Below are positions 1 to 64,000 of a stretch of DNA of 64,000 nucleotides, one piece after another. A program made the position numbers and the translations under genes. Below the pieces are notes generated by a model, which was not told the origin of the DNA, did no database searches, and saw only the letters and a list, made by a program, of their open reading frames with translations. The stretch comes from Paracamarosporium sp. OC-R06-R3 (Eukaryota > Ascomycota > Dothideomycetes > Pleosporales > Didymosphaeriaceae): positions 186,001-250,000 of the forward strand of contig JACVRA010000364.1 of assembly GCA_019828545.1 (NCBI GenBank), written 5' to 3'. Each line of letters starts with the position of its first letter. Position 1 is the first letter of the stretch.

Positions 1-807
1 TGCCTTATTCCTCAGCAAGATTTGGTGAATCGTAGGAACAGCCGTGTACCAGTTGGCCTGGTGCTCGACGAAATCTTTCCAGAAGTCGTGAGCAGAGAAC
101 TTTGGAGGAACAACAACCGATCCACCCGATGCTAATGGTGCAAGGAAACCGGCGAGCAGGCCGTGGACGTGGAACAATGGCATGACTAGCATGGTCCGGT
201 CCTTGGTTGTTAGCTGGTAGGTCGCCTGAATGTTCTTCATTGTGCGCAATAAGTTTCGGTGAGTCAGTGGCACCGCCTTGGGACGTCCTGTGGTGCCAGA
301 GGTGTGCAGCACAAGGGCAACGTCATCTGGCTGGGCACTCTCGACAGAGGCACGCTTTCCTGCCAGTTTGCCCTTCTCCTTAACATCCAGAACCACTTCG
401 TGGCCGTTGTAGTAGCACTCGGCGATAGCAGCATTGTACTTGCGCGCGGCTCGCACCGCCGCTGCATCCTGGGCGAATGCGCCTTTCGGCACAAGCGCAA
501 TGGCCGAGCTCAAGTCATCGATGTAGAACTCGAACTCGGATTGTTTGTACGCCGGGTTCAATGGCGCGGCAATGGCACGCTGCCACGAGGCGGCAATGAA
601 GGACACAATGAACTCGTACGTGTTTGGAAGAGCAATGGACACTGCTGCTTCCGCGGAGATGCCGACGCTTGCGAGCTTCTGCTGGAAGGCCTTCACGTCG
701 GAAGAAAGCTTCTGGTAGGAGACGGTCAAAGCGGGCTTGCCGGGAACGATGACGGCGGTGGACGTAGAGTCCTTTGAGAAGGCGTTCTCAAGAGTTGCAG
801 CAGCCAT
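1..807 (-). CDS. PCS60: Acyl-CoA ligase, AMP-binding family (Pcs60-like), 5' part; runs off the window
   Basis: This single open frame of 269 codons starts at ATG 807-805 and continues past base 1, so only the N-terminal half is present. It is an ANL-superfamily enzyme, which activates a carboxylate with ATP and transfers it to CoA. The P-loop signature LHTSGTTGRPKAV is near residue 170, followed by PLTHRNLL and the conserved block MPLFHVHGLLAG. The whole N-terminus resembles the fungal Pcs60/Fat2 group, peroxisomal-coenzyme A synthetase, which in yeast and plants acts as oxalyl-CoA synthetase. The C-terminal peroxisome-targeting signal cannot be checked because it lies outside the window. 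The gene is divergent from the SPF45-like gene, with 382 bp between the two starts. Family confidence is high; the exact substrate is inferred from similarity only. Confidence 0.88.
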   Translation of the reverse strand, partial: MAAATLENAFSKDSTSTAVIVPGKPALTVSYQKLSSDVKAFQQKLASVGISAEAAVSIALPNTYEFIVSFIAASWQRAIAAPLNPAYKQSEFEFYIDDLSSAIALVPKGAFAQDAAAVRAARKYNAAIAECYYNGHEVVLDVKEKGKLAGKRASVESAQPDDVALVLHTSGTTGRPKAVPLTHRNLLRTMKNIQATYQLTTKDRTMLVMPLFHVHGLLAGFLAPLASGGSVVVPPKFSAHDFWKDFVEHQANWYTAVPTIHQILLRNKA

Positions 808-1189
808 TGAGACAATTAGAGTACAACAACAACAAGGGAATGTCCTATGCGGCCGTTAGATGGCAACGGAATGGGCGCAATGGCACTCACTATGGTCTAT
901 AAGATGGTCTAATCGCAAAGAGGGATTGGGAGAGGAAGCACGCGAGCCAGCTCGTTCGCACTAGAGGTATCGACTGTATCTATTGCCGACAATCTCGCCA
1001 GCCGCGAAACCTGACGATAGTTCCCGATCCGGGGCGTTCGTCATTGCACGTGACCCAGGGTCTCGCTTGGCACGTTTCTTGGCATCCCCAGTTGTTAACA
1101 ACGCGGGCGCGATCCACCCAACTTACTTTCCCCGCGACTTCCCTTCCCCCCCACGACCACGACCAGCGCACGGGAAGGACACCGCTAAC
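808..1189. promoter_or_regulatory. Divergent intergenic promoter region, acyl-CoA ligase / SPF45-like
   Basis: This 382 bp stretch between two divergent starts holds no coding signal on either strand. The part upstream of the splicing-factor gene is pyrimidine-rich (CCCCACGACCACGACC), a composition often seen before fungal housekeeping genes. No clear TATA box was seen. Confidence 0.5.
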
Positions 1190-2881
1190 ATGGCATCACA
1201 GCTTCCGAATCCGTATGGCGCCGCAAAGGGCCTTCCGAATCCCTACGCGGCCGCGACCGTCGCCGAGTCTGCGCCTGTCAAGTTCTCTGAAGAGCAGGCA
1301 AAGGCCGAGCAGAAAAAAACACCTGGTATCTACTTGAAAAACGCGTTTTGTGAATGATCATCGAGGACTCATGCCATTTTACAGCCTTCCATAACCCGCA
1401 CCACATTAGACGCCCCCAGCCGAAGGGCGCGAGCGTCAAGAAACCTGCCGTAGCTAGACCCGTCATGTCTGCCTCCTCTTCGTCAGATCCTGCACCGGCC
1501 TCCACAATTGCGGCGAGCCAGCAGCCCAGCCTCGACTGGTGGCGCAGTACGGCAGATGACGACGCTGCAGCTCTCGAATACAAGAGAGAGATGGACAAGG
1601 CGCAGAGGGAGAAGAAGAAGCTGGAGAAGAAATTTGCGAAGCAATACGGTTGGTGGAAGGGAGAGGCGCCATACAAGGCAGATCGGCCGTCGAACCTTCG
1701 CGCGTACAGGGCGAGCGGAGGCTACCGCTTCAAGTTGGAGGGCTTTACAGAGTTCTTACAAGCACAGGCTAGCCCTATCCGATCGCCCAAAGCAAGCAGC
1801 GAAGAACCTCCCGATGTTTCCTCTGCATCATCTGCCACCCCTAATCGCCCATCGACTAGGCCGAAGCTTAGTTTTGCTCCACCAACCACCTACGATCAAG
1901 ACCGCACGTCAGATTCGTCCATCGTTTCAGGTGTACAAAGCGAGGAGGGCCCTTATGCTCGGCGCAAGCGTCTTTCGCAACCGTCTACAGCTGACGCGCA
2001 GCCGCCAGCAACCGTTCCCTACGTAGCTGTCCCACCACCGCCTCCTCCACCAGCCGAAGCTCCCGTGAGCACCCCACCGCCTCCACCGCCAGCTTCTGCA
2101 CCATACAATCCAACGATATCCGCGCCTCCTGTTCGCTACAATCCTACCATCTCTGCGCCGCCTGTTCACTACAACACACCCAAGAAGACAGATGAATTGC
2201 AGCAAGAAGGACGACCGGCAAAACGTGCGAAGCTCAGCATAGGAGAAGCCATGATGGCGAAGATGGGATACAAGAAAGGTGAAGGACTGGGCAAAAACAG
2301 TGATGGAATCACAACGCACTTGGAAGTCAAGGCGCGCAAAACAGATAAGAGAATGGTTGATGCGTCCGATGAATATGATGAAAATGGAAAAAGTATTAAG
2401 AGTCAACAGGTTTTTGATATCCTTGGTGGTCATACCACCAAGCGGAAAGAGCCGGACAGGTTCGGAGAAGAGTCGAAAGTCATTGTCGCCTGGGGATGTG
2501 TGGATGGCATTGACTGGAGTGCCGACGCCGATCGCGACGACGGCGGTGTACGGCAAGAGATGGGACAGACATTCGACGACAAGGTCAGTACATCATGTTT
2601 TTTTCTGATTGCTTGGGTAGAATCATACTGACAATGTATAGTTTGGCAGGATTGAGCGTGTCTATGTGAACTTGAGTAGCGAGTCTCAGCCGGTGTACAT
2701 CAAGTTCGCGTCTGAGCTGAGCGCTTTGAACGTGAGCATGTTCTTCCCTTGGGAGAAGAATCTATCTAACAAAACGCAGGCCGTCAACCGCTTCCACGAA
2801 GGTTACCAGTTCCGAGGGCGCAACATCCGAGCACACTACTACAACGAAGCCAAGTTTGAAGCATCGGTCTTCGATTATTGA
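1190..2881 (+). CDS. SPF45-like splicing factor (G-patch + RRM)
   Basis: Four exons, 1190-1325, 1385-2583, 2642-2731 and 2780-2881, encode 508 aa. The N-terminus has two PNPY motifs (LPNPYGAAKGLPNPYAAA). A charged helix (EKKKLEKKFAKQYGWW) and a polyproline stretch follow near 2030-2100. A G-patch (IGEAMMAKMGYKKGEGLGKN) lies around residue 331, and a C-terminal RRM of the UHM type covers about residues 400-505, ending ...RAHYYNEAKFE. This order matches SPF45/RBM17, a spliceosome-associated protein of the U2 step. Intron phases agree throughout; introns 2 and 3 have CTGAC/CTAAC branch points. I chose ATG 1190 for its AACATGG context; an in-frame upstream ATG at 983 would add an unconserved extension. 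Intron 3 is 48 nt, in frame and stop-free, and lies inside the RRM. Confidence 0.88.
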
Positions 2882-4300
2882 GGATGCCGTCTGCGTTCAC
2901 TATCATCCAGGCAGCGCTTTTGCAGCCGTGCATTTTCACATGCTCTGTTATAGCTGGATGGCCTCTGGATGTCTATGGTATAGGTAAAAACACAACACAG
3001 GCGGCTTTGCTCCGTAGTATACGATGAGAGAGCTCGGCAGTGGCGTTCGCATGTCTTCATGAGATTTCCATGCGTTCTTCACGGCCGTTGGTCATTGCTC
3101 GAAACGGGTTTATGCACATTTGTTTCTATCCTGGTGTTATTGCGAAAGGTTCATGGCTGCATATATGAGGTTCATGGTATTCAACTTCGAGCTTCCACCG
3201 TTGGGACTACAAAAGTTGATTATAATGGAAGGCGCTACCACAAACACTCGGAATATCGCAGCCTTGTTGAGTTAGTTCAATGACTCTCATAGCGGGCGAT
3301 AAGTCCATTCAGTTCCAATACTAATAGCGTTGAGTGAAGTGTTCAGCCGAGAATAGCACTAATGGAAAAAACATTGAGATGTTAGATCTGTCTGCATTCT
3401 CCAATTAATCAATGAGCTCTACGTTGTCATCCCCTCCCAGGTCCAACACTACTCAATTAAGCGACAACACAATAAAACAAAGTGAATGGTATTTTGAACT
3501 GACTGCTACGGATAGAATACAATATCACGGTGCCTCGCCAAACCTTCAAGGGGTAGCCTTAAGACGCCAGTTCTCGGCCAATGATTTTCTCATCCGAGTA
3601 AAGTCATGAAGAAGCGTCAATGAAAAGGGCAAGTAAATTGATCGAACAACCAATGACATGACAGTTTGGCAGTTTGACAAACCAACGCTTCGAGGATACT
3701 GTGGTTCGCAATCCGTCGCCTGTAAACCAACCCTTGTACATGTTGTCCGAATCAATATAAGCGGGGTATATTCCAACACTCAAGGAATGGGAATAATAGA
3801 AAAACAAACTCAACCATTGCAATATAGCTCAACTCGGGCTCAAAAGATTGTCTCACATACTGGACGTTTCCTTGTTCTGTTCAGGTCAACCACTATCTCC
3901 TACGACGAAGGCTGATTTGATGAAGGTGCTTCATCACGCCTGGCGAAGCCTCGCCTACATGGAAAGTTCGCCTACTGTAGCCAAGGATTTGGTGTGGAAA
4001 CGACGCTGCCCATTGTCGGATAAACTGAAGTTTCGGCTCCCTTTGCCGACACTATTTTCCCCACAACTCAACGCAATTGGTTGAAGCTCTGCGCTGCTGG
4101 TGCTAAAGACGCAGATCGCATTGGACATGCACAAGGGCGCTCCATTGTTTGTAATAGAATCATGACTCTTCTCGGGAATAACGAGCTTTTCCTTTTGCGT
4201 TTCGTACAACGCCAGTGTTTAAAACTAAACGCCTTTGCCTCCATGTTTAGCTTTGTACTTGCTTCCCGTGATACTAAACAGCTCCAGGTACGACAGAAAA
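2882..4300. other. Intergenic, no gene recognised
   Basis: About 1.4 kb between the splicing factor and the MFS transporter. Only short open frames occur on either strand, and none resembles a known domain or has convincing splice partners. It is relatively A+T-rich and should contain the 3' end of one gene and the promoter of the next. Confidence 0.5.
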
Positions 4301-5752
4301 ATGGCTTTTGCGAGCGGCGATGTTCGTGACCCGGAGAAAAACGCCAACCACACCGGTAACGTCATTTCCGAGGATGCAGAACGTGGATTAAGAGCATGGC
4401 CCAGCACACGCGACGATGAAATACAGGAAGCTGTAGAAGCACAAGAGCAGGACATTGAACCCCATGAAAAAGCAACGGAGAGACCGCCACATGACATCTC
4501 GAAAGTATTCTCAAGAAGATCTGCGGCATCAAGTTGGAGAGACCCCGGTCCTGCACCAGATGGTGGCACAACAGCCTGGATACAAGTTTTGTGTGTACAC
4601 ATTACAGTCTTTAACACGTTTGGTTTCTTTACTTCTTTCGGTGTTTTCCAAACGTATTATCAGACAACGTTAGGCATTGCGCCCTCCACCATCTCATGGA
4701 TTGGATCTTTGCAAGTTTTCCTCCTCTTCGGCATTGGCACCTTTACCGGAAGAGCGACTGATGCGGGTCTCTTCCGTCCGTGTTATATCGCAGGCGCCGT
4801 GTTCCAGATTTTGGGTGTCTTCACAATGGCTGAAAGTACGAAGCTATGGCATCTGTTCCTGTCGCAAGCCATATGCCTTGGAATCTCCAACGGCCTGCAG
4901 TTCTGCCCAGCAATGGCCGTTGTATCGACGTATTTCGTAAAAAGGAGAGCTTTTGCAATGGGCTTGACAGCGCTAGGATCTTGTACGGGAGGGGTCATTA
5001 TGCCCGTCATTGTCCAGCAGTGCCTCCCACGCCTCGGCTTCCCTTGGACAATCCGCATTATCGGCTTCATTATGCTCGCTCTCAACATTGTTGCCATTGC
5101 GCTGTTCCGTACGCGTCTTCCACCACGTCGGAGTGGCCCAATTGTAGACTGGGCCTCCTTTTGCGAACTACCTTACTCGCTCTTCTGCACCGCCATGTTC
5201 TTCAATTTCTGGGGCCTGTACTTCGCTTTCTTCTACGTCGGCGCATACGGGCGCAATATCCTGGGAGTTCCATACCAGCAATCTATCAATCTGTTGCTGG
5301 TCACCGTCTGCATGGGCTTCATCTTTCGTCTCCTCCCCACATACTACGCCGATAAGATTGGTTCCCTCAATGTGCTCATTCCATTCGCTTTTCTCTGCAG
5401 CCTCATGATGTATTCTTGGATCGGCATCCGCAGCGTAGGCGGTCTGTACGCTTTTGCTGCCATCTATGGGTCCGGATCCGCGGTTATCCAAGCACTATGG
5501 CCTGCCGTGATTGGCAAGTGCAGTAAAGTGCAGGATTTGAAGAAAGCAGGTGTGCGGATGGGCATGGCATTTACGATTGTGAGCTTTGCGAGCTTGACCG
5601 GGCCGCCGCTCGCTGGGGCGTTAATTCAGACGGCTGGTGGAAGCTATACATATGCGAATGTATGGGCAGGAACAAGTTTTCTTGTTGGATCATGCCTGTT
5701 GGTGGCGACGAGGTGGGCGCTTGTGGGCTGGGATTGGAAGGCTAATGTTTAA
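4301..5752 (+). CDS. MFS transporter, monocarboxylate-porter (MCT/MCH) type
   Basis: A single exon encodes 483 aa, the usual length for this family. A hydrophilic N-terminal tail of about 90 residues is followed by PDGGTTAWIQVL, the fungal form of the MCT signature PDGGWGW at the start of TM1. About twelve hydrophobic segments follow in two halves. Yeast relatives (MCH1-5) include a riboflavin importer, and others probably carry monocarboxylates or secondary metabolites, so the substrate cannot be read from sequence. ATG 4301 (AAAAATGGC) begins the normal acidic N-tail; an in-frame upstream ATG at 4235 is possible but less likely. The gene ends only 81 bp from the end of the convergent P450 gene, so their 3' ends may overlap. 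No introns were seen. Confidence 0.9.
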   Translation: MAFASGDVRDPEKNANHTGNVISEDAERGLRAWPSTRDDEIQEAVEAQEQDIEPHEKATERPPHDISKVFSRRSAASSWRDPGPAPDGGTTAWIQVLCVHITVFNTFGFFTSFGVFQTYYQTTLGIAPSTISWIGSLQVFLLFGIGTFTGRATDAGLFRPCYIAGAVFQILGVFTMAESTKLWHLFLSQAICLGISNGLQFCPAMAVVSTYFVKRRAFAMGLTALGSCTGGVIMPVIVQQCLPRLGFPWTIRIIGFIMLALNIVAIALFRTRLPPRRSGPIVDWASFCELPYSLFCTAMFFNFWGLYFAFFYVGAYGRNILGVPYQQSINLLLVTVCMGFIFRLLPTYYADKIGSLNVLIPFAFLCSLMMYSWIGIRSVGGLYAFAAIYGSGSAVIQALWPAVIGKCSKVQDLKKAGVRMGMAFTIVSFASLTGPPLAGALIQTAGGSYTYANVWAGTSFLVGSCLLVATRWALVGWDWKANV

Positions 5753-5833
5753 TCTTTACAGAAGAACCTTGTTCTGGAAGGTACAATACGTGTGTTGAAT
5801 AAGAAATCCAGACCATATTAGGAATAAATATAA

Positions 5834-7667
5834 CTACCCGTGAATGGCGCGTCTCTTGAATTGTACTGTTGGACCATCTCGTGCCGCAATGTACACATCT
5901 TGTAGCTGATATACGCCCTTTCCCTCGTGTCCTGGAGCTCTTTTCACCTCGAATCGATGCAATGTCCGAGCAATGGTCAACAACAGCTCGAGAACGGCCA
6001 AATTTTGCCCTGGACATGAACCTGGTCCCTGCGCAAAAGGGTGGAAATTGGAACGAAGTATCTTAACCTCTTCCTGACTTACTTCTGTCTTCTTATCGGG
6101 AATCCATCGTTCAGGTCTGAAGTCTTCAGAATCGCCATACACATCGTCGTTGTGACCAGCTACCCAGTTCGAGGCACCTACGATCGTCCCTTGCGGGTAG
6201 TAATCGCCACTGATTATCGCACCGCCTTTCAAGACCTCTCTTGGAAGATCACTAGGTAAGCTAGGACTCAGACGCATCGTTTCGTCGAGGCACGCTCTAA
6301 GATATACGCAGGACAGCAATTGCGATCCAGAAGTAATCTTCTCGGGTGAAGAAAATTTGGAAAGAACCTCTGAAACTGCTTTCTCGTACGCCATAGGATT
6401 GCACGTCAGATAGAACACCATAGCAGCGAGAGTAAGCGAAGCGGTATCGCTTCCAGCGATGATAAACGTATGTGCTTCACCGAAAAGCTCGCTGTCGGTA
6501 AATGCAGGGCTACCATCCTCTTTCTTTGCGTTTTTCAGAAACCAGAACATATCTTGTCGTTGCTCCCCCGCGTTCTTTTCCACTTCGTGTCTTTCAAGGC
6601 GCTTGAACGCGTAGTCTTTTACCCACCTGGAATACTCTTGGACTTCGGGGGGCGAGATGGCGTTAAGGAAGTCGTCAAGACCGCGCGGCTTCAGCCAGAT
6701 GATTAGGCTGAGCATAGGGGACCGTGTAAGCTAATGGATGTTTAGCTATACACACGTGCTGGTTAGTAAGTATCATACGTACTCGATACATAAACTTCAA
6801 GTTTTGAACCATCAAATGCGGCATTATTTTCCGCGGATTTTCACCAGGCTCTTTGATATTGAAAGACGCCCCGAAAGAGAGGTCTCCCATAATGTCGAAC
6901 AGAAGCGCATCTGCGAGCTTTGCAAAATTTGTAGGTTGGGACCATTCATTGTCTGTCGTCAGAAGTTGGTTCCAGCGATCGATGTGCTGTACTATGAAAG
7001 GCTCCGCTGCCCGCAAGGATTGCTCCGTGAAAGCTTGATTCAATAGTTTACGTAGCCGAGCGTGCTCTTTTTTATCTGTCGTTAGGAATGTGCTTCGCTC
7101 CTCTGCATACTTTCTCCAACCTTCGTAGAATGGCGCTCTTTGAACATTGGCTTTAACATTGTAGATATCCCGATATGCAGCCTATATAAGAGTATTAAAG
7201 TCAGTATATGTGTGTTAAAAGGGGATGTCCAACTCTTTGCTTTGATAGTGCATCGTCACGTGAGATATGGAATCGTCACATAACCTTGTGGAGACGAAAT
7301 CCAAGCTTACGTACAGGGTCACGAAATACGACGGCATTTGGGGTAATGCGCACTCTGGGACCTAGGTTTATTAGTCAACAGTGAGCTTCCTTTGGTATAC
7401 GAATACTGTTTACCATAAGTCTGGTGCAACTTCGCTAGCCATAGATGACGATTACCAGTCCTGGTGTGGTACCAGGACGGTATACCGGAAACGCAGGCCA
7501 TTAACGGCCCTGGAACATTAGACAGTGAATGAAAGAAGAAGTCGTATATAATCTGTGAAACTATCTTCTCATTGTTAGCCAAACTTCTCCTACAAAGGCT
7601 GATCATGCTGACGTACCGTAACGACCAATAACACGGCGGCAAGAGCCAACACCCGCTCGGAAGTCAT
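5834..7667 (-). CDS. Cytochrome P450 monooxygenase
   Basis: Five exons (7667-7617, 7552-7414, 7361-7315, 7181-6783, 6730-5834) encode 510 aa. An N-terminal membrane anchor (SERVLALAAVLLVV) is followed by the hinge NVPGP. The oxygen-binding helix I motif AGSDTAS is near residue 305, the K-helix ETMR near 362, the PERF-like block FRPERW, and the haem-thiolate loop FAQGPGSCPG has its Cys near 451. The microsomal type fits an ER-anchored enzyme fed by cytochrome P450 reductase. The canonical Arg of FxxGxRxCxG is Gly here, which is unusual. All introns have good consensus ends (GTACGT/GTAAAC donors) and consistent phases; the third is 133 nt. It lies tail to tail with an MFS transporter. The overall pattern resembles fungal secondary-metabolism P450s, but no specific CYP family or substrate is assigned. 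Confidence 0.9.
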
Positions 7668-7954
7668 ATTCGTGATGATCAATATGATCAAGATAAGAGC
7701 TTATAGTGCGTGGAATATCCGGTGACGGAAGTTGCTGGTTCAGCTACTTACTCAATAATTGTCTGTAAAGGTGGGGCGTCTCGGATCTCGTGTTTCGCTG
7801 CATAACGCGGTTACACGACGTTAGTGGACGGCCAAGATTATTGTTCGATATGCTATTCTACCCTGTAAAAGCATCCAACATCAGCATCCTACTTCAAAAC
7901 TGCATCTTCTTTATCATTACGTTCTATGTAAAGAAGATCGCTATCAGACCGTTC

Positions 7955-10280
7955 TTATATGAGAGTGATGGTGGAAGTGCATGCCTCATCTACGACGACC
8001 CTGTCTACACTCGCTCCCGCAAAAGGTGGAAATGTACGCAGCCCAAGGAATTTCATGTGTTCTAGATCGTCGACAACAAACCGCCCGGTACGTCTATAAA
8101 CATCAACTTTCCCAACAACATGTTCCAGAATCATGCCTTCAAGAATAACGATTGTAGTTTCATGTAAGCCATCTTCTTTCTTCCCTGTGTCATTCCTTGT
8201 CCGTCGTAATGTCGATCTGAGGGGAAGCAAGTATAATCTTGCTCCTGACACGAAGTTTATGTCGGTGGTATCTGGCAAGACGTACACTTTCGAAGGAAAA
8301 TTCAGGAGCTTTAGAGGGGTTGCGGAGGCGTCTGTGATGTGCATTCTACGCACACAACCCTCTTCAATTGTTGCTCCTGTCAGGCAGCCTCGTAGCTTGA
8401 TATGACCGTGCACTTTTTGCCATCCAGCAGGTGTTTGGGGGGCTTCTACCGCTGCATTAATGATCTTAATCAGATCATCGTCACGAGGTAGGTTCGCTTC
8501 CTGTGGAAGGACAGTTGAGTCGACGGCAGCCCACGACCAAGACGGCGCACGAAAGTGCATTTGTGGTCGAGCAACCGGATTGACGACGACCCAGTTTAAT
8601 CCCTCTATCAATCGTGATCTCCAGAGTCCTGCTAAGTACTCATCGCCAGTATGCCTCTCAAATATCTTGGCTATTCCTGCCATAGCAATCAGTCGATCTT
8701 CCTGGCAGGTGAACGCACACCTCGAATAAGTTTGCACTAGGTGCTTCCACTGGTCGTAAACCTCGCCGCTCATGATCTTGTTCTCATCCTCTTCTTTGAC
8801 AGGCCGGTGACTTAGACTCAAATCTCGGTCGAGTAAAGCATGAAATGTTTTGAAACCACGCGAATAGTTTATGTCTGTCGGATACGGCGACCAATTTGGG
8901 AATGTCTCGCATTTATTCATCTCAAAACACTCCCACGCAATTTGGTTCTGTGAAAAATGAAGCACCCTCGGTGACAGCACTCTCTCTTGGAATACCCAGC
9001 CACGATCTGTGAGTGGGCCATGCGTGAGTCGATTCATGTAATACTGATCCCAAATCTCGAAGTTTTTTGTACCTAAGTTGGGGAGCTCGACGCTAACGAA
9101 GCCTAGGCTGATCTCATCCATTGTACGGGAGCGAAAAAGTCCGCCGTCAGGGTTTTCCGATGCAGAAGCGGCAATGTTGCAGGAAGAATTCGCGTACACG
9201 TCGTGCATGAGGATCGACTCTCGCGCCCAGTCCTCCGGCGAGTCCTGAATGATGCATAGTGAGTCGATCCACAAGTATCTGATGGAGAAACTCCGAGCAA
9301 CAGTAACAGCATCTCTAAAGGTTTTTGGAAGATTAGCAATAGGAGCGCCTCCTCGAAATGTGTCGATGGTAGAGCTCAGGAGCAGCACAGTAGGATCTTT
9401 CGCCCATCTATAACTCAAAGTAAGGTAGTCGGGAAAGTGTACAATATCATCTGAATGGAGACAGAGTTTCCACATGTCGTCGCCGTCGATACCGACGTCG
9501 ATAAGCCGGGTAGGGGTGTAATGTTTGCCCGCTCCTAACTTCTTACACATTTCGTGAGATTCGCGACACACCTTGTACCATTCATAAGCCTGCTGATGCA
9601 CTGCAAATGAAGCTGTGCTAATCTCCTTCGTGTCTTCCGCCATTGTGATTTCTTTGTCTATGTTCGAGTAGAGGGGTAAGTATCTCCATTAATTAATGTT
9701 CAAGGTAAGGAAAAATCGACTGACCATCTGCATTCTTGAACAGGCAAAAGACATTCCCTTGATAATTGAGATCCCCCATAACTAACTGAGGATCGAACTC
9801 CATATAAACAATATGCCAATAGATGGCTCCGTACCTAAAGGTGCACAAAGGTCAGTGTCATGTTCACAAATCAAAGGAATGCGTGGAAGTAAGCGTATTA
9901 GCTAGCTATCAATACCTAGAAGTCTCAGACACAAGTGGAGAGTCTGAGAGTTTTAGACAATCGCCAGCACGAGCACCCACTTTGTGTCCTGGCATTTCCT
10001 ACCATTCTGGCGCCCACGGGCGTCGTGACAGAGAGCATTTAAGAGGCACCCAATTTTTCGCGTCACTCTCCCAGCCCGCAATCACTTCAGGACGTATGGA
10101 GTCCCAAAACTTACTACAAATGAAACATTTTTCAGTGACCGCTCTTTGGAAGTCCGTAAAGGTCACGTGATGGACACAACCCGTATAAATGGTCTTCTCT
10201 AGAACTTCTTCTAGGCCTGATTGCAAAGCTTCGAGACATGCAAAGCAGAGTTTGGCTGGCATCGACATGATATGCACCAT
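7955..10280 (-). CDS. HET-domain (heterokaryon incompatibility) protein
   Basis: Three exons (10280-10003, 9834-9725, 9657-7955) encode 696 aa. The N-terminal part has Cys pairs (LCFACLEAL, CFICSKFW) and a basic HHVTFTDFQRA block, as in the region preceding many HET domains. The HET domain itself covers about residues 207-290: LTLSYRW, then NLPKTFRDAVTVAR, YLWIDSLCIIQD and the HDVYANSSCNIAAS block. HET proteins trigger growth arrest or cell death in non-self recognition between fungal strains. The C-terminal 400 residues (GWVFQER, WSWAAVD) are typical of the family and carry no repeats. Exon 1 to 2 uses a 168 nt intron with a CTGAC branch point; a model from ATG 9643 alone would lose 134 residues. 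The trigger and partner are unknown. Confidence 0.87.
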
Positions 10281-11146
10281 TTTGGTGATGCTTCGTTCCG
10301 TTGAGTTTGGCGTTGCTTCACGAGCTGAGCGTATCTAAATTGCGCGTGTATCGTGTTGCTGTCATAGCAGATGAAGAATCTCAAACATGAACATATGGGA
10401 AGAAGAAGGCCAATTCTTTCATGAGCCTAGTATCGCGATTTGACAAGAAGCTTGCCAGCCTGGAGCTCCGCCACCTTCACTTCGTATTTCACTTCGTATT
10501 TCGCCCCAGGGTAAGCGAGACGCCTTGGGTCTTTTCTGTGAGCCTGCTCCACATGTTCATCGCTGCAGGAGAAAAAGCTATACTGGAGTTGTAGGAATAA
10601 CGAAGATGAATGAACTAAGGAAAGGACATCAACAAGCCCTGTTGGAAAAAATAGCCAAGAAATAAAACGCACCAATGAAGCGCTCTTGGAACGTCTTGGT
10701 AGTGGATTTTCATACCTGGCTGCGCATGACGGCGGTGTTCGCGGGGGCGCGTCATCCGAAGCACCCTACGATCGCACTCACCACGAACATCGATGTCGAG
10801 GATACAGAGCCAAGCAGAGACCGACTCTTCTTCTCCTTCATTAGAGATGTGGTTCCCTTGCGCCTTAGCACATCAATGATCTGCAAACTGTCGTGCCGTA
10901 GCCTGCCCATTCGGGCTTGAGCCACCCCGGGAAATTCGGGGCGAGGTTGAGGCGAGGTTGGGAACTCTACACGCCTACTCGTCGCTTTCCGACGCCGCCC
11001 ATCACCACAGTCCACATGGTGCGATTGAGTCATCATTTCGCCCCAAAGCGAGCTGCAGGAGCCGTGCCCCTCCCCCAGCGCTTAACAAGTGCTGATGTCT
11101 GCGACTTCTTGCTCTACTCTCGTCATCGCCTCTTCAATGCATCGCC
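10281..11146. other. Intergenic promoter region between divergent HET and DMT genes
   Basis: About 870 bp separate the start of the HET gene from the start of the DMT transporter. Open frames at 10427-10675, 10675-10920 and 10752-11036 overlap one another and match nothing recognisable. There is a direct repeat at 10484-10502 (TCGTATTTCACTTCGTATTTC). Confidence 0.45.
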
Positions 11147-12871
11147 ATGAGTGTTCCGCCGTCCAAGGCTCCCGTCGACAATGTCAACGATGATAGTACT
11201 CTAAAGGTCGTAGACTCGGCTACCGAACCTAGAGTAGAACCGCCCGTTAAATCCGGGACAAAGCCGGAGGATGCCTTGACCGTCACTTTTCCCGGAGGTA
11301 TTCGTGCACCTTCCCCAAACCCGTCGTTGTTGTCCGTCGAGGATGTTGATCGTCCAGGACGTAGGGAGGGACATTTCGGTGCGAGTGGTCGTCGAAGGCG
11401 TACTTCAAGGTCACCTCTCCCGCCTACGAAGACGTTGAAAGAGAAGCTGAAAGCGTTCTGGACTGGGAACCTTGGGCTTATTCTTGTACTGGTGTCTCAA
11501 CTATTCGGTACTCTTATGAATGTTACAACTCGAATGCTGGAAATCGAAGGGAATAATGGTAAAGGTTACCATCCATTCCAGATTTTGTTCGCTCGAATGG
11601 GTATCACGGTCGTGTGCTCGACTTGGTATATGTGGTGGGCAAAGACGAAGGACTTTCCTCTCGGAGTCAAAGAAGTGAGATGGTTATTAGTTGCAAGAGG
11701 CCTATTTGGTTTCTTTGGAGTGTTTGGCATGTACTGTAAGTACTTTTTTTCATTGCCGTCCACACCTCAAGGGCCACCTAATACGTTAGGCTCTGCATCC
11801 TATTGCATTTTTACCACGCTCAATGGAAACTTGTATACAAAACTGGATCAGAGACCACGGCATGGCATCGTGCATTCTGTAGTAGCATATGTTATGATAC
11901 GGTTCTTCAAACCGTCGACATGAACTGCACTCGTGGGTAAAAGCCTACATATTCCGTCTTCAACTTTTGCACAGGTATCAAGCTGAGCTCTGCTAGATTC
12001 TCTACTTTACCTGCCATTGGCAGACGCTACCGTGATAACCTTTCTATCTCCCTCTCTAGCCTGCTGGGCGTGCTCCTACCTCATCAACGAGCCATTCACC
12101 CACATGGAGCAGATCGCAGCCTATATCTCGCTCTTCGGCGTCGTCCTCATCGCCCGACCAGTCTCCCTTTTCACGTCTCTCTCCCGCAACAACGATCCTG
12201 TATTGCCCACCAGCGGAGGCGCAGATATGGAGTTCATCTCCACAAATGACACCGCTGGAGATAGTGGTCACTCTTTGGCCTCATCCTATGACAACGTCAC
12301 GCCAGCACAACGGGCGTCGGCAGTAGGCATAGCTATGCTCGGCGTTGTCGGAGCTGCTGGGGCCTACACGACGATCAGATGGATTGGGAAACGAGCCCAT
12401 CCGCTCATATCCGTAAACTACTTCGCTACATGGTGCACCATTGTCAGCGTCGTTATGATGTCCATTCTGCCTGACGTTGGATTCCTACTCCCACAAAGCT
12501 GGGTTGATTTCGCATATCTTGTCTTCCTGGGCATGTGTGGCTTCATAATGCAATTTCTCCTCGCCGCCGGGCTGCAGTACGAGAAGTCTTCCCGTGCGAC
12601 GAATATGGTCTACGTCCAAATGCTGTTCGCTCTCTCGTTCGATAAGCTCGTTTTCGGAACGACACCAAGTGCGTTGTCCATTGTTGGTTCGTCGCTGATT
12701 TTGGGCTCAGCGATATATGTCGCTACGCATAAGGAAGATCCGAAGAAGGAAGAAAGCAGGCGTGAAAGGGGCGATGGTGAAGAAGAAAGAGGCTTGATGG
12801 ATATGGATACGGAGGGCGAGCGACTGTCTTATGATAACGATAATGAGATCCAGATGAGGACATTGAGATGA
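11147..12871 (+). CDS. EamA/DMT-family transporter (drug/metabolite transporter superfamily)
   Basis: Two exons, 11147-11735 and 11997-12871, encode 487 aa. A hydrophilic N-tail of about 105 residues, with RRRRTSRSP, precedes two EamA-like repeats. The first runs from LGLILVLVSQLFGTLMNV, and the second begins near ASAVGIAMLGVVGAAGAYTTIRW; there are about ten TM helices. The splice restores the family-typical segment GMYYSLLYLPLADATVITFLSP across the junction (phase 1). The acidic C-tail carries repeated Asp/Glu/Arg. Related fungal proteins are SLC35G-like membrane transporters with mostly unknown substrates. The intron is 261 nt, several times the local norm; its acceptor (CTGCTAG) was chosen because it alone gives the conserved join. 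ATG 11147 is the first Met in a good context. Confidence 0.87.
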
Positions 12872-13907
12872 TAATCTGCCGGAGTGGTGGCATTTGTTTG
12901 GCGCATCGAGGAAAAGTATACGCATGTGCATATGGAGCATATAGAGACCGGCATGGCTGCAACTATCTGATTGTGAAATATAACAGAAGAGTTATGAGAC
13001 CAGACAGCACACTGTAGTTTTGAGAAACACATCGGGCGGGGCTGCTTATGATTTGCCTGCGTGTTAAAGAAGGCTGGCGAGAAGAAGCCACAACCGCAAT
13101 AATGCACCTCAGCACCTCTTCAATGTGGTGAAAGAACTAGTCGTGAAACGGATATTAAGGGCCTTGATATATAATATTCGGTCCAGCAACGCAAAAACAG
13201 TGTCGATTGCGGTCGCATTCGTATAGCGTGTCGCTGCTGACCACCCAAATCTGACTGCCCTCGCCGCCCTCACCACCCTCGCCCGCCAACCCATCGCCCG
13301 CCATGCAAGCCCAACACGCTCGCAAGAGCTCGAACATAAGACGTCATCGCCCTCGCTCGCCCTCAGCTGCATGCCCTCAACCTACCGCATCCGGCAATCT
13401 CTGACCGGAGAAACAAAAACCATCGAACACTGCGGGCTGGTCGCCCTTCCACTAGCTCTCGTATAAGCCAATCATAAGCGACACACTAGACCTATCATGG
13501 ACAAGTACGGCAGCACAGCGAATCAGAGTGGGGACGTGAGGTGAGGGCATTAGTTTTGGGCGTGGGCGATGGGGCAAGAGGGCGACGGGCCGGATGACAG
13601 AAATAAATGTGTAGGGCGAGGGTAAAGATTCTTACAAAGGCCTGGAAGTTGGGGGTAATGAGGTGTCGCGGTAAGCTGGGTGGGGCTGAGTGCGTGATGA
13701 ACGGCGCCAGGGGCTAAGGATCTTCAAAAAAGTGCGCTGCACATCGCTGGTTGGGGTTGTGTGTTCTGTGACTGTTCATTGTGGACACACCGGCTACTTG
13801 AAATGGGTATAGTCTGAGATACAACAATCCATCTACAGTGCTAGGCCTGTGATGAAACAGAATGCCTGGGGCGACTCAGGATATTCTTTTGTGGTACGAG
13901 CATGTAC
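12872..13907. other. Intergenic, convergent 3' ends; no gene recognised
   Basis: About 1 kb lies between the stop codons of the DMT transporter (+) and eIF2B beta (-). Several short overlapping frames on the minus strand are shadows without domain content. A CG-rich run sits at 13255-13330. Confidence 0.5.
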
Positions 13908-15447
13908 TCATAGAGTAATGTCCTCCGTACGGTAATGGTCTGCGACAATGCGGTAAAGATACGAGGGCGCATGTCCACCACTGCGATAGTCAGCGCGTGT
14001 TCGATGAGATATAGTGCACAAGATGTGACTTACAGATTGGTAATGTAGAGGTCGACGAGGTCTGCCGGGACGTAATCATAGAGCGGGTGCTCTACATCGA
14101 TCTTGTCTACAAACTCGCCGTCCTCATATGGCACGACCCTTCCAGCATCTCCATACTCAATGAGCTCATCGATGTCGAAGGGATATACCGGACTCAGCTT
14201 ATAGACGCCGCTGAGCACCACCACAGGCGTTTGATGCTCCTTCGCAGCCTTTGCAATCATGTGGGCACCTGCAGCTGCAACAAGACCGCCATTAGCTAAG
14301 ACGGTATGCGTCGCCAAGATTACCTTGTTGACGCGGGACATGATAGCGTATACATGGGAATCTGGGATGACGTAAACTGGTATGCCAACTGATGTTAGAG
14401 GCTTCCACGGATCTTCGTCCTCATGTAATTGAGTCTCTCGTTTTCGTCCCGTGAGCAGAATTCCATGTGTTGCGGTGTTGTCGTGCGGATATGTCTCAGC
14501 GTGGACTACAGTAAACCTACGCTTCTTCGCGGCATTGAGGAGGAATTTCTGGACAGTGGTTGACGCAGTATGTGTCAGTATGATTTCGTTGGAATGGATA
14601 TGTTCCAGCGCAACGCTAGCGATCTGCTCGTCCGACTGCTCTAGCTCATCTTGCAGCTCGCGTATGCCATCCATGACTTCACTCTTAAGATCGATGTTCG
14701 CACTCTTGCTGAGGTCTGCCAGTCGTTCTAGGTTCAGGCTGTGCGCAGTCTTCCCATCAGGCGATGTCTGCCCTGTCGGGGTGCTCGCATTGGAATCTGC
14801 GGGCTGCGAAAAGAGACCGAATAGAGAGTTGACCAAAGGCGCGGAGGAAGCAGGAGCGTAGGAGGTATGGGAGGTAAGAAGCGGTGGTCTTCTGGAGAAG
14901 TCGGAGGAGTCAGACATGTCGGATGTCATGCTCGCGTCCATAGGCTCCGCCGCTGCATGCCTAAGAGGACTGAAGGTTGATATGCTCGAGGAGAGGGTCG
15001 GCCGGGTCATGGAGTCGTGGTGGGAAGGTGTCTGGTGGCCGGCGTCGCTGCCAGCATGGCTGTCTCCGCCTGTGTTGTCATCGAGCACCTCTCGCACCAG
15101 ACCCAGCACACGCCGTACAATGTTCCCCACGACTACCTCCCGCGGCTGGGCTGCCGTGAGCCGGCGGCCGACCTGGCGTATGCGCTCCACGAGCTTTGCT
15201 GCGTCTCGTCCCTTGAACTCGCCCACCACGCGGAGCATGAGGGCCGTCGTAGCAATGGCGCATGGTCTGGAATTGCGGATCTGTCTTCGCTTGAGAAGGC
15301 TGGGCGGTGTTAGCTGTCGGCTGGGCTGCAAGAGGGAGCTGCGACCGACGATATGAGATGCTCCACCGAGGGATCGGCGGGGGTGGTCTTGAGCGACTTG
15401 AGAAAGGACGTGAGCCCCGGGGCTAGCGGCACGATGCCCTGTGCCAT
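13908..15447 (-). CDS. GCD7: Translation initiation factor eIF2B subunit beta
   Basis: Three exons (15447-15350, 15299-14034, 13980-13908) encode 478 aa. eIF2B is the guanine-nucleotide exchange factor that recharges eIF2 with GTP; beta is one of the three regulatory subunits (alpha/beta/delta), together the target of phosphorylated eIF2. The start (PGLTSFLKSLKTTPADPSVEHLISLLKRRQIRNSRP) is split by intron 1, shown here only to place the join. Later blocks are HIHSNEIILTHTASTTVQKFL, TVVHAETYPHD, ANGGLVAAAGAHMIAKAA, PVVVLSGVYKLSPVYPFD, and the C-terminal GGHAPSYLYRIVADHYR supplied by exon 3. Residues about 110-200 are a Ser/Thr-rich insertion. Intron 1 (50 nt) has the weak donor GTCGGT but a clear CTAAC branch point and a phase fixed by the protein. 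The gene is divergent from NEM1. Confidence 0.93.
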
Positions 15448-16028
15448 GGTGCAGAGCAATGGCGAGCTGTCTCTGTGAAGAGCACGGTGTGGGCGGGGTG
15501 CAATTGGCGGCCCCTCGGTGCGCGCAGGGGCTGGGAGCAGGTGTGGGCGTGTCGCTGGACCCTGAAATCGCAGCGTGAAATTTTGGCAGGCGGGGCGGGC
15601 ACGATGACGCTGAGAACGGGCGGTGGTGTTGCAGGCGCAAAGGCACGCGTATGAGTCTTTGGGCGCGGGCGTGCAAGTGGCCGATTTCCGACGTCCAATG
15701 TTTCCATTTTCGGATGCGTCTGACATCGTCATTGCTCCCAGGTGGTCCGCCCTCTACCGCAACCCTCTCTCCACCCCAAAGCCATCGCGCTCGCTCCCAA
15801 ACAGGCCCCTGGGGCGCTTCCTCTCCCTGCCTGCCCGCCTCCGCGACTCTGCCATTCACTCCGCCGGCCGACCCGCCGGGTGCCACTGCTTGCTGCCTGC
15901 CCAGCTAGCTTGGAGGAACGCATCTCGCCCCCCTGCAAACACGGCCCTCGCACTTGCCGCGTACGCTGAGGTTTGGACAGCCCGAGAGCCCAAGTGCATC
16001 AGTCCCTGTTGATGGCTGTGCGCGGAGC
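15448..16028. promoter_or_regulatory. Divergent promoter region, eIF2B beta / NEM1
   Basis: This 581 bp, G+C-rich intergenic region separates two divergent housekeeping genes. Long open frames on both strands here (for example the minus-strand frame extending to 15886) are by-products of the G+C content. They contribute nothing conserved upstream of the eIF2B beta start. Confidence 0.5.
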
Positions 16029-17699
16029 ATGAACGTCCTAGCACACATCGGCAACACCCCGCCAGCAAGTCCTCCACGTTCACGCGCCTCGTCGGAGAGC
16101 AACATCTTCCGCGCCCAACCTCGGCTCAGAGCGCCCGTTCTGTCGAATGATGCGGGCGCAGGACCCATAACATCGACAGACGCATCGGAAAACATGGTAG
16201 CTGGAAGAATGGACGGTGCCAGTTATACCCAAACAGACGCTGCGCCCTCCGACTTCGACGAGAAGACACCGCTCCTCCAAAGCTCAGAAGAGCCCTTCCC
16301 TGCGACCCAGAAGCCGAAAAGGTGGCTGATACCTCAAAGGATATCCGACGTGTTCGTAGGTGGCGTGCAGCTGCTGCTCGCCCCCATTGTTGTCACTGGG
16401 CATTATTTAATTGCGTGCTTCCACTATGAAGACGGGCGTTTCTCCCTGGTTGCCCCTGTATACCACATGAGCCATCCTTTCACAAGATCGCGCCGGAAGA
16501 AGCGGGCTGCTGCCACTATGCAGGCGTCGGACTCGTCTGACACTCAGGAGAAAGGAAAGCGCAAAGGCAGAAGCACCACCGCCACGCACAAACTCAAAAA
16601 GCCCTCCAAGCGCTCACCTTCGATTGCCTCGAATTCCACGGCAATTACCTCTGATTCAGAGCTGGATAGCGAGCGGCCCTCTACGCGAGATGGCGACTAC
16701 GATGCACCCTCTCGCCATACGCGATCGAAATCGAGCGCCTCCTCTACCGGCGAAGAGATAGCACCCGCGAAGAGGCAGATACGTATTAAGCTACACAATG
16801 ATGAAGCACTGAGACAACGCAAGGCAGCGAAAAAGACGAGCGCGAAAGGTGGCTCGACACAGGTTTCAACCGAAGCTGCGAACGCGTTGAAGTCCCCTAC
16901 TGGCCCCATAACCTCTAAGCAACTGACCAAGTTTCCTCGAGCCCCACAACCCCCGCGCCCCCTTGTGCCGCGGCGCCAGCCGTCGTATTCTGCAGCGAAC
17001 TCCGCCTCGCTCGGCCCGCATCAGAAAACGTTAATTCTAGATCTCGACGAAACCCTGATCCACAGTATGGCTAAAGGCGGTCGATACACGACCGGCCACA
17101 TGGTCGAGGTGAAGCTACAACAGCCAGTAGGAGCGGGCGGTCAGATTATAGGCCCTCAGGTCCCGATTTTGTACTACGTCCATAAACGGCCCCATTGCGA
17201 TGAGTTCCTTAAAAAGGCAAGTGTACATCTTGAGGTCTGTCGTCACACGCTAATTGAGATCGCCACAGGTTTGTAAATGGTACAACTTGGTAGTCTTCAC
17301 AGCGTCTGTGCAGGAATATGCCGACCCAGTTATCGACTGGTTGGAGACGGAGCGAAAGTACTTCGCAGGAAGATACTATCGGCAGCACTGCACATTTCGC
17401 AATGGGGCTTACATCAAAGACCTGGCTCAGGTTGAGCCTGACCTCAGCAGAGTCATGATCATTGATAACAGCCCCATGTGCTACATCTTCCACGAGGGTG
17501 AGCTGCTTTCCGCACGGATATGCCGAGTGATGTTGGCTAATGATTGACACCAGACAATGCTATTCCCATCGAAGGCTGGATCAATGACCCAACTGATCAC
17601 GGACTGTTACACCTGATACCACTTCTAGAAGGTCTACAGTATGTCACTGATGTCCGCGCGTTGCTTGCCCTGCGGTTGGGTCAGCCGCAGTCTGCCTGA
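16029..17699 (+). CDS. NEM1: Nem1-type protein phosphatase (CTD/NIF phosphatase), catalytic subunit of Nem1-Spo7
   Basis: Three exons (16029-17216, 17269-17497, 17554-17699) encode 520 aa. The N-terminus MNVLAHIG... matches the usual fungal Nem1 start; an in-frame ATG at 15954 is less likely. A hydrophobic stretch (VGGVQLLLAPIVVTGHYLIACF) is the membrane anchor. A basic, Ser-rich linker follows, then the FCP1-like HAD domain: LILDLDETLIHS (catalytic DxDxT), [35 protein letters not shown] across intron 1 (quoted to show the join in parts: FLKK, then VCKWYNL), and MIIDNSPMCY. With Spo7 it dephosphorylates the lipin Pah1 at the nuclear/ER membrane and so controls phosphatidate and storage-lipid synthesis. 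Intron 1 is a GC-AG intron with donor AAG|GCAAGT; no GT donor keeps the frame. Confidence 0.92.
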
Positions 17700-18411
17700 A
17701 GGGGTAGAGTTTTAAGAGATTTGCCCTTCTGGGCTTGCAACATTCTGTACACGCGGTATTTTAATATCTATTGTATTATAGAAGCGGTGACGCTGGCTAA
17801 AGCGGAGCAGCCGCAGGTTGGAGAGAAGAAGATACCCAAGATACCTTTCATCAATCATCGTACGCGTACAAAGCCCGAATCAACACTTTGACACGGCGCC
17901 GTCGCCCACTTCATGCTTGCTTTTTCGTTCGCCAGGCGTTCCGTCGGGCCGGTCAGGGCATGACAAACCGCTTGATCTTCCGTATTGAGGTTCTCCGATT
18001 CGGCCTATACCCTGCTCATACCCACGCTTTTGCGGAAATGGCTTGGCGCCCCCATGCTTCTTTCTTCTGTTTGCTAAGCCATCTTACTGCCAGCCTGCAG
18101 GTACATCTCCCGCTTATCGTCCCGCTCACCTCCCGCTGCCACACGCCCCACGTCTACCGCTTTTCGGTGGCCGTCTGTGCGGTTGCATGTAACCCGCCGA
18201 GAATCACGACATGGCTCCGTTCAGCTCTCACTGCGAGTTCTTCTGTCACAAAATACTATGCTTGCATCATCTCCCGTTATTCCATGGATTTCCCATCTGG
18301 ACCCGTTTTCGAACGCTTGTCAATGCATCCTCTTGGCCGGAAACAATCAGGTCCAAACACTTCAAGTCAGAGTATTCCTAGGAGGTGTTGTGGCAGACGA
18401 AGATCGCAGCC
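17700..18411. other. Intergenic, no gene recognised
   Basis: About 0.7 kb between NEM1 and the STAND gene. One frame (17888-18421, +) stays open but has no recognisable domain and is probably 5' flanking sequence of the STAND gene. A short upstream exon of that gene cannot be excluded. Confidence 0.4.
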
Positions 18412-21400
18412 ATGGACGTGACGATGGAGGATCTAACGTTAGTAGTCGCTGGCAAACAGTTACACCAGGCTGACCACTTAGGTCGAACGGCACTCTCTTT
18501 GACAGAGCTATTAGAGCCATCCAGAGAAATTTATCGGCCAAGGATTTGTCCATGGTCGACAGTGCCGAATCACTGTCGCAGAAGCTGAAGACAGTGAGCA
18601 GGAAGAGCGAGAAAGAAAACAGAGTTCTAGCAATATGCGAAGAAAGGTTCCTTGTGTTCGTGCGTAGGATGGACTCGTACTGCGAACTCATTACAGCTCA
18701 CATTCGAAGGGATTTGGAGGAATGGCGTCAGAAATTTTGGGGATTGATACTTTTGATCTTCAAGGTTTGCTCCCACAACTCATTCTGTTGGAAGCCACTG
18801 ATATAAATTCAGATCGCGGGCAACTACACTTTACTACTTGGAAAGGTTGCAGACCTGCTTGAGAGCATAACGAATATGTTGCCGGACTATGCACAGTTCC
18901 TTATCACCTATAAAGCGTCGTCGCATCTTCAAGAGCGGCAGGGATGCGAGCAGCGTCTCGTATTGCTCTCATACCTGTTTGCAGACATTGCGCAGTTCCT
19001 TCTAGAACTCCACCAAACGTTTACCAGAGCCCCCCACGGTATGTAACATTTTACGTACAAACCTTTTTAGGGTATAAAACGGATTCGTAATTCTCATCTC
19101 CAAATCTTCCGGTTGGCGTTTCCACATGAGCAGACAAATGGCGACCAATGATTGGCGCACGTGAAGAAAGGGTTCACATTGCAAAGTCGCACAGCTTATG
19201 ACGACTTCCACGCAGATTCTGTTTCGACCCAGCTGTCAGGCAGGAATGTATATTATCAAGTAACAGTTTGCAGGGGTGACATTACGCCATGTTCGCTTGT
19301 GCTCGCCTGCATCGCAATGGCGGCCGCTCGACTCCCGTTTTGCGCAACTCGAATCAAGACTTATTCGTCACAAAATATGGCTGGAAATCGAGCTTGGGGA
19401 TACGGAGAAAGAGTATGCGACAATAGAAAAGTGCCGCAGCGAGTATATCGAGTTCCTTGACAAGCAAACTGAGGCAGAAGATAGTGAAGAGCTTAGGCAG
19501 CAGAGGATGAAGAAACGAAGTTTGTCCTTCACTTGCACCTTAGTAAAGACAACATACTGACGTTTGTTCAGTGAGAAGAGTCGAGCGAATTAAGGCGTGG
19601 ATTGATAGCAGTTGCTCTTATCGAGACGTTTATGAACACCGACTTCAGCAACGGCATCCTAACACTTGCACATGGTTTCTCGACAACGAAAGCTATTGTC
19701 GCTGGAGAAACATTCCTTTCGACTACCAATCTGCCAATGATACGGAAACCCTCCAGAATGACTGGCAGCATAGAGTTCTCTTTGTGCAAGGTAAGTCCCA
19801 ATTTCAGGATCAAACTCGTCACATTTGAATAATCAACGGTACCCTACGACCCGGAAACATGACAAGGTCAGAAGCTAACAAATGATCAGCTGAATCAGGC
19901 TTCGGCAAGAGCTTCCTTTCGGGTACTGTAATTGACGATCTCAGCATCGAAGCAGACAACCTAAGCATTGACGATGAGCATGAATCACCTTCAACTGCTT
20001 TCTATCATTTCAATGCAGCTCATTCATACTGCATTCATCCCGACGATGCATTTCGAGCACTGACAGACCAGCTTCTTTATATACACCGCCATAACCGGTC
20101 CACTCTAGATGCCGTATCCTTGCTTATTCGTAAAGCTCCCTCGTACGCAAAAGCAACATCGGACGAGGTCCTTTCTGTCCTTGCGTTACTTCTTCGGCAA
20201 CATCCTACTTTTCTTGTCATTGACGGCATCGATGAGTGTAGTGATGTTGAGCTACTGCTTCGATACATCCCAGAGCTTTGTCGTAGATCTGATTCCCGCG
20301 TCATTTTGTTCGGCAGACCGCACATCAAAATCCCAAACGAGTATCACAAGTGGGCCTCAGATGCACCTCACATTGTTTCACTCGGTAATAACAGCAACAA
20401 GCACGATGTGGAAGCCTACATTGTCGGAAACCTCCATGAGCTTGCCGACCAAGGTTACTTTGGCATATCAATGGACAGGTCACTGATTTCGGTTATTGCG
20501 CAAAAATGCAAAGGCAACTTTCTCTGGGCTAGCTCGCTTCTAAAATACCTACGGTCTCCAGTCCTATCTCCAGATGAACGCCGTGCGAAGCTGGAGAAAC
20601 CTTATGAACTAGATGGCTTGGAGGCTATATACGCACATATCCTGAATTTGCTCGAATGCAGACCAGAGGTAGAAAGACGATTTGTAGCCGGCGTTTTTCG
20701 GTTACTAGCTTTGTCGATTCACCGGCCATGCTTACGAGGTTTCCAAAAAGCTCTCAATGTCATTCCAGGCCAACGTACTGTTGAGTCAGCACCCAACTTC
20801 GTTACGAACGAAGCAATTCCCCTCCTTACCTGTGGCCTGGTTGAATTCACGCCCTGTAACGTCATCTTCGCGCATAAGTCTGTTAAAGAATACCTTCAGA
20901 TCGTAGACCCTCAGACAAGTTCGTTCAGCCTCCATGACGAAAGCCACGCCCACGCCCATCTAGCTGCGGTCTGCATCTCGTTCCTCGCGTTCGACATTCC
21001 TAAACGGCCATTAGGAAGTATGAATCCGCATGCGTCTCAGCTATTGTTGACACCCCAGATACAAAGTAGCGGGACAAGTATGCGGACAAGCGGATCAGGT
21101 GACAGCGGATACAAGTCCATGTCATCTGTCCCGTTTGGCTCAGAGCATCACTATGCACCCCCGGCAACAGCAGCTACATCTTCATCAACGCGGACGCCAT
21201 GCCGATCCGAATGGGACGCAGACCTTCCCTTCCTCCGCTACGCCTCCCTCTGTTGGCCTATTCACCTAACCCGCGCCCTTACATCATGGTCTACATCATC
21301 CTCACAACCCTCTTCTGCGCTCCAATACACCTGGCTAACCTCCCTATCGACCTTCCTTACAGATCGCGCCGCAGTAACCACCTGGGTCGAAGCTTCATGG

Positions 21401-21625
21401 CGATATAACCTGCCACCGAATCTTTCAAGACTCGTACCGCTGCTTGAGGCGATCAAATCTAAGACACCACCAGCCACGGTAGAGGGGAGGGAGCTGAGGT
21501 GGGTGGTCCATGGGCTACGGGAATTGAGCGAGGGATTGAATGCAGTGAAGGAGGGGTTTGGGCATAGGGTTAGAGAGGAACCGGGGCTGGTTTGGGGATG
21601 GAGAGGTGGTAGGGGGATGATCTAG
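18412..21625 (+). CDS. NACHT-like STAND NTPase without C-terminal repeats
   Basis: The model has six exons: 18412-18437, 18482-18764, 18813-19038, 19274-19519, 19572-19790 and 19890-21625 (911 aa). The N-terminal helical region (NGTLFDRAIRAIQRNLSAKD, DSAESLSQKLKT, FLLELHQTF) is like the N-terminal domain of fungal STAND proteins. The NTPase follows with Walker A VQAESGFGKSFL, Walker B PTFLVIDGIDEC, the sensor-like RVILFGRPH and the winged-helix region FAHKSVKEYLQ. STAND proteins are signal-responsive switches in fungal incompatibility and immunity. No ankyrin, WD40 or TPR array follows; the C-terminus is Ser/Thr-rich and then helical. The Walker A first Gly is Ala. The 235 nt intron 19039-19273 keeps phase but is the weakest part of the model, and the start is uncertain. 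Confidence 0.75.
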
Positions 21626-22630
21626 GGACAAGAGGTTAAGTTAATAGGAGGTATATTAGTGCATGCTTTCTATGCGTCGCCGGGTGTCAAGGAGGCGGGA
21701 AAAAACGAGTAGCTGGAAGAAACACAGCGTGGTTGGATTAGAGGGCATATACAGCGACGCAACTTGATAGTGTTCGCGGTGGCTATCTGTGATCATTTTC
21801 GAGTTCATAGAAGATAGGATGCGGTATTTTCGCTGAAGCTGTTTTCTTCGAATCGTGCAGTGCATTAAACTACTGGACTTCCTGCCTCGCCCGTCGAAGT
21901 AACGTACAGCTTTTTTAACCGAGCTCGGAAACTACAAAATGGCTCTAAGCATCATGCGCTAGTCTTCGATTCCCGCTTCAGCTCGCGATGATCTTGGGTA
22001 AGGCATCGCGCCGAGAGTCTCAAGACCGTCTTGGAGTATCCAGCCCAATCATTTGGATACTTGGACGCTGACTTCACAGGAGAGGACGACGTCGGAATTG
22101 ATAGGGATAAAAGCGAACACCAGAATGAAGACCAACGATTCGAGGATCATTCAATCACTATGCAGTTAGTGTTGATCAGCAACGTCATTTATCGTTAGAA
22201 TCAGAGCATAGATGTAAGATTCCTTGTGACAGCAAAGACTATTTTACTTCAAAGCAAAATTTAGCCGTCAATAGCCGTATCAATCAGGTACTGCTTGCAT
22301 TCCTCTGACTTACGAATCTGATTACATGCTGGAATATCACCGACTACTCTGCACTTCGCTCTTATACACGAGCGGTAAGTTGATGGATGAAGGGTGCAAT
22401 AAAGCTCTCGGAACATGAAAACAGCACATCACAGTATGGACATGTAGAGCAACGCAACGTTGAATTATATATTTCATTTGAGAGGTAATGTTACAATCAT
22501 GCTGAAACCAGGCCTTATAAGGCTCTTCGTATCTCATTCGATTCCCATGACCAAGCAGGCAATTCAATCTATGCCCGAGGGAGACAAGTATTTCCTAACA
22601 CCGCATACCCGCTGCTATTGAAGAAGACAT
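21626..22630. other. Intergenic, no gene recognised
   Basis: About 1 kb of A+T-rich sequence between convergent 3' ends (STAND gene + and DUF1761 gene -). Small frames only, with no domains and no obvious repeats. Confidence 0.5.
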
Positions 22631-23311
22631 TTAGTCGAAGGGGTTGGTCCTGGTGCCCCAGTAGGTGAGGAAGAGAGATAGACCGACAGTCTCAAAGACA
22701 CGAGCGAGAGCACCGACGGCAACAGTGTCAAGGGGACGCTTCTCGGTGACGACCTGGGAGACGATCTGGTGGTTGTTAGCAGCCATTCCCCGTATGCTTT
22801 GGGAGAAGTGTGGGGTAAGAAAGGCGTACCGAAGGAGCAGCGGAAGCGAAGAAGACCAAGGAACCAAGGTAGGCAGCGCCCTTGTAGGTGAGGGTGCCGG
22901 TGGCGTTGATGAGAGCACCAACACCGTAGGCCTGGATGGCGGAGCCAGCGAGGGAAGATCCCCACGAGGCAGCGGCAGTGGCAGCCTCCTTAGAGTGGAA
23001 GAACTCCTCCTTGCTGTTGGCAGCTTGGGCACGGCGGTAGGAGTCGCCGAAGACAGGGCCGAGGACAGCGAGGGAAACGGCGTGGTTGAAGGCAGTGCCA
23101 AGGGCGATAGCCGAGGGCTTGACAGGAGGGAGGTCTAAGAGGTATTATATCAGTGATGGCTCTGAGCTCATTGATGAGACGAATGTGGGCATTGGAGCAG
23201 TATTGCGGTGCGCAGAAGTCGCGCAATCGGCGATGGTGGACTCTTGCGTTGTATTGTTTGTTCGCAATCCTCACAGGAGGAAGAGGGCAACTTACAGTGG
23301 AGGGTGGCCAT
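22631..23311 (-). CDS. DUF1761 membrane protein
   Basis: Three exons (23311-23296, 23134-22830, 22765-22631) encode 151 aa. Exon 1 codes only MATLH and part of a Tyr; a 161 nt intron follows. The protein has four likely TM segments: AIALGTAFNHAVSLAVLG, GSAIQAYGVGALINATG, YKGAAYLGSLVFFAS and DTVAVGALARVFETVGLS. It has the DUF1761 length and layout, with the family-like block GPVFGDSYR. Function is unknown, and these proteins are conserved in bacteria and fungi. Intron 2 (64 nt) has a CTAAC branch point and a CCACCAG acceptor giving the conserved join APS|IVSQVVTEKRPLD. Codons are strongly biased (GCC, CTC, ACC), suggesting high expression. Confidence 0.85.
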
Positions 23312-23883
23312 TGTGATGAATTGGAATGTGATGGAGATTAGATGAAAGACTTATTGGCAATGCAAAGCTTCAGTGATAGTAGAGAGGTCGAGGGACCAGG
23401 AACACGCCCAGCTTTTGTACCCCCCAGCACGATGGCCTCTTCACCTGACCCAGTGATTTATTTACGTCATAACGACGACCGTCGCTGGAGCCAAGTCCAC
23501 AACATGGCGCCTTCCAATGGCAGCCCGGTTCGAAGCCCGCAGTCGCGCGACTGATGCGGCTTAGTGTCATCTATGCGCTGCTCGCAATTGTCCATGATGA
23601 AATTTCATTCCCATGGCGAGATCGGTCTATGAAAGGACGTCATTCCTGGCCTCCAAGAAGGATGCGGTCCAAGCTCCCTGGAGCTGGTCTCGCCAGCCGA
23701 GGTCCAGCGCGAGGCCCAATCAGGTTAGACCAACGCGTGGTGTTTGGGGAACGAAACATGCGATCGGACGCGAGGAGAACTGATCCGATGCGCAAGGCGG
23801 CTGGTCCACGAGGCGAAGGCCTTGCACGGTGAATCTAGCTACACGTCGATGAAGAAGAGGAGCGCCTCTAAGTTTTCGCAACT
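23312..23883. other. Divergent intergenic region, DUF1761 gene / Dabb gene
   Basis: About 570 bp between two divergent starts, expected to hold both promoters. Overlapping short frames at 23342-23554 and 23554-23832 have no domain content. Confidence 0.45.
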
Positions 23884-24493
23884 ATGGTGTTCAGAAGCCG
23901 CTCTCTTATGGGCGCAGCACTATGTCTCCTCGTCCTCGTTGTCTTCCTGCTCACACACGCACAAACAAAATCTTTTGGCTCAATTCTTCATACATCGTCC
24001 TTCAGAAAGAGACCTCCAACCGCAGTCACCCCGCTGACGACACATATCGTTCTGTTCAAATTCAACGACAATGCTGACCGAGGCGTCCTCAAAGATGTAA
24101 GAGCCTATCCTGTTCTCTTGGAACAGTCCACATGACCAACAGCGTGAATAGATAACCCTACAAATGCTGGGCCTTGAGAAATCCTGCATTCATCCTACGA
24201 CAGGAACGCCATATATAAAATCGATAACTGGCGGGAAGGATAACTCCCCCGAAGGCCTGCAGGTACTGTTCTAGATACTGGATTGTTCCATGGTCACCTT
24301 CTAATGGCTGTGGTAGGAGGGCTTGAGTCATGCATTTGTTGTGCAATTCCATTCCAACGAGGACCGCGATTACTACGTCAACCAGGACCTTGCTCATGAG
24401 GCTTTCAAGAAGGCTGCAGGGCCTTTTATAGAGAAGGCGGTCGTTGTAGATTTCCAGGATGGCGTGTTCATGCAAACGCAGCCGGGGATATAG
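23884..24493 (+). CDS. Dabb-domain protein (stress-responsive A/B barrel) with N-terminal membrane anchor
   Basis: Three exons (23884-24096, 24152-24262, 24317-24493) encode 166 aa. Residues 8-25 (LMGAALCLLVLVVFLLTH) form a signal anchor or signal peptide. The Dabb ferredoxin-like barrel follows: THIVLFKFNDNADRGVL, then ITLQMLGLEKSC, the TGGKDNSPEGLQEGLSHAFV block and VVQFHSNEDRDYYVNQDLAHEAF, ending VVVDFQDGVFM. Dabb proteins are small dimeric barrels, including plant stress proteins, polyketide cyclases and aldehyde-related enzymes; the anchored fungal type has no known role. All junctions are phase 0. The membrane anchor is an addition to the basic domain of about 100 residues. Confidence 0.86.
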
Positions 24494-25446
24494 GATTACG
24501 ACCCACCAAGTAGTATATTTAGATACGAGTCGATGCTCAAACCTATGTAGAGAATGTTGTCAGTATCGATGTTGACCATCTGAACTGTGTGCTGGTACAT
24601 TTGTATGACGCTAAGAGCGGTTGATAACTCGGTGTGATCGTGGTTTGATAGTGGCAGAGCCCAAGCGAACACCTCGTGACTTTTGCTCTCCTACCTGAAT
24701 TGTATTTGCGCATAAATGGTATATTCATACTTGTTTAGACTGGCGCTGTTTAAACGTGCGCTAAGTGAGATGTAGGGAGAGTATGAATGATCCCATGAGA
24801 GGCGTCGACAAGATGTTTGATATGCGCATCGCGATTGGTGGTTTTGCCTCAAATTGTACTTTCTTCCATTGTGACCAAACATTTGTCTGTCTTGTAAAGA
24901 CTGAGCTTACAACCCCGTAAAGGTCTGAAGACTCGCTGCAGCTGTGCTACTGCAGGATACCAAATGCAGCATTTAAGGTACTGATACAGTACCATATATA
25001 TTATCTTCATACACCTATCTGTCTTTGTTTTGAATAACGTCCTACGAGACTGTTTTGAATGCGCGCAACTGATGCTTTTTGACCTACACCAAGCGAACTA
25101 ACCCCCCAGTTCGACGAAACAGCCACTTCCACCAGGCAAAAACCATACAAGCTCAGGAAATTTGAAAACTACTGGCCATGTCTTCCACGCTCGGTCAAAC
25201 GTGTACAACTTCTTACGTGGCCCCTCCCCTAACGTAGTTGGAACTTAGCGTTTATGCTGTCGCTACCGCCGCCAATCATTCTGCATCCCTCCCGGCGCTC
25301 TGTCACTCCCCACTGATCTCCGACACGCCATCGAATTCGATCCTCGACTTTTCCGACGGTCCACGAGACAAGTCCAACTTACTGCTTATATTGTTAGTAT
25401 AGATATGTAAAACTTTGGAACATTGTCATCAAGCAACAAATCAACA
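24494..25446. other. Intergenic, no gene recognised
   Basis: About 950 bp between the Dabb gene and tRNA-Asn. A+T-rich, with only short overlapping frames. A small palindrome-like segment TACTGATACAGTA lies at 24979-24991. Confidence 0.45.
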
Positions 25447-25539
25447 TCCTCCGTGGCGCAATTGGCTAGCGCGTCTGACTGTTAAACCAGCAATGGTTCG
25501 GCGATCAGGAGGTTCGTGGTTCGAGCCCACGCGGGGGAG
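25447..25539 (+). tRNA. tRNA-Asn (anticodon GTT), with a 19 nt intron
   Basis: The cloverleaf folds by eye. Acceptor stem TCCTCCG pairs with CGGGGGA (one T-G wobble); D-stem GCGC/GCGC has loop AATTGGCTA; anticodon stem TCTGA/TCAGG has loop CTGTTAA; variable loop AGGTT; T-stem CGTGG/CCACG has loop TTCGAGC. The intron AACCAGCAATGGTTCGGCG lies between positions 37 and 38, the canonical site. Anticodon GTT reads Asn codons. A T-run (TTTCTTTTT) about 5-14 bp downstream can serve as the Pol III terminator. Internal A and B boxes (TGGCGCAATTGG and GGTTCGAGCCC) are intact. Confidence 0.93.
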
Positions 25540-27161
25540 TGAGATTTCTTTTTGGGTCCGTGTGCATTCCAAGTGATGAACTATCATTCTTTTGCCTTCG
25601 AGCAGCAGTGCTCATCCACTCGAAAAGAGGGATGCAAAAGCGGCTGCAACGGTGTGGGGCTGGGACTGCGTCGATCTCTTCTCTGGGGTACCTGATCAAC
25701 ATGATTCAGATCAGTGTCAACGGCTGGGAAAGGCATCAATGGAATTGTAAGTTTGTGTCCTCACTCACGTTCACAAATGTATGTGGAATCGACTACGATA
25801 TTTAAGTTCTTGCCGCGGCCTGTCTCGAACCAAAGTCCTTTGCGTTTATAAGGACGCCAGTCTATCACAACCTAACTTATACTTTTAATGTTGTAATCAA
25901 GACCCGCAATGAGACCCAGCAAGCGTCATTCTGCAGAAGTGATCGATGAGATACTGGAAGCGGCCCAGCAGATGCAGAGCTAGTCGCCAATCACTATTTT
26001 GTTCCCTGCATACAATCCTTTCTATAGATATCAAAATACTTGGCCGTTCTGTTGTCCTTAACCATGACTCTCGGAGGACGCTGATGAAACAAACGTTTGG
26101 CTACTACGTTTATGTACATCGTCGTGCTATCCACGTCGGTTTGTGCTACCTTTCCCAAAGCGACCCGATCTATGGGAACTGTACAGTCCTCGCTGGCTCC
26201 TGTAGAATGCCACGTCCGCGCTTGAACAAGGCAGGTAACGTAGCAGCGGGCGCATAGTCGCGATGCACGCCGCCACAATACCCAACACAGTCTCAAAGCT
26301 GGAATAGAGGGCGATGGGCGCGATCTCGTAAAGGAAATCTTGCGAATTCTGGTACCTGAAGGGGGACCGTACGCGGATAATTGAGGCGACAGTTGCTATT
26401 CAAATGATGAAGAAGATAGAGACTTGGGTTAAAACAGCCGCAGGCCCGCATTTCCACCCATATAATTAGGAGTACTCTCTTTCCAAGCATCGTTTACGTT
26501 TCTACAACGGATTACCCAAATTATGATACGGACAAGAGCAGCTATGTTTATCGTGTCCTCTCTCAACGGCGAACGCAGGGGGCGGTCGGCCGTGCACAAT
26601 ATCTGCACAAGTGATGCAATGCTGAGATGACGGCAGGGATGCGAGTGCGTTTCGACATGTTTCAACCGCGAGAATCCGAAGCTTTCGTAGTGTGGCTCTC
26701 GACAAAAGGAGCGCGACGCAGAGAGGCGCGGTGCAGACGCATGGCCCGGCGGCGGCGTGCGTAAGGCTGAGGCTTCTGCGGGAGCCGTGTCGATCTCCTT
26801 CGACGCGTTTCTCGAGCTGCATGTCATCCACAGCACTAGCTCAGCTCGTGCCAAACCTCAGTCAGCGCTCGCTCGGTGGGAAGGCATGACCCCTCCCAGC
26901 CACCAACACCCTCTCCGTTGCCCTTCTCTTCGTCCTCTCCCTGATGCAGCGTACTCCGCGCCCTTCGCTTCTGTATTCTTCTGCTGCCGCCCCACGTATT
27001 TCACTTGCGCGACCGCTTGCGGACGCAGACAATCCTCCGTGACGTGCTGCGGCCGTGCCTTGTTTCACTCCAAGATTATACACGGGACTGCTGCAACAGC
27101 CGGACTCGACACCCTCGCCCGACTCGACCACCCGCTGAGTAGCAGCATCCACACATCTGCC
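25540..27161. other. Intergenic plus likely 5' leader of the Tcp11 gene
   Basis: About 1.6 kb without a recognised gene. The frame upstream of the Tcp11 start is open from about 26757. Its extra 135 residues are Pro/Cys/Ser-rich and unlike the family, so I treat it as leader rather than coding. Confidence 0.45.
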
Positions 27162-30083
27162 ATGGACGGTTCGTTCTCCGATCCTGAGCTTGACCTGAGC
27201 GACGTCCGGATGCCTCCCAACGACGACATACCAGAGGAGGCTGAGATGATCCTGTCGGACGGCGCCGAAAGCACCCAGCCCTTCTCTCCTCCCCCGCGCA
27301 TCGCCGCCCGCTTCTATCGCTCGTCGAATAACCGCCGGAAGACGTCCGCGACGTCGTCCCGCCGCAATTCGATATCCTCGACACATTCGCACACGTCCAC
27401 ACGTTCGTTCCGCAACACCTGCCAGAGCCAACATGTAGCTCAACATCTGCGACGCGCCTCCATCCTTGAGACCCGCAAGGCCAGACTAGCAGACCGAGCT
27501 GCCCACGCGGAGCAGGTCCGATTGAGGGCTGCGTTGGCAAAGGCCATTCCTCGTAACACCAACAGTGAAGAAAGAGCGTTGGCAGCCCAGCAAGCTCGCG
27601 AACGGCATTTGGCACAGGTGGCTGCAGCCTGTGCTGAGGAAGTCCGGCGCGCAAAGAAGGTCGCAGAGGACATGAAAGAACGCAAGGCCGCTGAAGAACG
27701 GAGAAGCCGCCAGGAAATGGAAGACAGACTGGCCGAGGCTGAGAAGAGGAGACTGGAGTACAAGCGCAACGTTCGCAGACCAAGAACTTCCAGCTCGCCC
27801 CCTGCCGACGCAAAGAAGATTACAACACGTCCTGCAGTAAGTCCTGAAGAGGCTGCGAAGCGTATCCAAGCTGCCTGGAGAGCCAGAACTAGGAAAAACA
27901 TTGTCGATGCATGGTTGGCGTTTGGCTTGTCCATTGATAAGGTTCACGACCATGGATTTGAGGAGGTGACAGCCCTGCTGAACGAGCCAAAGGTGCTGGC
28001 AGCCACGGAACAGATCATGGCCCTTTTCGGCCTACTTTCTGGTGAAGACTCAACTTCACGCGGTCCGGCAATTCGGACTTTTCTAGCCGCCTTCTTGATT
28101 CTCGGACACCCTACACAAGTCCTCAGCCGTGATGGCGACCAGGAGCAGGATCTCATCCAGAAGGCTAAGGACCTGATTATATCTTTCGAAGCCGCACTCA
28201 GCAAGCTGACAACGTTCAACTATTATATACCATCACCCACACGCCTCGAGACGGTTGCACTCGCCCATGGTGCATTTACAACTGCCTTCAATTTCTGGAA
28301 GGCGCGCGACTCGTCCGCCCTCATTGAGACGATGGTGGCATCCTTTGTCAGCCTTGATGCAATTTGGCAGAGCGTAAAGGATGAGACAATAGAAGTCGTT
28401 GCTGAAGAGTACAAGAGCGGAATACGCGACAATCAGGCAATCCTGTTAAGCAAGATAAAGCGACTTGCTGGCCCTGACCGTGCATTGCAGCTAATCAGGA
28501 AAGCTATTCGCGAGTCCAGACGGGCGCGACCTAAGAGAGGACCCAGCGGCGAAGTTGCACGCCCCCGTGTCGCTTCACCTACACCAGCATCTCCGATCGC
28601 AGACGAGCAAGCAGCAACGCAGGCGGAGGCGGCATCGCAGCTTGCAGCGTCGAATGCTACACAGGCCTCTGAGGGACATCAAGCTAACTCCCTATCCAAA
28701 CTTTTCACCTCTATTCCTAACAATAGGGTTCTTGTCCATGAACTATCCATTGACAAAGAATACCGAATTGACGCCTCACCAACTGCTGATCTCCGCGATG
28801 CGCTGAATCGCGAACTTTGCGATGCTATGCGCAATGGCTTCGAGCATGGGGAAGGAGCCATGTGGACCGCCGCCATGGCGGAAAACATCCGTGCAAAACT
28901 TTTACGCCTCCTCAAGCCGGGCAACACGATGCATACTTTGATATCGGAGACATTAGATGCCGATCTCATCAGTCAACAGTCCAGTCAAGGGATGTTTTCC
29001 TACGCGAAGTTCTTCGACTTTATTGCGAACATCCTTCCTAAACTCTGCGCGCCTTTCCGGGATGCTGAGGTTAAAGCGTTAGCAGATGAACTACGAGAGG
29101 AAGGGACGTTACCTGAGATGATTGAGAAGTTGTTCAAACTCCTTCATACCATCGACCTACTTTCTTTGGACTACTCCAACTTCCTCCTGATGCAATCAGC
29201 TCCAATCCTAATCAAAGAGGCTCCAACGTATGAACAGCGCGAGTTCGCCGAAGATCTAGAACAAGGGAGGATCACATTAAAGAGGACACGACGTTGGTGG
29301 AGGAGCGCTGCTGTCAACATGCACACAGAAGCTGACAGACGCGACCCATGGAGCGATCCAGTACCGATGAACCGACCAACACCTCAAAAGATCTACGCTC
29401 GGGGTTTGATAGACCTCGCCATAGCTACACCTCCACTGAGGGACTCTGAGCTACCCGAGACGTTGGAGCTTGACCGAGCCCGCATTGCCCGCATTCGTCA
29501 AGAAGCTCTTCGAATTACGACTATCGGTGGTATTCTGCTCACGGCCAAGAACCTGCTCAAGCGAGACGTGCGCTCTCAATGGAAAAATGACGCGAACCGT
29601 ATGTGGGAGACCCTCAAAGATGGTTACCTAAAGGATCCAGCAACGCCTTCCAAGATCTCATCGTTGCTTGAATCATCGCACGCTATGCCACCCTCCACGC
29701 GTACCCAGCTTGCCTCGACCATTACACGCCTTCTCACACAAGCCGACTCTGGTCGACTTTCCGACCCCGTCATGAAGGTTCTGTTCCAGCGTTTGAAGAC
29801 ACACATTTTCAACCGCGTATCAGCTAGTAGCTCCAGCGAACGCGTCAGGGCTGCAAGTACAGCCACGGAGGGTCTCGCCACCACTGGTCTCCCCGAATTT
29901 GTGTCGCAGGTTGGAGATATTTGCGAGCAGTTGAGCAAAGTGAGTGATGTGGACCGGAAGGCGCATGGCAAGTGGTATGAGGAGATTGCGGAAGAGCTGG
30001 AGAGACTTGGTGCTGAAGGCCTAGACTTCGAGGGGATGTCCAGCGCGGAGTCAGAGACTTCCACTGGCAGCTCGTCCGAGTGA
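27162..30083 (+). CDS. Tcp11-family protein with IQ motif (Sok1-like)
   Basis: A single exon encodes 973 aa from ATG 27162 (MDGSFSDPEL). The acidic, Ser-rich N-terminus is followed by a long basic coiled coil (RLRAALAKAIPRNTNSEERA, then EEVRRAKKVAEDMKERKAAEE). An IQ motif, EEAAKRIQAAWRARTRK, is near residue 235. The T-complex 11 domain fills the C-terminal half, including FTSIPNNRVLVHELSIDKEY and LCDAMRNGFEHGEGAMWTAAM, then IRQEALRITTIGGILLTAKN. Yeast Sok1 suppresses loss of PKA, so a role in cAMP/PKA-related signalling is inferred. The IQ motif suggests calmodulin or myosin-light-chain binding. The frame continues upstream to 26757, but that part looks non-coding, so the start is the main uncertainty. 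The C-terminus is a Ser/Glu tail. Confidence 0.88.
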   Translation: MDGSFSDPELDLSDVRMPPNDDIPEEAEMILSDGAESTQPFSPPPRIAARFYRSSNNRRKTSATSSRRNSISSTHSHTSTRSFRNTCQSQHVAQHLRRASILETRKARLADRAAHAEQVRLRAALAKAIPRNTNSEERALAAQQARERHLAQVAAACAEEVRRAKKVAEDMKERKAAEERRSRQEMEDRLAEAEKRRLEYKRNVRRPRTSSSPPADAKKITTRPAVSPEEAAKRIQAAWRARTRKNIVDAWLAFGLSIDKVHDHGFEEVTALLNEPKVLAATEQIMALFGLLSGEDSTSRGPAIRTFLAAFLILGHPTQVLSRDGDQEQDLIQKAKDLIISFEAALSKLTTFNYYIPSPTRLETVALAHGAFTTAFNFWKARDSSALIETMVASFVSLDAIWQSVKDETIEVVAEEYKSGIRDNQAILLSKIKRLAGPDRALQLIRKAIRESRRARPKRGPSGEVARPRVASPTPASPIADEQAATQAEAASQLAASNATQASEGHQANSLSKLFTSIPNNRVLVHELSIDKEYRIDASPTADLRDALNRELCDAMRNGFEHGEGAMWTAAMAENIRAKLLRLLKPGNTMHTLISETLDADLISQQSSQGMFSYAKFFDFIANILPKLCAPFRDAEVKALADELREEGTLPEMIEKLFKLLHTIDLLSLDYSNFLLMQSAPILIKEAPTYEQREFAEDLEQGRITLKRTRRWWRSAAVNMHTEADRRDPWSDPVPMNRPTPQKIYARGLIDLAIATPPLRDSELPETLELDRARIARIRQEALRITTIGGILLTAKNLLKRDVRSQWKNDANRMWETLKDGYLKDPATPSKISSLLESSHAMPPSTRTQLASTITRLLTQADSGRLSDPVMKVLFQRLKTHIFNRVSASSSSERVRAASTATEGLATTGLPEFVSQVGDICEQLSKVSDVDRKAHGKWYEEIAEELERLGAEGLDFEGMSSAESETSTGSSSE

Positions 30084-30818
30084 TGGTAACCTGAGGTTTG
30101 CAGACACCATCTTGCTCAATCTGCGTACGTTGCGTCAATGCAGGCAGGTTTGATCATTGAACGACGGTCATTCCTGGTGCCTCCATCTTCTAGTTGTCGT
30201 AGGGTTGCTTTTCATTCTTCATGCTTCTTTGTCGTTTCATTTCAGATTCTACTGTCCGTTTTTCTTCGACTTGTTTCTGCTTTCGGTCACTCGGCGTTTG
30301 AAGGCATTCTTTCGGAGTATGCTCTGGGTTTGGATAGCCTCTTTGTGTGGCTTCGTGATATCAATTTGGTTCTATTGATTTAGCATATAGAGACGACTAG
30401 CTGGCGCGGGTGCTTTAGCTAATGAATACGATATATACTAGTGCGAATTGCATGACACTGTTGAATCGAACGAAACTGTGCATTACTCTCAGCCAAAACT
30501 AGGGTACAGAGATTATAACTTCGACCAAGTGAGGTTTGGATAGGCGAGAATATTTTGAATGCACACACTACTAAAACAGAATAATGTATTCTGATAGGAA
30601 GAAGCTCCCTCAATTTTCTCCAAACGAAACGCGGAGGTATGGACCGTGCGCGGTCATCCCTGGCGCTGACGTATTTCTTGTGTTCGTCTGCGCCTACCCT
30701 CTATGTTGGTCTCCGCACCGCCACTTCAGCTGCTTGCTCAGGTGTTATACAGCCGCACGTGTCTTCACAACGCGTTGCAACAACCTGTCCTGTCGAACTT
30801 TAGCACTAATCTCCAGGT
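30084..30818. other. Intergenic promoter region before the RhoGAP gene
   Basis: About 730 bp. T-rich at 30180-30400 after the Tcp11 stop, likely its 3' UTR. No domain-bearing frame on either strand. Confidence 0.45.
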
Positions 30819-33267
30819 ATGAGCGGTTTACGCGCCCACATCGCCGGTCGTTTGCGCAGCTCATCGCTCTCCGCGGTCCCTCCACGACAAGAATCGCCGG
30901 ATTACTCCCCCGAGCTCGCCAGACATGCTGCTTCCATACTCTTTCAGTCGCCTATTCCTTCGCGGGAAAACAGGCCTGTATATATACTCAATGCCGCCGC
31001 TCTACCCGATTCAAGAGAAGAGAATTTCGACTCCCTCCTCCCCTATGTGCTGGCGCGGCTTCCTGAAGAGGACGAGCTCGTGAGGGGCTTCGAATATGAA
31101 GTTGTGTTTTTCGCTGGCGACTCAGACGGCTCCGCTACCTCAAAGAGAAACAGACCTGGCTGGGGGTGGTTCTTGCAAGCATATCATGTGCTATCGAGGG
31201 CGATGCGGAAGCGCCTGCAGAAGCTATATATCGTGCACGAGAAAGCGTGGGTTAGGATCCTCACTGAAGTTTTCTCGACGATTGTCAGCCCAAAGTTCAG
31301 AAGGAAGATCATACATGGTGCGTCCCTATTTCTGTCATTTGAGGGCATGCCATTAACTATTCGCAGCATCTGACCTGACCAACCTCGCACTGCATATCCC
31401 GATAGAAGACCTGTTAATCCCTCCTTCTACCTACCTCTACGACCGACGAGTATCTGATGATATCTTTGCTCCGTACGTTAGCGGTCACCGGGCCTTTGGT
31501 ACTCGCCAGCCTCTACCTATCGGCAGTAAGGGCACACCACGGTTGCCAAGAGTCTTGCGAGAAACTACGGCTTTCCTTCTCTTGGAACAGAACATTACAG
31601 CTGAAGGACTTTTCCGTGTACCACCGCACTCCAAGCTTCGGGATGTGCTTAAAGAGGCGTATGATAGAGGCCAAAAGTACATCATTTGGAAAGACAACGG
31701 AGCCGTGCTGCCGCTTCCTCCATACCCGCATGCTGAACATCAAAACGAGATCATCGCCGAAATAGACCCTAGGGACGCCTACTCGGTCTTCATGGCCGCT
31801 GCACTCATCAAGGCCTGGTATGCCGATCTGCGCCAGCCCATTTTCCCACAGTCCTCTTACCATGAGTTGAAACGGCTTTATGGCAATCCTGATGATGTTC
31901 CTGAGCTGGAACGGCTCAAGGAGCTCTTTTCTCCCACATCCGAATGGTCGTTTCTTCCTGCCATCTCGCGCGAGATTGTGGTCAAGCATCTACTCCCAAC
32001 CCTAAGCGCAGTCGCAGCTCGCGAGGAACAGAACAAGATGACGCCAGAGAACTTGGCAGTATGCATCGCGCCAGCTTTGCTGCATGGCCCTGATCAACTA
32101 GAGGATGCCAAGATGTCTTCCATTGTACGACGGATTTTCACAGAGGCGATCGATCAATGGTCACAAGGCCTGCGAGAAGCTTGCGATGAGACTGAAGCCG
32201 CGTTTAGAGGATCTCTGGGATTGCCGCAGTCTCAGGCCGACTGGGAAGATCCCCTCGAGCAGCAGAAGGGGACGGAGGAAGGGAAGACGTGGGATGAAAA
32301 TCAGTCGATTGGAATCGTTCTTCAAGACAACGAGAAACCAACAGAATTGCCACCTGCCCTACCGCCGCGTGTAGGGATAGTATCTGGAAGATCATCCAAC
32401 GACAACGCTACAAAACGTAAACCAGCTCCTCCCCTCGAAGTTCCTCCTCGATACTCTACAATTGTTACCGACAGTCCTATAGATGCTTCTCCTGTAACTT
32501 ACGGTGCAACCACAGACGGGTTCGCACCGCGACGAGACGATCCAATCCCCAATGTACATGTCCCCGACGAGAAAAAATCTGGTACGAGCTCTGGCGATTC
32601 TTATGCTCCTCAACTTATTCTTCCCAAGAGGAAAACCCTGACAGCAGAGCAGATCGATAATGCTGAAAACGCAATTGCGCAAGTACATGCGCGCAAGGCA
32701 TCGGAAGAGGAAGAAACAGGTGTAAAAGCTCCGAAACCGTCAGAGCTTAAGGGTTCTGCCATGCCTCTACCAGGTCTAGCCAATCTTTCCCTCAGCAAGC
32801 CAGGAGTGGGATCTGCACCGCCTGTAAAGCGCAAAGCAGTCTCTGGCACGTATACTGCGTCACAAGGATCGTCCCCAACAAGTGCTACATCTACCGAATC
32901 ACCTTCGACAGCAATTCCTACTCCCTTTAGCGACTTTCGCCGGCCTAGTCTCCCAGCGAGCGTAAATCGTACTCCGAATATAAACTCGCTGGCGCGCCCA
33001 GTATTTCCAACTAATCCCGTCACCAATCGACCCGCCTCCAAGTCCACATCGCTTCCAGTCCCTGGCCCAAAACCACGAACCCCATCACCTTCGTTGTTGC
33101 AACGAATGCCATCTTTTGAGACTTCTAAGAAAGAAAAAAGTCTTGCACCACCTAGCAATCCGCGCAAGCTTAATATGAAGAAGCAATCGGTGGATGATCT
33201 AAGGCGTTTGTATGAAGAGAGGGCTGGAACTGCGAGCGTCTTGGTGGAGGCGGGCCGGAAGCACTGA
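30819..33267 (+). CDS. CRAL-TRIO + RhoGAP protein (Ecm25-like)
   Basis: Two exons, 30819-31317 and 31367-33267, encode 799 aa. Residues about 35-190 form a divergent CRAL-TRIO (Sec14-like) module: RPVYILNAAALPD, LPEEDELVRGFEYEVVFF, LQKLYIVHEKAWVRILTEVF, KIIHASDLTNLALHI. The RhoGAP domain follows (about 220-430): LPRVLRETTAFLL, the arginine-finger segment AEGLFRVPPHSKLRDVL and KMTPENLAVCIAPALL. The C-terminal 330 residues are Pro/Ser-rich with SH3-type motifs (ALPPRVG, APPLEVPPRYS). The module order is that of p50RhoGAP and yeast Ecm25, which act on Rho/Cdc42 GTPases in polarity and endocytosis. The 49 nt intron has a TTAAC branch point and phase 1. ATG 30819 precedes the conserved domain by a normal short leader. 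Confidence 0.9.
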
Positions 33268-33591
33268 AAATTGCACCTTTTTTTCCCCTCATCATGGATA
33301 CCCAAAAATAAGCATAATACACAATAATACATCTTCAAAATTTACTCTATCAAATGAACAGCCAGGTCCATCCTCATTTTTACAGCTCTGTTGGGGGATT
33401 CAAATGCATTTGCTTGTTTTTCATGGTAGTGACCCCGCCTATTGGCCCCTGCAGGAATTCTTGCTCGGCTTCCGAACTCGGGCGCCCGCATTCAGTCCAG
33501 TCAGCCAGTGAGATTACAACCACCCCGTCACAGATAAAATTGTTGGCTAGTCTGTGACTCTTCAACGCACAACAAACGTGTACCCGCAGCC
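33268..33591. promoter_or_regulatory. Promoter region of chorismate synthase
   Basis: This 324 bp segment between the RhoGAP stop codon and the chorismate synthase start holds no gene. It must contain the RhoGAP 3' UTR and the ARO2 promoter. Near 33464-33481 there is TCGGCTTCCGAACTCGGG, and no clear TATA box was seen. Confidence 0.45.
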
Positions 33592-34941
33592 ATGTCGACC
33601 TTTGGCAACCATTTTAGAGTTACGACGTGCGTCATTGTGCGAAAATTCTGCCCGAAGCGCAATTAACTGATATTCTGCACAGCTACGGCGAATCCCACTG
33701 CTTGTCGGTGGGATGCATAGTCGATGGCTGCCCGCCGGGCATGGCCCTTACGGAGGCAGATATCCAGCCCCAGATGACGCGACGACGGCCCGGACAAAGC
33801 GCAATCACAACACCTCGCAATGAGAAGGACAGGGTGGAAATCCAGTCGGGTACAGAGTTTGGCATCACGCTGGGAACGCCGATTGGCATGCGCGTCATGA
33901 ACGAAAATCAGAGGAAGCAGGACTATGGTAACCAGACCATGGATGTCTATCCAAGACCGAGCCACGCGGACTGGACATACTTGGAGAAGTACGGGGTCAA
34001 GGCGAGCTCTGGCGGTGGGAGGAGTAGTGCGCGCGAAACGATCGGTATGTGCCTCGCAGTGCAACGCTAATGGGCGTGGTTGACGGAACTGATGGTGTAC
34101 AGGACGAGTCGCTGCAGGCGCAATAGCAGAAAAGTACCTCCGCGAAGCCTACGGCGTCGAGATTGTCGCCTTCACAAACTCAATCGGCAACGAATTCCTC
34201 TTCCCCCCCACACCCGAACACCCTACCTGCGCCACAAATCCCGAGTATCTCAAGCTAATCGACGTCATAACGCGTGAGCAAGTCGACCAATTCCTGCCCG
34301 TACGATGTCCGGACGACGAAGTCACAAGGCGCATGGAGAAGCTGGTAGCTGATTATAAGGAGAAAGAGGACAGCATTGGCGGCACTGTGACGTGCGTGGT
34401 TAGGAACTGTCCGAGCGGGCTTGGTGAGCCGTGCTTCGATAAGCTAGAGGCAACGCTGGCACACGCCATGCTGAGTATACCTGCGACGAAGGGTTTTGAA
34501 ATCGGTAGCGGATTTGGTGGATGCCAGGTGCCTGGCTCGATTCACAATGATCCCTTCATCAAGGCATCTGCCATCCCCGCAGGCACCGGTCACGCATCTG
34601 TCCAACGGCCGCGCCTCACGACGAAGACGAACAACTCTGGCGGTATCCAGGGAGGCATATCAAATGGTGCGCCTATCTACTTTACGGTCGCGTTCAAGCC
34701 CCCCGCAACTATCGGTCAGGCACAGACGACGGCAAACTATGACACTTCCGAGGGAGTACTGGAGGCGAAGGGACGGCACGATCCGTGTGTGGTGCCCCGT
34801 GCGGTGCCCATTGTCGAGTCGATGGCGGCGCTGGTGATTATGGATGCGGTATTGGCGCAGCAGGCGAGGTCGGCGGCGAGAAGTCTACTGCCGCCGTTGA
34901 AGGGCGTGGTGCCGGTGCAACAGGCGCAACATGGGGTTTAG
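33592..34941 (+). CDS. ARO2: Chorismate synthase
   Basis: Three exons (33592-33626, 33683-34044, 34103-34941) encode 411 aa. The enzyme (EC 4.2.3.5) converts 5-enolpyruvylshikimate-3-phosphate to chorismate, the last common step to Phe, Tyr and Trp, in the cytosol. The N-terminus [16 protein letters not shown] is joined across intron 1. The signatures are [19 protein letters not shown], the FMN-binding [18 protein letters not shown] across intron 2, [10 protein letters not shown] and [13 protein letters not shown]. Fungal forms are bifunctional, with their own NAD(P)H-dependent flavin reductase activity. All phases agree, and length is normal for the family. The last 20 residues, rich in Gln/Val, are slightly longer than in yeast Aro2. 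Confidence 0.97.
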
Positions 34942-35717
34942 TTATAGAAGTGCGGTGGTGCAATGTACTGGAAAAGCTTATGTCCAAACAAGCCATCGTG
35001 AAGATTTCGCCTCCCCCGAAGCGAAATCGGCGAATTTGAATCATTGTACAAGGCAAGGTCTTCCCCGGGCATGTGTGTGCACTTCATGTCCGGCGAAGGG
35101 CAGTGATCGGTCGATCTTTTCTACACGACGCCCACGCTGCTCTGCAATTGCCGGTCCCCAATGCTTGATGCCGATCGGCGAGTTAGGCTCATTTGGTCAG
35201 GAGCTTTGTTGCTAGCGCAGAGCCTCGCCCTCGTGGACCGCTCAACGGCCAGGTTCGAATGCGAATCCGGGGCGGAACGGCCTTGGATTGGAACCAGACT
35301 TTGGAGCGAGGTGGGAAAGCAATGCTGGAGGTGGTTTTCGAAGTTGGCATGGGAGATGGGAGAGATCAGGCAACAAGGACGGCTCCACACCTTGTCGCAC
35401 CAACGACGATAAGCTCCAGCATGGCAATTCAAGCAAATGGCATGTATTAATCAGCAATGCCATGAGGAAATTCGAAACGACGCTCGGCACGCGGCGAATC
35501 ATGGCTGGGGCAGACGGCGGATGGCGAAGACGCAGGGGCCTCTGAATACCTTCGTCCGCATGGCCTGGGCTGGAGGAGAGCCAGTTCGCGTTTGGCCCTT
35601 AACCGTAGTTGCACGTCACTAATACGTCCAGTGGCCAAAGCTGCGTTTCCTTTTCCTTTTGTGCAGACATGTGGTGACCCTGCGCGCCCCCCAGTGTTCC
35701 TCCTCCGCGCAATCCCC
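34942..35717. other. Intergenic promoter region before the Zn2Cys6 gene
   Basis: About 780 bp. The frame preceding the regulator's ATG is open from 35592 but encodes nothing family-like. No other gene seen. Confidence 0.45.
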
Positions 35718-38407
35718 ATGGCCCGCGGCGCAGCGATCAAGGAAGAGGATGGCACGGGGGCCGCGGGAGAGCCCAAGGCCAGCAAACGGCGGTGCGTGCA
35801 ATCGGCCTGCGTGCCCTGCAGAAAGCGGAAGTCCAAGGTAGGTCATCGAGTCGTTGCGCTGCGCTCCGCGGACGCATGCTGCATCCTGCGTCAGAACATA
35901 CGAACCTGCAGGCTGACCCTGCGACAGTGCGACGGTGGCACCCCCGTGTGCGCGACGTGCACCGCCGTGTACAAAACACCATGCTTCTACGACGCTGAGA
36001 GCGAGAGCCGCCGCACAAAGGCTGGCACCAAGCGCGATGCCTCGGTCGCCGCCTCCGCCCCGGCTGCCGCCAACGCCGCCAACGACGACGCCGAGTTCCT
36101 CATCGCGTCCATCCGCAACTTGCCCGACGCCGACGTCAACGACCTGATCCAGCACATCCGCAAGGATGCCCGCCTCGACGTGGCCTCGCTGGCCGACACC
36201 TGGCGCAAGACGGTCGCCCTCCCGCCCACCACCCCGCTCGAGCCCCAGTCGTTCGAGAGCGAGCTGACCATGTTGCTGGGCAAGCCGGCCATGACACAGT
36301 CGGGCGAGAGCCGCTTCTTTGGACACACCAGCAACATGTCCCTCGTCCCCGAAGACGAAAACTACACGCGCGCCATGCCACGCGCCTCGAGCGTCGAGCC
36401 CAAGCCGCCGACGTGGACCTCCGTCACCCACGACATCGACTTCGTGGAGCGCCTGCTGGACCTCTACTTCCGCTGGTCCCACTCCTTTTACGTCGTCTTC
36501 TCGCGCGAATGCTTCTACAAGGACTTCAGGAGCGGCCGGGAAAAGTACTGCAGCCCGCTGCTGGTCAACGCCATGCTCGCGTATGGATGCCACTTTACCG
36601 ACGACCCAGCGGGAAGGACCGACCCGGACAACTTCCGTACCGCAGGCGATCACTTCTTCGAAGAGGCTCGCAGGTTGCTCTACGAGAACGAGGCCTCTTC
36701 GCTCACCACCGTGCAAGCGCTCTGCGTCATGGCCATGCGTGAGCCGTCGGCCGGGAGAGACTCGTCTGGTTTCGCTTACATGGGAAGATGCATGCGCATG
36801 GCCATCGAAATGGGGCTGCACCTGAAGAACTCGGCAGCGCCTGCCATGGGACTTACACCTTCAGAGGTCGAAGTGCGTAAAGTCACTTTCTGGGGCTGCT
36901 TCACTGTGGACACGGTTTGGTCCATCTGCATTGGTCGGATATCCCAACTCCCAAGAGTCGCCATCACTCTCGACAAGCCCATATTAGACGAACCGCCCGG
37001 TGGACTTCACCCGGAAACCTACATGGGCTCGTTGCAAGTGCCACCTGGTACTGTAACTAGCCGCATGTTCCTCCAGGAGTTCAGTACGCTCTCCGAACTG
37101 ATCAACGATAACAATTATATGTTTTATGCCCCGAGTGCTCGTTTGACAGACATCAAGTTAATAAACTGTCACAACAAATACTTGGAGTGGTTCAAGAATC
37201 TACCACCGCCGTTGAGATTAGAGAATGGAGGAGAGCCGCAACCCCATATCATTGTGCTTCAGTACGTCTGCACCAGACCTTCAATATGTGTATGCTCGCT
37301 AACCTCATCAGTATGTTGTACCACACAGCCATCGGTCAATTGTTCCGTCCTATGCTCAAGATCGATCTCATCAACTTCAGATTGAAACCCCGCGACGCAT
37401 GTATAGAAGCTGCGAACAGTGTATCTAAACTCTTCCGCCAGTACCGTTCATACTATCCCATGCGTACCTGTCAACTGGTCCTTACACATATCCTGCTGTC
37501 GACTTGTATCGTACATCTTACGTTTTCGAAAGATTCGCAATTTGCGCCAGGCTCGTACCGTTATCTCGTTGAAGGCCTCCAAGGTTTAGAGGACCTGAGC
37601 GTTTGCCATTGGTTTGGTGCTCGAGCTTTTAAAATCATCTATGAAACCTCCAAGGCTTGGGATCTAGGATTTCCAGAAGAGTTAAGGAACAGTAAGCTGA
37701 TTCCCAAGGCTGGTGTTGTAACGGGAACCTCGGAATCGTCCATACTAGTTCCGCGAGTGAACACTGGTATCGCCAATCGAACGAGCGCGGGTACGAAATA
37801 CAGTCCCGTGCCTGCGTCGGCTCCCCCACTCAGGAGGGAAAGCTTGAGCATGTTCGCACGCCCGGATCGCAAGAATGTACAGCTTCCGTCTTATCCAGCC
37901 TCGTCTCAGAGCGGAACTATGATTCGCAGCCAGACCCAACATCGAGGCTCTCTTCCGCATATTGTTCCTTCCTACTCCGCGTCTACCCCAACTACTCAGA
38001 ATGATATGCCCGCATCTCAAACCACCGGTTCAGCCGAGACCCTCTTCTGGAATCCGCTTCCCAATATGGCCGGCATGGGCGTGCCCATTTTGCCTCGCAA
38101 CAACTACCCTGTTGGACCTATGGACCTGGATAATATGTTGGGCAATTCTAATGAATGGGAACGGTTTTCGAGAGACGGATTCAAAATGAGCGAGGCGTGG
38201 AACCATGACCAAACCAACGCATATGGTGAAAGTAGCGAGGAGGGATACCCACCGGCAAGCGGGGATAGTAATGGATATGTGGGTGCAGAAGTGGCGCAAT
38301 TCAGCGGCTCAGGACAGATGGGTGGACATGTTACTGAAGTGCCGCAGGGTGGACAGGCAGCTTTTGATGCTAATTGGTGGAGTGGGGAAGGACATTTAGA
38401 CCGATGA
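35718..38407 (+). CDS. Zn2Cys6 fungal-specific transcription factor (nirA/XlnR-like architecture)
   Basis: Three exons (35718-35837, 35928-37261, 37312-38407) encode 849 aa. The zinc cluster reads ACVPCRKRKSK then CDGGTPVCATC and TAVYKTPC, with the first intron (90 nt) falling exactly between KSK and CDG. After a linker comes LIASIRNLPDADVNDLIQHI, and then the fungal_trans middle homology domain: LLDLYFRWSHSFYVVF, YCSPLLVNAMLAYGC, AYMGRCMRMAIEMGLHL, TFWGCFTVDTVWSI. The C-terminus is low-complexity, with Asn, Gly and Ser, and is probably an activation region. Binding to CGG-type half-sites is expected for the family. The target pathway is unknown. Its neighbour is chorismate synthase, but co-regulation is not evident. 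Exon 3 was chosen to give VLHMLYHTAIGQLFRPM. Confidence 0.87.
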
Positions 38408-41021
38408 CAACCAGTGCAAGAGATGGAAGTGCTCAGGACTCAGAGAGAGGCTATTACCAGCACCATGGACAGAGCATCAGGACGGAGGAGAATGAAGCAT
38501 GCCGCACAAACAGCATTACAGCCAAACAGGCGGAACGAGAGAAAGTTGTCGCATTTACGGCGCAATGTACGATTTGACGCGATAACAAAGGCATGCACGC
38601 GGAGTCTGGCGCTTAAGTTTATCGAGTACCGAAAGGCGATTTTATCTCTATCTAACATGTACACACACAACGTAGGGCGGGACCGTCTTTGGGTAGCTAG
38701 CGGTCTGGGAACGACTGCGGCATATGTTTCAGGCTCGGAAGGCTGCGTTCTAGGAAGGAATATCAGAGCATGTGTCCCCGTGGTATCAGTGTTTGCATAA
38801 CGTACGGGAAGATCATGGTCAGTGTGTATCGTATTAGGGATGGGATGCTTCATGTCGACTTGCTCGCTGGAAGGTTGATCACGCGAGAGAGGAGCGCTGT
38901 CTGGAAGAAAGCACTCAAGGTCTCGGGCTCTCGGGATTTGTTGTAGTATATCTTGTGTATTGTGGCCTGTGTGAATGATTTGGCGGAAATACGACATGGT
39001 TTGATGCTATTGACGTGCATGAAGTTGTTTTTCTTGTAAGCTTGTGGAGGTTGGTGAATGCTATGCTGGGCGCGAGAATGTTCTGTTGGTTACACGTTTT
39101 GTGGTGGACATCAGGGGGTATGATGTATAGTGCAGGATCTGGTATGATTGGCGTTTGTGTTGCTCATGTCGACTTGAAGATGAGAGAGTGTGTCTGTGTG
39201 CGTATGAAGGTCGGCATTTGCGGAGAGGAAGCCACATGAGGACTGTCATTACTATGGTAGAAATTATAGGTTGGTTTTCCTGGGGGAGTAGGGGAGTAGA
39301 AGGTGAAGGTGCTGTTTACGTGGGCATGTGAAAGTGGAATGTTCAAGAGGGTGGGCACTGCAAGTGATAGAAGGAACGTATAGGGAAAGGCTTAGAGAGC
39401 ATGGTTTGTACTGCGTAGGAGAAGATAGAAAAATTCGAGGTTCTTTAGAAGGGATTGGGGCCGCTGGGTCAGTGACAAGCGGAGACTCGAGTGGTGCTCA
39501 TTCGAGAGATGCTTCTAGTAGAGTATGCTCTCGGGGGGAGACAGTTGAGTCGTCCACGACCTCAGGTGGTCGGTTATACCAAGCCATGGAATGAGCCACA
39601 AGCTCTAAATGCAATATAAGCCAATAACAAACACCATCTAAAATGCTGCAGTGACTACGACTACAAAGATCGGCGAGCAAGGTATGCACAACTATACCTC
39701 TCTTATGCACCGCTGCCTAACCACTCCATCTCTTCTACCCAACATGTCCTCTCGTCCAACCGCTCCAGCCCTCCACAACTCACTTGAGACATCGAATTCA
39801 TACATACGCATCCAAGACATGTGTCTCGCTTCCCCGCCGTTTCATGCACCCCGTTCTATTCCTGCACACAACTCCCGACCCAATACACCATGTTCACCCT
39901 CAAACGCGCCACCCACCTAGCTCGTGCTTGCGCAGAAACTCCCGAGCGCCTGACACCGCCTCACGGCCGGGGACCCGATCGCGATCGGCACCTCTCTTTG
40001 ACACCCTTGCCCTTCATCTTCGCACCCCCGCACCCGTCATTTTCTAGACGCATCGCCAACCCTTGCCGTGGCAGGCTCCAGTGTATACGTGACGTACACA
40101 CGGCGTTGCCCTGCCTCCCAACAGTTACAGCTGCACTCCCCGCTTCGCTTGGACGTGAGCGTTTCAGCCAGGGCTACACGACAGCGCGGCGCGAACGCAT
40201 CTTCTCGGTTCCTACGCCCTTGTTCGGGCGTAGTCGTCAGTGGTGGAAGATCTAGGCGAACGAGTACCGGGTGCGAGGAGCGGATGCAGGCGAGGGATAT
40301 GCGGTGCGAGGGTGGGCCGCTGCTCGTTTACGCAGTGAGCATGTAGGAGGGCGGAACCAGTAGTTTGTGTTGCTGCTGCGCATGAGGAACAGGAATTTTT
40401 CGGCAGGCGCTTGTAATTGCCAGACAGGAACTGACATCGCGGAAGGCGAGATGAGCCTCAGTTTGCGAGCAATGCCGCGATCTGGACGGTAAGCGAGGAT
40501 GGGGGTATTCACTCTTCCACCGTGCTTGTACCAAAGAAAGGTACACTACCCTTCTGGACCTACTTACACAAACATCAAGCGTAGGACAGACACAACCCAG
40601 CGTGAACCGAACCGAGCGCGCCATCAACTCACCCAGCTGCAATCCACCTTGGTCTGCATCGCCGTCGCAGCCGCAGGCGCAAGACGAAAACACTCACATG
40701 TGTATACCCATCACCTGCAAGTCAACGTGTACACGCGACCACAATGCCGCCCACAACGACCACCACAGCCACCGCCACCACAACCCGCATCCCTATCCCC
40801 ATCCGCACTCGCACCGCCGTCCACAAAGTCCTACCTCCCCAGTCATGCGCAGCTCTCCCCAGTCAGACATCCCATCCACCCACCCATCCACAAGCCGCAC
40901 AATCACCGTAGCACAGGGTCAATTCCCCAGTCATTCAGTCATTCAGTCATCTACCACCCACCCACTCACCACCAAGCTCTTTCTGCATCTCGCACCGAAT
41001 CCGAACCCGAAAGCACAAACG

Positions 41022-41038
41022 CACACACACACACACAC
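41022..41038. repeat. (CA)n microsatellite
   Basis: About eight CA dinucleotides in a row, on the + strand. Confidence 0.85.
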
Positions 41039-41200
41039 GGACAGAGATCCCAGCTCGACAGATGCCCGCTTTGCAGCCACGAAGCAAAACAGACAGACTA
41101 GGACGACCCAGCCTGCGCTTTGTTTTCCCGCTCTGCAGCAACTCGGTAAGACATAGATTATAATTCCTGTTTTGCGGGGCATGTGGCGTGGGGATTTTTG

Positions 41201-41218
41201 CGTGCGTGTGTGTGTGTA
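41201..41218. repeat. (TG)n microsatellite
   Basis: CGTGCG followed by a run of TG dinucleotides; a second short TG run follows at 41223-41232. With the CA run at 41022-41038 this forms an inverted pair about 180 bp apart. Confidence 0.8.
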
Positions 41219-41260
41219 TGCCTTGTGTGTGTGCGAGTGTATGTGCGAGAGTGGAGACAA

Positions 41261-41316
41261 GGTAGGATAGGGCGGGACGGGATAGGATAGGATAGGATAG
41301 GATGGGATGAGATGGG
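41261..41316. repeat. (GGATA)n pentanucleotide array
   Basis: Four perfect GGATA/GATAG units at 41281-41303 are flanked by degenerate GGATGGGATGAG units. The same motif recurs at 56746-56780. Confidence 0.85.
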
Positions 41317-41390
41317 ACCCAGAGGACCGGTTACTGCGAGACACGGCGGCGCCTGTCTGTCAGTCTGAAGGGAAAACATGCCAAATGAAA

Positions 41391-41421
41391 TGGCATGACT
41401 TGGCATGGCATGGCATGGCAT
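41391..41421. repeat. (TGGCA)n pentanucleotide array
   Basis: Repeats of TGGCA on the + strand, with one TGACT interruption, directly downstream of the GGATA array. Confidence 0.85.
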
Positions 41422-42432
41422 GATATGACGAGACAAGACAGGATATGCGGACTGGCATTGTTGACACCGATGATCCAGGTTCGACATGCGCAACTGCGAC
41501 GGATAGACGAGAGAGTGCTGCAGCAGACGTACGAGGGCGCTGTGTTGCGCCATCTTCGGCACGCCTGTTGAGGCGCTATGCCATTGATCAGTTGCATGTC
41601 ATCCCTGCCACGTCGGTCGCTGTACGGTCTAACTAGCATCAACGTACGTGAATGACAACGTTATCGAAACACAACCGAAGAAGCACTCAAGGTCGGGCAG
41701 GCGAAAGGACAAGTGTGATGATTACTTTTTAATTTTCTTTTTCCTATGTTTCCAGGGCCTAAGCACGCCGTCTTGTCCTGCGGAGAAATGCTCCCGTGTA
41801 GGACATCCTGACTGTGCCACCTAACCCATTAGGCCCCCGACGATGTCGTCTAGATCTATGTACTATCGTTGTATTGTCATACATGAAGCCATAGAAGGTA
41901 TTACTTTTTTGAATTGGGTCCGCCAACCATACTTGGCCCACCATACAGACCCAGGCTGCGCTTCCCCCTACCACCCTAGACGAGGATGAGGGGTATAGCC
42001 GCCGAAACTGAACCCCTTGCTCTTCACTTTGCTTTCGCAAAAGTAGACAAAAGAGATTAAAGACTAAACAGCATACATAACGCTTTGAATGAGATTTTTC
42101 GGCTGACGAGCCCCGTGACGTCGCTGCGTAAACATGCCGTGAATCCGCTCGAACCGCCGACCATGCATTCTCGTAAAAACGCCAGACTGCTCCCTGCGAA
42201 GGAAGTGGCCCATACCTGGGCCAGTCCGCAATAGAAACTCCTCTAAAAACCGTGCAAGTGTGAACAAAGGAGATTCGTGATAAGGAGCGGTCGTGGCTCG
42301 GGATGAGCTACAAAAGACAAGGTCATACAAGTCGTACCTCGTGTGCCGTTGGCGAAAGGGTATTGTTACAAACATTGAACAGAAACATAATCGAACACAA
42401 ATATAGACAGGGGAAAGTTTGTCGACCTGAAT

Positions 42433-44017
42433 TCAGTGGCCGCGTACCCCAGTCGAGGATCTGCCGAGGAGTGCAGCAGGGAATTTGAGATCGCTCAGGA
42501 ACTTGAAGAAGGCGCGCTTACGCGGTGGCGTGTGTTGGAGAAGCGGCGATGCAGCGATCTGAACCATGGGACCGACAATGTCTTCGTCCCCTAGCTTTGG
42601 AAATTTACCGACGCTCTTTGGGTCATTAAGCGTGGGCATCTTGCTAAGTGGGGCGGGTTCCATGGGCGAGGTCGGCTCCGGTTCTTCACCCAACTCGGTG
42701 GCACGCGCGGTGGCCAGGTCATTGTTCTTCTTCCACAAAGCGTCGATCTCCGACCACTTCTTTTCGCATAGCAGGTAGGCCTTTGACGTGGGACCATTGT
42801 GCTCGGCCATGCGCACTTGATGCTTGGTGAAGTTGCAGCGCGCTTGTTCCCAATCGGCAAATAATTGCCGGAGGGCAGCCGCGTCGCAAACCTCAGGGAC
42901 GTAGGGTTCCGGGTGAATGGTGAAGTTGTTGTGGCCGAGCACCAGGGCCCATTTGTCATCGGGGTCGGCCAATGCGAGGGATGGAATCTCGTTGGAGGGA
43001 ACCAAGGGACTGATCCGGGACGTCTTGAAGGATGCGATGGAGGCTTTGGTCGAGAGCGGCGGGGTGGGATAGGCGCGAGCTGAAGGTGTGTCCACGGGAG
43101 TAGAGACCAGAGATTGCGTAGGGTCGACCGTAGCAATGGTAGGAGATTGTAGGGGCGAGTGGGCGGGCGCGTCTTCAAAGCGAGTCTTGACCAGGAGGGG
43201 TGGTAGAAGAGGGGTGGTCGCGTAGCGCTCAGAGTCGATTTCGTCAGCGTCCATGTCGAATGCGTTGGCCTTTGCAATGTCGATAGGAGAGGACGCAATC
43301 GGATCATGCAGCTGCTCTCGGCTGGTCGAAGCTGACGTTGGTTTCGGTGGAAACAGTTCCATTGGGTCGTAACCTTGGGCTTGGTGGATAGAGCTAGTGA
43401 CTGACGATGACCGCGTCGACGGGACCCTGGATGGAGGCGCACTCTTTGACTTGCCATTGAGTGTGGATGCTCTCTTGCGCTCCCGCATCTTGCGTGAGAA
43501 GGAGGGGAAACTACGCTCAAGCTTGTGCGTGACGCTGTGGGCAGAGGACTCAGCGGACCGCCTCCGTTTCGATTGAGGTGACTCGTAGGCAGAATCGGCA
43601 AAGTCATAGGCTCCTGCGACGGCAGGATCCTCAGAGGGTTCGGTATCGCCTGATATGAAAGGTCAATGGATGCGTGTACCAAGTAAGACGGTACTACTTA
43701 CAAGAGCATTTGGGGACAGTCACGTAGTCCTCCTCGCGCTCAACGTCCTCGGTGAGCTTGGGCAGCTTCCCCGAGGCATTGGGACCATCGGCGAGATCAT
43801 ACGTCGGTGGACTTGATGAGAGTGACGAGGTAGAGCTTGGGAAGCGGAAATGGCCGCGATAGAAGCTCGGTGTGGGAGGTGTCGAGCACTCGGAGGCAGA
43901 GTAGAAACCAGAGTCGGTGCTGGAGTGTAGCGAAGAGGCAGACATGTCGAGGGAGCTTTTGGAAGACTTTCGTTGAGCTACCAGCTTGGGGAGCATGAGA
44001 GGCTTCATGTCGCGCAT
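42433..44017 (-). CDS. Conserved fungal protein, Pro/Ser-rich, function unknown
   Basis: Two exons (44017-43702 and 43649-42433) encode 510 aa. The N-terminus MRDMKPLMLPKLVAQ is followed by low-complexity Ser/Thr/Pro sequence (SSLHSSTDSGFYSASECSTPPTPS), and then a basic region PQSKRRRSAES. The only part that looks folded is about residues 325-405: DDKWALVLGHNNFTIHPEPYVPEVC, then ALRQLFADWEQARCNF and YLLCEKKWSEIDALWKKNND, a helical segment seen in a family of uncharacterised Pezizomycotina proteins. The quoted parts are separate blocks. No catalytic motif is visible. The 52 nt intron is phase 1 with a TTGACC branch point. A phosphorylation-rich regulatory protein is a guess only. Confidence 0.78.
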
Positions 44018-46922
44018 TTTGAAAGGAACAGGACGTGGGATTTTGGATGTTGGCTCGGTTGGCGCTCAGGCCATGACCAGGATGAAATACAGCAGCGCAG
44101 GCAATGGGTATGGGGGAGGCGACAGCAGTGGTGTAGACTGATCCTGGATGGGAGAAGTGGCGGTCCGGGAGGTCTCAGAGCGGTGCCACGACAGAAGTCG
44201 AAAACCACGTAGGTACACGTCTGGGTGTTTATCCTGCCGCGAGAGTGTCAGCGCCCAGGCGTCGGCTGTTGGGCTGGATTGGGAAAAGCACGTGAGCGGC
44301 AAGTGGAGCCAGGACAATGCAGGAAAGCGCAACAACTCACCGGGCAAGGACGATGGAAAGCAGCAGCAGCAGCGGAGGCTGGACGGGGGCGGCACGGGCA
44401 AACAGTTGGAGGGCGCAAGGTCAAGGAGCGTGGGCGCGCAAGAGAGGGTTGTCGAGCAGGATCGGGGTGGGCGGCGCATTTGTGTGGGCGACGTGTGGTG
44501 CTGGCGTTGGGGTTGCAAGGGCTTTGCAAGGGTCGGGCAGCCCTAGAGCTTGGCTAGCAAAAACCGAGTCGAGGGCGGGCTAGGCCCGAAAGGCGCAGTT
44601 AGCTCTGGCGGCTTGGGCAGCTGCTCCCCGGCTCGCGTCCCCCATGGCAGCGACTCAGCGGCCCGCGGGCGGTCGCACGCTGCTGCCGTGTGCAACGGCA
44701 GCCGCTCAGATGACGACGCCGCCCTGCACTTGCGCCGTCGGCTGCGCTGCCAGACGGGCGTGCTGCCTGCGTCGCACCTGTCTTGTCTACTCTACTCTAT
44801 TCTGCTCTACGCGACGCCGCACCTCGCTGCTGCTGCTGCTGACGGTGCTCTTGTTTCTTTTGCCAGCGCTGCTGTTGGAGCGTAAGCTATGCAGGAACGG
44901 CTAGGCGCTCCTCCAGACACGGCAACCCCTCGGGCGTTTGCCAATTCCATGGGCCGAGGCCGCTCGTCGCCGTGCTGAGACCCGGCCAGCTGGTCGTGAG
45001 GATGCGACTGAGAGCCAGGAACCACAGGAACCACGGTGCCTTGACTGGGCGGTGCAGGGGCGCGCTGGAGGCAGTCTCGCATCTGCCGGCAGCTTTGGAC
45101 GCTGGTGGTGACGGCCAAACAAACACCACACCATGTGACCAAGTGACGCCGGCGCAGCCTGACAGCGGCCGGCGAGACGTGGCTGGGAAGCAAAGGTGGA
45201 AAAAAAGCCTTCAGCCGGGCGGCGAATGGCAGGCAGCTGTCGCGAAACTAGCCGGCGCGCGCAACCTGATTGGCCGGCAGCCCCGGCCCGCTCTTCGTCT
45301 GTTCGCTCCTGTTCCTGTCGCCTCAGTGAGCCTTGCTGTCACTGACACGTCTCGCGCAGTCAGTGCCGCCTGTCGGTAGTCGACGGCGAGCCAGCGCATC
45401 CACTCGCCCGCGACGCTGCTAGCCAGACGTCTGCGCGCTGCTGCGACGCCCTGCGCTGCGCTGCTCTGCTCGGCCGCCTCCCTCCCTCCCGCGTCGACGT
45501 CTGGACGACGCTGCAGCGCCCCGATTCGCGGCTGCCATGGCCGTGCCGTGCTGCAGAGGGCAGGCGATCGCCATCCCTGCAGCCCGGAACCGAGCCCAAA
45601 TCTTCTGCCGGGATCATGGATGTGCCTTGGTTCAGATCATGACGACAGCCTGCGCTCCGGCTCGTGCCCCAGGGCGAACGCTGAGCTCACCTCACCACCG
45701 CCGCCGGCCCACGCTAGACACGGGAAGCATGCCTCTCGCCTCGCGGGACGGCACAACAACGTTGCCAACGCCCAGCCCACCGCTCCGTGACCCGCTCGCA
45801 ACGCTCACCTGCATTGATTGCCCTGCACTCGTGAGTGAGCTTTGGCTGATGAAGCCCTCACCTCTCACCCACTGCAAACCCACACAGCGCCGTCAGCGTG
45901 GCTCCCCATCTGCCATGTCTTCCCCTTCCAGCACACTCTGCGCAGCAGCATACCCCTTCGGCACCTCTCTGAGACCGCTTCCACCTGCCCCATGAGACAA
46001 CAAGCGCCATGTGTCAGTTCGTCCCAGACTTTTGCGTCCTCTGTGTCAGTAGTAGGCGGAGCAAGCCAAAAAGAAGAAAAAAAAAAGCGTGAAGCCCCAA
46101 TCCAGTACCCACCTCGACGGTCGAGAACGTGCTTGTGGGCACGTAGCGGTTCCTCCGGTAGCCTACCCAGCAAGTCGCGGAAATACCGTACCCCCACATA
46201 CGGTACACTCCCCTCGCCAGTCCTTCCCGTGGCTCGGAGCGGTCAAGCTCCCAACCGCCATTGTGCCGTCAACGTGCGTTTTGCCAGACGCCGAATCAAA
46301 GTTTCGCATCCTCCCTCAGCGCCCCTCATTGGCCGCCGCGAAACCCTCCCCGTGTTGGACACCTGCAAATAGCCTTCTCTGACCGTCGCATCAGAAAATA
46401 AAAAAGTAACAAACTTATTCTGCGACCGTCAGGTCAGCTTCTGCTGCACGTCTTGAAATTAGCTTCTGAGACACTCATCTTAATCCTGCAAGTAAGCTAA
46501 AGCTGCGTTATTGGTGGGCCCGGCAAGCACCGTCGTAGCAGCACATACGGCATCAAGTATAGTACTACCCTCTGTTTTCAAATCATTGCCTGTTGGGAGA
46601 ATACGTGCATCTCGACATCGCGTGCTCGCTACGTGCTGACCAAGCCACGGTACCCCTCCCGTCTACTATACACCCCGCGGACACCACACGTCCATGGAAA
46701 CCGCAATTGCGCCTCGTCTTGACTAGAAGCACAGTTGACGTACAATATCCGAAAGCTTTACTCTGGCTATGACGATAATAATCATCATTCGTGCAGCATG
46801 CAGGGGTCTCGGCTGCCACGCTTCCCTTCCCACTTGCGTCCCGTTCATCCCGTCCCGCTGACTAAATCCACGGTTGAGCTCGACGCCGTCGCAATATGGC
46901 TATCACGCCGTTTCTGTCCGGC
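44018..46922. other. G+C-rich intergenic region with no recognised gene
   Basis: About 2.9 kb between the 5' end of the Pro/Ser-rich gene and the 3' end of the PNKP gene. The section 44.3-45.8 kb is strongly G+C-rich and open in nearly all frames. Overlapping frames on both strands there encode Arg/Ala/Pro-rich sequence without domains. It may hold a long 5' leader of the minus-strand gene. Confidence 0.5.
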
Positions 46923-49048
46923 TCAGAGCCAGAACATGCTCCATATTCTCTCTTGTTCTTTGGAGCCCTCGAACTAGTGGAGCATCGTGGTCAGTACCGG
47001 TCCGTAGTATACATTGAGCTTGTACCAATAGTTCGACAAGACGTACCCGAAAGTCAACTTTGATGATATCTTGAAATCCCTCCGAGGATTTCGGCTCTTG
47101 GTACTTCTTCTTGAAGCTCGCGAACGCGAGTTTAGGGAGGAGAAGCCGCTGTTCGGGGTTGGTCTATGCAAGTCCAAGTTAGCACACATAGTCCCGGAGG
47201 TATTCTGCTTTCTTCAGCCGTCCCGTGTGTTGAGAATACGTATGTATTGTGTCCGTAGTCGCATGAACGGGCAAATGCAAGTACCGGCCCTGGTACTATT
47301 GCCAGCGCCAATGCAAATACCAGTACCAGTACCAGTGAAAGTACCAGTACCAGTCGTAACACATAGCGCGCTCTCGGACTTTTTTACTATTGCGGTACTT
47401 ACGTCTGGACCAGTATTCAAGGCGCGGACAACATTGTTGTGCTCGCACAGCTCGCTCGAGGCCGTGAAAACCACACACCGGATGGGAATTCCTTGCCGCT
47501 TCGCTAGAGCAGTCCAATGCGCCCTCGTTTCTTGATCGGCATTTGTGTTGTCTGTATGCCGTAGTCAGGTCGTGGACGCGCGCTACGACTAACTGTGGGG
47601 CAGTGCATTCTCTTACCGATAGCTACACTTGTCCCCTCTCCAATCAGCTCTTCAGCAGCCTTCATGCATTTCTCACGCTGTACAGACGATGTTACTCGAA
47701 TTGTGGGGGTTTTTGGGGACCCGGTACGTGCCGAGTAGGTTTGGAGAAACTCACAGTTTTGAGGATATCCTGATTGACGCGTGCGTAGCCTAGTGGTTGC
47801 AAATGCCTCCAGTAAAACGAAGACTTGCCCGCGCCTGGGCTGCCACAAAAGAGAACAACATCGACTGCATTGGCCCTCTCAAACGGCTTCGGGGCTGCAC
47901 TCCGAGTTTAGCATATGAACGGTGCGCCAACATTTATGTGGCTTGTGATCCTGGACTTACTCGCGTCTATTGACTTCACAGCCGCCTCCCGAAGAAAGAC
48001 GGATGGGTCGAATTCTCTAGTGAAAGGGCTAGGGTCCTCCTGTAAAAAGTACTCTTCAGGCGTGTGAAAATATATTCCCACGTTAGCGGCAAAGTTTCTA
48101 GACGCTCTTAGTCCTCTGGCTTGCGTAGGAATACAGTCCGAAAGCTTAACTCACCTGTCACCACAGGAAAAGTCCTTCGCTCTACCTCCAGACGCCTCGC
48201 GACCTGCCGCGTCACCAACGAAAAACGAGTTGTCTAGATCCACGGCTTCTGCGCTTTCTAAATCGTAGTCTTCAAGCAGCTCATCCCACATTCCTACTCG
48301 CGGCTTGCGGTACCGATCGTGACTGGTGGCTGCATATACAGAGATCGGCAGCTCTAGCTGCTTGAGCACAGCCGAGACTTTTGCTTTGAAATCCGCCAAT
48401 CGTTTCTGGTCGCTCTTGATGGTCTTGGGGTCTGGTTTCAGGCTGATTCCCGCCTGGTTGCTCAACACGGCAACAAGAAATCTGTTGAACAGCAGTATCG
48501 GAATCAGCAGGAATACTCTAAGGAACGCAAAAATAGCAAGACTCGTTCCTACCCTTCTTCGTGAAGCTTTCGTAACTTCTGTGGAATACTGTTGTGCCAC
48601 CATTTCCAGTCATTGGCATCGCGTCCGAATTTCTTGCCGGAAGCGGGCGTGATCAATGTTGAGTCCTACAACATGGACTGTTAGCAAGCTGTCAAAGCCA
48701 GCCCCACACATGTCTATGTCTACACTTGACAACGTACAAAATCGAACATGGCTATTTTCTGTTTTGCTTTGGTAGTCTTTACCGTCTGCGTAGCAGCCTT
48801 TACATTGTGCCGCCCGATGAGCAGGCTGTCGTTGACAATGCGCCATGTCATCTGATCTGGCTCCTTCTTCGACACTGGCGTAAAAAAATTGGCGACAGCT
48901 TTGCCTACTCTTGCGTTAGCTTAGGTGCTATGTTAATAAAACACTACTCACTTGTAGTCGTAGACTGTTGCTTCCGCTTGGCTGGCGGCGGAGAGACACC
49001 TTTGTCCCCGGAGCTTGGCCGCTTCCCCAAGGCTGGTTGCTTGGTCAT
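46923..49048 (-). CDS. Bifunctional polynucleotide kinase 3'-phosphatase (PNKP)
   Basis: Ten exons: 49048-48952, 48904-48738, 48665-48553, 48481-48155, 48097-47961, 47894-47755, 47677-47617, 47551-47403, 47163-47047 and 46973-46923, encoding 452 aa. A basic N-terminus (PPPAKRKQQS) probably targets the nucleus. The phosphatase domain starts at FDFDST (residues 86-91, nucleophile Asp), joined across intron 2, then SNQAGISLKPDPK and VDLDNSFFVGDAAGR. The kinase domain has Walker A GSPGAGKSS (about 298), GYARVNQDIL, DNTNADQETRAHW and a C-terminal FRFEGSKEQERIW. It repairs DNA breaks by removing 3'-phosphate and adding 5'-phosphate ends. There is no FHA domain, as in S. pombe Pnk1. Each intron phase was matched. 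Intron 8 is 239 nt and contains a hexanucleotide repeat. Confidence 0.92.
47319..47354. repeat. (ACCAGT)n hexanucleotide repeat inside a PNKP intron
   Basis: Three perfect ACCAGT units, then GAAAGT, then two more ACCAGT units, within the 239 nt intron 47402-47164 of the minus-strand PNKP gene. Degenerate copies continue on both sides (GTACCGG, TGGTACT). Confidence 0.85.
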
Positions 49049-49719
49049 GTTCAGTACCAGTGGTAAATTTACCTCATCGCGGTAGCAGTCAAAATGTTCC
49101 GTGAAGCTGGAGATAATTGTTGAATGGGAAAGTTTGTCGGAGTGAGGGCCGAGTCGCGACTGCTAGCCGCGAACACGCTTTCGCGAAGGCACGTGCGTAA
49201 AAGTTGAACTTTGAAATATACCTAGCTATGCCGCAGGAGTTTGCTCCGACATTGCAATAATGAATAAACTTTCGTTTTTGGAACATGGCTTAGGAGGTAT
49301 TTTAAGAGACTTCACTTTGAGGCACAATCTTGTTGGTCAAAGACAGACTATTGGAGCTGGAAATGGCTTTAAAGCCTCATGCTTCTAGTCCGCACATTTA
49401 ATATTTTTTTGCTTCGATACAGTCAAAACTTATCAAACATAGCAATGCGAACATCGAATTCGTAAAGTCAGCTCCTGCAAAACATACCTTAGGCCAGCAC
49501 ACGCTAAGAAACAGTGCAAGATCTATTCATACTTTATACATTCACTATGGCATTTACATCAAGGAACGTGAAAGGACATGGAGATAAACTTAGTTCTACT
49601 ATTGCGAGGGGTATCATTGAGTTTCTTACTATAACTTTTTCGTTCCGTGGTGCCGTCGGAAGTCCTGTTCGTATCCTAAACGAGTGCTGCTTCGTATTCT
49701 TGATACATAACCTGCCAGT
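49049..49719. other. Intergenic region between PNKP and Med18
   Basis: About 670 bp, A+T-rich. It holds the PNKP promoter and the Med18 3' end. No gene recognised. Confidence 0.45.
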
Positions 49720-50588
49720 TCAACGAGGCCTTTGAGCAGCCCGAAGATGCGGAGGGCGGTACCTAACCCGCGTATCAAGTGAAAGCCTATCTGGAATGTC
49801 TAGTTCTACGCAGCCCTTCATTTGCTTCTGGAATGCCTTGAGCTCGTTCACACCGTCCTCCAATACCGCCTGATTATTGTAGTCTTGAACGCGGACCTTC
49901 GCTTCCAGAATGTACGCGCCGCTCGGATCGAAAGGTTTGAGGGCATCAAAGGCCGGCGGGTCTACCTTCGGCGTAGTCTCTAAAGACCGAACACCGGGCT
50001 CGTGCAGGATGCGGTGTAGGAACACGACGACGTTTCCGAGGACGAAGCGATGTCCTTCCACGTAATACTCGGAAACAAATCTAGAAAGGGTTAGCCGTGG
50101 TAGTATAGGAGAGCAGGTTTTTGTTACTGGTGAGGGCCTGCCGCAATCATCCACGCGTGAGGGTCGCCAGAGAGAAGGTCAGTCGACGAAGTGAGACGCA
50201 CGGAGACGCCTCTGTCACCGGTATCTGGCATGTCTTGGAACTCGAAAGACCATTTTGGCTCTTCCCCGGACTTGACGTTGGCTGACAAACGTTTCTCGGG
50301 CAGTTTTTCGTGTGCGCGTCCAAAGTCGCCCTCATCCAGCTTCTGCACAAGCTTGGTATAGAAAAGGTTCTTGACAGTGCCCTGCTTGACCGGCTTGCCT
50401 CCAACTGTTTGAGAACCTCCACCTCGGCCAAGATGGGCGCCTGGCTCCTCGGGCTCGCGGGTCGGCTTGTATAGGATGTGTCTTTCCAGGACACGGCGCG
50501 GCTGCATAGCAGCATGCCCCGCGAGGATCTTCAGGACTTGCTCATGGCGAGGGGACGGGAGCTGCCCGTACAGCAGCAGCTCGTGCAT
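49720..50588 (-). CDS. MED18: Mediator of RNA polymerase II transcription subunit 18
   Basis: Two exons, 50588-50128 and 50080-49720, encode 273 aa. Med18 (Srb5) is part of the Mediator head module, pairs with Med20 and contacts RNA polymerase II. Seen here are the N-terminus MHELLLYGQLPSPRHEQVLKILAGH (quoted as two parts, MHELLLYGQLP and RHEQVLKILAGH), AAMQPRRVLERHILYKP, then across the splice PHQFVSEYYVEGHRFVLG and the C-terminal block LEAKVRVQDYNNQ. This matches the fungal family in order and length. The 47 nt intron has donor GTAACA and a CTAAC branch point. Met 50588 is the family start; the frame is open a little further upstream, but only from a GTG. Confidence 0.88.
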
Positions 50589-51455
50589 GGGAGGGTCAAG
50601 CACCTTCTGTTACCCCAGGATGGGCGATGCAAAGGCCGAGGGTCCGGGACGTGGGTTGTGGTGGGCGCTCGTGGGGTGGACAGGTTCGTGTGTGATTGGT
50701 GGGGAGGGCCGAGCGCGCACACGACGGCTATAGACGCCTACAGAACCTGACGCTCCGCCTACAGCACAGCGACGTCCGAAACAGGCTGCGTTATCCTCAT
50801 GTAGATTACAAAAACAGACCTTCTAAGACGTATAAGCAGCGTGTGCTTCGCAGCGTCGATTCGTTGTCTTGAGCATTACGTGCTGACGCCGCGATCTAGC
50901 GAGCGGCGTCTGATTACTTTGCGCCGTGGGCTAGAAGCGTAGAGGGCGTCAGAGGAGCTCCTCCGCATGCGGAGTTCGGTGGAGGCAAACAGCGTCTCGC
51001 GAGCGTATCTGCAAAGGAAATGCTCGTTCGACCGTCAGTCGACACCGCCGGAATGCATCCACACATGTGCGACGACAACAGGCGAAGAGACACAATCCAC
51101 GCAGCGAATCACGACCAGTCGTACCGGCGTCTATGATTACATGATTCGTCCGTGGAGGCCCCGGATTGTCGCGTTGGATGTCCTGATGCAGGCTGCGGGC
51201 ACAAGGGCGCGGACCTCGGCGTTAGCGCATTCTTGCATAACGTGAATTATTTATCGGCGCTTTCTTGGTGTAAGCTCCCCTCCACGATAGCCACGACTAC
51301 TTCTTCCACCCCGCCCGCCCGCCATCCTCTCTTTCTGAATCCGCTCCCTCACTTCGACCTGCTGCCTCTCTCCAGCTCCTCACTACCTAATTTTCTACCC
51401 CGCGACGACGCCAGACTCTCTTTCAGCACCGACACCGCTCCATCACGCCATCGCC
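50589..51455. promoter_or_regulatory. Divergent promoter region, MED18 / KGD4
   Basis: About 870 bp between divergent starts. The 150 bp before KGD4 are pyrimidine-rich (CCCGCCCGCC, TCTCTCCAGCTCC). Frames opposite Med18 are shadows. Confidence 0.45.
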
Positions 51456-51874
51456 ATGAATGCCACCAAGATCCTCCAGCAGGGCCGTCAGCCCATGATC
51501 CGTTTCCTGGGCAAGCGCACCGTTCCTAGCAGTGAGTTGGCCCCTCCCTACATCTCAATGGCGCACACGGTTGACACGCGACGGCAGAGGTCGACCACAC
51601 TCCTCAAGCTCACCCGGCCTCTCCCTCCCACTCTCTTCCCGAGTCGTTCGCAAGCTATCGCCAGAAGGCCCAGCAGCATGGCCCTCTGAACCAGACGACC
51701 AAGTTCTCGACTGGCCAAATCGGCGCTACTCCGGGATCTTCTCTCGGCCCCATTGAAGCTGGAAAGGGCACCTTCTTCGACCGCTCCGAGCTTCCTGCAC
51801 GGTTCCAGCGGATGGCATGGACCGAAGCCGAGATCGAGGCCATTGAATCTGGCGGTGCAAGCCTCCATGCCTGA
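51456..51874 (+). CDS. KGD4: 2-oxoglutarate dehydrogenase complex subunit Kgd4 (YMR31/MRPS36)
   Basis: Two exons, 51456-51531 and 51588-51874, encode 120 aa. Kgd4 is a small mitochondrial protein that tethers E3 (lipoamide dehydrogenase) to the E1-E2 core of the 2-oxoglutarate dehydrogenase complex. The N-terminus MNATKILQQGRQPMIRFLGKR is basic and serves as presequence plus the family motif around RQPMIRFLGKRTVPS. Then come VDHTPQAHP, SLPESFASYRQKAQQHGPL, the IEAGKGTFFDRSELPARFQR end and an acidic helix. The protein was formerly classed as mitochondrial ribosomal protein S36/YMR-31. The intron is phase 1 and ends CGGCAG, placing a Lys codon at the junction. Confidence 0.88.
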
Positions 51875-53322
51875 GCGGCCATGCAACGGAACAACGATAT
51901 CCGCTGCGCCGGGACGTGACGGATAGAGATTTCTTCAACACACAGCACAGCATCACGGTTCGAGGTGAACCATGACTGGGTAGCGGGGGCTTATACCCGC
52001 CACGGTAATGAGATACGGGAACATTTTCACGCGGAGGTAGACTGAGCCCGTCATGGCGTCTTATACCCTGTAGATTGGTTTGCGGAAGGCAGTATTGAAC
52101 AGCGTCCTGGCGAGGACTTTCATCGAAGGCATTTGGACAACATTCTATTATGTTAGTATGTCAATGGAACATTCCAGTTTGATAAGCATATTTTCCCATC
52201 AATGTCACCACCTTTGCTCTCTGAGACGTAAATATCACATAGGCTTTTTTGCCTGAGGCCTAAGGCATTAATTGCAAGGAACATCACGACATCAGCATTT
52301 GCCAGCATCAGCATTATCACCATCAAAGGTGGGGTGCATCGCATCGCACTGCTCGTCTCATAATATTGCTATTGACGTAAACCGTGTAATCACGTCTCGC
52401 GTACCTGCGGTACGTAGCGGTTTGTCCCGAACTCGGCGCACTCACATTCCGACCACGCAAAAAAATCGCACCATCGCCCGACTCTCCCCAAACGCCCAAG
52501 ACGCGACCCCAATGCCATGTAATGCCACACCATGAGCTCTAGCGCGGAGATCGCTCGGACGATACAGTCACAAGTATTACCTGTTATCAGTACATCTGCC
52601 GCCCGACCTTCCCCATCGGCCGATCGTGTGCCTCCTTTTTCCTTGGGCGGATTCCCTTGCTCATCGCTCTGCTCCGACGCTTCGAGTCCCAGCGCGGCGG
52701 ATGTGGGTCGGCTGTTCTCGCCGATGGCGTAGGCTACACAAGCTTGGGATTCGAGCAATGTTTTCCGAACGTCCATGTGTTCTGGTGAGTGTTCTGGTCC
52801 CTTCGAGTGGGGTACAATTGTGGAGAGAGAGCATGGGGTGGACGGGCTGGCGGAGCTTCTTAATCTAGGAAGCCTACCGTTGGAAGATGGGGATCGAGCA
52901 AAAACTAAGAGAAGGCGAGGGTCGAATGGACTTTTACGAAACTCAAATCAGGGTGACACTGACCGAGAGGTGTGAGGTAACGGGTCACGTGTACTGTCCG
53001 CGCAAAGTACTCTTACAGCCCTAGGACCATGGCGACATTCACAAGCGACGCATAAGCGAGCAGTGCACTTGCGAAACTTGAGCATCTCTCTTGTCAATCA
53101 ACATGGCCTCCAACAACGGGAACCTCACACCCACTTTAGCACAACATCATGGTGGGCGGCAAGTATAGTGTCTTTATTTTTGCTCTGTCAGTCCTCATTT
53201 CATGTCAATTCCGTCCTAAGCATTCATTTACAGTCATCAATTATTCACAATACGGTAGCTGAAGCCGCTGTTTTGGTGTTCCATTTTATCTTTCAAAAGA
53301 TTGTGTCTATATCTCTCCTCTC
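51875..53322. other. Intergenic, no gene confidently recognised
   Basis: About 1.4 kb between convergent 3' ends. A 66-codon frame at 52532-52732 (+) and a 128-codon frame at 52390-52776 (-) overlap each other; neither matches a family known to me. Confidence 0.45.
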
Positions 53323-53660
53323 CTAGTTCTTGACAATGTTGAAGCTAAGCGGCACGCCATCAGCGCGGGCGTAGCTGGGAGCTTCAGCCTCCGCATCTTT
53401 CTTGACGATGTTGAAACTCAGAGGTACACCGTCAGCGCGAGCGTACCTAGGAACTTCGGCCTCAGCATCCTTCTTGACGATGTTAAAGCTGAGCGGCACG
53501 CCGTCAGCACGGGCGTAGCTCAGAGCCTCAGCCTCGGGCACGCGTTTGTCGTCTACAGATGATCAGAAGTGCGTTCGACGTACTACCACAAGGACTTACT
53601 GATCGGTGCAGCTACCGCGAAGGAAGCGACGGACACCAGAGCAAGAACCGGGACCTTCAT
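53323..53660 (-). CDS. Secreted repeat-containing peptide precursor (kexin-processed, candidate dikaritin-type RiPP precursor)
   Basis: Two exons, 53660-53600 and 53552-53323, encode 96 aa. Residues 1-18 are a signal peptide (MKVPVLALVSVASFAVAA). After the kexin site KR (23-24) come three units of exactly 24 residues (25-48, 49-72, 73-96). Each unit has an acidic-Ala spacer (VPEAEALS, DAEAEVPR, DAEAEAPS), the invariant core YARADGVPLSFNIV and a dibasic end (KK, KK, then KN at the terminus). This is the layout of fungal kexin-processed peptide precursors such as UstA. The Ala-containing dipeptides would suit a Ste13-like dipeptidyl aminopeptidase. An UstYa-family gene lies head to head 1 kb away. 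The core lacks Cys and Trp, so an alpha-pheromone is unlikely. The 47 nt intron is phase 1. The mature product is not known. Confidence 0.85.
53326..53541 (-). repeat. Three 72 bp in-frame tandem repeats encoding the core peptide
   Basis: Units at 53541-53470, 53469-53398 and 53397-53326, with no spacer. Each encodes 24 residues containing the same 14-residue core. Ten of the 14 core codons differ between copies, always synonymously (for example Leu CTC/CTG/CTT, Pro CCG/CCT, Ser AGC/AGT). Confidence 0.95.
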
Positions 53661-54660
53661 GTTGGCTGGGCGTTGGGGCTGGAGTGTAGAGCTCAATGAA
53701 GAGATGTCATGCCAACATGTAAAGTTGCCAGGCTTTATACAGTCTGTCCAGAAGACTACAGACTGCAACCACCGCTTAGATGCGGCTGCCACTCCCTGTC
53801 GACCGACTTTTAAGAGAGGATTCCATTGATGGGATTACTTGTTCGATAGGAAGCCTTATGCCGCGTACGTTTCTCTCCTTCCTGTCCTGACCGAAGTAGC
53901 TACAATCGCTGACGTTCTCGAAGCCGTTAACCAGGTTTGTATCCCGGCATATGCGTCTGTTATCTGAACCACCGACATGGTCTCCGGGTACATGCACGTT
54001 GCAGCGAATCCGGCTTTCCGGTACTATATACATGATATCTCGCTTTGAGTATGTATAATCAGAACTATCTCTTTTGCGTACATGAAAACCTGTGTACTGT
54101 CTAGCATAGGATTCTACAATGTGTCTAAACAAATTCTCACACCTCTTTCTTTGTACGGCCGTAGACATCTAAGATATGCTAATAGATGCATACTATCACC
54201 GCACCGAATCAAGCTTGAGCCTAGAAGTTTTCGGCCCACCACTTCGATCAACGTCTACACAGGCGAGGCCTTATCACCTTCCCATTACAGTAGCTGTAGG
54301 ATTCCTAACCCCACTAGGGACTATTCAACCCTTCGTATACACTTCGCAGTAGCTTTAGAGAGGTAAGGCCGACTACAGGCGGCACACGACATCTACAGTC
54401 GCATTGCCTCATGTAGGAAGATTCTCGGAGTAGTCTTACCGATGAATGCCAAGTGATAACCATCGTGGTAGAACGAATAGTAACCCCCAGAACCGAGTCG
54501 CGAACGGCGCAAATACTCAGTTCAGATAGATGAGGGGGCGAAAACAGTCCCGTGAGTGTGCTGGCACATGAAAATTTCTCAAGACGCATCCGTCTACATT
54601 CTCTGGTTCCCATGGTCGGCCACAACTTCCTTCACCATCGAAGACTGTAAGACTGTAAAG
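53661..54660. promoter_or_regulatory. Bidirectional promoter region, peptide precursor / UstYa-family gene
   Basis: Exactly 1 kb between the two divergent start codons, with no coding signal recognised. It should carry both promoters, so a shared regulator is plausible. Confidence 0.5.
53734..53739 (-). promoter_or_regulatory. TATA box of the peptide precursor gene
   Basis: TATAAA on the minus strand, about 75 bp upstream of the precursor ATG, in the context CTGTATAAAGCCTGG. Position and sequence suit a strongly inducible fungal promoter; no experimental support. Confidence 0.5.
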
Positions 54661-55672
54661 ATGAAGTGGTTTCATCGGGACACGCAGTACCAGAAGGTTG
54701 TGGCAGCAGAGTCCACCGACGACCTATCACAGCATCTGCAACGACCTCTGCCACACCTCTCACGGAGAAACCTCTCCTCTCATCTGAACTCTCTCTTCTT
54801 CATCGCAAACATCATCTTCCTCTCCACACTCCTCTGGACAGCCCGCCACATCAACTCCCCAAACTACCTCCTCAAAAAGACAAACACATACACACCTCTT
54901 CTGGACCGCTTCGACTTCCCCTTCGTCAAAACCAAGAACAATGCTAGCCTCTTCAACACGCCCTACAGCATCTACAAAGACGAGCCATCGCCCAGCGTGG
55001 ACGCTGCCTGGGAGGATATCGCCGACACACCGGTGCTCGCCATCTCAAGAGAAGACGTCGTAAAGATGGGCAAAGACCCCGAGTACGTAGTCGGCGTGCC
55101 TCCAGAGTTCGGTAAGCCTCCAACGTTCCATGTTTGAATTTAAAAAAGAAACCCCCCCGGGGGGAAACGAAACGCAGGCTGACCCAACAACTCACGCAGG
55201 CTACGGAAGTGACAAGTTCTTCGCCGTCAACGACGGCCAGCACCTGATCCACTGCCTCAACGAGCTCCGCAAGTTCGCCCACTACGACTACTACTACGCG
55301 CCCAAGTACGGCGCGCCCAGCAACCTGCCAGCGCTCATCGCGGCGCACAGATCGCACTGCGTGGGCGTGCTGCTGGATGCGCTGACGTGCCAGCCGAGCT
55401 TGAACATGGTGGTGTGGGAGTGGATGGAGGGGCACAACGAGCCGTGGCCGGACTTCGACACGTGGAGGACGTGCTATGACCACGGTAAGTTTTATGAGTG
55501 GCAGAGGGAGGCGCAGGTTGATGTGTTGAAGACGAAGGGGTGGGACTGGGCGAAGGGGAGGGGGAAGGAAAGGCCGGAGGAGGAGGGGATGAAGGCGGTG
55601 AAGATGAAAGGTGGGGATGCGGAGAGTGGTGCGCATCAGGGGCATGGAGGGCATGGAGGACACTGGTCATGA
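54661..55672 (+). CDS. UstYa-family (DUF3328) oxidase-like membrane protein
   Basis: Two exons, 54661-55111 and 55200-55672, encode 307 aa. A cytoplasmic N-tail is followed by one TM helix (about 43-60, NSLFFIANIIFLSTLLW) and a lumenal domain. Both family signature motifs are intact: HLIHC (165-169) with LNELRKF, and HRSHC (200-204) followed by the VGVLLDALTCQPSL segment. The acidic, Trp-rich end is PWPDFDTWRTCYDH. UstYa/UstYb proteins are oxidases that cyclise or crosslink Tyr-containing core peptides of ustiloxin, asperipin and phomopsin (dikaritin RiPPs); others act on non-RiPP metabolites. Here it faces a Tyr-containing repeat precursor. The C-terminus has an unusual Glu/Lys then Gly/His-rich tail (HQGHGGHGGHWS). 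The 88 nt intron contains a CCCCCCCGGGGGG run. ATG 54661 gives the normal N-tail length. Confidence 0.88.
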
Positions 55673-55781
55673 TTCTATCCACTATCAGGAAAAAGTTCAT
55701 ATCCACTAGATCCACGTGCGTCGGATGTTCATTCTGTCTCTGACTGCAGTGCCGTGGTGACTACATCCCTTCATTCTCCAC

Positions 55782-56132
55782 TTACTTCTCAACATCAAGC
55801 GTCCCCGGATTATGCGCTACGTCCTTTCCCTTCTGGTCCGTAAACAGCACTTTCGGCGGGTTCTTCACGCCCTCTGCGTCAGCCCCCTCCTTGCTCGTAA
55901 CAATCTTGTCGACCTGCACCGCGTTAGTCTTCCCTCCCCTTCCTGCATATGTGTCGAACACAGATAGACACCGCCGGTGCAAGTAGCAGGTCGTTGTCAG
56001 AAGACTAGAAAGGAACCGAACAAAACAGCGTACATCTCCTTCGTGCCGCCCACCGCGGATCTTAGTATAGACATGGTCGCCCTGCGTAATCGGATCGCCC
56101 TGCCTGGAAAGCACTTCGTCCTTGGGAGACAT
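55782..56132 (-). CDS. HVA1/DUF2945 small Tudor-like protein
   Basis: Two exons, 56132-56034 and 55913-55782, encode 76 aa, the usual size for the hypervirulence-associated protein (HVA1) TUDOR-domain family. Visible are QGDHVYTKIRGGRHEGD, joined to VDKIVTSKEGADAEGV, then NPPKVLFTDQKGKDVAHNPGTLD. Most members are small cytosolic proteins of unknown role; the name comes from a Cryptococcus gene. The intron (120 nt) is phase 0, with GTACGC donor, CTAAC branch point and GTGCAG acceptor. It is a multiple of three and has no in-frame stop, so an unspliced message would still encode a 116-residue protein with a 40-residue insertion in the fold. I consider the spliced form correct because it restores the family alignment. 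Confidence 0.85.
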   Translation of the reverse strand: MSPKDEVLSRQGDPITQGDHVYTKIRGGRHEGDVRCFVRFLSSLLTTTCYLHRRCLSVFDTYAGRGGKTNAVQVDKIVTSKEGADAEGVKNPPKVLFTDQKGKDVAHNPGTLDVEK

Positions 56133-56465
56133 GCTGTTTGCACAGGCACTAGTTTAAACAACAACAGTGCAAAGACACGAACTTCGCAGGTCCGAGTCAA
56201 AGTTTCTCTTCTGTCGTTAACAACGTTAAGCCGTTTATCAGTCCAAGACCCGTCGCACCCTCGTGCAACGAACGATAGGTACCGGTAGTACCGTTGCTCC
56301 AGCGTGACATCATTCCCCGCAAAGGGCTTCCACAGCCATCCATCCCTCCATCCCTGCACCCTGACACCTCGCCCCTCCCACGTACTTCCCCGTTCCCCAC
56401 GAAACACCCGTCCGTCGAACGACAAACGGGCCACCAGCCCAGACGTCTTCAGACCCAGCCTCGCA

Positions 56466-56489
56466 AAAAAAAAAAGAGAGAGAGAGAGA
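56466..56489. repeat. Poly-A plus (GA)n microsatellite
   Basis: About ten A followed by about six GA units on the + strand. Confidence 0.85.
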
Positions 56490-56745
56490 AAACCTTCTTC
56501 TTGAAACTGAAACGTCGTGCGGGCTAGTACAAACGTTGGGTTCAGGTCGGCCCGCAACGTGCAGCCAGCCAGCTAGGTGTGTCGAACGAGGGCGCGAGGT
56601 GAAACGGAACGAAACGCCGTGTGCTGAGGTGAAGTTTGTTGTTGTGAAAGGGGCCGGTGTTTCGATTGCGTGGGTTGGTGTGGCAACGTTTGGGGGAAGA
56701 ATTTTTGTGGGAAGCTGGGTGCGGGCAGCGTGGGCTGTGGCGTTG

Positions 56746-56780
56746 AGGATAGGATGGGATAGGATGGGATAGGATGAGAT
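56746..56780. repeat. (GGATA/GGATG)n array
   Basis: Alternating GGATAGGATGGGATAGGATG units, the same motif as at 41261-41316. Confidence 0.85.
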
Positions 56781-57399
56781 TGCGCGTGGCATCGCGTTTG
56801 GTAGGCCTTGTGCGAAAGTGACGCTGGCTAACTACGCAGAGGTAGTTGTAGGACATCGGCGGGGTTGGTGCGGTGCGTATACAACGAGTGTCTCTCCGAC
56901 TGATTCTGTGATGATGAGTCTGTAAACTGCACTTCGAGGATCTCGCACTGTCGCCATCACATGCCGCACACGACCAACACGGAAATCACACAGGCACAAG
57001 AAGACGGATATCATATCAAGATGCAACGCGCAGTAGATTTTACGGGTCAAAGGGTATGCAGAACCCATCCCGAGTCCCATATCTAAAACCAGGAGTAATC
57101 CCAAGCCCAATCCCTAAAGTGGTATACAGTAGAAGTGAAAAAGAACCGCGACCAAAAAACAACAGCAAGCGAGCGACAAGAAGGTCAAGAGTTAGGTACA
57201 TGTTCTTCAAAAGGCTATGTGTCAAATCAGACTCCTAGACGTTGTTGGTCCGCTTATGTGGGGTCGTATGTCTCGTGAAAAGCGCTGATCCTGCCTGCGC
57301 CAGCAATATGCGAAAAGTGGGTATAGGATTGAAGAGCTGCGCTTAAAAGGACGGGCAAGATGGGGTAGTGGTGGAGTCCTCTTGTGAGGTTCAAGTACT

Positions 57400-58287
57400 C
57401 TAGTTGACCAAGGTGAAGGACATGCCGGACTCGAGGCGGTCGCCAGAGGCACCACCCTGGCCGCCGGTGAGGGCCTCCCAGAGGGCGGGGGTGGCATCGA
57501 GACCACCCTCGCCAGTGCAGCCGGGGCAGCGGTCCATGATGGTGGCGTCGGCGCTCTTGCCGTTGTAGGTGATGCGGATCTTCTGGTTGCACCACTTGTT
57601 GGTGGGGTTGCCAGTGGCAGGGTCGTAGGACGAGTCACCGAAGCCAGCGACGGCAAGGGCAGCAACCATGTCAGTGTCGGCGATGGGCTCACCGCAAGCA
57701 CCGAGACCGCCGGAGTAGTAGTTCATGGTGAGGGAGCCGGTGTAGGATTGGCCGCTGCCGCTGCTGCTGTCAGAGGCCTCGGTGGCGGCGGGCGCAGCAG
57801 GGGCGGAGGATGAAGGCTCGGGGGCTGGCTCAGGCGATGGCGATGGCGATGGCTCGGGTGATGGCGTTGGCTCAGGAGCAGGAGAAGAGCTGGGCTCCGG
57901 AGCAGGGGTAGGGACAACTGGCTCAGGAGTGGGAGTGGGAGAAGGAGTCTCAGAGACCACTGGGGCGGCAGAGCTTGAAGGAACCTCGGGGGCGGGCTCC
58001 GGGGTGGGAGTCTCGACGACAGGCTCCGGGGTCGAGCTGGGGACGACGGGGGCGGCCTCGGAAGTAGCAGAGGTCACGGCGGCGGCGGAGCTGGGCTGCT
58101 CGAAGAAGAGAGCGGGAGACGAAGTGGCAGCAGGGGCGCCGGTAGCCTGCTGGCCGTCCCAGACAGTGGTGTAGACCATGACAGTCTCGACGACGGTGTG
58201 GGTCTTTGTGGCATAGGCACGCTTGTTCAGAGGAGCAGCGAGAGCCAAGGAGGCGAAGAGGGTGGAAGCGATGATGGAGGACTTCAT
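57400..58287 (-). CDS. Secreted RlpA-like double-psi beta-barrel (DPBB) protein
   Basis: A single exon encodes 295 aa. Residues 1-18 are a signal peptide (MKSSIIASTLFASLALAA), followed by PLNKR, a likely kexin site. Residues about 60-185 form a Ser/Pro/Glu-rich linker with PEPAPEP-type repeats, probably O-glycosylated. The C-terminal DPBB domain (about 190-295) has GSLTMNYYSGGLGACGEPI, MVAALAVAGFGDS, WCNQKIRITYNGKSADATIMDRCPGC split as KIRITYNGKSADATIMDRC, and GGLDATPALWEALTGG. This resembles fungal expansin-like/barwin-like secreted proteins. Some relatives loosen cell walls or act in pathogenesis, but catalytic activity is not implied. Codons are strongly biased, suggesting high expression. 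Confidence 0.88.
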   Translation of the reverse strand: MKSSIIASTLFASLALAAPLNKRAYATKTHTVVETVMVYTTVWDGQQATGAPAATSSPALFFEQPSSAAAVTSATSEAAPVVPSSTPEPVVETPTPEPAPEVPSSSAAPVVSETPSPTPTPEPVVPTPAPEPSSSPAPEPTPSPEPSPSPSPEPAPEPSSSAPAAPAATEASDSSSGSGQSYTGSLTMNYYSGGLGACGEPIADTDMVAALAVAGFGDSSYDPATGNPTNKWCNQKIRITYNGKSADATIMDRCPGCTGEGGLDATPALWEALTGGQGGASGDRLESGMSFTLVN

Positions 58288-61219
58288 TTTGGCTGGTTGT
58301 GTTTGTTGTTGCTGGGTAGCGATGTGTTGGATAAGATGTCCAGAGAGCGTGTGGGATCGGCTAGCAATCCAAAGAGTGTACTTGGTTAACGTCTGTTTGT
58401 CCGGTGCAGGAGATTCTGCGGAGTGGTAGTCTGCGAGGTGACTGAAAAGGACTGGAAGAGATGCTGGATCTCGGGTGATTCACAAGGAACGTGGGAAAGA
58501 GAACGAAGTGGACAAATGCAAGACCTCAAGCCTGTAGAGAGTGGACAGGAGGAGGGCAGCGAGTGTCTTTTAAAGAATGTCGGGGAAGGTGGGTGAGATG
58601 GGGGGAGCAAAGGAGCCGGACAAAGGCTGCAGACGGTGCGGACCTGGACACAGACGGCGCCTCTCAGCGCCAACAGGCACGGGCAGGGGTGGCACGGGTG
58701 GGCCGCGACGAACAGCCGCGACGCAGCGGGCACGGCCATTGGCCTGGTTGGCCCGGGGCCCCTGTCTGAGGTGCCTTTCTGCGCGGTGGACCGACGACCT
58801 GAGGCGGCGACTCAACGCAGCGGGAGCAGCGTGCGGGCGACGGGCTCTCGCGCCAGGCCGGTCGCGCGTGTGCAGCGCTGGCATAGCGGTCGATCGCCCT
58901 GATGCCACTCCGCTGCCATGTCCGCCGCCGGCCTGGGGGGCGTGTGCGAGAGCAGCTAAATCGGGCGGCCAGCGCAATTTGCGTGGGCTGACGAGTTTCA
59001 CCGGCAGGCACGCAGCCACTCAGCCGCCGCGCCCTAGTGATCGCCAGGCACGCTCTGCTAGCGGCCGGAGTGGCCAGGGGCAAAGCGAGGTCCAGCCGCA
59101 GCGCCAGTCGCAAACCAGGCGACTCTCCCGAGGTTTTCACGGGGGCGCCCCGGGACACGTGTGTGCTGAGAAACATGTTTTTTGTTTGCCCAGGCGCTGG
59201 CCGTGCTGTGCCTGTGTGTGTGCTCGGTGCCTCTGCCTGCTGTCTCGCCCCAACGCCGGCCGGCTGCCATCCGTCTGACGTTGCGCTGTCCCACTCGTCG
59301 CAACGCCGCTGTCCACAGCATGCTCGAGATGAATTGCGGGCCGCCTGCAGCGCGACACCTTCCTACTGGGCATCTGCACAAGACCTGCAGCCCTTCTGCA
59401 GCGCCTGAAAATCCATCGCCCGCTATCGATAGCGATTGCGCAACGTCAACCAGACTCCACCCGTACTCTTCACACCGCCGTGCCGCCTGCGCCGTTGGGC
59501 TGAAAACTCAGATTCCCTTTTGCCCCAGAGGGTCCTTTGTTGCCCGCAAGCGCATCGCGGCCTTCTTTGCCAGTTCCACCGAGACGACGTCGTGAACCAC
59601 AGCCCGTACCCGACGGTTCGACGCGGGGTGCGCTTGCTACCATGGATGCCATGCTCGCCCTGCCGTGCGCCTCGTGGCTCGCCGCTGCGGAATGAACTTT
59701 GGTCGGTGGCTTCGACGTTTGTTCCGCGCCGCCGGTTGCATGCCGCATGCAGCCCGTCGCATACGCCGTTCTGCTCATCGGCACATGGCAAGACACCCGT
59801 ATCCACTGTGCCATCTCCACTCGTGGTCGAGACTCTAGAGCTCACACAAGCAACGTGCATGGCGCCCACCGTCATGTATGCGTCGTCGACTGGTGCCCAT
59901 TCACCATCTCTCGGCACTTGTCTACGCCCCTCGAGTCGCACTGTATGACCGTGCCAAACGTAGTCCATGTGCCAATTTCCCTTTCAGGAATCTATGTCGC
60001 CATGCAGCGCAGAGGACTACCATTCAGCCTGGTCCGACTCGATGCTCATCCGTAGCACGCGACGTCTCGTCCTACCCTCGCTTCCACGCTTCCCTCTGCC
60101 AAAGCTAGACCTAAAGCCAAAGCTGCGCTACTCGAAAGTGACGAGAGCATTACATCTTGTACATGCACCAGTCAGTAGATTTTTACCTACGCTTACACCA
60201 GGGTACGCTTGTTGGCCCGCTTCCGAAGCACACTCAACAAATGTATGCCAACAACTCACGCGCGACGTTGGAGCCGACCGAGACAAGCGACCAACTAGTC
60301 CATCTGCTATGCTTTGCTCCTTCATTGGCTGTGCCATGCAAACTTTTTTTTCTTTCCTGTCCACTTCCCGATCCAGCAACTACGCGACGTCTGGCAAAGA
60401 GCACGCACCTAGCCATCGCAGCATACACCCCACCGATTAGAATTCAAAATAGCGTAATTCACACCGGAGCGCGCCTTCACATGCCCCGGCTGCAAAATGT
60501 CTCATCTGTTTTCGTCGCGCACAAGATCGTCGCTGCACCCTCCTTGGGCACTAATCCCGTGATCTGCACCGTGCACTAGTCCGTCCTCTGCCCCCCATGT
60601 AACTGAACAGTTATGCACAGTCACAACGCAATGCAACACCACACTTTCCATTACTCCACCATTTCAAATGCTGCCTCCTTCCACAGACCACTCGTTACAT
60701 CATGGCAATGCTCCGCGTTGAGTGGTCAGGCGTCCTCCGAGGACGCCCAGCCATTGTCCGAAGCCGAATCTCCGTATCATGGTCCAACTTTGGGTTCTGA
60801 CTACGGCCGTTGCGAGCTTTGGTAATTCTCGAGACGGGCGCGGCGTGGCTGTGTGCGTGCCAGAGAGGCCTTGTAACGCGCTTCATTTAGGGTTTTCCCG
60901 TTGCGTGGTGTCATGTCATGGTCTTTGTTGGAATTTGACGTGCTTGTTTTTTGTTTTGTCTGCTTCGCTATCGTGCCGCGTCAACGCTCGAAGCTCGACT
61001 GCGACGCTTTTTCTTTGTTATGCCTCGTCTAATCAACCCCTTTTCTTTCGAGGATGATGCGACAGACGTTGCAGGACCATGGGCAGCAGTACCATGGTGT
61101 TATTCAGTACACACAAAGCGCATAACCCAGCAGAAGACTGACGGAAACCAGCAAAATACCTAACCTACGCCAGCGAGCCAATCACGTTACATTCCTTCCA
61201 AGCAACACCTTAGCTTCGT
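58288..61219. other. 2.9 kb region without a recognised gene; G+C-rich section
   Basis: Upstream of the RlpA-like gene, with the 3' end of the unknown minus-strand gene on the far side. Section 58.6-59.4 kb is G+C-rich and open in most frames (one + frame of 233 codons at 58577-59278), encoding Arg/Ala/Cys/Pro-rich sequence without domains. Nothing recognisable follows up to 61.2 kb. Confidence 0.5.
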
Positions 61220-62318
61220 TCACTCCAAGAACGCCAGCCATTTCTCCCCATCGTAGTACTTCTCCTGCCCACCGGGATGCTTCTGCCACGAAAGACTCGC
61301 GTCCTTCTCTTGCCCCCACGGACCCTGCACCCATATATACGTACTTCCATTCTGATAGTACCATCGCCCATGCTTCTCGCTCCACTTGAAGGGCGGCAGA
61401 GTCGGCGAGGAAGGCTCTGCGGGCGCGGATACCTCTGGCGCCGGTGTTTGAGCTGGTGTTTGAGCCGGCGTGAGTGAGGGAGTGCTGCTCTGCGTGGTGC
61501 CCAGCAGCTGCGGCCCGTTTCCAAGCAGCACCATGTTGTTCCAGTCTTCGGCGGTGAGGTCCTCGAAGTTCTGCGTGCCCTCCGAGAACTCGATGGTCAC
61601 GGGGTTCTTGATCTTCAGCTTCTTGTTGTGCGGCGTCCAGCTCCAGCCCATAGGGTTTGTCCACGGCTGCGCAACGCCTTGTATCAGCATGATCCCATCT
61701 CACTCCGCAGCAAGGAAAACGAGGAAAAGCTAGAAAGAAAGAAGAAAAACACATGCACTACAACAACACAAAGCGAAAATAACATACCTTCTCCGCACTG
61801 ACCACGAAATCCCCCTCAGCAAGCACCACGACGGCAGCCCTCGAGATCTTGAACACCCCCGACTTCGCCCTCCCATCCTCCTCCATCTGCCAGCTCAGCT
61901 TATCCAACACTGTGCTCCCCTTCTGCACCTTGCGATGGCCCTGCATCTTCCCAGAATGCAGCTGCGTCCAGCTGCTCTGGCGCTCGGCGCCGACGCTCGT
62001 CTCTACGCCCTCGACCATGGGCAAGCTGACGGCGACCTGACCCGTGCTCTTGTTCACGTGCTCTTCAGACGTGGGGTTCGACTCGATGCGCACGGGCCCG
62101 TAGTCTGTGATTTCAGGGTTGGACTGCGATGCCGAGGCCGCGCTGAAGAGCAGCGTGAGGGCTGCCTCCATGAAGCGCTGGTCGCGCCCGTACTGGATGT
62201 CGAACTGGAAGCGGAGGAGGCACGCCGGCTTGTCGCGCAACTTGCCCCACGTGTGCGACGTGAGTGTTATTGTCACGCCGCGCTGGTCGCCGTCCGGGCG
62301 GTAGTAGAGGACTGGCAT
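61220..62318 (-). CDS. Conserved fungal protein of unknown function
   Basis: Two exons, 62318-61788 and 61666-61220, encode 325 aa. Residues 1-185 look like a beta-rich folded domain (MPVLYYRPDGDQRGVTITL, LLRFQFDIQYGRDQRFMEAAL, EGVETSVGAERQSSWTQL, VFKISRAAVVVLAEGDFVV). A middle region with ITDYGPVRIESNP is followed by a Pro/Thr/Ala linker (TPAQTPAQTPAPE) and a Trp/Tyr-rich C-terminal segment (FKWSEKHGRWYYQNG, YYDGEKWLAFLE). I do not recognise a named domain. The 121 nt intron is phase 0, and only the acceptor GTTGCGCAG keeps the reading frame, giving SAEK|PWTNPMGW. Both halves share a codon style, which supports one gene. A role in protein binding is possible but not shown. Confidence 0.72.
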
Positions 62319-63102
62319 GGCGGGCTTTTCTGCGTGCCCTGTTCACGGTGGGTGCTGCACTTGGTTTTCTCTTCTAGCAGTGGTTTTTGCTGGTTTTTGC
62401 TGGTTTGATATGTGATGTAGAGGCTTTAGGGCTGGTTGCTGTACGTGGTTGCGTAGTCCATGGTTCGTGTCCTGGGTTGGCTAGTGCATGGGGCCAAGTC
62501 GAAAAACGCTGACCGGGTGTGTACTTCCGTTGTGCGGGCATTTGCTGCGTTGGGTTGATTCTTCAGTCCGTCTGCGCAAACATACTACGAATGGTGAGGT
62601 TGTATCTGAAGCAGCTCCACGGGGTTTAGAGGAAGTGCTGAACCAAAGTATAGAGTCTGAAATGGATAACAACCTTATCCCTTTTGAACTCGAAGAATCA
62701 CTACGAAGCTTGGCTTACAAGCACTCGAAAACAATCCTTTTACTTGGTATCAGTGTTAACACAAGGTATTGACCTGATCCGTGCAGTCAGATACTACGCG
62801 AATTTCGTACGTCTCCCATGAGAGGATATACCTATACCAGAGATGTGCCCGACCTCCCAATTAGAGAAGTAAATTGATTAGACTTCCAGCTGAAGAACTT
62901 GTTCCACCATCACGTCACTTCTTCAGCAACAGTAAGAGATTTGAATGCATTTCATTCGTTGGCATTAATTCGTAGGTAGGGTATCATCAAACAATATCGT
63001 ACAATGGATCTTGCCCGTGTCTTGACAAAGGAAAACCATCATACAAGACACTTCAACATTCGTGTGTCGCGCTCCTAGCAATCGCTATCGACTTGCACTC
63101 TC
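62319..63102. other. Intergenic, no gene recognised
   Basis: About 780 bp. A 94-codon frame at 62488-62772 (+) has no recognisable domain. This region holds the promoter of the unknown gene at 61220-62318. Confidence 0.45.
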
Positions 63103-63514
63103 CTAATACACACGACGAGCATTGCGACCATCGGTGCCGTGCATGCGGCGAGTACCAGCAGCCTAGACTCGATTAGAAAACTGTGTGACTATGGCACTAA
63201 GCAGGTAGGAGGCTTACCTTGAGACCAGGGCGGCGTGTCAAAGAGCCCCTGAGCTTCATCAGAGCGCCGGAGACCTTGTCTCCCATCGTAGCGTGACGCT
63301 TGTGGTGGTGGGCTGTGGTGGCGCCGTGGTGGCCGGTGCCATGGGTGGTGCGGGTCGTCTTTGTCGTTGTGGTTGTGGTTGTCGTTCCAGGAGTGCGACG
63401 AGTGGTACGGGTGGTGTGGCCGCCACCCATAAGCCTAGTCTTTAGGCTGGGACGAGTGCGGGTCGCCCTCGTGGTGCGGGGAGCAGTAGTGTGGTGGGTG
63501 CGACGCATAGGCAT
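63103..63514 (-). CDS. Small basic Thr/Arg/His-rich fungal protein
   Basis: Two exons, 63514-63218 and 63162-63103, encode 118 aa. The N-terminal two thirds is low complexity, with Thr/Arg/His runs (RTTRATRTRPSLKTRLMGGG, TTTTTTTTKTTRTTHG). The conserved C-terminus reads HHHKRHATMGDKVSGALMKL, RGSLTRRPGLK, then across the 55 nt phase-0 intron AAGTRRMHGTDGRNARRVY. I recall this ending (GDKVSGAMMKLKGSLTRRPG...GTRRMHGTDGR) as a common small ascomycete protein without assigned function. It is strongly cationic and likely disordered. The frame is open upstream of the chosen Met, but the family starts near MPMRR. Confidence 0.8.
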
Positions 63515-64000
63515 GGTGATGGATTGGTAGTGTTGGTTGAGGTTGGTATATGAACCTTGGATAAGTATGCTTGAGTTGTGGCGAGTTGAGCTGTACTTCT
63601 GTAGGAGAAGATGTATGTGGTGTTGTGGAGATGGTCTCAAGGCGATACGGGCTGGATCTTTATACAGCTCCTCTTGATCAACTCTCTTTTCCGAAAACAA
63701 GATCCCATGCGTTACGTACCGTACGTGGAAGCGATCACCCAAACACCCGCTGCCCTGCGTCATTGCCTGTCTTAGGTCGTGGCGCATGACGAACGCAGCG
63801 GCCTTCGCGCGCTGTGTGGCTTGTTACGTGCTGCAGGCATCTTCCAGAGCATTTCCTCATCCGGCCCCCAGCGTCGGTATCTTGGAACCTGATTGCTGGA
63901 GATTTACTGGGCAGTTGGAATTGCGAGCGCTCCCTTTGTTCTGGAACCCGTCATAGCGCTAGAGGTCGCGGCTGGACCCTGCTTTTGGAGGTGGGGCTAC
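63515..64000. other. Promoter and edge sequence
   Basis: Upstream flank of the small basic protein, up to the window edge. A TATA-like element on the minus strand (TATAAAG) lies at 63658-63664, about 145 bp upstream of the ATG. No further gene seen. Confidence 0.45.

Follow-up and report, generated by a model that had tools for sequence, protein, structure and literature searches.

A divergent pair of a kexin-type repeat precursor gene and an UstYa gene in Paracamarosporium sp. OC-R06-R3, probably a two-gene dikaritin-type RiPP module

We analysed a stretch of 64,000 nucleotides (the window) on contig C172 of Paracamarosporium sp. OC-R06-R3, in which two genes, a putative kexin-type repeat precursor (KEP) and a member of the UstYa family, lie next to each other in divergent orientation. 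Both genes are intact as read. In window positions, the locus contains the following features.

53323..53552, minus strand: precursor exon 2 including the stop codon, with KR and KK linkers, three YARADGVPLSFNIV cores and a C-terminal KN
53553..53599, minus strand: precursor intron, 47 nt, GTAAGT...TAG, phase 1
53600..53660, minus strand: precursor exon 1, with the signal peptide MKVPVLALVSVASFAVAAPI, assigned by eye after splicing
53661..54660, no strand: intergenic region, 1,000 nt between the two divergent start codons
54661..55111, plus strand: UstYa exon 1, with an N-terminal membrane helix (by eye)
55112..55199, plus strand: UstYa intron, 88 nt
55200..55672, plus strand: UstYa exon 2 including the stop codon, with the HLIHC and HRSHC motifs and a His-rich C-terminal tail

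The precursor gene is present in a single copy in the genome and encodes a predicted secreted protein of 96 amino acids; its only intron is placed after the signal peptide. When the 47-nt intron was spliced out, the protein showed the three units of 24 residues, 72 nt apart, that had been described in a sequence-only reading of the window. The 14-residue core of each unit, YARADGVPLSFNIV, runs from Tyr to Val and is identical at the protein level in all three. That reading had also given every unit dibasic ends. The linkers are indeed dibasic, KR ahead of the first unit and KK ahead of the second and third, but the protein terminates in KN, and only two of the three units are flanked by dibasic sites on both sides; the last is dibasic in front only. 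The spacers follow the linkers as KR-VPEAEA, KK-DAEAEV and KK-DAEAEA, so that each Kex2 site is followed by XA/XP dipeptides of the Ste13 type. A KEP as defined by Umemura 2020 has at least three tandem repeats of at least eight residues between KR, KK, RK or RR. In Pfam the precursor scored highest with DUF5817_CT, but its 21.2 bits fall short of the cut-off (29), and the match was rejected as not meaningful.

Comparison of the three units at the nucleotide level showed that the YARADGVPLSFNIV core is under selection. The core copies differ at ten nucleotide sites, all of them silent third positions, and ten of the 14 codons vary, every one synonymously. In the three spacers, of ten residues each, we counted 14 variable sites; nine of the ten codons vary, only three of these nine synonymously, and six of the ten residues differ among the units. 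Given that the synonymous fraction of random changes in the core is 0.272, ten consecutive silent changes would be expected with a probability of about 2e-6. Because the silent sites have drifted, recent copying is ruled out as the source of the core identity. It is the combination of silent-only variation in the core with changing spacers that leads us to conclude that selection keeps the 14 core residues and not the spacers.

The second gene encodes a protein of 307 amino acids that matched PF11807 with 143.7 bits (cut-off 25) and contains both HxxHC motifs, as HLIHC and HRSHC, thus confirming the membrane protein with two such motifs that the sequence-only reading had placed about 1 kb from the precursor. 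At E ≤0.001, 17 relatives were obtained in a protein search; they include proteins of Paraphaeosphaeria sporulosa (75% identity over 83%), Kalmusia (65% over 90%), Bimuria (77% over 71%), Ascochyta rabiei (57% identity), Lizonia (59%) and Didymosphaeria (54%), names that would place the host among the Pleosporales, probably close to the Didymosphaeriaceae. Relatives have the same two motifs: in an alignment of 11 of them, a CQPS stretch and most residues of both HxxHC motifs were invariant or nearly so. This count was made without P0010, P0011, P0013, P0014, P0016 and P0018; the C-terminal parts of P0011, P0013 and P0014 look mis-spliced, hence their omission. An AlphaFold2 model of the relative P0002 (mean pLDDT 53.5) was too poor for a fold search, and comparison with solved structures gave no meaningful match, only a single chain at E 0.8. 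The C-terminus of the protein (window 55600-55672) is a His/Gly-rich tail, HQGHGGHGGHWS, and similar tails are present in P0002, P0003 and P0004; it possibly binds metal.

The two genes are arranged head to head, and the 1,000 nt that separate their start codons may serve as a shared promoter. Next to the pair lie PNK3P and Med18 genes to one side and, to the other, an Hva1-TUDOR gene. A Pfam scan of 38 window ORFs, chosen among the longer ones, revealed neither a second UstYa nor a methyltransferase, S41 peptidase or tyrosinase, and a genome-wide profile search gave neither a tyrosinase match nor another UstYa match on contig C172. The earlier remark that a methyltransferase, a tyrosinase and a second UstY gene are lacking nearby therefore agrees with our results. 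The same remark on the S41 peptidase holds for the scanned window ORFs, but not for the contig, on which a secreted S41 peptidase is encoded 26.7 kb beyond the UstYa gene, outside the window.

C172:267244-269780 (L043 1744-4280): secreted S41 peptidase gene, with its S41 match at C172:268338-268568

Such a gene is what would be expected if the pair belonged to a larger dikaritin pathway with further enzymes elsewhere: S41 peptidases belong to the ustiloxin and phomopsin clusters (PMC6941272), and this one is among only six S41 matches in a genome of 43 Mb. However, it was picked after the list of matches had been viewed, the Med18, PNK3P and Hva1-TUDOR genes flank the pair closely, and the fetched stretches of all ten other KEP places described below gave no S41 or tyrosinase match. 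As nothing ties the S41 gene to the pair, we did not accept it as a cluster member, and we consider a larger pathway of this kind improbable. Two other loci in the window may be mentioned. An MFS transporter gene next to a cytochrome P450 gene (window 4229-6730), about 47 kb from the pair, is possibly part of another metabolite locus. The gene at window 57400-58287 encodes a secreted protein that has a linker rich in Pro, Ser and Glu and ends, by eye, in an expansin-like domain; this protein had no Pfam match at E 0.01.

The whole genome contains 75 exon matches to PF11807, corresponding to about 55 genes at about 47 places. Besides the window's own place, 19 of these were examined, mainly those with the highest PF11807 scores, in stretches of 7 to 10 kb, using a detector set to report three or more repeats with dibasic sites. 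At ten of the 19 places (L017, L019, L020, L021, L022, L024, L027, L028, L030 and L031) the fetched stretch contained a KEP-like gene, the cores being unrelated, and each of the ten has an UstYa gene in divergent orientation to the KEP. With orientation left to chance (1 in 4), ten out of ten would occur with a probability of about 1e-6, a figure to be read with the reservation that the pairs are not independent if duplication links them. It is clear from these ten places, all with a divergent UstYa gene, that the head-to-head KEP/UstYa pair is a recurring module in this fungus. At the other nine places no KEP was detected, either with the same detector or with a looser one, and the first detector likewise gave no KEP for the remainder of the 64-kb window, for L015 (10 kb beyond the window), or for L016 and L018, the last three stretches together covering 29 kb.

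The ten places differ in some details. A single UstYa match is present in eight of the ten stretches, whereas there are two at L019, where the second UstYa gene follows downstream and shares the direction of the KEP, and three at L030. Asperipin-2a also has a single UstYa (Umemura 2020). The earlier view that the cluster in the window would be a very reduced one thus needs qualifying, as by the standard of this genome it is nothing out of the ordinary. The repeat gene at L020 has no dibasic sites between some of its units and is the weakest of the ten; that at L030 stands at the start of its contig. The distance between the KEP and the UstYa gene is 2.7 kb at L030 and 3.2 kb at L031, and genes in between are possible there. 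When P0002 was used as the query, the closest paralogue of the UstYa type in the same genome was found on C302 in two exons (48% and 46% identical), and it is likewise divergent from a KEP (L022). The L030 cores contain AYVWAS, which resembles the YVW[G/A][G/S] motif given in Le Marquer 2019. We also looked at a candidate promoter motif: 7-mers such as ACCTTCC occurred in 9 of 11 intergenic stretches and in 45 of 204 background chunks, and were rejected because they had been picked post hoc from thousands of words and are pyrimidine-rich.

With about 55 UstYa genes in the genome, some neighbours will be accidental, and the precursor could in principle be a repetitive protein with a different role, such as a surface protein or an effector, that happens to lie beside an unrelated UstYa gene. 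The frequency of KEP-like genes at the other UstYa places and the constant divergent orientation make such a coincidence very improbable.

The precursor itself has few recognisable relatives. When the 96-aa protein was used as the query, no relative at E ≤1 was found among 3,145 candidates. A query lengthened to six units, for which the 7,994 candidates sharing most words were scored, gave one relative at E 1.7e-4, the 115-aa protein P0019 from public assemblies, but this value owes much to the repeated query, and the spacer letters KKDAEA contribute to it. P0019 fell within the length range of the natural query and yet missed E 1. After masking of the spacers, the core scored 35 against P0019, a score reached by nine of 20,000 shuffled cores, P0019 being selected by the search and so not an independent case. 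The likeness lies in PLSYNIVKKDAEA versus PLSFNIVKKDAEA and in the presence of several cores between dibasic sites; on the other hand, the cores of P0019 differ among themselves, and only the artificially lengthened query found it. Judged by sequence, P0019 may be taken as a weak lead. Its weak matches elsewhere in the Paracamarosporium genome pointed to the pair on C54. The letters of YARADGVPLSFNIV were not found in the literature searched, which covered papers without the supplements in which KEP tables sit. The divergent KEP/UstYa layout was not found there either, a weak absence, as some of the searches were swamped by unrelated papers.

The spacers VPEAEA, DAEAEV and DAEAEA resemble those of ascomycete alpha-pheromone precursors, in which XA/XP dipeptides follow the Kex2 site, and a Ste13 signature is typical of alpha-pheromones. 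The gene might thus encode a linear secreted signalling peptide similar to an alpha-pheromone, with the UstYa protein acting on another substrate or being dispensable; Kex2, Kex1 and Ste13 could free the core, and the spacers fit the XA/XP pattern of Ste13. A search for pheromone genes in the genome gave no match to the exact Pleosporales-type alpha-pheromone pattern. A looser pattern gave 20 matches compared with 34 in a reversed control, with no cluster seen, and a two-Cys pattern gave 242 compared with 144 in the control, with no tandem array among the 100 matches listed. No recognised alpha-pheromone type was therefore found elsewhere, and the pheromone gene of this genome is unaccounted for. 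Unlike the ascomycete alpha-pheromones, however, the core has neither two Cys residues nor a PYGxPxG motif, and the precursor adjoins an UstYa gene; the recurrence of divergent KEP/UstYa pairs also argues against a linear peptide. The KEP at L017, which is paired with UstYa, likewise has acidic XA spacers, and the Ste13 signature is therefore not a pheromone mark here. In addition, the passages of Umemura 2020 on pheromone KEPs place them beside DUF3328 genes in three exceptions only. Taken together, a linear signalling peptide seems rather unlikely to us.

The explanation that fits best, and that we hold to be the probable one, is that the locus is a two-gene dikaritin-type RiPP module consisting of a KEP and an UstYa oxidase. 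It is supported by the silent-only variation of the core beside changing spacers, by the strong PF11807 match with both HxxHC motifs, by the KEP-like genes found at ten of 19 UstYa places and in none of the other stretches scanned, and by their invariably divergent UstYa genes. A published survey points the same way: DUF3328 genes were reported near 1,758 of 7,878 KEPs (22%) with a peak at the neighbouring gene, and Tyr in 65.6% of the cores with DUF3328 near, compared with 38.2% otherwise (Umemura 2020). UstY enzymes have been described as dicopper oxidases that make the Tyr-O to Phe-C-beta ether of asperipin-2a (PMC12186524). Several points weigh against the RiPP module: no second UstYa or tyrosinase was found on the contig, UstYa proteins also act in non-RiPP pathways, and no KEP was detected at nine of the 19 UstYa places. 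The core of 14 residues is long, named dikaritins having short cores, and two of the three linkers are KK, a poorer Kex2 site. The linkers also bear the Ste13 signature that is typical of alpha-pheromones, and Umemura 2020 saw alpha-pheromone precursors next to DUF3328 genes almost never. What the sequence-only reading had proposed, a locus for a modified peptide of the dikaritin type, stands in that the pairing is real and a RiPP of this type is its best reading; the cross-linking of the core would follow from the likeness to known systems.

Among these systems, asperipin-2a is similar in having one UstYa, a Kex2-type repeat precursor, and Tyr and Phe in the core; its core differs in sequence and length. 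With the ustiloxin and phomopsin systems the locus shares the signal peptide, the repeats between dibasic sites and an UstYa protein with two HxxHC motifs. Those clusters hold a tyrosinase, an S41 peptidase, a methyltransferase and several UstY genes (PMC6941272), whereas none of these additional genes was found in the window, the nearest S41 being that outside it. Four features expected of a dikaritin-type locus, namely a signal peptide (here by eye), kexin-separated repeats, a two-motif UstYa and closely spaced genes, are present. The ustiloxin/phomopsin type, for which the cluster should also contain several UstY genes, a tyrosinase and an S41 peptidase, does not fit. Nine dikaritin clusters were reported in one Venturia genome (PMC9632046) on grounds that apply to this pair as well. 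Like the KEPs of Umemura 2020 and Le Marquer 2019, the precursor is secreted and has three near-identical units and dibasic sites, and it has the Ste13-type dipeptides seen in some of them, but in contrast to those surveyed its third unit ends in KN and its sites are one KR and two KK. Le Marquer 2019 describes KEPs and the Ste13 signature, the XA/XP pattern of pheromone precursors; as its methods are worded, the pipeline requires four fragments, obtained with KR/RR or failing that with KK, and would not pass a precursor with one KR and two KK.

In the RiPP module, the precursor would lose its signal peptide on entry into the secretory pathway, Kex2, a Golgi protease, would cut after KR and KK, and Kex1 would trim the basic ends. 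Optionally, a Ste13-type dipeptidyl peptidase could take VP-EA-EA or DA-EA off the fronts of the units. This would leave LS-, EVPR- and PS- ahead of the three cores, and either another protease would then trim to Tyr or the products would have mixed ends. The UstYa protein, anchored in the membrane with its catalytic part in the lumen, would oxidise the YARADGVPLSFNIV core, Tyr at core position 1 being the likeliest residue to react. Most likely the Tyr phenol would form an ether with another residue's side chain, losing 2 H, and desaturation or hydroxylation, also known for the family, would be alternatives. For the linear core, [M+H]+ calculates to 1521.8060, or 1519.7903 after the loss of 2 H; with LS-, PS- and EVPR- in front the linear values would be 1721.9221, 1705.8908 and 2003.0708, and a cross-link would lower each by 2.0157. 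The reactions described for UstYa enzymes comprise cyclisation, chlorination, hydroxylation, transacylation and desaturation (PMC10880069), and because of this diversity the exact reaction is not readable from the family. We infer in which order the cleavages occur, that the genes are expressed together, and what reaction and product result.

A wider scheme is conceivable, though we regard it as doubtful: dispersed, self-contained head-to-head modules, each with one precursor, one UstYa and a shared intergenic promoter, would duplicate and keep the type of enzyme while the core is replaced, and the module in the window would alone suffice to oxidise a 14-residue core, probably to a macrocycle larger than those of the characterised dikaritins. 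If this were so, the locus would offer a two-gene system for testing the sufficiency of a single UstYa on a long core, and the parallel pairs of one precursor and one oxidase with unrelated cores would be a natural experiment on substrate recognition by UstYa. KEP/UstYa pairs are already known as a kind, and what is added here is the recurrence of the layout within this genome. For the wider field this is one more pair among very many, a sound finding but ordinary in kind; the value of the locus lies in its long core, its two-gene format and the repeated head-to-head layout. We also noticed two UstYa matches near a tyrosinase match at G000:C23:92428-96666, apparently a more complete cluster of the ustiloxin/phomopsin type.
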